Virus record (IMG/VR): IMGVR_UViG_3300023184_000395
Span: 1 to 29,711 of that record
Length of the DNA stretch: 29,711 nt
Origin: a virus
Direction: 5' to 3' (one strand)
This document shows, in pieces, positions 1-29,711 of the stretch. Positions within the stretch are counted from its first letter, which is position 1. Every line of letters begins with the position of its first letter. The notes under the pieces are model-generated. The model ran no database searches. It saw nothing but the letters and a program-made list of their open reading frames with translations, and had not been told where the DNA came from. A program made the position numbers and the translations under genes.

Positions 1-1
1 T

Positions 2-556
2 GATAAAGAAACTTTCGATGTTGCGAATAAAGCCAATGAGCAAGGTGTAGCGAATTTTGTTGCTGAGTTGATTGATGCGAATCAGAAGTGGGCGTGGCAA
101 TTACGTTCGTCGGTTGGTTTGCAGAAGGTCAATGAACATCACGGTGAAGGCGGTCGATTCGCGTCACGTTCCGGTGGTGGTGCGGGAGGATCGGAAAGCA
201 TAAGTCCTGAAGCATCAGCAAGGCTTGATAGGGCGTCCTCAATTCAGGCAGCAGGACCAACCAAATATACAAGTGCGTCGGATATTGCTAGTGAGAAAAA
301 CGCTATGGGAACAGCAACAAAAGATCAGGCTATTGGTAAGGCTCATCAACACGACCGAGATTTCCAAAGTCATAGTCAAGCATCAAGCGATTTGGCTAAT
401 ACGGCAACTGGGGCTGGAGATAAGCGTAGTGCCTACGAAGCAGACTCTAAGAAAATGAGTACAGAAGCAGCGATCTCTTTTCATTTGGCTGGTGCTTGGA
501 CTGCACAGGCTCAATCATTAGGTGCCAAGCCGTCTGAATTGATGAGGAAGCCTTAA
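2..556 (+). CDS. C-terminal part of an unknown protein, 5' truncated
   Basis: The reading frame is open from the first complete codon at position 2, so the gene begins upstream of the window; the TTG at 68 is internal and is probably not the start. The visible part (184 residues) has a short helical N-terminal stretch, then a low-complexity segment built on H-G-E-G-G-R-F-A-S followed by a glycine/serine linker, then a polar, alanine- and serine-rich C-terminal region. The H-G-E-G-G-R-F-A-S kind of segment is one I associate with phage structural or morphogenesis proteins, but I do not recognise the family. It ends two bases before the nuclease gene and carries that gene's ribosome binding site (GAGGAAG, about 543-549). 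Confidence 0.6.
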   Translation, partial: DKETFDVANKANEQGVANFVAELIDANQKWAWQLRSSVGLQKVNEHHGEGGRFASRSGGGAGGSESISPEASARLDRASSIQAAGPTKYTSASDIASEKNAMGTATKDQAIGKAHQHDRDFQSHSQASSDLANTATGAGDKRSAYEADSKKMSTEAAISFHLAGAWTAQAQSLGAKPSELMRKP

Positions 557-558
557 TC

Positions 559-951
559 GTGTCCGATCGATTCTTTTATGCTGCAAAGGTTTTGCATGTG
601 GTTGATGGGGACACCGTCGATTTGATGATTGACCTCGGGTTTAATATCCATCACGAAATCCGTGTCCGACTTTACGGTGTTGATACACCGGAATCGCGTA
701 CGACTAACGTGGCTGAGAAAGCCGCCGGACTGAAATCCAAAGCCTTTGTTACTGCTTGGACAGCCAATAATCCGAATGTGTTCATCCAAACGATGAAAGA
801 CAAAAACGAAAAGTACGGTCGTATTTTGGCGAACATGTATGCTGACGAAGCAAAAACTGAATGCTTGAATACACGACTCGTGACAGAAGGATTTGCTAAA
901 GCATATTTCGGCGATAAAAAAGAAGCGTTCAATGCAGGTGTCACAGCCTGA
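559..951 (+). CDS. Thermonuclease-like (SNase family) nuclease
   Basis: A 130-residue protein matching the staphylococcal-nuclease fold nearly end to end. The motifs are D-G-D-T (16-19), R-L-Y-G-V-D-T-P-E (37-45) and K-Y-G-R (85-88). By analogy with S. aureus nuclease, the calcium ligands are Asp18 and Asp42, and the catalytic residues are Arg37, Glu45 and Arg88; all are present, so it should be active as a calcium-dependent endonuclease on DNA or RNA. There is no signal peptide, so it would act in the infected cell. Start is GTG with GAGGAAG about 9 bases upstream. Phages use such enzymes for host nucleic acid breakdown or recombination; the exact role here is unknown. Confidence 0.88.
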   Translation: MSDRFFYAAKVLHVVDGDTVDLMIDLGFNIHHEIRVRLYGVDTPESRTTNVAEKAAGLKSKAFVTAWTANNPNVFIQTMKDKNEKYGRILANMYADEAKTECLNTRLVTEGFAKAYFGDKKEAFNAGVTA

Positions 952-1090
952 CACAGTCGATCCCGATAAAGAGTCATGGTGTGTTTGGTGTTGGGATCCG
1001 TTGCCGCTTGATAGCCGGTATTATCGTTGCCATAATTGCTCGGATAGGTCGGTCTGTTGTGAAGTGATGTGGTACGATCAAGAGAAGTAA
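932..1090 (+). CDS. Small zinc-ribbon protein
   Basis: A 52-residue protein overlapping the end of the nuclease gene by 20 bases. It carries C-V-W-C (17-20 area) and C-H-N-C pairs about 15 residues apart, spaced as a four-cysteine zinc ribbon, plus a further C-C pair. I chose the ATG at 932 because AGAAG lies just upstream; an earlier in-frame start at 893 would extend it across the nuclease with unlikely sequence. Small ribbons of this type are common in actinobacteriophage genomes and usually have no assigned function. It may bind nucleic acid or protein. Confidence 0.6.
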   Translation: MQVSQPDTVDPDKESWCVWCWDPLPLDSRYYRCHNCSDRSVCCEVMWYDQEK

Positions 1091-1101
1091 CGAAAGAGAG
1101 T

Positions 1102-1341
1102 ATGACAATGACAGATGAAAAAGATGCAGATGTAGTTTGTATTTGGTGTGGTCAAGGTTGGACGCCAACGCATGTCCATAACCGGTATGTCGGCAAATTA
1201 GGTCAGGATAAAATCGATTTAACCGATGACGAACTGTTGGGATTGATGGATGCCTTGGATGCCGATTTTGCTTTGAATGGTATTCCGTCTGATGAGGATT
1301 TACGGCTGGAGATACTGCGTTTGAATGAAACGACAGATTAG
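1102..1341 (+). CDS. Small acidic protein with a C-x-W-C motif
   Basis: A 79-residue protein with one C-I-W-C pair near the N-terminus, resembling half of the ribbon in the preceding gene (C-V-W-C), followed by an acidic, probably helical C-terminus rich in Asp, Glu and Leu. The start at ATG 1102 is preceded by an AAAGAGAG purine run; ATG 1108 is also possible. With only one cysteine pair it may dimerise around a metal or have lost half a ribbon. It is the last gene before the first leaderless promoter. Family not recognised. Confidence 0.6.
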   Translation: MTMTDEKDADVVCIWCGQGWTPTHVHNRYVGKLGQDKIDLTDDELLGLMDALDADFALNGIPSDEDLRLEILRLNETTD

Positions 1342-1401
1342 CCTTATGTCACATACCGACGACTTTTACCGGAAAGTATCTGTTTCCGTACGCGATTGTG
1401 T

Positions 1402-1430
1402 TTGCATCGACGATGCGTACCTGCCATGAT
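1402..1430 (+). promoter_or_regulatory. Leaderless promoter for the 1437 gene
   Basis: TTGCAT (1402-1407), 17-bp spacer, CATGAT (1425-1430), then exactly 6 bases to ATG 1437. The same geometry occurs at 2859, 4581 and 18166. Transcription would begin at or next to the A of the ATG, and no Shine-Dalgarno sequence is present. Upstream (1341-1401) only a weak 6-bp hairpin (CGGAAA/TTTCCG) is visible. Confidence 0.65.
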
Positions 1431-1436
1431 GGACTT

Positions 1437-2015
1437 ATGACAAAAAAGAAAAAACAGCGTATTGCATGTAGACGAGTGCCACTCAAAAATGAGCAGGTGA
1501 TGGTTATTAAGACGACCGGCAAAGTAGTCGAGTCTTACAAATACAAGCCGTATGAGCACACAAAGCCTTATGTGCCGTCTTACAGGGTGACGGAAGCATG
1601 GGAAATGTACGACGGGACTGATGCGTTGTTTGATGATCCGTACGGTACGGGCTATGAATTAGAGCAATGGCAAGTCGATGAAATCACCGAGTTTTACATC
1701 GAAACATATAGTGATGTGCCTGATCCGAATATGATCGCCTTGGCAATTCAGCATGAATCCGAGGATTATGTGTTCCAATGTTACGGCAACGGAGGGTTGG
1801 AAGTATGGTATGACCTGTTTGAAATGGATGAAGAGTTTTATGCTGAACAAATGGCGATGTTTGAAACAGATTCCGAACCAGCCGAAAAGTTGAAAGTTAC
1901 GTCTCTAGGTGGGTTGGAAAGCAACAATTTTAATCGCATGAAATTAGGTGAAATGAACGATCGTGAATGGGCTGTCTATGAGTCGCTATTATCATCAGGG
2001 AAGGATAAAAACTAG
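1437..2015 (+). CDS. Hypothetical acidic protein
   Basis: A 192-residue protein. The N-terminus is basic (a run of lysines at 3-6), the middle is rich in Tyr, Asp and Glu, and the C-terminus is polar. There are no cysteine pairs, membrane segments or catalytic motifs I can name. I place the start at ATG 1437, not at an upstream in-frame ATG (1398), because a -10-like CATGAT lies exactly 6 bases before it, matching three other genes whose first codons also read ATG ACA. Probably the first gene of a short operon with 2036. Confidence 0.7.
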   Translation: MTKKKKQRIACRRVPLKNEQVMVIKTTGKVVESYKYKPYEHTKPYVPSYRVTEAWEMYDGTDALFDDPYGTGYELEQWQVDEITEFYIETYSDVPDPNMIALAIQHESEDYVFQCYGNGGLEVWYDLFEMDEEFYAEQMAMFETDSEPAEKLKVTSLGGLESNNFNRMKLGEMNDREWAVYESLLSSGKDKN

Positions 2016-2035
2016 TGAACAAAACAGGAGTGGAT

Positions 2036-2167
2036 ATGTGGTCAATGTTCTTTGCTGGATGGTGTCTCGGTGCGTTGTATATGTTTGCGCAGACGTTGCA
2101 TGAAATACGAAAGAATGATGCAAGGTTGCGATCTATGAGAAATCACCCTGCCTTTGGTGGACAGTGA
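2036..2167 (+). CDS. Tiny single-span membrane protein
   Basis: A 43-residue open frame starting at ATG 2036, 5 bases after a good AGGAG (2026-2030). Residues 4-19 form one hydrophobic helix rich in Phe, Gly, Leu and Ala, followed by a basic tail with several arginines, so it is probably an inner-membrane protein with the tail in the cytoplasm. An in-frame GTG at 2015 overlapping the previous stop would add seven residues, but the ribosome binding site favours 2036. Function unknown; a holin accessory or membrane-modulating peptide is conceivable but unsupported. Confidence 0.55.
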   Translation: MWSMFFAGWCLGALYMFAQTLHEIRKNDARLRSMRNHPAFGGQ

Positions 2168-2186
2168 TTGGTGCGCGTTATAGCGT
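2158..2186 (+). promoter_or_regulatory. Probable leaderless promoter for the 2193 gene
   Basis: TGGACA (2158-2163, one mismatch to TTGACA), 17-bp spacer, TAGCGT (2181-2186), then 6 bases to ATG 2193. There is no Shine-Dalgarno sequence. The spacing equals that of the TTGCAW/CAWGAT promoters although the hexamers differ. Confidence 0.5.
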
Positions 2187-2192
2187 GAACGT

Positions 2193-2654
2193 ATGAAACG
2201 TAAAGATTTTAGCGATGCCGATAGTTTGCTTGCGTTCGATTTGGAACGACATTTTTGGACTGTGCAGCCGTCTTACAATGCGTTGTTTCCAAAAATCTAT
2301 GGTGTCGAAGTTCACAGAGATGGACTTGAAGATTTGTTAATTGAAGATATGGAAACCGGTGAATGCTTAGATTTAGGTGTCGAGCCGTCATTTGCTGTTG
2401 CCACCATGAATGGTTGGTCTGCAGAGCCGAATAGTTTTTTTGATTACGCTACCCCTACGGCTAATCCTGATGCACGTCGAATCCGTGCAACTGTCGTGAT
2501 GTCAAGATTTGCCACACGCGTAATTTGCAGACGTGCCGGAGATCACTCACCAAGTGCGTTGTACAAATTGCAACAGATTTCAGATTCAGCCAACTTGTTT
2601 GAAGAAATGCGTATGACGTTGCAAACTGTTAGTTATGGGCTGGTCGAACCGTAA
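2193..2654 (+). CDS. Hypothetical protein
   Basis: A 153-residue soluble protein of mixed alpha/beta appearance with a start that fits a leaderless transcript. I recognise no domain. The C-terminal third (helical, rich in Arg, Met and Leu) follows a region with V-I-C-R-R-A-G-D-H-S around residues 108-117. It overlaps the next gene by one base (TAATG), implying translational coupling. The 26 bases between 2167 and 2193 hold only the promoter. Confidence 0.7.
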   Translation: MKRKDFSDADSLLAFDLERHFWTVQPSYNALFPKIYGVEVHRDGLEDLLIEDMETGECLDLGVEPSFAVATMNGWSAEPNSFFDYATPTANPDARRIRATVVMSRFATRVICRRAGDHSPSALYKLQQISDSANLFEEMRMTLQTVSYGLVEP

Positions 2655-2809
2655 TGTTCAAGGAAGAATATCGTTGTCCGAAATGTGATTGCACGATTGT
2701 TGTTCATGTCAAACTTCGTGAGTCTCCAACTTGTCAGAACCCTGAAGCACATAGCGCGACAGCGATTGTTATGATGCCTGCTGACACGGTCGAATCAGAC
2801 ATTTCTTAA
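2654..2809 (+). CDS. Small zinc-ribbon protein
   Basis: A 51-residue frame whose ATG overlaps the preceding stop. The sequence begins M-F-K-E-E-Y-R-C-P-K-C and has a later Cys in P-T-C-Q-N-P, matching a small zinc-finger type common in actinobacteriophages (Y-R-C-P-K-C near the start, P-x-C-x-N-P near residue 28). A third cysteine (C-D-C) lies right after the first pair. Probably a nucleic-acid or protein-binding ribbon. It is the last gene before an operon break. Confidence 0.7.
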   Translation: MFKEEYRCPKCDCTIVVHVKLRESPTCQNPEAHSATAIVMMPADTVESDIS

Positions 2810-2823
2810 ACTTTGTTTGTTTG

Positions 2824-2838
2824 CCTTATGCTATAAGG
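2824..2838. terminator. Small palindrome or terminator between operons
   Basis: CCTTAT-GCT-ATAAGG, a perfect 6-bp stem with a 3-base loop, 15 bases after the stop at 2809 and 20 bases upstream of the next -35 box. There is no U-run after it, so it may be an operator rather than a terminator. A related CCTTATG...ATAA core occurs in the palindrome at 18133-18161, also just upstream of a leaderless promoter. Confidence 0.4.
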
Positions 2839-2858
2839 TGTGTTCCCGTTGGAATTGC

Positions 2859-2887
2859 TTGCATTTAGCGTACGCGTCCGACAAGAT
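2859..2887 (+). promoter_or_regulatory. Leaderless promoter for the 2894 gene
   Basis: TTGCAT (2859-2864), 17-bp spacer, CAAGAT (2882-2887), 6 bases, then ATG ACA at 2894. The hexamers, spacer length and distance to the start codon match those at 4581 and 18166 almost base for base. Confidence 0.7.
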
Positions 2888-2893
2888 GAATGT

Positions 2894-3196
2894 ATGACAA
2901 AAAACACAGGAAAGAGGGGAATGATGAGAGAGTTCAGTACAGACGAAAAAGTTTGGCTTGCCCAATATATGCACGGGTTCTCCAAAAACATTAAGAAAGG
3001 TGATGAGGCGCTGTATATCAGCGTTCGTACTTACCAGTTGTTATGGGGGATTAAGCGGATTGCCGGTATGAGCGCTGAATATGGTTTGTCGAAGCAACGT
3101 GGTCGTAGCCTTGAGATGGTGACATTGAAAGTTTGGAAAGCCGGACTTGCAAAGTTGGCGTTGCAAGGTGCTCTTGATGTGGCGGTAGCAGCATGA
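2894..3196 (+). CDS. Hypothetical basic helical protein
   Basis: A 100-residue, mostly helical, basic protein with several aromatic residues in the middle and a hydrophobic alanine-rich C-terminus (residues about 82-100). I chose ATG 2894 because of the upstream promoter spacing. A purine run (AGAGGGG) before the double ATG at 2921/2924 makes a start nine or ten codons later possible. The stop overlaps the next start by four bases (ATGA). Possibly DNA-binding given its charge and helices, but no helix-turn-helix can be assigned with confidence. Confidence 0.65.
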   Translation: MTKNTGKRGMMREFSTDEKVWLAQYMHGFSKNIKKGDEALYISVRTYQLLWGIKRIAGMSAEYGLSKQRGRSLEMVTLKVWKAGLAKLALQGALDVAVAA

Positions 3197-3480
3197 CTTT
3201 TGCCTTGGTGCCAGTTGAAGGGATCGACATTTGTTACTGTGGCTCAAAGTATTGGGACGGCGAAAACTGTCACTCATGCAAAAAGCCGTTTAATCAGCCA
3301 GCGCCGTTCCTCGGCGACGACGACTTTTACGCTGCAATAGAATTGTTGATGGAAATCGACTTGCAGTTAATTGGCTTGGCGAAGAAAGAGTGGTTGCAAA
3401 CAGGCGAATCTGATAGTGCCCAAATAGCAACGAACAAGGTGAATGCGCTTGCTAAACTGTTGAATAAGTGGCATGGTTAA
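3193..3480 (+). CDS. Zinc-ribbon protein with helical tail
   Basis: A 95-residue protein. The N-terminal third has C-Y-C (14, 16) and C-H-S-C (26, 29), spaced as a zinc ribbon; the rest is an acidic region followed by an amphipathic helix. The ATG overlaps the previous stop, so translation is probably coupled. Function unknown. It is one of at least six small cysteine-pair proteins in the window. Confidence 0.65.
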   Translation: MTFALVPVEGIDICYCGSKYWDGENCHSCKKPFNQPAPFLGDDDFYAAIELLMEIDLQLIGLAKKEWLQTGESDSAQIATNKVNALAKLLNKWHG

Positions 3481-3512
3481 TGAGTAGAACAATGACAACA
3501 AAGGAGATGAGC

Positions 3513-3710
3513 ATGGTTAAGTATCCGGATATTGAAGTGTCTTTGGTTGGGGAGGATGGAAACGCTTTTGCGATCCTCGGCAAAGTGCAATTAGAAATGC
3601 GTCGTCGTGGTGTTGATCGAAAAGAAGTCAAAGAGTTCTTTGACGAAGCAACGAGTGGCGATTATGACCATTTGCTTCAGACAGCGATGAATTGGGTGAC
3701 AGTATCATGA
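3513..3710 (+). CDS. Conserved phage hypothetical protein
   Basis: A 65-residue protein beginning M-V-K-Y-P-D-I-E-V and ending with a T-S-G-D-Y-D-H-L-L-Q stretch. This pattern is familiar to me from many actinobacterial phages and prophages, where it is a widespread small protein of unknown function. ATG 3513 is the best start, with GGAG (3503-3506) six bases upstream; in-frame ATGs at 3492 and 3507 have no such site. The stop overlaps the next start (ATGA). Confidence 0.75.
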   Translation: MVKYPDIEVSLVGEDGNAFAILGKVQLEMRRRGVDRKEVKEFFDEATSGDYDHLLQTAMNWVTVS

Positions 3711-3868
3711 GCACCGATGTGTTTAAGATTGTTGGTGTGTTCTCTGAACAAGCAGCGTTGAACGATCCTGTCCGGTACGCCGTTTATTGGCAGGCGATCG
3801 AGCAAGGTTACGATCATCCTGCGGCGATGGCTTTTTTCAAGTTGAACCGTTATGGAGGGAATGCCTGA
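3707..3868 (+). CDS. Small hypothetical protein
   Basis: A 53-residue frame with ATG overlapping the previous TGA and its own TGA overlapping the next ATG, so it sits in a coupled run. The product is soluble and mildly helical, with an aromatic-rich middle (R-Y-A-V-Y-W). No motif is recognised. The chained four- and one-base overlaps on both sides are the main argument that it is a real gene. Confidence 0.55.
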   Translation: MSTDVFKIVGVFSEQAALNDPVRYAVYWQAIEQGYDHPAAMAFFKLNRYGGNA

Positions 3869-3999
3869 TGCGCTTGATTGTAAGTTTTATGCTCGTCGCT
3901 TACATTTGGTTGCATTGGTCTGCGAAACGTTCTGTTGATAAGCACAATGAGTCCGGTTTTAACGAACGACATTTCCACAGTTACCTAGACAAAGATTGA
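3868..3999 (+). CDS. Tiny single-span membrane protein
   Basis: A 43-residue protein starting at ATG 3868, one base overlapping the preceding stop, with GGAGGG about 9 bases upstream. Residues 2-16 form one hydrophobic helix (Leu, Ile, Val, Phe, Trp), followed by a hydrophilic His-, Lys- and Asp-containing tail. It is a second small membrane protein similar in layout to the one at 2036, and it directly precedes another membrane-anchored protein. Confidence 0.55.
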   Translation: MRLIVSFMLVAYIWLHWSAKRSVDKHNESGFNERHFHSYLDKD

Positions 4000-4009
4000 A
4001 AGGAAAGCG

Positions 4010-4267
4010 ATGAATCTGAAACGCGTAATAATTTCTGCTGCCTTAGTTGTAGCAACCGGATTTGGTGTGATGCAATGGAAGCAATTAGATCGTGAGATTG
4101 CACGGTATGACTGTGATACGAAACCGATTACCGTTTTGGAAGGCGACACGCTTTGGGGTTTAACCCGAGAGCATTGTTGGGGTAATTTAAGCCGTGCCTT
4201 AGACGATGCTGTTGATAGGTTCGGGACTAACTTGCCTGTGGGCTTACAGATAGTGCTTGGGAAATGA
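4010..4267 (+). CDS. Membrane-anchored LysM-like protein
   Basis: An 85-residue protein. Residues 4-22 are an N-terminal hydrophobic signal anchor; after a short basic linker, residues about 40-85 read as a LysM-like domain: the I-T-V-L-E-G-D-T-L-W-G-L opening, a central N-x-S-R helix and a closing G-L-Q-I-V-L. LysM modules bind peptidoglycan, so the product should sit in the membrane with the domain on the outer face. A good AGGAAAG lies just upstream of ATG 4010. It may act in lysis, exclusion of other phages or envelope binding (inference). The stop overlaps the next start. Confidence 0.65.
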   Translation: MNLKRVIISAALVVATGFGVMQWKQLDREIARYDCDTKPITVLEGDTLWGLTREHCWGNLSRALDDAVDRFGTNLPVGLQIVLGK

Positions 4268-4464
4268 GCACCGTCGAACTTCGTTGCCGGAAATGTCAGT
4301 ATGTAATCAAGCATGATCCGATGCGCGTATCCGGTTGTGGCTGCGATCCGGACGCTTCGTCTTGGATTGCGTTTGGGCGTGATGGTCGTCTGCTCAAAAT
4401 GTCCGGTGCCTCGTTCGACACGATCCATGAAGTCGATCCAACGCTTCGTAGAGATGAGCCGTAG
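4264..4464 (+). CDS. Conserved small zinc-ribbon protein
   Basis: A 66-residue protein beginning V-E-L-R-C-R-K-C with a second pair C-G-C at residues 25-27, giving a four-cysteine ribbon around an I-K-H-D segment. This arrangement (R-C-x-x-C ... V-I-x-H-D ... S-x-C-G-C) belongs to a family of small conserved proteins found in phages and Gram-positive bacteria. Function not known. The ATG overlaps the preceding TGA; it is the last gene before a strong hairpin. Confidence 0.7.
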   Translation: MSTVELRCRKCQYVIKHDPMRVSGCGCDPDASSWIAFGRDGRLLKMSGASFDTIHEVDPTLRRDEP

Positions 4465-4481
4465 CCCTGCTTTTGCGTGAA

Positions 4482-4528
4482 GAACGCCTACCCATATCAG
4501 TACCCCCTGTTCTATGGGTAAGGCGTTC
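4482..4528 (+). terminator. Strong intergenic hairpin, probable terminator
   Basis: GAACGCC-TACCCATA (4482-4496) pairs with TATGGGTA-GGCGTTC (4513-4528) with a single bulged A (4521), giving 15 base pairs around a 16-base loop. It lies 17 bases after the 4464 stop. No U-tract follows, so it could be a U-tract-less terminator, an RNA processing site or a regulatory stem. Confidence 0.6.
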
Positions 4529-4555
4529 AAGGTTCGCTTAAAGGCGGATCTGAAT

Positions 4556-4571
4556 TGTGACCGGTTTCACA
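4556..4571. promoter_or_regulatory. Crp/GlxR-type operator
   Basis: TGTGA-CCGGTT-TCACA, a perfect 5-bp inverted repeat with 6-bp spacer, identical in both half-sites to the Crp-family consensus (and to actinobacterial GlxR). It is centred at 4563.5, about 52 bp upstream of the predicted start of transcription at 4616 and 9 bp before the -35 box, a reasonable activator position. Confidence 0.6.
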
Positions 4572-4580
4572 GCGATTTAC

Positions 4581-4609
4581 TTGCAATTTACGTTCGTTTG
4601 CAACAAGAT
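4581..4609 (+). promoter_or_regulatory. Leaderless promoter for the 4616 gene
   Basis: TTGCAA (4581-4586), 17-bp spacer, CAAGAT (4604-4609), 6 bases, ATG ACA at 4616. It is the only member of this promoter set with a Crp-type site immediately upstream. Confidence 0.7.
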
Positions 4610-4615
4610 GTATCT

Positions 4616-4867
4616 ATGACAACGAACACGGGAGACAAAATGTCCTATAAGCACAATGTTCAGCGAAATCTGATGGCAGGTACGTTACGAAAAGGAACTT
4701 TGATTTGGATGGATGAGCATAGTGTTTATCATGTAGCAGGGGAAAACGAACCGTACTATTTTGAGGTTTGCGGTGACTTGGTTGGTTTTAGTGTTCATTT
4801 AGGTGGTCAATGGCAAAAATTGTGCCCACTTGAATTAGTGACTTCGTTCATAGAAGCACACAAATGA
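4616..4867 (+). CDS. Hypothetical protein, possibly SH3-like
   Basis: An 83-residue protein with beta-strand-like segments: M-A-G-T-L-R-K-G-T-L-I-W-M-D near residue 20, then H-V-A-G-E-N-E-P-Y-Y and a W-Q-K-L-C-P-L-E-L ending. The pattern suggests a small barrel, but I do not recognise the family. ATG 4616 fits the leaderless promoter; ATG 4640, with GGGAG five bases upstream, is a credible alternative start eight codons later. The stop overlaps an ATG at 4864 that I do not use. Confidence 0.65.
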   Translation: MTTNTGDKMSYKHNVQRNLMAGTLRKGTLIWMDEHSVYHVAGENEPYYFEVCGDLVGFSVHLGGQWQKLCPLELVTSFIEAHK

Positions 4868-4908
4868 TAATGTTGGATTTTGGAATCGAAACGAAAAGGA
4901 GAAACAGT

Positions 4909-5148
4909 ATGGAAATGACATGGGAGCGTAAGGTGCAGGCGATAGCCGATGTGGTGACTGAAGAACTTGACAACTTCGTCACAAGTGCGTCGAAACTGCT
5001 TGATGCTTGGCAACTGTTCAGTAACGAAACCGGTCAATACGAGATAGGTTTTGCGAAGTATCCGTTTGGTGCTTCGTTTGATGAAATCTTGTTTGAGATG
5101 ACTGAATGGCGACAGGAGTTCTCCAAAGAACTTAGAGAGGGAGAATGA
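4909..5148 (+). CDS. Hypothetical helical protein
   Basis: A 79-residue, mostly helical acidic protein with several Trp and Phe residues. The start ATG 4909 has AAGGAG (4896-4901) seven bases upstream; an in-frame ATG at 4864 overlaps the previous stop and would add 15 residues. The gene ends with AGAGAGGGAG, which serves the next gene, whose ATG overlaps this TGA. Function unknown. Confidence 0.65.
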   Translation: MEMTWERKVQAIADVVTEELDNFVTSASKLLDAWQLFSNETGQYEIGFAKYPFGASFDEILFEMTEWRQEFSKELREGE

Positions 5149-5435
5149 GTGCGATCAACCGTTATATGAAATCTTTGGCTGTGCAAACAACAGTCGAACT
5201 TGACCCGAAATCTGTACGCGATTTTTTCACGGACGGTTACGGTGCCGGATCAAAATGGGCAGGTTCGTTTATTGAAGCAACCGATGAATCTTTGACGAAA
5301 GCGGTGGATTTCATGTTGAAGCAAGATTTAGAGTTCCCGATCTTTTTGCTTGAATCGTTAGAAAACGCGATGTGGTCGACATCAACAATTCCGCTAGTAG
5401 CAGATGATGAAAAAGAAGATGCGAACCATGAGTGA
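5145..5435 (+). CDS. Hypothetical protein
   Basis: A 96-residue acidic protein without cysteines or membrane segments, preceded by a strong AGAGAGGGAG site and coupled to the gene before it by a 4-base overlap. The acidic C-terminus (D-D-E-K-E-D) overlaps the next gene by 8 bases. No family recognised. Confidence 0.65.
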   Translation: MSAINRYMKSLAVQTTVELDPKSVRDFFTDGYGAGSKWAGSFIEATDESLTKAVDFMLKQDLEFPIFLLESLENAMWSTSTIPLVADDEKEDANHE

Positions 5436-5613
5436 AAAACAGATGATTTACGCTTGGATGAAAGCGAACGGTTTTGCCGGATTTACCGCTTTGCAAGGTT
5501 TAAGGGCTTACCGTTATTGGGACAGGTTTGACTGTACGCCTGAGGAAGCCCTATATGAAGCCAATGTCGGTGGCGGTCATATTCATACCCGACGTGCCTT
5601 AGCGGTGATCTAG
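5428..5613 (+). CDS. Hypothetical protein
   Basis: A 61-residue protein with a W-M-K-A-N-G-F-A-G-F opening and an aromatic Y-R-Y-W core followed by an acidic E-E-A segment and a basic C-terminus. Start ATG 5428 has AGAAG nine bases upstream; ATGs at 5404 and 5407 in the same frame are possible but lack a site. It is the last gene of the small-gene cluster before the 193-base non-coding interval. Confidence 0.55.
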   Translation: MSEKQMIYAWMKANGFAGFTALQGLRAYRYWDRFDCTPEEALYEANVGGGHIHTRRALAVI

Positions 5614-5636
5614 AAGCCTGCTAGCGGTCTTAGGTG

Positions 5637-5665
5637 TTGACATAGTTTCTATGTCTCTATACAGT
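5637..5665 (+). promoter_or_regulatory. Consensus promoter in the 5614-5806 interval
   Basis: TTGACA (5637-5642), 17-bp spacer, TACAGT (5660-5665). This is the closest match to a housekeeping promoter in the window. Transcription would begin near 5672, some 135 bases upstream of the first head-module gene, producing a long structured leader or a small RNA. Confidence 0.6.
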
Positions 5666-5668
5666 TCA

Positions 5669-5749
5669 GGCGCAAGGTTGTGCGCTCTGTTCCCCCCTTT
5701 TCAGATGCGCCTAGAGCGTCGGGTGGTTCTGATTCGACCACCCACGCTC
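5669..5749 (+). ncRNA. Structured leader or small RNA with competing stems
   Basis: The RNA downstream of the 5637 promoter can form GAGCGT-(C)-GGGTGGT with ACCACCC-ACGCTC (5714-5727 with 5737-5749; 13 bp, one bulge). CGCTC at 5683-5687 is an alternative partner for GAGCG 5714-5718. GCGCA 5670-5674 can pair with TGCGC 5681-5685, or, extended to GGCGCA 5669-5674, with TGCGCC 5706-5711. These mutually exclusive pairings are what an attenuator or riboswitch would show. No known class is recognised and no U-run follows, so a plain terminator is also possible. Confidence 0.4.
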
Positions 5750-5760
5750 GCCTTGTACGA

Positions 5761-5798
5761 ACAGTAGGGTATAAAGTCGACAAACAGTAGTGTATGAT
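5761..5798. repeat. Tandem 15-bp near-repeat overlapping a -10 box
   Basis: ACAGTAGGGTATAAA (5761-5775) and ACAGTAGTGTATGAT (5784-5798) are 23 bp apart. The second ends in TATGAT, a good -10 box 8 bases before ATG 5807. No -35 box is well placed. The pair may be operator half-sites or a promoter duplication. Confidence 0.45.
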
Positions 5799-5806
5799 AT
5801 TTGCCC

Positions 5807-5962
5807 ATGAGCGAATTCTTGACGGACTTGCAACAAGGTGCGGTGGCGTTGCATGAATTGTATAAATCTTTGATTGGTGCCGGTTTTACGGAACGGGAAG
5901 CATTGCGCTTAATCGGACAAGTTATGAACAACCGTAGTGAAGGCGATGTTAGTCCTAAGTGA
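5807..5962 (+). CDS. Small phage protein preceding the portal operon
   Basis: A 51-residue frame. The product is helical with a L-Y-K-S-L-I-G-A-G-F-T-E-R-E-A-L core at residues 18-33, a short pattern I associate with tiny actinobacteriophage proteins located before structural operons. There is no Shine-Dalgarno sequence; TATGAT 8 bases upstream of the ATG suggests a leaderless or nearly leaderless message. Function unknown. Confidence 0.6.
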   Translation: MSEFLTDLQQGAVALHELYKSLIGAGFTEREALRLIGQVMNNRSEGDVSPK

Positions 5963-5965
5963 TTG

Positions 5966-5971
5966 TACGAT
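5966..5971 (+). promoter_or_regulatory. Candidate -10 box for the 5978 gene
   Basis: TACGAT is followed by exactly 6 bases and ATG 5978, the same spacing as the clear leaderless promoters. No convincing -35 element is seen, and the box overlaps the end of the preceding small gene by none of its codons (4 bases after its stop). Confidence 0.35.
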
Positions 5972-5977
5972 GTTGTT

Positions 5978-6268
5978 ATGGCTAAACGCACCACCACAGT
6001 AAAGAAAACCGCGGTCAAGTACAAAATTGGCGATGTGTTACTCGTGCGATGGTTCGATGCACATAATCACGAATCAGGTTGGGAAGAATTGAAAGACTTG
6101 AAACCTGTTCCGTGTGAAGCGTTCACCGCAGGATTTTTCCTTATGCAGACAGAGCACGAACTAATCCTTGCAGGCGATCTGATTAAGGAAGGAACGTGTA
6201 CAAACACACGTATGTGTATTCCATTGGGAATGGTTAAAGAAGTCAAAAAGGTACATAATGCTGAATGA
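5978..6268 (+). CDS. Conserved phage hypothetical protein, beta-rich
   Basis: A 96-residue protein with a basic Thr/Lys-rich start followed by a likely SH3-like beta barrel: G-D-V-L-L-V-R-W-F-D-A-H (residues 18-29), an H-E-L-I-L-A-G-D-L segment and a closing I-P-L-G-M-V-K-E-V. Proteins with this pattern (strand, D-A-H, later I-P-x-G-M-V) occur just ahead of portal genes in other phages. ATG 5978 has no ribosome binding site but does have a TACGAT box 6 bases upstream. It overlaps the portal gene by 11 bases. Confidence 0.65.
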   Translation: MAKRTTTVKKTAVKYKIGDVLLVRWFDAHNHESGWEELKDLKPVPCEAFTAGFFLMQTEHELILAGDLIKEGTCTNTRMCIPLGMVKEVKKVHNAE

Positions 6269-7688
6269 GCCATTGTCCGCTGAAAACGCGTTCGAGGAAT
6301 TAGGTGTATCCGGTCTAAAGCGAACTGGTGGATTTATTCATGAGGAGTTCCTTACCGGACTTCGTGGAACGGTTGGCGCTAAGGCGTACCGTGAAATGTC
6401 TGACAACGATCCGATTGTCGGTGCTTTGCTTTTCGCTATTGAGCGATTGATTCTGAACATCGACTGGCGTGTTGATGCCTACGAAGGCGAGGATCAAACG
6501 CAGGACGACATCGACACAGCAAAGTTTATTGATTCGTGCATGTACGACATGAACGTGCCGTGGCAACAGTTCATTTCAGAGGTTCTGTCCATGTTGGTGT
6601 ATGGATATGCCTTCTGCGAAATCGTGTACAAAAAACGTGATGGTGAAAGCGAAGATGGTGGTTCGTCTGCATACGATGACGGCAAAATCGGTTGGCGCAA
6701 AATTGCTGTACGCGCACAAGAAACCACATGGTCATGGCAGTTGGATACCAAAGGCGGTATTCAGGGCATGTACCAAATGGATCCGAACGGGATTGCTGCT
6801 AAGGGAAACATTTTTATTCCGATTGAGAAAGCATTGTTGTTTCGTACAACAGCGAACAGAAACAACCCTGAGGGTCGTTCGTTGCTACGAAATGCTTACC
6901 GTCCATGGCGTTTCAAGAAAACGATTGAAGAAATCGAGGCTGTGGGTATTGAGCGTGATTTGGCTGGATTGCCTGTTGCTCATGTTCCACCGGAAATGCT
7001 TTCAAGCCGTGCAACTGCTGACATGGTCATGGCTAGAGGTGCGATTGAGGACTTAGTACGCGGGATTAAGCGCAATGAAAACGAAGGCATCCTGTTCCCC
7101 CTTGCCTACGATGCTGATGGTAGAGAGCAGTACAGATTGTCGCTTTTAACGACCGGTGGTGCACGACAATTCGATACCGACAAAATTGTTGCGCGTTACG
7201 ATCAACGTATTGCGATGACAGCGTTGGCTGACTTCATTTTGCTCGGTCACGAAAACGTAGGATCGTTTGCTTTGGGTGCATCGAAGGTTGACTTGTTTAC
7301 GACTGCTATTCAGCAGATTGCTCGCTCGATCGCTCAGGTTCTGAACCAGTACGCGGTTCCTCGTCTGCTTAAACTAAACGGTATTAAAACTGCTCATCAG
7401 CCGGAAATCACGTTCGGCGAAATCGTCCATGTGGACTTGGCGTTGCTCGGCGACTTTATTCAGAAAACTGCTGGTGCTGGTGCACTTGTTGTTGACGGTG
7501 GCTTAGATACGTATTTGCGTAATCTTTCCGGTATGCCACCAAGGGAAGAAAAAGATGGTGTGATGCCGATCCCCGAAGCACCGAAGCCTGCGGCGGTTCC
7601 TAAAGAAGTAGTTGCAGAAGAAGCGAAGGCTGAGGACGACGTCGAGACAGAGGGTGGTGCTCCCGAAGCAGCAAATCTGAAGTTGTAG
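6258..7688 (+). CDS. Portal protein (DUF935-like)
   Basis: A 476-residue protein, normal length for a siphovirus portal. It resembles the Mu gp29/DUF935 group: an N-terminal D-N-D-P-I-V-G-A-L-L segment near residues 49-58, an L-V-Y-G-Y-A-F-C-E-I-V-Y strand near 112-123, and a G-R-S-L-L-R-N-A-Y-R-P-W-R-F-K-K stem helix around 206-221. The last 50 residues are Ala/Pro/Glu-rich and disordered. The portal forms the dodecameric DNA gate at one head vertex and anchors the packaging motor. The start at ATG 6258 is preceded by AAAAAGG. Its position immediately before the MuF gene supports the call. Confidence 0.88.
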   Translation: MLNEPLSAENAFEELGVSGLKRTGGFIHEEFLTGLRGTVGAKAYREMSDNDPIVGALLFAIERLILNIDWRVDAYEGEDQTQDDIDTAKFIDSCMYDMNVPWQQFISEVLSMLVYGYAFCEIVYKKRDGESEDGGSSAYDDGKIGWRKIAVRAQETTWSWQLDTKGGIQGMYQMDPNGIAAKGNIFIPIEKALLFRTTANRNNPEGRSLLRNAYRPWRFKKTIEEIEAVGIERDLAGLPVAHVPPEMLSSRATADMVMARGAIEDLVRGIKRNENEGILFPLAYDADGREQYRLSLLTTGGARQFDTDKIVARYDQRIAMTALADFILLGHENVGSFALGASKVDLFTTAIQQIARSIAQVLNQYAVPRLLKLNGIKTAHQPEITFGEIVHVDLALLGDFIQKTAGAGALVVDGGLDTYLRNLSGMPPREEKDGVMPIPEAPKPAAVPKEVVAEEAKAEDDVETEGGAPEAANLKL

Positions 7689-7690
7689 TT

Positions 7691-10102
7691 ATGTTTGTTC
7701 ACGTCAAAACGAAAGACGTTCAACGTACCCGAAGTACGAATTTGATGTTGAAAGCGTCGTTGCCTAATACGTCTGCCGGTATTCGTGCCACACGAGTATT
7801 GACAGCAGAAGAAAATGCTGTTGCTAACGCTTATCGTAATCTTGTAAGCCTTATTGCTGACGGAACAGATATGGCTCAGATTCAGTTCTTGATGGATAGC
7901 GGTTTGGTGAATACCAATTTGGCGAACATTCCCGCTGAGTTTGCTGCTGGCGTTGAAAACACGATTGCTGCTGCAACTGTTTCGGAGGCTGTCCGTGAAG
8001 CACGATCTTTGCCACAAGAAATCGTTACAAGGTATGACTTCGAAAAACTCGATCCGAGAGCCGTCGCGTACGCTCGTGAACGTGCTGGAACGTTTGTAAA
8101 ACAACTCTCGGAGGAACAGCGAAGAATAGTTCATGATTCTTTGGTTGCCGGCATCGAACAGCAATTAACTGCAACGCAAATAGCGCAGTCAATACGCGGT
8201 CAAATCGGTTTGCATGATCGTTGGGCTAAAGCCGTTGAAAGCGCCCATGCTGTAGAACTCAAACGACTTACGGATACCGGTATGGCGCTAGATAAAGCCG
8301 AAGCGAAGGCGCAAGCATTTCGCGAAAGGTATCACGATCGTTTGCTTCGTGCCCGAGCGTCAAACATTGCGCGTACTGAAATACAGACAGCACAGAATCA
8401 AGGACGTTTCATGTCATGGTTGGAAGCCGGACAGCAAAAACTGATCGATCCCAAAACTGCGAAGAAACAATGGTTGACCGGTCCTTCGACGTCAATGGCT
8501 GGAAAGCCAACGGTGTGTGATATTTGTTCTGCTTTAAGTAATGAAACAGTCAAAGTATTTGAGGATTTTTCTGTTGGTGTGAAGATGCCGCCTGCTCACC
8601 CGAATTGTCGTTGTACGGCTGTGATTGTTCCGATTTCTATTGAAGAAATAAAAGAATTGTTGTCTTACACGGATCAGGAATATGCGGCAGCAGATGAGAT
8701 AAGAAATAGGGCTTTAGAAATTGAGCCTGCGGTAACGATGCAGATGCAAGGTTTGGCAGATGTTCACGGTGGTCGACTCGATGGTTTGCAACACCGACTT
8801 AAGGAACGTAATTCGTTGGCAAGAAAGATTGCTGGTGAAACACGGTTTGCGGAGACTCCGATCTCTACTGCTCAGGCTGCCGCAGAAATGCGCGACGTGG
8901 TGCGTTACACGATGGTTCTTGAAGAAAACCAATATGCTGCAGAAACACAAAAGATTCTTAATTCGTTAAAGCGAACGAATTCTGAGGTGAGAGTAAAAAC
9001 ACGATGGACTAAGCCGGACACGTATCACGGTGTAAACATCCATGTGAAAACCGTAAATGGTGATTGGTTCGAATTGCAATTACATACCGAAGCGTCTTTG
9101 CAGAAGAAAAATGAAGTTCACCGCTTGTATGAGATGCAAAGAAAGTTGGATCCGAAGTCTGCCGAATGGCGCAAATTGCAATTAGAGATGGAAGATGTAA
9201 TTGACGGTCTGAAAGTTCCACGAGGTGTAAAGAATATTCCGGGCTTTGGTGGTGGACGTGTAACATTGGTCGATGAGCCGATTTCGTCTGTTACGTCTGC
9301 GTACCGTCCTGCGAAGTTCAAGGTGCAAACTGTTGAGGATGCAATTCCCCATGCGATAACAGAATCTGAGAAAAAAGGTTATGGCGCTACAGTTAAATCA
9401 GGTGAACGCTTAGTTCAAGATCAAGGTTTTGATGGTCTGCCGCAAATAGTGACGAAGGAACAAGCCGACACGTTAATTGCTGATGGTTGGCAGCCGATCT
9501 ATAGGGGGTTGTCTCATAGTGGTGAAAAAAGTTTGGCGCAAGCATTTCTTGAAGGCGACTATTTTTATGGGCAAGGCATTTATGGAAACGGCACATACAC
9601 AAGTACGAATATAAAAACAGCGATTGATTATGCTGGTCGACGTTTCGGTGCGCGACCCGGATCAGAAGTTGTTCAGATGCTTATATCGCCGGAAGCGAAG
9701 TTCATCGAACACAGTCAGTTGGCTATTGAATCGAATGAAATGAAAATGAAGTTGATTGATAGTATTTCTGAACTGAACAAGGAACGCACAGCGTATTGGG
9801 CTGCTGCAGAAGATGCGTCTTTTACTCCGCAGAACCTTGCGATTAACGCAGAGTTTGATGCTCGTCAAGAATTGCTGACACGAACTTACGACGTGTTTAT
9901 GTACAATGACAGTAACGCTGCAATGCTTTTAGGCTATGACGGAATTATGATTAACCTTGAAGGTGGTGAGCAGTATTACATTGTTCTAAACCGAACGTCC
10001 GTAGCGGCACGTGACATCACAAGTGTTCTCGATAACCCTAAATTGAAGTCGCTAGGTGAGCATTTCGGTGCAGATGCTGCCAAGGTGTTCAAGCCGTCTT
10101 GA
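7691..10102 (+). CDS. MuF minor head protein fused to RelA/SpoT-like and ADP-ribosyltransferase-like domains
   Basis: An 803-residue protein. Residues about 130-312 are a phage Mu gpF-like head domain, with C276-D-I-C279 and H303-P-N-C-R-C308 as the metal-site motif. Residues about 358-480 read as a RelA/SpoT-type nucleotidyltransferase: R369-x-K371-x3-S375-x3-K379 matches the ATP-binding loop of (p)ppGpp synthetases, then D402-V-V-R, Y445-H-G-V-N and E461-L-Q463-L-H-T. Residues about 595-775 look like an ADP-ribosyltransferase: I-Y-R605-G, G-N-G-T-Y-T-S-T (632-639) and E760-Q-Y-Y-I-V-L-N-R. MuF proteins sit inside the capsid near the portal, so the toxic domains may be injected with DNA (inference). 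Substrates are unknown. The portal-class MuF neighbourhood is typical; the double effector tail is not. Confidence 0.85.
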   Translation: MFVHVKTKDVQRTRSTNLMLKASLPNTSAGIRATRVLTAEENAVANAYRNLVSLIADGTDMAQIQFLMDSGLVNTNLANIPAEFAAGVENTIAAATVSEAVREARSLPQEIVTRYDFEKLDPRAVAYARERAGTFVKQLSEEQRRIVHDSLVAGIEQQLTATQIAQSIRGQIGLHDRWAKAVESAHAVELKRLTDTGMALDKAEAKAQAFRERYHDRLLRARASNIARTEIQTAQNQGRFMSWLEAGQQKLIDPKTAKKQWLTGPSTSMAGKPTVCDICSALSNETVKVFEDFSVGVKMPPAHPNCRCTAVIVPISIEEIKELLSYTDQEYAAADEIRNRALEIEPAVTMQMQGLADVHGGRLDGLQHRLKERNSLARKIAGETRFAETPISTAQAAAEMRDVVRYTMVLEENQYAAETQKILNSLKRTNSEVRVKTRWTKPDTYHGVNIHVKTVNGDWFELQLHTEASLQKKNEVHRLYEMQRKLDPKSAEWRKLQLEMEDVIDGLKVPRGVKNIPGFGGGRVTLVDEPISSVTSAYRPAKFKVQTVEDAIPHAITESEKKGYGATVKSGERLVQDQGFDGLPQIVTKEQADTLIADGWQPIYRGLSHSGEKSLAQAFLEGDYFYGQGIYGNGTYTSTNIKTAIDYAGRRFGARPGSEVVQMLISPEAKFIEHSQLAIESNEMKMKLIDSISELNKERTAYWAAAEDASFTPQNLAINAEFDARQELLTRTYDVFMYNDSNAAMLLGYDGIMINLEGGEQYYIVLNRTSVAARDITSVLDNPKLKSLGEHFGADAAKVFKPS

Positions 10103-10105
10103 TGA

Positions 10106-10111
10106 TATATT
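10106..10111 (+). promoter_or_regulatory. Candidate -10 box for the 10118 gene
   Basis: TATATT, then exactly 6 bases (GTTGAT) to ATG 10118. There is no recognisable -35 box and no ribosome binding site. Position and spacing match the leaderless set. Confidence 0.4.
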
Positions 10112-10117
10112 GTTGAT

Positions 10118-10342
10118 ATGAACCCTGACGTATCACGGCGCATAGCAAAAGCCTTAGCACCATTGAAAATTGAGTCTAAGCACCGATTTATGATTGGTCT
10201 TAAAAGTGAAAAAGCACGATCCTTTGAAACCCTGCCGAATTGGGTAAAAGAGATTGTTTATTTCGGTGAGCGAAACGGTCAAAAAGCAGATATGTCCGTC
10301 GACTTGCCCGAAGCCTTCGCTCGCTCCATACCCAAAAAATAG
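10118..10342 (+). CDS. Small basic protein downstream of the MuF effector
   Basis: A 74-residue, strongly basic protein. The N-terminus is helical, followed by a P-N-W-V-K-E-I-V-Y-F-G-E-R-N-G segment and an acidic patch. No family is recognised. It lies 15 bases after the MuF stop, lacks a Shine-Dalgarno sequence and has its own -10-like TATATT, so it could be expressed independently. Position and independent expression make it a candidate immunity protein for the effector domains, which is inference only. Confidence 0.55.
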   Translation: MNPDVSRRIAKALAPLKIESKHRFMIGLKSEKARSFETLPNWVKEIVYFGERNGQKADMSVDLPEAFARSIPKK

Positions 10343-10351
10343 TACGCGTTT

Positions 10352-10380
10352 TTGTTGTTTAATCATTAACGCTGTAAGTA
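10352..10380 (+). promoter_or_regulatory. Candidate promoter for the 10392 gene
   Basis: TTGTTG (10352-10357), 17-bp spacer, TAAGTA (10375-10380) preceded by TG. ATG 10392 is 11 bases further on, leaving at most a very short leader; no ribosome binding site is seen. Confidence 0.35.
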
Positions 10381-10391
10381 CTTTCCGATTT

Positions 10392-10664
10392 ATGACGCGG
10401 ACGTGGACATTTGCATTGCATCCGAAGTATGATGAAATTGTGCCAAAGCCGGATCGTTACTGGAAATATGTAATCGACAACAAGGACGATGTTCGTGGCA
10501 TTTACAGATTTCTGCGATCTACTCTAGTTCTTGAAGCCTTTGTAGGTGGCAGGTGGATTCGTGCTCACGAAATGTATGAACGTGTCACGCAGGAGCCGGA
10601 TTTTATCGAGATTACAAAATCTGAATGTGCTCGACTTGTAGCCAACAGCACAACTGCTGTTTAG
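10392..10664 (+). CDS. Hypothetical protein downstream of the MuF effector
   Basis: A 90-residue soluble protein rich in aromatic and charged residues (W-T-F-A-L-H-P-K-Y-D-E-I near the start; Y-W-K-Y in the middle), ending in a helical segment. The longer frame starting at 10254 overlaps the previous gene and is unlikely. No ribosome binding site precedes ATG 10392, and a TTGTTG/TAAGTA promoter is possible. With the preceding gene it interrupts the portal-MuF-protease order. Unknown function; candidate immunity or accessory protein. Confidence 0.55.
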   Translation: MTRTWTFALHPKYDEIVPKPDRYWKYVIDNKDDVRGIYRFLRSTLVLEAFVGGRWIRAHEMYERVTQEPDFIEITKSECARLVANSTTAV

Positions 10665-10685
10665 TAATTGATTACTGCTGTTTAG
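10653..10685. repeat. Two 12-bp direct repeats flanking a -35 box
   Basis: ACTGCTGTTTAG occurs at 10653-10664 and 10674-10685, 21 bp (about two helical turns) apart. The first includes the stop codon of the 10392 gene; the second lies in the spacer of the promoter for the protease gene. The placement suggests an operator for a regulator binding one face of the helix. Confidence 0.5.
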
Positions 10686-10695
10686 AAAGTAGTCT
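10668..10695 (+). promoter_or_regulatory. Leaderless promoter for the protease gene
   Basis: TTGATT (10668-10673), 16-bp spacer, TAGTCT (10690-10695), then 6 bases to GTG 10702. No Shine-Dalgarno sequence is present. Confidence 0.5.
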
Positions 10696-10701
10696 GTTCA
10701 C

Positions 10702-12147
10702 GTGCCTGACGCAAACATCAAGAAGTTATCTGATCGTGCTCTAGTTTTAGCCCATGATGCCTTGCATACAAAGGAATTGTCCGATGGGGTGGTTTTAGCG
10801 CATCACCTGATAGCCGATGAAATCCGGAAACGGAAAATCGAGCATGTGCCGTCAACCGACGTATTGCACGACAAAGTCGTTTCTATGTCAAAAGTCACCA
10901 TGAAGATTTCGGCGCTTGATAAGCAGATGTCTGAAACTGAGGTGAAAGCCGTAGCAGAGATGGCTATGCGTAACGGTGCAAAGTTTGCTGATGTTCATGA
11001 ATTGCTTACTGCTCAAGGATGGTCGCTCGGTGCTACGCCGTCCATGGAGAATCCTGAAGATATGTCAGGTGAACCTGACGATGAGAATGAATCAGAATTA
11101 CCGTTCTTGACGCCTCGTCAGAATGAAATGTATTCAGACTTGTGTGAACTGGTAGATGAGATGGGTCAATTTGTTCAGGACGCTTCGCCTGATGGTGCGC
11201 ATTATATGATGCCCGCTGAAAATCCGTTTCGTAGCAAAGGATTGAAATGCTCAAATTGTGTCTTTTACGAAGGTGGTGGCAGATGTCACGTCGTTCAAGG
11301 CAGCGTTGAAGCGGAAGGTCTTTGCAAACTTTGGATCATTGAAGGGTTGAAGGTTAAAAAAGAAAATGAAGTTGTTGCAGAAGATTTTTCCGATTGGGTA
11401 GAGAAAGCCGAAACGTACACTCCGCCAAAAGGTGTTCAAGCCGAAGGAAAACGTGCTTTAGAATGGATCAGCGAAGGTCATGCTGGTAATGGTTTCACCT
11501 CTGTCGGTCGAACTCGTGCAAGTCAGTTAGCAAATGGTGATGCTTTAACGCTTCGTACTGTTACGCGCATGAAAAGTTATTTAGGTCGTCATCAAGCCGA
11601 TAAACAGGCTGAAGGATTTCATGTAGGTGAAAAAGGGTATCCGTCGCCGGGTCGTGTTGCTTGGGCTGCTTGGGGTGGAGATGCTGCTTGGGATTGGACA
11701 CGCTCAATCTTAGACAGAGTTGATAAATCGTTGATCGTTAAAAGTGTTGCTGAGAAGCGTTTTACGCTCGGTCCGTGGTATGTGCCTAACACTTTGGATG
11801 CCCATAACGAATGGACTGATCCCGAACAGTTACAGGATGCTCTTTGGAATTACGTAAAGAAGGCTGATCGTACTATCAGATTGCAACATCAGCCGAACAC
11901 GAAAGCCGGTGAATGGGTTGAGGCTATGACGATGCCTTTTGAGACTGTTGTTCCGGTGTTGGATCCGTCGACTAATTCGTTGAACAAACAGAAGTTTCCT
12001 GCCGGAACGGTTTTTCTCGGTGTTCAATGGGAACCGTGGGCTTGGGAAATGGTGAAGAAGGGTCAGATTCGCGGCTACAGCATTGGTGGGCTGGCTGCAC
12101 GTAAGAAAGAAAAACTTAGCGGCATTTACGTCGATTTAATGCAGTAA
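10702..12147 (+). CDS. XkdF-like prohead protease, multidomain
   Basis: A 481-residue protein. The C-terminal part (about 354-466) matches the XkdF-like/Peptidase S78-type family: L-G-P-W-Y-V-P-N-T-L-D-A-H, R-L-Q-H-Q, then G-T-V-F-L-G-V-Q-W and G-Q-I-R-G-Y-S-I-G-G. Upstream are a HiPIP-like four-cysteine segment (C183, C186, C195, C208) and a conserved helical domain (about 240-338, ending P-S-P-G-R-V-A-W-A-A-W-G-G-D) that I know from other phage protease and MuF-region proteins. It should mature the procapsid by cleaving scaffold and capsid termini. The GTG start is chosen from the promoter spacing. I cannot assign the catalytic residues with confidence. Confidence 0.8.
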   Translation: MPDANIKKLSDRALVLAHDALHTKELSDGVVLAHHLIADEIRKRKIEHVPSTDVLHDKVVSMSKVTMKISALDKQMSETEVKAVAEMAMRNGAKFADVHELLTAQGWSLGATPSMENPEDMSGEPDDENESELPFLTPRQNEMYSDLCELVDEMGQFVQDASPDGAHYMMPAENPFRSKGLKCSNCVFYEGGGRCHVVQGSVEAEGLCKLWIIEGLKVKKENEVVAEDFSDWVEKAETYTPPKGVQAEGKRALEWISEGHAGNGFTSVGRTRASQLANGDALTLRTVTRMKSYLGRHQADKQAEGFHVGEKGYPSPGRVAWAAWGGDAAWDWTRSILDRVDKSLIVKSVAEKRFTLGPWYVPNTLDAHNEWTDPEQLQDALWNYVKKADRTIRLQHQPNTKAGEWVEAMTMPFETVVPVLDPSTNSLNKQKFPAGTVFLGVQWEPWAWEMVKKGQIRGYSIGGLAARKKEKLSGIYVDLMQ

Positions 12148-12341
12148 TGTCACAGCCCGAAATCCCACCCATGATTGAAGCGTGGATAAAGCAGTTGCTA
12201 AGTCCAAGTTTTCTTGAAATGGTTACTGACGCTCCGTTTGACAGAATTGATGTAAAGTTGTCGTCATCACGCGGCAAGGTGTCTCGCCAACCTACTGTTG
12301 TGCTTAACGGTGGCGTTCAAGAAATGATTGAATTTTTATGA
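12147..12341 (+). CDS. Small hypothetical protein
   Basis: A 64-residue protein coupled to the protease by a 1-base overlap (TAATG) and to the next gene by a 4-base overlap. It is mildly acidic with an N-terminal helix (E-A-W-I-K-Q-L-L) and a central strand-rich part. No motif recognised. Confidence 0.55.
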   Translation: MSQPEIPPMIEAWIKQLLSPSFLEMVTDAPFDRIDVKLSSSRGKVSRQPTVVLNGGVQEMIEFL

Positions 12342-12520
12342 GGATTTCGCTTTTTGCTATAACAGTTTTTTTATCCGGATATATGGTTGGCAAAATCAGA
12401 ATGTTGTTTCGTATGATGTTGTTAAAACAAGAAAACCAAGCATTAAAAACTGTGCGTGAAACAGAACGTATTCAAGGCTTTTTAGAAGGCATCAGAGATT
12501 CGTCCGATTACGACTTTTAA
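12338..12520 (+). CDS. Small membrane protein with coiled-coil tail
   Basis: A 60-residue protein. Residues 2-20 form one membrane helix with a G-Y-M-V-G segment; the remainder is a charged helix (L-K-Q-E-N-Q-A-L-K) suitable for a short coiled coil. The layout resembles small spanin-like or membrane-tether proteins, but the location between protease and scaffold gives no direct clue. Overlaps the preceding stop by four bases. Confidence 0.55.
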   Translation: MRISLFAITVFLSGYMVGKIRMLFRMMLLKQENQALKTVRETERIQGFLEGIRDSSDYDF

Positions 12521-12590
12521 TAAATACAGGTGAAGTGGTTCGTCTGATACATAGCGACTAGAGTCTGTTTCCCACCGAAACGAGGATTGC

Positions 12591-12932
12591 ATGTCTGTTG
12601 TGTACAGTTTGGAAACTGCTATTGAGTTCGGTGTATGGCAAAGAGTTCAACATGAATACAAAAACACGAGTGGTCAGATTGAACGACTCGAATATTTTGA
12701 GATGCCGGATTACGGTGTACGCGATCGAACACTTTTTACGCAAAATGATTCAGCGACGAAATTGGATGCGATTCACAGTTTGATTAAATCGCTAGAAACC
12801 TTATTGGATAAGCCTCGCATGCTTGTTAAATACAAAGTTGATGTGCCTGCTGGTAAAAGTTTTATGTCTGCTGGCTGGTCGAATCCTCGTAATGCTTTAG
12901 TCAAATTGTATGAATTATCCGCTAAAGGATAG
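12591..12932 (+). CDS. Hypothetical protein
   Basis: A 113-residue protein of mixed strands and helices with V-W-Q-R-V-Q-H-E-Y near the start and a helical I-K-S-L-E-T-L-L segment in the middle. Start ATG 12591 has a weak GAGGA about 6 bases upstream. In the 70 bases before it lies the palindrome GACT-AG-AGTC (12556-12565) but no clear promoter. Unknown function; it lies just before the scaffold. Confidence 0.6.
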   Translation: MSVVYSLETAIEFGVWQRVQHEYKNTSGQIERLEYFEMPDYGVRDRTLFTQNDSATKLDAIHSLIKSLETLLDKPRMLVKYKVDVPAGKSFMSAGWSNPRNALVKLYELSAKG

Positions 12933-12937
12933 TAATG

Positions 12938-12968
12938 TTGCAAGTGATATAAGCAATTAGTGTACGAT
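12938..12968 (+). promoter_or_regulatory. Probable promoter for scaffold and capsid genes
   Basis: TTGCAA (12938-12943), 19-bp spacer, TACGAT (12963-12968). The -35 box is the same as in the leaderless set, but here a ribosome binding site (GAAGGAG, 12981-12987) and a normal leader follow, as expected for strongly expressed head genes. Confidence 0.45.
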
Positions 12969-12994
12969 GTCACACAAGTCGAAGGAGACTCTAC

Positions 12995-13732
12995 GTGCAG
13001 GAAGAAGTCAAGATGGAAAATCTAGACGTTAATGAGACAAGCGCCGTTGATCATCCTGCGCACCTTCACGAAGGTTGGGTCATTATGAAATCAGCCGAAG
13101 AATCAGAACTTTCCGAAGTGCTCGAAACCGCTGCTGCTGAAGCAGAAGAAAAGGATGAAGAAATGTTGCAAGTAGAAGAACTTACAAAAGAACTAGAAAT
13201 TGCCCATGCTCGTATTTCCGAGTTGGAGAACGCAATTGTTGAAGCCCCTGCCGTTGAGGAAGAAGTTGTTTCTGAAGAAGAAATGATGAAGTCTGTTCCT
13301 GCACCTGTCCGCGAAATGCTTCGCAAGGCAAATGATGCCGCAGAGCAAGCCCGTACCGAACTTCGCAAAGAGCGTGTTGAGCGTATGAACTCTGAGTATG
13401 TTGCTAAGGCAGCATCGCTTGATGCCCTTTCGTGGAACGCTGAAGAAGTCGGTCCAATGCTTCGCCAACTCGCAGAAATTGCGCCGGAACTTTCAGAACA
13501 ACTTGAGAAAACCCTTGTTTCATTGAACGAGCAAAGCGAAACCGCTTCGTTGTTCGCAGAATTGGGTACTGGTGTCCGTCCAGATGCGGGTGACGCATAC
13601 GGCAAGATTCAGGCGATGGCAAAGAGTGCTGTTGCTGCTGGAGAGTTCAAGACAATCGAACAAGCAGTTTCCGCGGTAACTGCTACGAAACCTGAACTGT
13701 ATAACGACTATCTCGCTGAGAAGCGCGCTTAA
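12995..13732 (+). CDS. Capsid scaffolding protein
   Basis: A 245-residue, very acidic, helical protein. Residues about 18-32 read V-D-H-P-A-H-L-H-E-G-W-V-I-M-K, resembling the end of XkdF-type proteases, followed by Glu-rich coiled-coil helices (about 35-150) and a helical C-terminus (Y-N-D-Y-L-A-E-K-R-A) typical of capsid-binding scaffold tails. It sits between protease and decoration/capsid genes. The scaffold directs procapsid assembly and is then degraded. I chose GTG 12995 because AGGAG lies 7 bases upstream; ATG 13013 is the alternative. Confidence 0.75.
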   Translation: MQEEVKMENLDVNETSAVDHPAHLHEGWVIMKSAEESELSEVLETAAAEAEEKDEEMLQVEELTKELEIAHARISELENAIVEAPAVEEEVVSEEEMMKSVPAPVREMLRKANDAAEQARTELRKERVERMNSEYVAKAASLDALSWNAEEVGPMLRQLAEIAPELSEQLEKTLVSLNEQSETASLFAELGTGVRPDAGDAYGKIQAMAKSAVAAGEFKTIEQAVSAVTATKPELYNDYLAEKRA

Positions 13733-13747
13733 CTAAGGAGCAATATC

Positions 13748-14143
13748 ATGGCATACGAAATCGCAAATAATGCAGTCAAAGTCTCAATGCCTGCTGGTGC
13801 TGACTTGTCAGCCAAGCAGTACTACTTTGTTAAGTTGAACTCATCTGCACAAGTTGTTCTTTGTGCAGCAGCAACTGACATTCCGTTCGGTGTGTTGCAG
13901 AACACTCCAACAAGTGGTCAGCCTGCAGAAGTTGTTGTTGTTGGTGGCACAAAATTAGTTTGTGGCGCTGCAATTGCAACAGCAGTAGTAATTGGTACAG
14001 ACTCAGCCGGTAAAGCAGACGCTAAAACTGCTGGAACTGACACCACCGAGTACGCGGTAGGACTCGTAATTCTTGCATCCGCAGCCGATGGTGACGTCGC
14101 AACTGCTGTTATTAACTGTGCAAGTCCAAACCGAGCAGCATAA
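13748..14143 (+). CDS. Capsid decoration protein (DUF2190-like)
   Basis: A 131-residue beta-rich protein with an M-P-A-G-A-D-L-S-A-K-Q-Y-Y-F-V-K opening, a middle I-P-F-G-V-L-Q-N-T-P-T-S-G-Q segment and a closing A-V-I-N-C strand. This matches the small DUF2190-type capsid cement proteins that trimerise on head surfaces. It lies directly before the major capsid gene, as is usual for this family. A strong AAGGAG precedes the ATG. Confidence 0.78.
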   Translation: MAYEIANNAVKVSMPAGADLSAKQYYFVKLNSSAQVVLCAAATDIPFGVLQNTPTSGQPAEVVVVGGTKLVCGAAIATAVVIGTDSAGKADAKTAGTDTTEYAVGLVILASAADGDVATAVINCASPNRAA

Positions 14144-14175
14144 GTTCCGAATAGAAAAACAGGAGAAACGATTCC

Positions 14176-15126
14176 ATGCCACAGCCAACTAGTTCACAGG
14201 TTCATGTTGATGCGATCTTGACCAATATCTCGGTCGCCTACATGCAACAAGCAGCGAATTTCGTTGCACCACAGATTTTCCCGATTGTGCCTGTCGACAA
14301 AAAGTCTGACAAGTACTTCACTTACACCAAGAACGATTGGTTCCGTGACGAAGCACAACTTCGTGCAGACGGCACAGAGTCGGCAGGTGGCGGTTACAAC
14401 ATCAGCACCAGTTCATACTCGGCTGACGTGTGGGCTTTCCACAAGGATGTTGGCGATCAGGTACGTGCAAACGCTGACGCACCGATCAATCCGGATCGTG
14501 AAGCAGCAGAGTTCGTCACAAACCGTCTTTTGATGAAGATGGAAACTACTTTCATGACGAAGTATTTCACTACAAGCATTTGGGATACAGATAGCACCCC
14601 AACGAACTTGTGGGATGTTTACACTTCGTCTGATCCGATCGACGACATCGAGACTGGCAAGCAGACAATTCTGTCAAAGACAGGTTACGAAGCAAACACG
14701 CTCGTTCTTGGTTACAAGGTGTTCAAAGCCTTGAAGAACCACCCTGACATTGTTGACCGTGTTAAGTACACATCGTCCTCAACTGTGACCACCGATATGT
14801 TGGCTCGCATGTTTGAAGTTGACCGTGTAGTTATTGCTAAGTCTGTAAAAGCAACTAACAATGAAGGTGCAACTGGTGTCTATGCGTTTAACGCTGGCAA
14901 CCACGCCCTTTTGACCCATGCTGCTAAGACTCCGGGTCTGCTACAGCCTTCGGGTGGTTACGTGTTCTCGTGGACTGGTGTCTCGCAAGGACTTGGTGCA
15001 ACGATTGGTACTTCACGATTCCGCATGGAACACTTGAAGGCTGATCGCATCGAAGGTGAAATGGGCTTCGACATGAAAGTCGTTGCAAGTGACCTTGGCT
15101 ACTTCTTTAACGGAGCAGTTTCCTGA
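14176..15126 (+). CDS. Major capsid protein
   Basis: A 316-residue protein with the size and layout of an HK97-fold capsid subunit lacking an N-terminal delta domain: Q-A-A-N-F-V-A-P-Q-I-F-P near residues 25-36, a strand-loop region with A-D-G-T-E-S-A-G-G-G-Y, a central spine-like helical region, and a C-terminal domain with V-V-I-A-K-S and G-V-Y-A-F-N-A-G-N-H-A. It forms the icosahedral shell. An AGGAGAAACG site precedes the ATG. There is a single copy, directly after scaffold and decoration genes, which supports the call. Confidence 0.88.
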   Translation: MPQPTSSQVHVDAILTNISVAYMQQAANFVAPQIFPIVPVDKKSDKYFTYTKNDWFRDEAQLRADGTESAGGGYNISTSSYSADVWAFHKDVGDQVRANADAPINPDREAAEFVTNRLLMKMETTFMTKYFTTSIWDTDSTPTNLWDVYTSSDPIDDIETGKQTILSKTGYEANTLVLGYKVFKALKNHPDIVDRVKYTSSSTVTTDMLARMFEVDRVVIAKSVKATNNEGATGVYAFNAGNHALLTHAAKTPGLLQPSGGYVFSWTGVSQGLGATIGTSRFRMEHLKADRIEGEMGFDMKVVASDLGYFFNGAVS

Positions 15127-15151
15127 TTCCAATAAGTGGAAGGAATAAATA

Positions 15152-15568
15152 GTGTCAAACAAACTCACAAGAGGTAACGCGCTAGTCGGTGCTATTCGTT
15201 CGAAATCTTTCGTTCGTAGTGCAGGAGAGTCGATTACTCGTTCCGCAGCAACTGTGGCTGATGGTGCTTCGATGGTTGCTTCAGCAGCCAACATCATTAC
15301 GAACACAATTGTTTCGGCAACTCCGACAACTGCACGTAACTTAACAACCGGAACAGCAGCAGCAATTATTGCTTTGTCTCCGCGTTGGGAAGTTGGCGAC
15401 TCGTCAGAGTTCACAGTAATTAACCTTGCTGCTGCAACTTATGCACTAACGCTTGTTGGTGGAACTGGTGTAACGATTATTGGTTCGGCTACGATTGCTG
15501 CTGCAAGTTCGGCAACATTTTGGGTTCGAATCGCTTCGTCGTCAACTGTTGTTCTTTATCGCGCATAA
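15152..15568 (+). CDS. Beta-rich virion protein, possibly decoration
   Basis: A 138-residue protein. The N-terminus (about 1-45) is helical and Ala/Ser-rich; the rest is alternating strands rich in Thr, Ala and Val (L-V-G-G-T-G-V-T-I-I-G, S-A-T-F-W-V-R-I-A). The C-terminal half has the same kind of strand pattern as the protein at 28344. The start is GTG 15152 with GGAAGGA upstream. Location after the capsid gene suggests a minor head or decoration protein. Confidence 0.6.
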   Translation: MSNKLTRGNALVGAIRSKSFVRSAGESITRSAATVADGASMVASAANIITNTIVSATPTTARNLTTGTAAAIIALSPRWEVGDSSEFTVINLAAATYALTLVGGTGVTIIGSATIAAASSATFWVRIASSSTVVLYRA

Positions 15569-15610
15569 CTTTCGGTCAAGTGACCTTAAGTGTCCATAAT
15601 CGGAGGGAAA

Positions 15611-15844
15611 ATGGCTTACAAAGTTCAGAAACGATTGCAGGGTGAACACGGCTTTCACGAAATTGGTGAAATCGTCGATGCAGAAAACTGGAAGAACGTT
15701 AATTCGTTACTTGGTTTGCGTTATCTAGTAGTTGTTCATGGCGATGCAGGGAACGACACTACGGTGAACAAGACTGTTGCGAAGAAGTCGTCTAATATCA
15801 AAACCACATCTGAAACGAAAGTGTTAACCGGTGAGCATATCTAA
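15611..15844 (+). CDS. Small head-associated protein
   Basis: A 77-residue protein with a predicted small barrel (Y-K-V-Q-K-R-L, H-E-I-G-E-I-V, L-G-L-R-Y-L-V-V) and a Lys/Thr-rich tail. CGGAGGG lies 4 bases before ATG 15611. The opening resembles the protein at 19396 (short strand, G-x-x-V, then a helix and strand), suggesting two small relatives in head and tail modules; this is a pattern comparison by eye, not an alignment. Confidence 0.6.
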   Translation: MAYKVQKRLQGEHGFHEIGEIVDAENWKNVNSLLGLRYLVVVHGDAGNDTTVNKTVAKKSSNIKTTSETKVLTGEHI

Positions 15845-16193
15845 CTACGCGGAAAACAAATTACTCGACACCCTTGGTGCTGTATCGTTTTCTGTTGCCA
15901 CCCCTTATGTGAAATTGCATTTGTCGGATCCGGGCGAAACAGGTTCTAGCGGTGCCGCGGCAGAAACTACTCGTAAGTTAATTGGTTTTAGTTCTGCTGC
16001 TTCGGGTTCTATGGTGAGTTCTGCTACTGTGACGTGGACGAACGTAAGTGCTACTGAAACATATGCTTATTGGTCATTGTGGGATGCTGCAACTGCTGGC
16101 AACTGTTTGTGGTCAGGTGCGTTCAGTTCTACTGCTGCGGTTACTGCTGGAGATACTTTTCAGATTACGTCGCTAACTCTCACGCTGGATTAA
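15831..16193 (+). CDS. Phage structural protein (Gp80/tail-fibre-like family)
   Basis: A 120-residue beta-rich protein starting N-Y-A-E-N-K-L-L-D near residue 5, then Y-V-K-L-H-L-S-D-P-G-E-T-G, W-S-L-W-D-A-A-T-A-G-N-C-L-W-S-G and a closing D-T-F-Q-I-T-S-L-T-L-T-L-D. These segments are characteristic of a widespread phage protein often labelled tail fibre or Gp80-like. Its position among connectors suggests a neck- or collar-associated part. The only plausible start is GTG 15831, which has no clear ribosome site and overlaps the previous gene by 14 bases, so translation is probably coupled. Confidence 0.7.
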   Translation: MSISNYAENKLLDTLGAVSFSVATPYVKLHLSDPGETGSSGAAAETTRKLIGFSSAASGSMVSSATVTWTNVSATETYAYWSLWDAATAGNCLWSGAFSSTAAVTAGDTFQITSLTLTLD

Positions 16194-16195
16194 CT

Positions 16196-16591
16196 ATGGC
16201 GTGGACATACGCTGGCGATCCGTCCGCGGTTGCACGGGACAAAGTAAGGTTTCTTATCGGCGATACCGATACGACGAACCAACTGTTCACCGATGCTGAA
16301 ATAGCGTTTTTGCTTTCAGAAGGTAATAGCGATGCTTATGATGCAGCGGTTCGGGGTTGTTATGCGTTGTCGTCTAAGTTTGCCGGAAAGTCGGATTACT
16401 CTAAAACTGTTGGTGATTTATCTTTGTCGACTCAATACGGTGAGCAAGCAGACAGATGGAATAAGCAGGCGAATGACCTTGCAGAACAATTGCAGCGTTC
16501 AAGTCCGCCATCGCCTACCTTTTATACCGATGTAAACGGTGATGTTTTCGGTGGGGCTAAGTTCGCTTTAGGTTCGGATAGATATGTATGA
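16196..16591 (+). CDS. Head-tail connector (gp6-like adaptor)
   Basis: A 131-residue protein, mostly helical, beginning W-T-Y-A-G-D-P-S-A-V-A-R-D-K-V-R-F-L-I-G-D-T-D-T and continuing with T-D-A-E-I-A-F-L-L and A-L-S-S-K-F-A. This is the hallmark N-terminus of the HK97 gp6/SPP1 gp15-type adaptor that rings the portal. The start at ATG 16196 follows the previous stop by two bases; a longer frame from 16070 runs over the preceding gene and is rejected. Confidence 0.82.
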   Translation: MAWTYAGDPSAVARDKVRFLIGDTDTTNQLFTDAEIAFLLSEGNSDAYDAAVRGCYALSSKFAGKSDYSKTVGDLSLSTQYGEQADRWNKQANDLAEQLQRSSPPSPTFYTDVNGDVFGGAKFALGSDRYV

Positions 16592-16917
16592 CGATCAACG
16601 CTGCGTTCTTGGGAATGATGGGATCGACGGTAACGATTTATGCTTCGTCGACTGTTGATGAGTATGGGAAGGTTTCGTACTCGGCTTCAGGTACGTCGGT
16701 ATCATGTCGAATCGTTCCCACCACGAAAGTAATTCGTAACGCAAACGGTAAGGATGTTGTTTCTACCGGAACGATTTACTGTTACGGTAATCCGACTGTT
16801 TCCACGAATAGCAAGATTTTGCTACCTGATGCTTCGCAAGCAACTGTTTTGTCTGTTGAAGTTCAGAACGATGAGAATGGTGCACATCACACAAAGATTG
16901 CTATTGGTGTTCTCTGA
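16588..16917 (+). CDS. Head closure / head-tail connector protein
   Basis: A 109-residue beta-barrel-like protein overlapping the adaptor gene by four bases. Strands such as T-V-T-I-Y-A-S-S, V-S-C-R-I-V-P and T-V-L-S-V-E-V with a D-E-Y-G-K-V turn fit the SPP1 gp16/HK97-type stopper family that closes the DNA channel beneath the adaptor. The gene order (adaptor, stopper, gp10-like, terminator) matches standard siphovirus necks. Confidence 0.7.
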   Translation: MTINAAFLGMMGSTVTIYASSTVDEYGKVSYSASGTSVSCRIVPTTKVIRNANGKDVVSTGTIYCYGNPTVSTNSKILLPDASQATVLSVEVQNDENGAHHTKIAIGVL

Positions 16918-17315
16918 TGACAACGGTAAATGTCAAAATGACGAACATGGACAAGTATTTGCATCTGCTTGCTGTTGCGCCTCGGGAAACAACGCAGGCT
17001 ATTGAGAAGGCTGTACACGCTGAAGCCTTAACAGCGTTTGCTAATTCACAGAAACAAGTTCCTTTCGATAAAGGTATTTTGGCTAGTTCGGGAACTGTTA
17101 CTCCACCTGCGAACGTTGGAGGCACGATCAGCGTAGAAATCATGTATGGTGGGGCGGCACGTAATTACGCACGAGTGCAGCATGAGAATGATTCTTTCCG
17201 TCACGATGCTGGTCGTAAAGCCCACTATTTACGTGATCCAGTAAAAGAACAAGCGAAAGAATTTGAAACGAATCTGAAGGCTCGAATCGATGCAACTATG
17301 CGCGGGCTTATCTGA
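16917..17315 (+). CDS. HK97 gp10-like neck protein
   Basis: A 132-residue protein with P-F-D-K-G-I-L-A-S-S-G (residues about 44-54) and Y-A-R-V-Q-H-E-N followed by G-R-K-A-H-Y-L-R-D-P-V. These are the signature motifs of the HK97 gp10 family, which completes the neck or the top of the tail. It overlaps both neighbours by one base. Confidence 0.8.
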   Translation: MTTVNVKMTNMDKYLHLLAVAPRETTQAIEKAVHAEALTAFANSQKQVPFDKGILASSGTVTPPANVGGTISVEIMYGGAARNYARVQHENDSFRHDAGRKAHYLRDPVKEQAKEFETNLKARIDATMRGLI

Positions 17316-17710
17316 TGGCTTTGCTGGATGCTATTGGTGCTCGACTTGTGGCTAGTTCTGTGGGCACTTTAGGGACAAACATTTTTTTGGCGCAATTCCA
17401 AGATAGTCCTGATGCTGCCGTTGTGGTTATGGAATTGTCCGGTGGTGAGCCGGATTATGTTATGGGAACGTCTGTAACAGCCGTACAGAAGTCAAAAATC
17501 AAGGTTGTGTGTCGAGGTGCCCGAAACGATTATCCTGCTGCGAGAACGCTTGCTGAAGCGTGTCGTGCCTCTTTGGGATCGATGCGTTCGGTTACTGGTT
17601 CGTCTGTAACTGTTATGTCTGCTTTGGATGCGACTGGTGTGTATCCGTTGAATTATGACGGTGAAGAAAGACCGCTTTTAGCCTGTGATTTTGCGGTCTT
17701 TTGGTATTAA
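17315..17710 (+). CDS. Tail terminator / tail completion protein
   Basis: A 131-residue alpha/beta protein following the gp10-like gene, with a first helix, an I-F-L-A-Q-F-Q-D-S-P-D strand, the E-L-S-G-G-E-P turn and S-K-I-K-V-V-C-R-G-A, typical of the gpU/minor capsid family that caps the tail tube and binds the head. It is the last conventional neck gene before the accessory interval, and the ATG overlaps the preceding TGA. Confidence 0.72.
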   Translation: MALLDAIGARLVASSVGTLGTNIFLAQFQDSPDAAVVVMELSGGEPDYVMGTSVTAVQKSKIKVVCRGARNDYPAARTLAEACRASLGSMRSVTGSSVTVMSALDATGVYPLNYDGEERPLLACDFAVFWY

Positions 17711-17712
17711 CC

Positions 17713-17922
17713 ATGTCTGATAAACAGCAGGAAACCGTCCTTTTGCTTGTAGAAGCAGCGCAGAAGTTAATTGTCTCCGCACAGATACTTTTAGCCGGAT
17801 CACCGGTTCAGATCGATCCGACACCATGCGGTCATCCTGAAAGCAAAATGCGGTCAATGAATACTTTTGCTGGTGGTGTCCTCGTATGTGATTGTGGTGA
17901 AATTGTCGAACGTCACGGCTGA
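17713..17922 (+). CDS. Small zinc-binding protein
   Basis: A 69-residue protein with an N-terminal helix (E-T-V-L-L-L-V-E-A-A-Q-K-L) and a C-terminal metal site C-G-H-P ... C-D-C-G-E, giving three cysteines and a histidine. Small C-x-H-P/C-x-x-C-G proteins recur in phage connector regions. The start at ATG 17713 follows the tail terminator stop by two bases and has only a weak ribosome site. Function unknown. Confidence 0.6.
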   Translation: MSDKQQETVLLLVEAAQKLIVSAQILLAGSPVQIDPTPCGHPESKMRSMNTFAGGVLVCDCGEIVERHG

Positions 17923-18058
17923 CGCATACGGTCGTAAAATTACGACTGATGACAAGCCGAGGTGTTGGCGGTGTAACCGGCTTTTGGCTGAACAAGTTTC
18001 TCGACCATGGCGGATTGCTTGCTCACGGTGTAAGGCGGCGAATCAGCAACAGACGTAA
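17894..18058 (+). CDS. Com-like zinc-ribbon protein
   Basis: A 54-residue product with C-W-R-C ... C-S-R-C, L-L-A-E between the pairs and an A-N-Q ending. This pattern resembles the Com family (Mu Com binds mRNA and activates translation of mom). The start is uncertain: GTG 17894, GTG 17897 or TTG 17903 are in frame and none has a good ribosome site; coupling with the preceding gene, which it overlaps, is likely. There is no adjacent mom-like gene. Confidence 0.55.
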   Translation: MVKLSNVTADAYGRKITTDDKPRCWRCNRLLAEQVSRPWRIACSRCKAANQQQT

Positions 18059-18059
18059 T

Positions 18060-18116
18060 CGCGTATTTTCAGGTGGCGATTCCCCCCGGGAGTAAACGAG
18101 GGACGCGTTTTTGTTT
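18060..18116 (+). terminator. Rho-independent terminator
   Basis: CGCGT (18060-18064) pairs with ACGCG (18103-18107), followed by TTTTTGTTT. Inside, CCC (18082-18084) can pair with GGG (18100-18102). It starts one base after the stop at 18058 and is the only stem in the window with a proper U-tract. Confidence 0.6.
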
Positions 18117-18117
18117 G

Positions 18118-18161
18118 AAATAATCTTATTTGATAAAACCCTTATGTAATAACGGTTTTAT
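18118..18161. promoter_or_regulatory. Two palindromes upstream of the 18166 promoter
   Basis: AAATAA-TC-TTATTT (18118-18131) is followed by ATAAAACC-c-TTAT-gta-ATAA-c-GGTTTTAT (18133-18161), a 12-bp inverted repeat with one C/C mismatch. The second ends 4 bp before the -35 box. Such placement suits an operator; the core resembles the palindrome at 2824-2838. Confidence 0.5.
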
Positions 18162-18165
18162 ATGG

Positions 18166-18194
18166 TTGCAATTTCTGTTGCGTGATGTCAAGAT
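18166..18194 (+). promoter_or_regulatory. Leaderless promoter for the 18201 gene
   Basis: TTGCAA (18166-18171), 17-bp spacer, CAAGAT (18189-18194), 6 bases, ATG ACA at 18201. It is the only copy of the TTGCAW/CAWGAT promoter in the virion half of the window. Confidence 0.7.
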
Positions 18195-18200
18195 GAAGTC

Positions 18201-18611
18201 ATGACAAAAAACATAGAAACAGCAGTATCCAAAGAAACCGCCGTCGATATTCGTACCCGATTGATGCCTCAAATAGAACTTTTATTTAAGGAACACGGGC
18301 TGGAACTAGACACGAGCAATGTTAAATATGGTGATGGTTTTGTGCTCAAACTTGAAGCAAGCAAAATTACGCTCGGCAAGAATGGCATAAATACGACATC
18401 TGCTGCAGCCCAAAGATTTGCTGCTAGTTGGTATGTGTATGATTTGCTTCCGAACACGCTTGGTAACAAGTTTTTTGTTGGTTCTAGCGAATATATTTTT
18501 CTTGGAATTAGCAAAGGATCAAAAAATCCGTTCGTTGGTCGTCAAGTCAGTACTGGTAAGGCTTTCCGGTTCTCCAAGCAAGCAGTTGATGCTATAAATA
18601 ACGGGGTTTAG
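18201..18611 (+). CDS. Hypothetical accessory protein
   Basis: A 136-residue protein with a helical first half (L-M-P-Q-I-E-L-L-F-K-E-H) and a beta-rich second half (N-K-F-F-V-G-S-S-E-Y-I-F-L-G-I, N-P-F-V-G-R, F-R-F-S-K). The second half could be a small SH3-like barrel that binds nucleic acid or protein. No family is assigned. It is a single gene between a terminator and a new intergenic region, with its own promoter and operator-like repeats, so it behaves as an independently regulated accessory (moron-like) gene inside the virion operon. Confidence 0.65.
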   Translation: MTKNIETAVSKETAVDIRTRLMPQIELLFKEHGLELDTSNVKYGDGFVLKLEASKITLGKNGINTTSAAAQRFAASWYVYDLLPNTLGNKFFVGSSEYIFLGISKGSKNPFVGRQVSTGKAFRFSKQAVDAINNGV

Positions 18612-18669
18612 TAACCGACATTGACTTGTGTTGCCAACGTCGAAACTTGTTAAGGTTAATGAGAAGTTC

Positions 18670-18682
18670 ATGACAAGGTCAT
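18670..18682. promoter_or_regulatory. Small palindrome in the 18612-18705 interval
   Basis: ATGAC-AAG-GTCAT, a 5-bp inverted repeat 24 bases upstream of ATG 18706. The interval also holds TTGACT (18621) and a possible TTGCCA-N18-GTTAAT promoter, neither convincing. AGGAG just before 18706 is a good ribosome site. Confidence 0.35.
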
Positions 18683-18705
18683 ATCCGCTTAGGTTAGGAG
18701 ACTGA

Positions 18706-19233
18706 ATGCGGCGATTCATTTGCGCAGGATTATTGTCTGTGATCATTTTAGGTACTGGACATGTGTCGAGCGCAGAAGCGCCGGAAGTCAAGCGACCCAC
18801 TACATCATTTGTAGAGCAGTATGACAGAGTATACGTTGCGCCTGCTATCGCTGTAACCCATGATGTTAAGGCTTACTCGTCTGTTCCGTCAGATAAAACG
18901 AAACGTTGTCCTGAGTTCGAACCGTTGTTCAGAGAATACGGTTTAGAGCCGGTTGAAGTGTTTTCGTATATTGCTTGGCGTGAGTCAGGTTGTAATCCAA
19001 AAGCGGTTAATGCTCGGTTTGACAAAGCCGGCAAAGTGATTTGGACGCTCAATAAAAACGGTTCTATTGATCGAGGTTTGTTGCAGGTTAATTCTTGCTG
19101 GAAAACCGTTGTGCGACAAACGTGTGCAACTGATTTGAATGGTTTGTTTGATTTACCATGCCAGTTGAAAGTTGCTAAACGTATCTTGACTGAAACGCAA
19201 TCCGGTTTAGGCAACTGGAACATTTACCCTTAA
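18706..19233 (+). CDS. Secreted lysozyme-like / SLT-type protein
   Basis: A 175-residue protein with a clear signal peptide (basic M-R-R, hydrophobic 5-17, A-E-A near 23-25). Residues about 67-173 resemble a lytic transglycosylase/lysozyme-like fold: F-S-Y-I-A-W-R-E-S-G-C-N-P with a candidate catalytic Glu in R-E-S, D-R-G-L-L-Q-V-N, and a closing G-L-G-N-W. Six cysteines in the exported part suit disulfides. It should cleave or bind peptidoglycan outside the membrane. Being exported by the host and encoded amid virion genes is unusual; it may be lysis-related, or block superinfection. Confidence 0.75.
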   Translation: MRRFICAGLLSVIILGTGHVSSAEAPEVKRPTTSFVEQYDRVYVAPAIAVTHDVKAYSSVPSDKTKRCPEFEPLFREYGLEPVEVFSYIAWRESGCNPKAVNARFDKAGKVIWTLNKNGSIDRGLLQVNSCWKTVVRQTCATDLNGLFDLPCQLKVAKRILTETQSGLGNWNIYP

Positions 19234-19300
19234 CTAGCATTTGCGCGTAACTACGCTCAAGTAGAGCCCGCTCCGTTAAGCGTGTAATATCCAAAGTGAA

Positions 19301-19377
19301 CGTGCCTTAGTGGTCTAGGAGCCGCGCCCGATACGTACCCCAATGTGGGTCTGAGCGTGTCGCTTAGTCGCGGCATG
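19301..19377 (+). ncRNA. Structured RNA element (three-way junction)
   Basis: In the 162-base gap before the 19396 gene. P1: GCCGCG (19321-19326) with CGCGGC (19369-19374). P2: ACCC (19337-19340) with GGGT (19347-19350). P3: CTGAGCG (19351-19357) with CGCTTAG (19361-19367), loop TGT. P2 and P3 abut. An alternative outer stem is CGTGCC (19301-19306) with GGCATG (19372-19377), exclusive with P1. The ribosome site AGGAG (19387-19391) lies 13 bases beyond P1. A -10-like TAATAT (19285-19290) precedes it. It may be a leader switch, terminator or processing signal; it lacks tRNA features. Confidence 0.45.
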
Positions 19378-19395
19378 CCCAAGATCAGGAGTGTT

Positions 19396-19602
19396 ATGGC
19401 GAAATATAAGGTGCTCGTAGAATTGGACTATCCGCCGGATCGTCATGCCTTGGTTGGCGACGTTGTATCTGATTTGCCTGCAAAGTCGATCAAGTGGCTT
19501 GCCGAGCAAAACCTTATTGAACTCGTTGGAAAAGCCGATGAAATCGTTGAAGAAGAACCGATCGAGTCCGCACCTGCCGACTCTAAGAAAGTTGGTAAAT
19601 AG
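19396..19602 (+). CDS. Small tail-module protein
   Basis: A 68-residue protein: strand K-Y-K-V-L-V-E-L, a G-D-V-V turn, helix S-I-K-W-L-A-E-Q, strand L-I-E-L-V and a Glu/Pro-rich tail. It has AGGAG four bases before ATG 19396, at the edge of the structured element at 19301-19377. Similar small proteins often precede tail tube genes. The role is unknown; possibly a tail completion factor. Confidence 0.6.
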   Translation: MAKYKVLVELDYPPDRHALVGDVVSDLPAKSIKWLAEQNLIELVGKADEIVEEEPIESAPADSKKVGK

Positions 19603-19604
19603 TC

Positions 19605-20330
19605 ATGGCGTTTCTACACGGTAAATCTGCTCAGATTCTGCACAACGAATTTGATTTGTCGGGTTACTTTAACGAGATTTCGACTAAGCGTGATGTAGAA
19701 ACTGCAGAGACAACCGCTTTTGGTTCATCTGCAAAATCGTACATTGTTGGCTTAAAGGACGGCACGATCAGTTTGAGCGGCATGTTCGATGGTTCAGCGA
19801 ATGCTATTGATGCCGAAATGACAGACGTTCTTGGTGACAATACTGGTGGTGTTATTACGATTTCTTTGACTGGTGTTACGACTATTGGAACACGAGTAAC
19901 AACTGCCACAGGCAAAATGACTTCGTACGAAGTAAGTTCTCCTGTTGGCGATGTCGTTTCGGCTAATGCCGAATTTCAAGCGGATGCCGGTATTACAGAA
20001 GCAATTTCTCTGCATGCTTTGAGTGCAGATACAGCAACTACGAGCAATGCGTCCGTCGATAACGCTGTTAGTTCTGCCAATGGTGGTGCAGCCAATTTGC
20101 ATGTAACTGCAAACACCATGAATGCCGGCGACGTGTTTAAGGTTCAGCACTCTGCTGATAACTCGACATGGGCTGATCTCGTAACTTTTACGACAGTTCC
20201 AACTGTCACAAAAACTGCTGAAAGAAAAACTGTAGCGGCTGGCACAACTGTCAATCGTTATTTGCGTTCTACGTTGACAGCGTCGGGCACAGGCAGTATC
20301 ACATACCACATAAACTTCGCAAGAAACTAG
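19605..20330 (+). CDS. Major tail tube protein with extra C-terminal domain
   Basis: A 241-residue protein. The N-terminal ~130 residues (M-A-F-L-H-G-K-S-A, V-E-T-A-E-T-T-A-F-G, S-Y-I-V-G-L-K-D-G-T-I-S, T-S-Y-E-V-S-S-P-V-G-D-V-V) are a tail tube domain and are closely paralogous to the next gene. Residues about 135-241 form an additional beta-sandwich ending R-Y-L-R-S-T-L and I-N-F-A-R-N, likely exposed on the tail surface. Tube subunits form the hexameric tail tube. The gene follows 19602 by 2 bases. Confidence 0.78.
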   Translation: MAFLHGKSAQILHNEFDLSGYFNEISTKRDVETAETTAFGSSAKSYIVGLKDGTISLSGMFDGSANAIDAEMTDVLGDNTGGVITISLTGVTTIGTRVTTATGKMTSYEVSSPVGDVVSANAEFQADAGITEAISLHALSADTATTSNASVDNAVSSANGGAANLHVTANTMNAGDVFKVQHSADNSTWADLVTFTTVPTVTKTAERKTVAAGTTVNRYLRSTLTASGTGSITYHINFARN

Positions 20331-20339
20331 GAGAAAATA

Positions 20340-20750
20340 ATGGCATTCGTACACGGTAAATCAGCAGTATTCAAGTTAGACGACTCAGGTGCTGTGTTGC
20401 GCGATATTTCCGCATACACTAACGAAGTTTCGTTTCCACGTAGTATCGAGACAGCAGAAACAACTGTTTTCGGTAACGCAGCAAAAACCTACATTGTAGG
20501 TTTGTCAGACGCAACGATTAGTGTTAGCGGTCTTTGGGACTCAACCTTCGACGGCTATATTGCACCAGCAGTGGGTCAATCGACGACATTGAATTTTAAC
20601 TACGGTCCAAGCGGTAGCACGACAGGCATGGTCAAATTGACCGGACTTTGCATGATCACTTCATATGAGGTGTCTGCACCAGTGGGCGACGTTGTTACTT
20701 ATTCGCTCGACCTGCAAGTAACTGGTGCCATCACACGCACAACTTGGTAG
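20340..20750 (+). CDS. Second tail tube-like protein, paralogue of 19605
   Basis: A 136-residue protein that shares M-A-F-x-H-G-K-S-A, I-E-T-A-E-T-T-V-F-G, Y-I-V-G-L-S-D-A-T-I-S and S-Y-E-V-S-A-P-V-G-D-V-V with the gene before it, but lacks the C-terminal extension. An AGGAG site lies just upstream. The two products probably co-assemble, one forming the tube with decorated subunits and the other plain ones, or one acting as a minor variant. Which is major cannot be told from sequence. Confidence 0.75.
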   Translation: MAFVHGKSAVFKLDDSGAVLRDISAYTNEVSFPRSIETAETTVFGNAAKTYIVGLSDATISVSGLWDSTFDGYIAPAVGQSTTLNFNYGPSGSTTGMVKLTGLCMITSYEVSAPVGDVVTYSLDLQVTGAITRTTW

Positions 20751-20788
20751 TAGAGTCAAGTTCCCAAACTAAAACAAGGAGAAATACC

Positions 20789-21139
20789 GTGTCCCTACGT
20801 GACCGCATTATTGCAGCAAACGACTCAGCCGAAGAAATCGTTGAAATCCCTGAATGGGCTTGCAGCGTGAAAGTCAGAAGCATGTCGGGAGCGGCTCGTG
20901 CAGTACTTGTCCAAGATGCGTCAGATAACAACGGCAAAATGAACTTTGGTCGTGTGTTGCCTGAAATCATTATTGGATGTGTATTCGATCCAACTACCGG
21001 TGAGCAAGTTTTCGAAGCCAAAGATACAGAAGTCTTGATGTCAAAATCAGGTGCTGTCCTTGACAGAATTGTTGCCATTGCTATGCGTCTCTCCGGATTC
21101 GCAGAAGGTGCGGTCGACGCAGCGGGAAAAGATTCTTAG
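20789..21139 (+). CDS. Tail assembly chaperone, short form (gpG-like)
   Basis: A 116-residue protein starting at GTG 20789, with AAGGAG eight bases upstream. Residues 5-40 are helical then S-V-K-V-R-S-M-S-G-A-A-R-A, typical of tail assembly chaperones placed between tube and tape measure genes. It ends with G-K-D-S and TAG at 21137. The slippery heptamer GGGAAAA at 21124-21130 in the 0-frame phase G-GGA-AAA allows a -1 shift to make a longer product, as in lambda G/GT. The chaperone coats the tape measure and recruits tube subunits. Confidence 0.82.
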   Translation: MSLRDRIIAANDSAEEIVEIPEWACSVKVRSMSGAARAVLVQDASDNNGKMNFGRVLPEIIIGCVFDPTTGEQVFEAKDTEVLMSKSGAVLDRIVAIAMRLSGFAEGAVDAAGKDS

Positions 21140-21173
21140 CCAACCATGAAAGACGATTTCTTTTTGAGTTGGC
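21124..21173 (+). promoter_or_regulatory. Programmed -1 frameshift signal
   Basis: GGGAAAA (21124-21130) is a slippery site of the lambda type. Eight bases later GCCAAC (21139-21144) can pair with GTTGGC (21168-21173), a 6-bp stem with a 23-base loop, at the usual distance for a stimulatory structure. The -1 frame is open from 21130 to the TAG at 21322. Confidence 0.75.
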
Positions 21174-21324
21174 GTGGCATTTAGGGCGAACTGTCGAAGA
21201 ACTTTTATGCGGTTCGCCCGGACATTTACCAATTTCGTCCTCCGAGATTGTTGAGTGGAAAGCACTAATCAAATTGAGGAACTGGGAAGAAGAACAGAAC
21301 TCAAAGAAAAATCGTAGGAGATAG
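21130..21324 (+). CDS. Tail assembly chaperone C-terminal extension (-1 frame, gpGT-like)
   Basis: This 64-residue extension is read only after the -1 shift; the fusion is join(20789..21130, 21130..21324), 178 residues. It begins R-F-L-A-N-H-E, continues F-E-L-A-W-H-L-G-R-T-V-E-E-L-L, then I-S-S-S-E-I-V-E-W-K-A-L, and ends with a charged Glu/Lys/Arg tail. Helix E-L-A-x-x-L-G-x-T-V-x-E-L followed by S-S-x-E-x-x-E-W is characteristic of GT-type extensions. There is no good independent start in this frame. It ends two bases before the tape measure start. Confidence 0.82.
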   Translation, partial: RFLANHERRFLFELAWHLGRTVEELLCGSPGHLPISSSEIVEWKALIKLRNWEEEQNSKKNRRR

Positions 21325-21326
21325 CG

Positions 21327-24300
21327 GTGGCAGACTTAGAAGTAAAGGCGATATTTAGCGCTGTCACCGCTGGCGCTATCGCTAATCTTAAATCGTTAGA
21401 AACTGCTGCTAAAGGTGTAGATTCAAGTCTGCAAAATGCTGGTGGTGGTTCAGGTGGTTTAAGTAAGTTCCTCGGTGGATTTGGTCGACTTGCAACGATT
21501 GGTGTTGGTGCCTTAGGCGCAATGGGTGCTGCCGCCGGCATGATGGGTATTAAAACTGCTGCAGCAAACGAACAAGCGTTAATTTCGTTCGAAACGTTGT
21601 TGGGTTCGGCTGGTAAAGCCAAAAAAATGTTTGATGATTTGAATAAGTTTGCTGCGTCAACTCCGTTTGAGTTCCCACAGTTGCGTGACGCGGCGTCGAA
21701 ACTTTTAACTACTGGTGTTGCTGCAGATCGAGTAATTCCGATCATGACTGCGTTGGGCGACGCTACATCAGCGATGGGTACTGGTGCTGAAGGTATCGGT
21801 CGAGCAGTTTATGCGTTACAACAGATGAACACGGCTGGCAAAGTTACCGGTCAGGACATGATGCAATTAGCGTCGTCCGGTGTTCCTATTTGGGATGCCC
21901 TTGCAGCATCGATCGGTAAATCTGTTCCTGAAGTACGAAAATTGGCTTCTGACGGTGCTCTTGTTGCTAACGATGTTATGACTGCTATTGAAACTTATGC
22001 CGGTCCAGCGATGACTCGCGTTAAGGGAATGATGGCTGTTCAATCTCAATCGATGATGGGTTTGATGTCCACATTAAAAGACACGATCTCGATTGAACTT
22101 GGCAAAATGATGCAACCGGCTGCAGAAGGCTTGAAAAAAATGTTGCCGGAATTGATCAAAATGGTCGGAACTACGTTGACAGCGATTGGTCCAACGATTA
22201 ACACGTTGGTGTTGAACATATTTACGTTGTTCCAACAATTGCTGCCGTTGATGACTCCTGTGATGATTGCGGTTGGTAATTTGATTGCTGTAGGAATGTC
22301 GATCGCTCAAGGTGCTATTGAAGCAGTTATGCCTTATGTTCCGCAAATTGCGACGTTTATGAAATCGTTGGGTGATGTTGTTACGAATTTGGTTCCGATT
22401 TTTCAGAGACTTGCTGCGATATTTTTGGCTGCTGTGATTCCTGCGATTTCCTTAACTGTTGAAATTGCTGCGAAGTTGTCGGGTTTCCTCGCTGAGCATA
22501 AAGGTCTGATGGATGCTTTAGTTCCTGTGATCGCTTTGATTGCTGGTGGATTCATTGCCTACAAAGCAGCGATGGGTGCGATTGATCTTGGAAAGTTCAT
22601 TGTCCAAACTGGCACGAAAATTGCGACCATGTGGGGTGAAGTAACTGCCTTAGGTGCCTTGATCGTTGAGCAAGGTTTGTTGAATACGGTTACTGCTATG
22701 TTTCCGGGAACAATGATTGTTCTTGCTATTGCTGCTGTTATTGCTGCAGCGATTTTGTTGTGGAAAAATTGGGATACTGTTGTTAACGCGTTGAAAAAAG
22801 CATGGAACTGGTTAGTAGATATCGTCCAAAAAGGTATCAACTTGATTCTGCGTTATTACGAATGGTGGATTAACAGGGTAATTGATGGTGTAAACCTGAT
22901 CATTAAAGCATGGAATAAGTTGCCGTTCCATAAAGATGTTCCAACTCTCGACCATGTGAATTATCAAATAGATTTGAGTGCTGCGAAACTTAAGACAGTT
23001 GCTGCGAATGCTGGTGCAGCAAGTTTGGCTTTTGGTGCAAGTGCTGATTCTGCTCAACGAATGGCAGATAAAACTGCTATTGCAGCCCATGCACAACAGG
23101 TGGCGATTGCTGCTATGTATAAGGCTGCTGGCGTTACCGGTGGTTTTGGCGCAACAGCACCGTCAACTGGTAATACGGATACGAACCCGAAACCGCCCGG
23201 AACTGGTGGTGGAACGAACAAAGTTCTTGATGCTGCACAAAAACGGATTGATGCTTTAACTACGTCGATCGGAAAAGTTAAAGATGCGACTCTAAGTTTC
23301 CAAGGGGTAATGCAGGATTCGTTTGATTCTGCATTAGGTCGCACGTTTGTGTTCAATGCTGGAAAAGCCCGAGAAGAAATTAGTGCTTTAAGTTCGTCTA
23401 TTGCTGGTGCGAAAACAGTTACACCGAAACTCGTCGAGCAATACAAAGATTTGACGAAGGCTATTGGCGATCAGTTCGCAACTGCTATTGGCAATGCCAC
23501 GAAATTGTTGGATAATGCAAAAACTGCTTTTGCTGATTTTTCTAAAACTGTAAGTGATGCAGTAACAAAAACGATGAGTTTTAGCGATTCGTTTAGTAAA
23601 GGTGAATCTGCTACCAAAGCGTTTGTTGATTCTCAAAAAGCAAGTAGTGATGCGTTGATCAATTCGACTGCAAGTATTGACAAGGTCACGCTTGCTGAAA
23701 AAAATCTGCTAAAAGTTCGTGACCAAGTTTTGGCTAAGTCAACTGAAAGTATTGATCAAGTAGCGTTAGCAGAAAAAAATCTTGTGAAAACACGTGCAAA
23801 AGCACGAGTAACAGACGATGAAATAGCCGCCGCAGAAAAAGATGTTGCTGATGCAAAAACGAATGTTGCTACTGTATCTCTTGCTGGTGCAGAAGATATT
23901 GCAAACGCAGAAAAAGAAATTGCTGACGCAAAACTCGATTCTGCTAAGGCTGCGAAAGACTTAAAAACTGCTCAGGACGAAGAAGCAAAAGCATCGATTG
24001 AAAGTCAAAAAACGTTTGTTGATCGTCTTAAGGAACAAGCGTTGGCTGGCAAAACGTTTGCTGATGATATTAAAAAACTGATTGCGATGGGCTTGGGTCA
24101 GAGCGCCTTGCAACAAGTTCTTGCTGCTGGCACGACTGCTGGTACGAAAATCGCTGATGAGTTGATCCTTGGTGGTGTTACTGCGATAAACGAAACGAAT
24201 GATCTTTTAACTTCTGTCGAGGCTGCTGCTGCTGAGGTCGCTTTAATCGGTGCTACGAAATGGTATCAAGCCGGTATCGATCAAGCGACAGCACAGGTGC

Positions 24301-24962
24301 AAGGTTTGGTTGATCAGATGCGGGCGTTGACTCCGTCGATTATGGCGATCATGGATGACCTTGCTGACAAGATGGAACGTGAAGTAAAAATCAAATTGAA
24401 GGTTGAAGGAACGAAAGTTGATTGGGGTGACTTTAATCTCGACGACTTGATTAACGGTATGGATACCGCTATTGGTGATGCTACGAAAACTGCAACGACC
24501 GTAACCACAGGAAGCAAAGGACCGACTGGTTTGGGAACTGGGACTACGTTGTCCGGTGGAGTAATAAATGGTGATGTTTTAGCGAATATTGATTGGGATC
24601 AACTAAGTAAAGATTTGTTGAATATCCCGGGTATAGCAACTGGTGCAGATTCCTTAGATGACTTTATGGCTAGAGCGTCGACTTGGACCGAAAGTATGTT
24701 TGCAGGTTGGGAAGGTGCATTGATGATGGCGAACGGTGGTGTAGTTAATTCGCCTACGTTGGCAATGGTTGGTGAAGCCGGTCCTGAGGCTGTTATACCT
24801 TTGGATCGTTTCGGTCAGATGCAAGGTGGTGGTGACACGGTCATCAACTTGAATATTGAAGCCGGCTTTGGTGCTGGTGGTAAAGATATTGGTGACGCGA
24901 TCGTAAATGAACTTATTCGATATCAGCGTCGTAACGGCAAAATACCTGTAAAGACTCTCTAA
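21327..24962 (+). CDS. Tape measure protein
   Basis: A 1211-residue protein, the longest in the window. The N-terminal domain (about 70-260, G-L-M-S-T-L-K-D-T-I near its end) is the usual tape measure start, followed by several hydrophobic segments (about 45-75, 300-345, 360-415, 455-480) typical of the membrane-penetrating part. Residues about 780-900 are a charged coiled coil containing two near-repeats (S-I-D-x-V-x-L-A-E-K-N-L). The C-terminus holds G-E-A-G-P-E-A-V-I-P-L, a common tape measure motif. By the usual 1.5 A per residue, the tail would be about 180 nm (inference). GTG start has GGAG upstream. Confidence 0.92.
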   Translation: MADLEVKAIFSAVTAGAIANLKSLETAAKGVDSSLQNAGGGSGGLSKFLGGFGRLATIGVGALGAMGAAAGMMGIKTAAANEQALISFETLLGSAGKAKKMFDDLNKFAASTPFEFPQLRDAASKLLTTGVAADRVIPIMTALGDATSAMGTGAEGIGRAVYALQQMNTAGKVTGQDMMQLASSGVPIWDALAASIGKSVPEVRKLASDGALVANDVMTAIETYAGPAMTRVKGMMAVQSQSMMGLMSTLKDTISIELGKMMQPAAEGLKKMLPELIKMVGTTLTAIGPTINTLVLNIFTLFQQLLPLMTPVMIAVGNLIAVGMSIAQGAIEAVMPYVPQIATFMKSLGDVVTNLVPIFQRLAAIFLAAVIPAISLTVEIAAKLSGFLAEHKGLMDALVPVIALIAGGFIAYKAAMGAIDLGKFIVQTGTKIATMWGEVTALGALIVEQGLLNTVTAMFPGTMIVLAIAAVIAAAILLWKNWDTVVNALKKAWNWLVDIVQKGINLILRYYEWWINRVIDGVNLIIKAWNKLPFHKDVPTLDHVNYQIDLSAAKLKTVAANAGAASLAFGASADSAQRMADKTAIAAHAQQVAIAAMYKAAGVTGGFGATAPSTGNTDTNPKPPGTGGGTNKVLDAAQKRIDALTTSIGKVKDATLSFQGVMQDSFDSALGRTFVFNAGKAREEISALSSSIAGAKTVTPKLVEQYKDLTKAIGDQFATAIGNATKLLDNAKTAFADFSKTVSDAVTKTMSFSDSFSKGESATKAFVDSQKASSDALINSTASIDKVTLAEKNLLKVRDQVLAKSTESIDQVALAEKNLVKTRAKARVTDDEIAAAEKDVADAKTNVATVSLAGAEDIANAEKEIADAKLDSAKAAKDLKTAQDEEAKASIESQKTFVDRLKEQALAGKTFADDIKKLIAMGLGQSALQQVLAAGTTAGTKIADELILGGVTAINETNDLLTSVEAAAAEVALIGATKWYQAGIDQATAQVQGLVDQMRALTPSIMAIMDDLADKMEREVKIKLKVEGTKVDWGDFNLDDLINGMDTAIGDATKTATTVTTGSKGPTGLGTGTTLSGGVINGDVLANIDWDQLSKDLLNIPGIATGADSLDDFMARASTWTESMFAGWEGALMMANGGVVNSPTLAMVGEAGPEAVIPLDRFGQMQGGGDTVINLNIEAGFGAGGKDIGDAIVNELIRYQRRNGKIPVKTL

Positions 24963-27922
24963 TGGCTGAGGTAATGCCTTGGGGTGGTGAATACTCCCTA
25001 ATTGCTGAACTTGGTTTGCCTGTTAACTATTTTACGTTGGACAGTCCGACGTTAGGTGTGCTTGATGGTAATTGTTATTTGAATGGTCGTGCGCACGATG
25101 ATTTAACTGACCGATTGTTAGAAGTGTCTCTTAGTCGCGGGCGACATGATCAGTTTCAGGATTTTCAAGCCGGAACGATGAATGTGCTTTTATCTAATAA
25201 TGATCGTGAACTTGATCCTGTTAACCAGTCGAGTCGTTATTGGGATCCGGTAACTGGAACGTCAGGTGTTACTGTTCGTCGACGTGTTATTTTGTATTAT
25301 GAAAATACGCCTATTTTTACTGGTCGAATTACAGATGTTGATATTCAGTATCAGCCAACTACTACAATTACGCGTTCAACCGTTTCGTTAGATATTTCTG
25401 ATGATTTTTTGACGTTAGCGAATATTCAGTTGAATGCGTTTACACCGTCAAATGAACTTTCCGGTTCACGTGTGAATACGATTTTGGCTCGTACAGAAGT
25501 TGCATATCCGGGAACGACTAGTATTGCGGCTGGCACGATTACTTGTTTGAATGATCCGATAGATGCAGGTACACGTGTTTTGGATGCACTTCAGCAAGTA
25601 GTTGCGACTGAGCGTGGATATATGTTTATGACTGGTGCTGGTTCGTTGTTGTATACGAATCGTATTACTGGTTCGCCTACTTCGTGGAAACTATTTGCGG
25701 ATGATGCAACTGGAACGAAATATAATTCGTTGTCGATTATTTACGGACAAGAAAACCTTTTTAATCGAGTTATTGCTAAACCGATTGGTTCGACGAATCC
25801 GGGATTAGCGAACAATACGCCAAGTCAAACTACGTTTGGTATTTCGTCGTTATCGTTATCGGATCTGCTTTGCTCTGATGCTGATGCGCAGATTATGGCT
25901 GATTATTTGTTAAGTTTGTACGGAACGCCTTCATATCGTTTCGATAGTATGACTGTGCAGTTTGCTGGTGATTCTATTAGTGCAGTCGATCAGCAAGAAA
26001 TCATGGATCTCGATTTAGGTGACACGGTTCGTATTTACAAAACTTTTAGTGTTGGTTCACCATCGCAGATATATCAGAATGTAACGATTGAGCATATCGA
26101 TCAAACGATTACACCTTTATCGCATCAAATTACGTACAAGTTTTCGCCTGCATCGTTTACGACGTTTACGCGTACTGCGAACGGTACTGCAGGAACTGCA
26201 GGTATTGGTGTTGGTGTTGCTTACGGTTTGCATATTGCACCAAGAACCGCTACCGGTGCTGGTGGTGCTACAGCGGGTTCGGTTTCTGTTGGTTTGCATA
26301 TTTCACCAAGAACTGGCACAGGTTCGGGCGTAGGTTCGTCGATTATTGTGACACTTCATATTTCGCCTCGTACGGCGACAGGTTCCGGATCGGCTACGAC
26401 TGCTGACGTTGCTATTGGCGTTCATATTGCGCCTCGTGCTGGCACCGGTTCGGGAACGGGTACTGGTACAGCCGTAAGAATTGTTGTTGCCATTAGAACT
26501 GCTACAGGCTCAGGTGTTGGTGCTGGAACTGCTATTGGTTTGCATACTTCGCCTCGTGGTGCGGTTGGTGCAGGTGGTGCAACTACTAGTGACACGGCGG
26601 TTGGTTTTGTAACGCGTGTACGTACGGCAACTGGCTCAGGCATCGGTTCCGGTACGGCTGTTGGATCACAGAAAATAATTAAAACGGCTACAGGTTCCGG
26701 TACTGGCGGTTCTAGTGCTACAGGTATTAGAATTGCTTACCTAATTTTGGATTCTGCTGTTGACGGTATTTTGAATACCAATGTGTTGGCTTCGTTTACG
26801 ACGATGCCTCGTACGGCTACAGGTGCTGGTGCTGCGACTTCGGGTGATACTGCTGTCGGTTTGCGTACTGTAATTCGAACTGGAACGAACGCAGGAACAA
26901 GTTCTAGTGCGACGGTTGCCACAAAGGTTGCTTGGTTGGTTTTGGATTCTGCAACTATTGGAATTATTGGTACGAATACTTTGGCGTCTTATGGTGTTTA
27001 TCCTCGTACGGCTACCGGCTCGGGTTTGGGTACGGATGTTGCAGTCAAACTTAATAACACTTCGCGTACGGCTATCGGATCAGGTACAGGAACCGGAACT
27101 GCGATCAAAGTTATTTATACTGCACCAAGTTCAGTCGACTATCTCGTTGTAGCAGGTGGCGGTGGTGCATCAGGTGGTGCAGGTGGCGGTGGCGGCGCTG
27201 GCGGTATGAAACAAGCATCAAGTTTTGCTGTTTCAGGTACTTTGACGGTAACAGTCGGTGGCGGCGGAACTGGTGGTGGTTCGTATCCTGCCGGCGGTTA
27301 TTCGGCAAGTGGTGCAGGTAATAATTCTGTTTTCAGTTCCATTACGTCTACTGGTGGTGGTAGTAGCGGTGGTCAAAACGATGTTGCTACAAGTGGCGGT
27401 TCGGGCGGAGGTGGCGGTGGTGGAACTAATCAACCTTCTCAACAAACTGCTGGTACTGGGACGAGTGGTCAAGGTAATAACGGTGCAGCAGGTATTTGGA
27501 ATAACCGTGGCGGTGGTGGTGGTGGTGCTGGTGCTGCTGGTTCAGGTCTTACGGGTGGTGCAGGTGCGGCAGGCACAATAACTGGCACAACTTATGCAGG
27601 TGGTGGTGGTGCTGGCGGTTACACAACTTGGGGTTACGGTGGCTCAGGCGGTGGCGGTACTGGTACCGCTTACAGTGACCCACCTACAAGCGGTGGAACT
27701 AATTTAGGTGGTGGCGGTGGTGGAGGCGGTGAATCAAACCCGGGCTCTACTTTTGCTACTGCTGGTGGTGGTGCTGGTGGTTCAGGAATTGTAATTATTA
27801 GATATTCGAATTCATACAAGGACTTGACGAGTATTAGTGCCGGACTTACATATACAAAAACTACGCCTTCGGGTTACATAGTTTATACGTTTACGGCTGG
27901 AACAGGAACGATAACGATCTAA
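24962..27922 (+). CDS. Tail hub protein with repeat and glycine-rich adhesin domains
   Basis: A 986-residue protein following the tape measure with a 1-base overlap. Residues 1 to about 400 look like a tail hub/distal-tail protein: Y-F-T-L-D-S-P-T-L-G-V-L-D-G, R-G-R-H-D-Q-F, V-L-L-S-N-N-D-R-E-L-D-P and a Y-Y-E-N-T-P-I-F-T-G-R segment. About 404-719 is a run of about 13 short repeats (R-T-A-T-G-S-G-x-G type). About 725-950 is a glycine-rich adhesin domain, and the end is a beta tail (Y-T-K-T-T-P-S-G-Y-I-V-Y-T-F). Probably the receptor-binding tip, fused to the hub. Confidence 0.78.
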   Translation: MAEVMPWGGEYSLIAELGLPVNYFTLDSPTLGVLDGNCYLNGRAHDDLTDRLLEVSLSRGRHDQFQDFQAGTMNVLLSNNDRELDPVNQSSRYWDPVTGTSGVTVRRRVILYYENTPIFTGRITDVDIQYQPTTTITRSTVSLDISDDFLTLANIQLNAFTPSNELSGSRVNTILARTEVAYPGTTSIAAGTITCLNDPIDAGTRVLDALQQVVATERGYMFMTGAGSLLYTNRITGSPTSWKLFADDATGTKYNSLSIIYGQENLFNRVIAKPIGSTNPGLANNTPSQTTFGISSLSLSDLLCSDADAQIMADYLLSLYGTPSYRFDSMTVQFAGDSISAVDQQEIMDLDLGDTVRIYKTFSVGSPSQIYQNVTIEHIDQTITPLSHQITYKFSPASFTTFTRTANGTAGTAGIGVGVAYGLHIAPRTATGAGGATAGSVSVGLHISPRTGTGSGVGSSIIVTLHISPRTATGSGSATTADVAIGVHIAPRAGTGSGTGTGTAVRIVVAIRTATGSGVGAGTAIGLHTSPRGAVGAGGATTSDTAVGFVTRVRTATGSGIGSGTAVGSQKIIKTATGSGTGGSSATGIRIAYLILDSAVDGILNTNVLASFTTMPRTATGAGAATSGDTAVGLRTVIRTGTNAGTSSSATVATKVAWLVLDSATIGIIGTNTLASYGVYPRTATGSGLGTDVAVKLNNTSRTAIGSGTGTGTAIKVIYTAPSSVDYLVVAGGGGASGGAGGGGGAGGMKQASSFAVSGTLTVTVGGGGTGGGSYPAGGYSASGAGNNSVFSSITSTGGGSSGGQNDVATSGGSGGGGGGGTNQPSQQTAGTGTSGQGNNGAAGIWNNRGGGGGGAGAAGSGLTGGAGAAGTITGTTYAGGGGAGGYTTWGYGGSGGGGTGTAYSDPPTSGGTNLGGGGGGGGESNPGSTFATAGGGAGGSGIVIIRYSNSYKDLTSISAGLTYTKTTPSGYIVYTFTAGTGTITI
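26171..27118 (+). repeat. About 13 in-frame degenerate repeats in the tail hub
   Basis: The repeated unit is about 20-22 residues, with consensus R-T-A-T-G-S-G-x-G followed by G-T-A-V-G-L-H-I-S-P. Two units are lengthened by an insert with L-D-S-A ... G-I ... N-x-L-A-S, which resembles the L-D-S-P-T-L-G-V-L segment near residue 26 of the same protein. DNA copies diverge, so the array is old or under selection, not a recent expansion. Confidence 0.75.
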
Positions 27923-28269
27923 TGGCACATTACGCATTTCTTAATGAAAACTTTATTGTGACAGAAGTAATAACTGGTCGCAACGAAAATGAAGTTGTAG
28001 ATGGCATTTCTGATTGGGAGGAATACTATGGCAATTTTCGTGAACAGTATTGTGTGCGAACATCATACAACCATCGAATTCGAAAACAATATGCCGGTAT
28101 TGGCTTTAAGTACGATGCGATAGCAGACGTTTTTGTTGCGCCTCAACCGTTTCCATCGTGGTCGTTAGATATAAACCATGATTGGCAGCCACCTATTCCA
28201 CGTCCAACAGACGACAAAATGTATGTTTGGAATGAAACCGATTTATCGTGGGACGAAATATCCATATAG
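27922..28269 (+). CDS. Phage-conserved small tail-module protein
   Basis: A 115-residue protein with M-A-H-Y-A-F-L-N-E-N at the start, V-R-T-S-Y-N-H-R-I-R-K-Q-Y-A-G-I-G-F-K-Y-D in the middle and D-D-K-M-Y-V-W-N-E-T near the end. Proteins with this set (N-x-I-R-K-x-Y-A-G-I-G, F-P-S-W) are widespread among environmental and aquatic phages, near tail fibre genes; the function is not known. ATG overlaps the preceding TAA. Confidence 0.75.
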   Translation: MAHYAFLNENFIVTEVITGRNENEVVDGISDWEEYYGNFREQYCVRTSYNHRIRKQYAGIGFKYDAIADVFVAPQPFPSWSLDINHDWQPPIPRPTDDKMYVWNETDLSWDEISI

Positions 28270-28343
28270 ATAGACGAAAACGATTTAACTAATCGCCGGT
28301 TTATGTTTTTCACACGACTATAAGCATTTAGAATAGGAGCACT

Positions 28344-28718
28344 ATGCCGATCAGACCAACGTTTACAGCCGGGGATACGCTGACAGCAGCGAATATGACG
28401 ACTGTTGCTGCAAGTATTATCACCGTTAACGCCCAAACAGGAACTTCATACACGCTGGTAGTTGGCGATGTTGGTCGATTGGTGACTTGTAGTAATGCTG
28501 CTTCGATTACGGTTACTATTCCGGCATCAACTTTTGCTATCGGTGATCAAATTAACATCATGCAGTTAGGAGCAGGTCAAGTAACTTTTAGTCCTGCTGC
28601 GACTGTGACCATGAAGAGTTCGGGTACGAAAACAAAAACGTTTGGTCAATATGCGGTAGCCACCCTTATTTGTATTGCCACTAACGACTGGGTGTTGGTC
28701 GGCAACATAGCGAGTTAG
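28344..28718 (+). CDS. Beta-rich tail-associated protein
   Basis: A 124-residue protein with P-T-F-T-A-G-D-T-L-T-A-A-N-M at the N-terminus, a familiar tail-fibre attachment style, then alternating strands (Y-T-L-V-V-G-D-V-G-R-L-V-T, G-D-Q-I-N-I-M-Q-L-G-A-G-Q-V-T-F) ending W-V-L-V-G-N-I. AGGAG lies upstream of ATG 28344. The 74 bases before it hold a 5-bp hairpin (28281-28295) and no certain promoter. Probably a fibre component. Confidence 0.65.
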   Translation: MPIRPTFTAGDTLTAANMTTVAASIITVNAQTGTSYTLVVGDVGRLVTCSNAASITVTIPASTFAIGDQINIMQLGAGQVTFSPAATVTMKSSGTKTKTFGQYAVATLICIATNDWVLVGNIAS

Positions 28719-28720
28719 TT

Positions 28721-29711
28721 ATGCAAATCCTTGGGGGTGTTGACCCAACAGTAAGCGCACCGTTAACTGCGCCAACGACTTTAAGCGCTATTCCAACTGA
28801 TACGAATGTTGCTATTTCGTTTACGGCACCAACGAATGATGGTGGTTCAGCAATCACGAACTATGAGTATTCGTTTAATAACTCTTCTTGGACTGCGCTA
28901 AGTCCTGCAGATGCTGTAAGTCCTGTAACTGTTAGTGGCTTGACACAAAATACGAGTTATACCGTTTATTTGCGTGGTGTAAATATTGTTGGTTCAGGTC
29001 CGGCTTCGAGTGGTGTAACTTTTACGACTGCTGGTGTTCCTACGGGTACGACAACCATTTCAGGTGTGACGGTTACGACCACTACAGCAACGGTTTCGTT
29101 CTCGACAACAGCCGGTGGTAGTGCAATAACTGGTTACGATTACTATTTGACGAGTTGGGTTGATGCTTCAACTACAACTAGCCCGAAAACCATCTCAGGC
29201 TTGAGTTCTAATACTAGTTACACGGTGTATATGCGACCAAAAAACGCTTATGGTTCAGGTTCACAGTCGGCTGGTGTTGGTTTCACTACATCTGCTGTGT
29301 TTATGTCGGCAACTGGTGGCACTACGAACACTTACAGCAATTACAAGAGTCACATCTTTACTGGCAACAGTTCATTAGTTGTTAGCGTCGCGGGAGATTA
29401 TCCAACTGCTGATATTTTGGTTGTTGGTGGTGGTGCTGGTGGTGGTAATGACCGAGGTGGTGGTGGTGGTGCAGGTGGTTTCCGAACAAGTAGCCAAACT
29501 TTGACTGCAACTACCTATACTGTGACTGTTGGTGGTGCAGGCTCAGGTGGCGTGTATGGTGGTGCTACGCCTACTGCTGGTGGAAACTCGATCTTTTATG
29601 GTCCGACAACGATTTCGTCAACTGGCGGAGGTCGCGGTTCACAATGTTGTTACAGCGCAGCAGGCTCAGGTGGCTCAGGTGGTGGTGCAAACCCGGGCTC
29701 AGGTTATGGAA
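28721..29711 (+). CDS. Fibronectin III and glycine-rich tail fibre, 3' truncated
   Basis: Open from ATG 28721 to the end of the window (330 codons). Two fibronectin type III-like units are visible (about 15-105 and 106-190), each with S-x-I-T-x-Y-x-Y, a T-V-S-G-L or T-I-S-G-L turn and T-S-Y-T-V-Y. From about residue 200 a glycine-rich adhesin domain starts (D-I-L-V-V-G-G-G-A-G-G-G), like the one in the 24962 protein. Probably binds the host surface. No strong ribosome site; the start is two bases after the previous stop. Confidence 0.75.
   Translation, partial: MQILGGVDPTVSAPLTAPTTLSAIPTDTNVAISFTAPTNDGGSAITNYEYSFNNSSWTALSPADAVSPVTVSGLTQNTSYTVYLRGVNIVGSGPASSGVTFTTAGVPTGTTTISGVTVTTTTATVSFSTTAGGSAITGYDYYLTSWVDASTTTSPKTISGLSSNTSYTVYMRPKNAYGSGSQSAGVGFTTSAVFMSATGGTTNTYSNYKSHIFTGNSSLVVSVAGDYPTADILVVGGGAGGGNDRGGGGGAGGFRTSSQTLTATTYTVTVGGAGSGGVYGGATPTAGGNSIFYGPTTISSTGGGRGSQCCYSAAGSGGSGGGANPGSGYG

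What the first reader, a model, noticed from the sequence alone, without database searches (positions are those of the whole stretch)
7691..10102. MuF head protein carrying both a RelA/SpoT-like and an ADP-ribosyltransferase-like domain
Seen: after the MuF motif (C276/C279, H303-P-N-C-R-C308) residues 369-379 read R-x-K-x3-S-x3-K, the ATP loop pattern of (p)ppGpp synthetases, followed by E461-x-Q463. Further on are I-Y-R605-G, G-N-G-T-Y-T-S-T and E760-Q-Y-Y, laid out as an ADP-ribosyltransferase. Known: MuF proteins reach the capsid interior and can carry toxin domains. Inferred: two nucleotide-using effectors are delivered with the DNA, perhaps to reprogram the host or exclude rivals. One protein with both is unusual.
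Basis: partly seen in the sequence, partly recalled or inferred. Interest (0 to 1): 0.88.

Follow-up and report, generated by a model that had tools for sequence, protein, structure and literature searches.

The report
Phage head protein with two toxins
A structural head protein of an uncultured phage carries two predicted toxin enzymes in one chain, an alarmone synthetase and an ADP-ribosyltransferase, and is followed by two small genes that each match the gene found right behind that toxin type in other phages, so the locus looks like one toxin-and-partner cassette nested inside another.

Summary
ORF 7691-10102 (803 aa) is a MuF minor head protein followed by a small alarmone synthetase (SAS, residues 339-516) and an ADP-ribosyltransferase-fold domain (ART, 574-775). 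Profiles built without the window score 152 and 119 bits (best of 2,000 shuffles: 6 and 12). AlphaFold models match SaEAS (TM 0.84) and, with modest scores, ART-superfamily structures. All synthetase catalytic residues are present; R605, Y636 and E760 are present, but E760 is not universal among relatives.

Each half is a known kind: MuF-SAS is Apk2 and MuF-ART is Bxa. Multi-effector head proteins are also known (cyanophage PSS2). Less expected is the locus around it. The two small ORFs behind the gene each match, best in a 21,631-ORF background, the ORF right behind a single-toxin relative: 10118-10342 matches an ART gene's neighbour, 10392-10664 a MuF-SAS gene's neighbour. The order is SAS-[ART-ART partner]-SAS partner. 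In a relative lineage, a 700-bp ART-bearing segment is present (L199) or absent (L203) between SAS and its partner.

Best reading: a two-warhead MuF polymorphic toxin built by nesting toxin/partner cassettes. Immunity function, injection and both activities are inferred, not shown. New variant of a known kind.

The parts
6258..7688 (+). Mu-type portal protein, directly upstream
   Evidence: Pfam Portal_Mu 1.5e-32; PHROG 113 portal 8e-85; 53% identical to Arthrobacter phage portals
7691..10102 (+). MuF-SAS-ART protein, 803 aa
   Evidence: single open frame
7691..8632 (+). MuF head-morphogenesis part, residues 1-314
   Evidence: PHROG 16493 1e-34, PHROG 3517 7e-34; PF04233 1.3e-8 above cut-off
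8705..9238 (+). small alarmone synthetase domain, residues 339-516, catalytic R369 K371 S375 K379 D402 R405 Y445 N449 E461 Q463
   Evidence: profile without window 152 bits; PDB 8vx3 3.5e-17; model pLDDT 91.6, Foldseek 8vx3 TM 0.84
9410..10015 (+). ADP-ribosyltransferase-fold domain, residues 574-775, R605 Y636 E760
   Evidence: profile without window 119 bits; model pLDDT 75; Foldseek hits MbcT, AcrIF11, RES toxins, tankyrase and ART-PolyVal in BFVD
10118..10342 (+). 74-aa ORF, candidate partner (immunity?) of the ART domain
   Evidence: best non-self hit in 21,631 ORFs is the ORF right behind the MuF-ART gene of L091, 9.4e-8; hit by the partner profile with any one group left out, 4e-9 to 2.4e-3
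10392..10664 (+). 90-aa ORF, candidate partner (immunity?) of the SAS domain, in IapK-like position
   Evidence: best non-self hit is the ORF right behind the MuF-SAS gene of L189, 4.5e-7; no significant IapK homology
10702..12147 (+). next gene, XkdF-like protease domain protein; marks the right edge of the cassette region
   Evidence: PF14550 1.2e-12; homologues follow at the same place in L189 and L091

Best explanation
This is a phage MuF polymorphic toxin with two enzymatic warheads in series. The MuF part would seat the protein in the capsid near the portal, and the C-terminal part would enter the host with the DNA (inferred from MuF biology). There the SAS domain would make pyrophosphorylated nucleotides, (p)ppApp and/or (p)ppGpp, draining ATP, and the ART domain would consume NAD+ to ADP-ribosylate host targets or simply to deplete NAD+. 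The two small genes behind it would protect the producing cell: 10118-10342 against the ART and 10392-10664 against the SAS. The order SAS-[ART-ART partner]-SAS partner shows how it arose: an ART-plus-partner cassette was inserted between an existing SAS toxin and its partner. Shown here: domain make-up, catalytic residues, partner associations and the nested order. Inferred: both activities, immunity function, injection and purpose.
For: Domain profiles without the window 152 and 119 bits against at most 12 in shuffles. SAS fold 8vx3 TM 0.84, and Tas1 (Apk1) and other SAS structures follow. ART model: the six best PDB hits are RES/MbcT toxins and the anti-CRISPR ART 6kyf (the identity of 6kyf as AcrIF11 is from general knowledge), and BFVD hits include annotated ART-PolyVal proteins. 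The 10118-10342 family sits directly behind the MuF-ART genes L090-L110 in several lineages and was not found at E below 0.01 in the MuF-only relatives in the same database. In other relatives it is the N-terminus of the gene that overlaps the ART gene by 4 bp (profile-profile 94.9%, controls below 1%). 10392-10664 matches the ORF behind L189's MuF-SAS gene, which recurs in L205. Synteny: L189 is portal, MuF-SAS, SAS partner, next gene; L091 is MuF-ART, ART partner, next gene; the window has both toxins and both partners in nested order. L199 against L203: flanks 84-85% identical, a 700-bp ART-bearing segment in L199 where L203 has 8 bp, between SAS and its partner. Single-domain relatives are proven toxins with immunity genes: Apk2 (PMC12226406) and Bxa (PMC11699363).
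Against: No activity, toxicity or immunity is shown. The ART model is only moderately confident (pLDDT 75, low TM-scores because of a long helical insert). E760 aligns with Q or non-acidic residues in several relatives, so some members may be inactive or use another mechanism. The SAS partner is not significantly similar to IapK. No Aph1-type hydrolase gene was recognised downstream. The ART-bearing segment of L199 carries a different ART clade from the window, so the inserted-cassette case is an analogy, and insertion versus deletion was not polarised. The exact architecture rests on one uncultured record.
Confidence: 0.66

Rival explanations
1. The two domains are injected helpers for infection rather than toxins: the alarmone synthetase shuts down or redirects host transcription and the ART modifies host proteins as T4 Alt does, and the small ORFs are packaging chaperones or adaptors rather than immunity proteins.
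For: Polyvalent and head-packaged ART proteins are interpreted this way (PMC5512222, PMC9503650). In several relatives the ART partner is fused to the N-terminus of the next gene in the head region, which an adaptor would also explain.
Against: Apk2 and Bxa, the nearest characterised single-warhead MuF proteins, kill bacteria and have adjacent immunity genes. The partners follow toxin type, not the MuF type.
Confidence: 0.25
2. One or both domains are catalytically dead and serve as structural or binding modules.
For: E760 is not conserved across the ART family; [quoted passage not shown]
Against: All synthetase catalytic residues are kept and R605, Y636 and E760 are all present in this protein. 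Dedicated partner ORFs would be unnecessary.
Confidence: 0.1
3. The SAS-ART fusion is an assembly or sequencing artefact.
For: Single uncultured record; no other record with the same architecture and the same ART clade was found.
Against: Uninterrupted 803-codon frame with even GC and GC3 through MuF, SAS, ART and both partners. The two matching partners follow in nested order. A parallel MuF-SAS-ART architecture was recovered from several metagenomes.
Confidence: 0.04

Closest known systems
Apk2, MuF-type (p)ppApp synthetase toxins of pneumococcal and Pasteurellaceae prophages
   Same: MuF N-terminus, SAS domain 28-36% identical with the same catalytic residues, small ORF directly behind the gene in the IapK position
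   Different: Apk2 ends at the SAS domain; the window protein carries a further ART domain; its small ORF is not significantly IapK-like, and no Aph1 hydrolase gene was recognised behind it; product specificity untested
Bxa, MuF-type ADP-ribosyltransferase toxin of a Bacteroides stercoris prophage
   Same: MuF N-terminus, C-terminal ART, adjacent small immunity-type ORFs
   Different: Bxa has one warhead and an ADP-ribosyl-hydrolase immunity gene; kinship of the two ART domains was not tested here
Cyanophage PSS2 minor head protein (ACT65592)
   Same: MuF protein with several effector domains, including an ART of the same family
   Different: zeta-toxin domain instead of a synthetase; Q instead of E at the position of E760; no partner ORF recognised in the same orientation
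SaEAS (PDB 8vx3), exported alarmone synthetase of Streptomyces albidoflavus
   Same: closest solved structure of the SAS domain (TM 0.84); RYT and GxN signatures
   Different: Sec-exported single-domain enzyme, no MuF, no ART
ART-PolyVal (PF18760) and polyvalent proteins
   Same: weak profile similarity and fold matches to annotated ART-PolyVal proteins; several effectors in one chain
   Different: below the Pfam cut-off; polyvalent proteins are generally longer chains with many domains and are not described with nested partner genes

Membership tests
MuF polymorphic toxins | MuF domain at the N-terminus, encoded next to the portal in the head region | tested here: met
   PF04233 above cut-off; portal gene ends 3 bp upstream
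MuF polymorphic toxins | C-terminal toxin domain with homologues in other toxin systems | tested here: met
   SAS similar to SaEAS, Tas1 (Apk1) and the XopAD C-terminus; ART fold
MuF polymorphic toxins | small immunity gene directly downstream | tested here: inconclusive
   two small ORFs with toxin-specific association; neutralisation not testable here
MuF polymorphic toxins | carried by a temperate phage | tested here: inconclusive
   29.7-kb fragment; no integrase recognised in the ORFs scanned, but not every ORF was scanned
Apk2 (MuF plus (p)ppApp synthetase) | MuF plus SAS domain with the Syn catalytic residues | tested here: met
Apk2 (MuF plus (p)ppApp synthetase) | SAS domain is the C-terminal end of the protein | tested here: not met
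   287 residues follow the SAS domain
Apk2 (MuF plus (p)ppApp synthetase) | iapK and aph1 immunity genes follow | tested here: not met
   no significant IapK similarity; the two downstream ORFs of 74 and 90 aa have no Pfam match and no HD hydrolase was recognised there
Apk2 (MuF plus (p)ppApp synthetase) | product is (p)ppApp only | not testable with these tools
   signature residues are shared with the dual-product SaEAS
ADP-ribosyltransferase superfamily | ART fold | tested here: met
   Foldseek PDB hits MbcT, 6kyf and RES toxins at 3e-4 to 4e-3; BFVD; modest model confidence
ADP-ribosyltransferase superfamily | active-site triad (here R605, Y636, E760) | tested here: inconclusive
   R and Y invariant in the family; E present here but not in all relatives
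ART-PolyVal (PF18760) | score above the curated cut-off | tested here: not met
   15.5 bits, cut-off 31.2
RelA_SpoT (PF04607) | score above the curated cut-off | tested here: not met
   18.1-21.8 bits, cut-off 27; the fold and all catalytic residues nevertheless match

The most novel reading that the evidence does not exclude
Head-gene regions of this phage group are toxin-stacking sites: effector cassettes, each travelling with its own partner module, are added one behind another at the end of the MuF gene, so that the newest cassette lies between an older toxin and its immunity gene, and a partner can ride as the N-terminus of the next effector.
Probability: 0.45. Interest if true: 0.72.

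Novelty: new variant of a known kind. Interest (0 to 1): 0.58.

Why it matters
The two MuF toxins characterised so far each carry one warhead, an alarmone synthetase (Apk2) or an ADP-ribosyltransferase (Bxa). Here both types occur in one head protein with a candidate partner gene for each. The nested order and the related pair L199/L203 give a testable account of how phages stack toxins: a cassette goes in between a toxin and its immunity gene, and both toxin-partner pairs remain together. The partner families named here are new leads for immunity proteins, and each makes a clear prediction: it should neutralise one domain and not the other.

Tried and rejected
A full-length protein search of viral contigs found no close relative. 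A near-identity DNA search of phage genomes found nothing. The ART profile found no relative in the genome collection and no solved-structure sequence; no plasmid match for the ART domain. Weak Pfam hits (CAGE1, ColA_N, DUF3220, Prenyltransf) were dismissed as chance. I first read 10118-10342 as the IapK counterpart because it sits in that position; similarity showed that it belongs to the ART and that 10392-10664 goes with the SAS. IapK homology of 10392-10664 was tested and not supported. An alignment of divergent SAS domains was too diverse for a collection scan. Recent acquisition by base composition was checked: GC is even across the gene. Sequence search of the L183 ART-like domain against solved structures gave only chance-like hits; its assignment rests on a sub-threshold PF03496 match and R, STT and EYE motifs.

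Full report
What is there. ORF 7691-10102 is one open frame of 803 codons, 3 bp behind a Mu-type portal gene. Residues 1-314 are a MuF head protein (PHROG 16493, 1e-34; PF04233 above cut-off). Residues 339-516 are a small alarmone synthetase (SAS) and residues 574-775 an ADP-ribosyltransferase-fold (ART) domain. Profiles built from relatives without the window score 152 and 119 bits on the protein; the best of 2,000 shuffles score 6.4 and 12.1.

Synthetase domain. It matches SaEAS (PDB 8vx3, 3.5e-17), the C-terminal part of the XopAD family model (1.2e-26) and Apk2 proteins of Streptococcus, Mannheimia, Pasteurella and Aggregatibacter phages (28-36% identity). R369, K371, S375, K379, D402, R405, Y445, N449, E461 and Q463 are kept. 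The AlphaFold model has pLDDT 91.6 and its best Foldseek hits are SaEAS (TM 0.84), Tas1 and other SAS enzymes. The product cannot be called: the RYT and GxN signatures occur both in (p)ppApp-only Apk2 and in SaEAS, which makes (p)ppGpp and (p)ppApp.

ART domain. Relatives are rare: 21 loci in viral contigs plus cyanophage PSS2 and Gordonia phages. Several are MuF proteins with this domain at the C-terminus (L090, L091, L093, L105). The family invariants are R605-G, the G-x-Y-G-N-G-x-Y636 motif and a GxD near the end. E760 is glutamate here and in L090, L091 and L105 but not in PSS2 or the L094 group. The model has pLDDT 75. The best PDB hits are the RES-type toxins and 6kyf, all ART-fold (3e-4 to 4e-3; fold assignments from general knowledge), and BFVD hits include annotated ART-PolyVal proteins. 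ART fold is therefore likely; whether it modifies macromolecules or just consumes NAD+ is open.

Partner ORFs. In a background of 21,631 ORFs from the window and all loci then held, the 74-aa ORF 10118-10342 best matches, after itself, the 53-aa ORF directly behind the MuF-ART gene of L091 (9.4e-8); the 90-aa ORF 10392-10664 best matches the 67-aa ORF directly behind the MuF-SAS gene of L189 (4.5e-7). Small ORFs with the core P-x-x-S-R-[RE]-[IL]-A follow the MuF-ART genes in several lineages. These were picked by position, and a profile of them finds the window ORF with any one group left out (4e-9 to 2.4e-3); recovery of the left-out groups themselves ranges from 1e-11 (L110) to not significant (L090, L093, L107). 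In relatives with a separate ART gene, the next gene overlaps it by 4 bp and starts with the same module (profile-profile 94.9%, E 4.7e-8, controls below 1%). IapK similarity of the SAS partner is not significant, although its position is that of IapK.

Nested order. L189 (portal 72% identical over the held part) reads portal, MuF-SAS, SAS partner, next gene. L091 reads MuF-ART, ART partner, next gene (1.4e-44 to the window's next gene). The window reads portal, MuF-SAS-ART, ART partner, SAS partner, next gene. This is the order expected if an ART-plus-partner cassette was placed between a SAS toxin and its partner. An independent case shows such a step: L199 and L203 align at 85% and 84% on both sides, with a 700-bp segment in L199 (positions 2333-3032) against 8 bp in L203; the segment carries an ART-like domain and lies between the SAS domain and its partner ORF. 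That ART-like domain is of another clade (R, STT, EYE motifs; PF03496 at 0.011, below cut-off). Whether L199 gained or L203 lost the segment was not determined. The architecture recurs in L183, L199 and L201, and in L200, whose 5' end is cut off.

How common. Of 87 SAS-bearing ORFs in the first viral set, 86 end within about 10 residues of the SAS domain; the window is the exception. Of 71 MuF ORFs found in loci with portals 51-72% identical to the window's, three have C-terminal extensions over 40 residues: L183, L189 and L196. The searches are pattern-limited and retain at most 80 loci, so these are not frequencies in nature.

Likely mechanism. MuF toxins are thought to sit in the head and enter the cell with DNA (PMC5576092; PMC12226406). 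The two characterised kinds are Apk2, a bactericidal (p)ppApp synthetase, and Bxa, an arginine ADP-ribosyltransferase, both with adjacent immunity genes. The window protein combines both types. Two hits on separate pools (ATP or GTP, and NAD+) would be harder to survive and harder to escape with a single immunity gene. This last step is inference.

Limits. One uncultured 29.7-kb record; host unknown, probably actinobacterial because the closest cultured portals are from Arthrobacter phages and the related locus L183 carries a WhiB gene. No activity, immunity or virion data. Not every ORF of the window was annotated.

Noticed in passing
L183/L199-L202, L204, L182, L196, L171-L175, L143, L140, L166, L152, L191: A short motif of the type KHxxHDQxTHGxWA (or KHxxGQHxQQSHAGG) precedes effector-type domains in many head-region proteins of this phage group; variants such as GHPFRGNQ, GSGHFxHxGRPG and FGGDRSxAGRYAA occur at like places (L120, L189, L014, L124). 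It could be a packaging or processing signal. None was found in the window by a simple pattern.
   Followed up: partly
L182 13228-15339; L014 6468-9415: The SAS domain also occurs at the end of a protein further downstream of the MuF gene (L182), and in L014 the SAS partner appears as the N-terminus of the following 982-aa protein.
   Followed up: partly
L132 9344-12526: A 1061-aa protein behind the MuF gene carries a peptidase-M90-like domain (3.9e-7) and an ART domain.
   Followed up: no
L196 1979-4138: MuF protein with a 377-aa extension matching DUF3626 (3.5e-7), a possible further effector type.
   Followed up: no
L203/L199 partner ORFs: The SAS-partner ORF of L199 has an N-terminal segment absent from L203, apparently brought by the ART-bearing segment.
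   Followed up: partly
window 559-951: ORF matches an endonuclease family (PHROG 452, 1.8e-39). Most other upstream ORFs that were scanned have no recognised family.
   Followed up: no

Follow-up and report, generated by a model that had tools for sequence, protein, structure and literature searches.

The non-coding gap at 19234-19395 of the window (the whole stretch of DNA analysed, a 29.7-kb virus record that is possibly a fragment) lies ahead of the tail genes and contains two mini-hairpins, A and B. Their form, CGU-nnC-C..GU-Gnn-C, is kept in 27 diverged lineages while the stem bases covary, and comparison with relatives places this leader element far beyond chance. The hairpin also recurs at other late genes. 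We give close to an even chance to its being an operator through which a trans-acting RNA-binding protein would control the translation of these genes.

On its 5′ side the gap adjoins a transglycosylase-like ORF with an SLT domain (18706-19233). This ORF is SLT/lysozyme-like, has an apparent signal peptide and sits between the head-tail connector genes and the tail operon; it has no PHROG match, and a homologue is absent from the relatives’ loci that were read. On the 3′ side, the first gene of the tail operon starts at the ATG at 19396 with AGGAG ahead of it, and its MA(K/T)YKV start is common to the orthologues. The orthologous start codons rule out the gap as coding DNA, in agreement with the initial annotation, which had seen no coding capacity there. 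Two other genes of the window were annotated in passing. For ORF 10702-12147, the C-terminal part has matches to two families, one of phage RNA ligases and one of head maturation proteases, and Arthrobacter phages Laroye and Kovu have an RNA ligase at a similar place. ORF 559-951 is Staphylococcal-nuclease-like (PF00565, E 1e-12). The features of the leader and the other copies of the hairpin in the window are listed in Table 1.

Table 1. Features of the tail-operon leader, the first tail genes and further hairpin copies in the window
Feature	Position	Strand	Remarks
-10-like box TAATAT	19285..19290	+	10 nt 5′ of hairpin A; putative promoter, from TANNNT statistics over sites
Mini-hairpin A CGU-[GCC]-UUAGU-[GGU]-C	19301..19315	+	Stem 19304-19306/19312-19314; conserved form, covarying stem
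P1 stem, 5′ strand GCCGCG	19321..19326	+	Encloses hairpin B; pair probability 0.95
Inner stem, 5′ strand CGAUACG	19329..19335	+	Pair probability 0.96
Mini-hairpin B CGU-[ACCC]-CAAUGU-[GGGU]	19334..19350	+	P2 of the initial annotation; stem 19337-19340/19347-19350
Inner stem, 3′ strand CGUGUCG	19356..19362	+	Predicted pairing
P1 stem, 3′ strand CGCGGC	19369..19374	+	Predicted pairing
Alternative leader-tail hairpin	19351..19388	+	19351-19363 with 19370-19378 and 19385-19388; excludes P1; abuts AGGAG
Shine-Dalgarno (SD) AGGAG	19387..19391	+	Sequence
First tail-operon gene, 68 aa, phrog_7924	19396..19602	+	PHROG match
Major tail protein, phrog_9522	19605..20330	+	PHROG match
Mini-hairpin CGU-[GUC]-CCUACGU-[GAC]-C	20788..20804	+	Over GUG start codon 20789-20791 of the tail assembly chaperone gene
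Mini-hairpin AGU-[GAC]-CUUAAGU-[GUC]-C	15579..15595	+	Between two head-region cistrons, after the capsid genes

We collected relatives by their major tail protein: it gave 8 close relatives, a first profile retrieved 12 and a deeper profile 80, all of them IMG/VR viral contigs. The same protein led to one Acidimicrobiales assembly contig and to 16 phage records, 14 of which are Arthrobacter phages; the hosts of the cultured relatives are Arthrobacter and Microbacterium, with one Microcystis. In most contigs the pattern occurs twice upstream of the small ORF, with a spacing of about 25-35 nt. Each copy consists of CGU, a stem of 3-4 bp, a loop that runs from C/U to GU, the stem partner and C/U. 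The stem letters seen were GUC/GAC, GUC/GAU, ACC/GGU, GCC/GGC, GCC/GGU, GAC/GUC, GCG/CGC, UCC/GGA and ACCC/GGGU. Hairpins A and B of one genome have different stem bases and the same flanks and loop end, and the loop length varies by 1-3 nt, so that the register to the start codon moves and the hairpin stays. Lineages were split by sequence similarity and not by a tree, and their counts are not counts of independent events.

The initial annotation had inferred cis-regulation of the tail genes and had looked to the recurrence of the motif upstream of tail genes elsewhere. When IMG/VR was scanned with the four-fixed-arm tandem pattern alone, 63 contigs were found, and all 63 have a small ORF and/or a tail protein within 1 kb downstream. 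The tandem pair was not found in the tail leaders of the Arthrobacter phages. As far as computation goes, cis-regulation of the tail genes holds up, a conserved, covarying leader lying 5′ of them in all contigs found by motif; the element is not limited to the tail operon and is also seen at other late genes. As to a host origin, a covariance model had no match in 297 genomes from the phylum of the one bacterial assembly that carries a relative, a weak result from a search without a positive control.

We assessed the pairing in two ways, since the hairpin counts and the rows of a 16-lineage alignment were chosen by a rule that demands complementarity and further tests were run without that rule. 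In the alignment, with rows preselected for complementarity, 100% of the cells pair and five of the six pairs change on both sides. Its covariation score was reached by 0 of 500 shuffles and was lost when the partner was slid. The covariance model that had been suggested as a check, built from the 16 lineages with the window left out, placed its top window match at 19301-19353 (E = 4.5e-4; the next match had E = 1.6), and 3.4 Mb of shuffled sequence contained 0 tandem pairs. Without the complementarity rule, the candidates in the leader zone had three, two, one and zero Watson-Crick pairs in 74, 13, 16 and 15 cases, respectively. The pattern [CA]GTGNCCN{1,4}GTGNC, which likewise demands no complementarity, has a complementary N:N′ at 118 of 139 sites in the phage group versus 10 of 31 in background DNA; the pairs among the 118 are T:A (71), A:T (34), C:G (12) and G:C (1). 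For the GTGNCC..GTGNC pattern, complementary N pairs were counted at 42 of 45 sites in 20 phage contigs.

The covariation of its base pairs allows the element to be ascribed to a structure and not to a DNA sequence. A double-stranded DNA element, that is, an operator or promoter part made of short GTGNCC repeats whose pairing is incidental, would account for the nearness to -10 boxes and for arms that read as direct repeats. We consider it very unlikely, given the complementary free middle base at the 118 sites, the stem differences within genomes, the variable spacing and the copies inside operons away from promoters. A promoter-only DNA motif was rejected on the middle-base complementarity together with the promoter-less copies. 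No Rfam 15 family reached its gathering threshold in the window, a search of the gap up to E = 5 was empty, 12 relatives likewise gave no match, and ARAGORN reported 0 tRNA or tmRNA genes. As far as computation goes, the new phage RNA that the initial annotation had offered among its readings holds up: the element is conserved, covarying and without an Rfam match.

The initial annotation had drawn this RNA as a GC-rich three-way junction. Every stem that it named is present: P1 at 19321-19326/19369-19374 (GCCGCG/CGCGGC), P2 at 19337-19340/19347-19350 (ACCC/GGGU), P3 at 19351-19357/19361-19367 (7 bp, loop UGU) and a stem competing with P1 at 19301-19306/19372-19377. The folding energy by itself is weak support for the element (-35.3 kcal/mol, z -1.8, with 10 of 200 shuffles equally good). 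In the window ensemble, the preferred fold has a continuous stem, 19329-19335/19356-19362 (0.96), that connects P1 (0.95) to hairpin P2 (0.77), and the P3 arm is a minor alternative with a pair probability of 0.004. The junction was rejected on this account, one elongated stem capped by P2 being preferred, and the conserved parts are the two mini-hairpins and the stem that encloses the second. Hairpin A, at the very start of the annotated interval, had been overlooked and is among the best-conserved parts; it is missing from the predicted ensemble of the window sequence taken alone. The observation is thus partly confirmed: it is real, and its unit differs from the one drawn. The flanks of B pair better within their own lineage than across lineages (-13.05 vs -11.26 kcal/mol, p = 0.005; versus shuffles, p = 0.0015), and the helix enclosing B shows changes such as CUCGG/CCGAG, CAUGG/CCGUG and CCCAG/CUGGG.

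Among the whole leaders listed, most show no unusual stability, a point against the operator reading. The stretch from B to the start codon is more stable than shuffles (27 lineages, p = 1e-4) and often reuses the P1 3′ strand, which suggested a switch acting on the SD. P1 and the leader-tail hairpin share a strand and are mutually exclusive, as in a small-molecule riboswitch or an RNA thermometer that would set P1 against an SD-sequestering hairpin, and in the model P1 frees the SD in L002, L003, L008, L091 and L117. Over the 27 lineages, however, SD pairing did not exceed the shuffled control (p = 0.26), and the freeing of the SD by P1 formation was non-significant (p = 0.18); the effect is absent from the window, and single-hairpin sites have no switch region. 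A general SD-sequestering switch, real-looking in some lineages, was rejected because it is not significant over the 27, and we regard a riboswitch or thermometer as very unlikely.

Further copies of the hairpin occur at other genes. At the tail assembly chaperone, 90 of 103 loci have a hairpin close to the start, in two forms. The first lies over the GUG start codon as GTGTCC-nnn-CGTGACC and encodes VSLRD or VSIRD; the second consists of separate hairpins between the preceding stop codon and the SD. In the VSLRD/VSIRD copies the Ser, Arg and Asp codons are constant and the middle codon varies, and the conservation of the chaperone-start copies may be partly coding (VSLRD). Coding as their whole explanation was rejected, as the hairpin found at this place in other lineages is separate and non-coding. 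A single copy at the chaperone start is also present in Arthrobacter phages Laroye, Kovu and Ottawa. More copies were found before a head-region gene (the 15579-15595 copy of the window, and L410), within the first codons of a gene that is ParB-like, and ahead of two further ORFs, a long one whose N-terminus has a hydrophobic segment and a hydrophobic one of 76 aa. The latter lies directly 3′ of the hairpin (L399 14604-14831, L402 5064-5291); its sole PHROG match is a family labelled nuclease, and its N-terminus looks membrane-spanning. The head-region copy of the window is just 3′ of a stop codon (15566) and about 16 nt 5′ of the ATG at 15611. The small ORFs 19396-19602 and 15611-15844, both directly after hairpins, are alike by eye (MA.YKV...G.(I/V)V.....(S/N)......L) and are possibly paralogues, judging from their sequences; the former matches phrog_7924 and the latter has no Pfam or PHROG match.

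The position of the hairpin relative to promoters differs among these sites. With chaperone starts excluded, TANNNT precedes the hairpin by 5-17 nt at 32 of 39 distinct sites (mean of the shuffles 9.6, maximum 17), and thus the hairpin would usually begin at or shortly after the +1 of a predicted promoter. The window has no good -35 for its -10-like box. In the tail leaders L231, L251, L214, L216, L233 and L252, GATGCG is conserved about 10 nt 5′ of the -10 box with no clear -35, and this hexamer is perhaps a late-promoter element. At the 15579 site the TA box, which shares letters with the stop codon that ends the preceding gene, is probably not a promoter. Chaperone sites are mostly 10-52 nt past the preceding stop codon and have almost no -10 box: TANNNT is absent from the 16 nt upstream in all ten separate-hairpin sites and occurs farther up in two of them, at 17 and 20 nt.

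Two explanations draw on this arrangement. An mRNA processing or stability element, which would mark or protect late transcripts at 5′ ends that arise from a promoter or from cleavage between cistrons, accords with two observations: at most promoter-type sites a -10 box precedes hairpin A, which starts near +1, and other sites lie between cistrons. We regard it as unlikely: a protective 5′ stem needs no conserved loop or flank letters, the stems are very weak and the copies over the GUG start codon fit it poorly. Less likely again is an antitermination element (nut-, put- or RfaH/LoaP-like) whose target would be RNA polymerase near the beginning of long late operons; a tandem pair of stem-loops near +1, just past the promoter of a long tail operon, are what it would lead one to expect, but further copies lie within the operon, about 1.2 kb downstream, promoter-less and over a start codon. 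The RNase site proposed initially stays a candidate.

Across all sites, the hairpin and the nearness to a translation start are shared, and promoter, spacing and downstream gene differ. A bound protein that tunes the initiation of late genes is the simplest reading, and because the stems are weak, a partner molecule would be needed. Under the operator reading, the gap would encode the 5′ leader of the tail operon, and its working parts would be the two hairpin copies CGU-nnC-C-N1..4-GU-Gnn-C, the second capping the long stem, with the same hairpin serving several late genes at their ribosome-binding regions. The hairpin would be the operator of a trans-acting RNA-binding protein, most likely a phage product, which would read the conserved flanking CGU and the loop GU presented by the short stem and would set the translation initiation of virion and other late genes jointly. 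The analysis shows the element itself with its pairing, recurrence and positions; its action as RNA, the binding of a protein and control at the step of translation are what we infer. The start codon is inside the hairpin at the chaperone genes. In the tail leaders the SD is not generally hidden, and about 40 nt or more separate the end of the hairpins from the start codon, which puts them beyond a simple ribosome-blocking position. The stems, only 3-4 bp and weak, count against an operator. An Hfq-like match of the window ORF 4514-4867 (17.2 bits versus a cut-off of 27) is no evidence for the binder.

More tentatively, a dedicated phage RNA-binding protein might run a late-gene RNA regulon: by recognising this one mini-hairpin at the tail operon, at the tail chaperone, in the capsid region and at further late genes, it would coordinate virion-protein synthesis. 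If true, this regulon would span a large, mostly uncultured phage group whose cultured relatives infect mainly Actinobacteria. The element links several virion genes and offers a compact RNA operator candidate and a route to a possible late-gene regulator, also in Arthrobacter phages Laroye, Kovu and Ottawa. A literature search found no description of such an element, and a 2017 Arthrobacter phage survey makes no mention of one under the terms searched. The element is probably an uncatalogued shared control handle for virus-particle proteins.

We compared the element to known systems. The HK022 put RNA and lambda nut (boxB) sites are small stem-loops located close to where a long phage operon begins, and put has a tandem pair of them. 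The leader hairpins resemble them in both respects, and differ in that the element is also found inside the operon and over start codons. The guanidine-II (mini-ykkC) riboswitch has two tandem short hairpins 5′ of the SD with ACGR loops. Tandem short hairpins upstream of the SD are common to both, whereas the loops here are C/U-n..-GU, Rfam gives no match and the target genes are unrelated. Phage translational operators include the MS2 coat/replicase hairpin and the T4 gp32 and RegA operators. The present element shares with this class a conserved paired hairpin at or near the ribosome-binding site or start codon. The likeness (PMC3014915, PMC535899) lies in a compact RNA structure or site on or close to the ribosome site and in one regulator that possibly serves several genes; unlike them, the candidate operator has stems of 3-4 bp and stands in two tandem copies in the tail leader.

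Lists of gene-start motifs in actinobacteriophages date back to 2011 and offer no mechanism; among published elements, those named next come nearest to the present one. Cluster K mycobacteriophages have SAS (5′-GGGATAGGAGCCC, 13-bp) at the ribosome-binding site and ESAS, which are 17-bp imperfect inverted repeats (PMC3203893), and Microbacterium phages of clusters EC, EF, EG and EI have motifs at gene starts whose function is unexplained (PMC7302621). Like these motifs of actinobacteriophage genomes, which lie just 5′ of start codons and mostly in gene orientation (PMC3203893, PMC7302621), the element is short, conserved and repeated within one genome; its copies, too, recur ahead of start codons and follow the gene orientation. 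Its consensus, CGTnnCC..GTGnnC, is not the SAS sequence. The published motifs are near-fixed DNA repeats over or beside the ribosome-binding site, whereas here the stems compensate, only the flanks and the loop end are fixed, and the sites are mainly at late virion genes.
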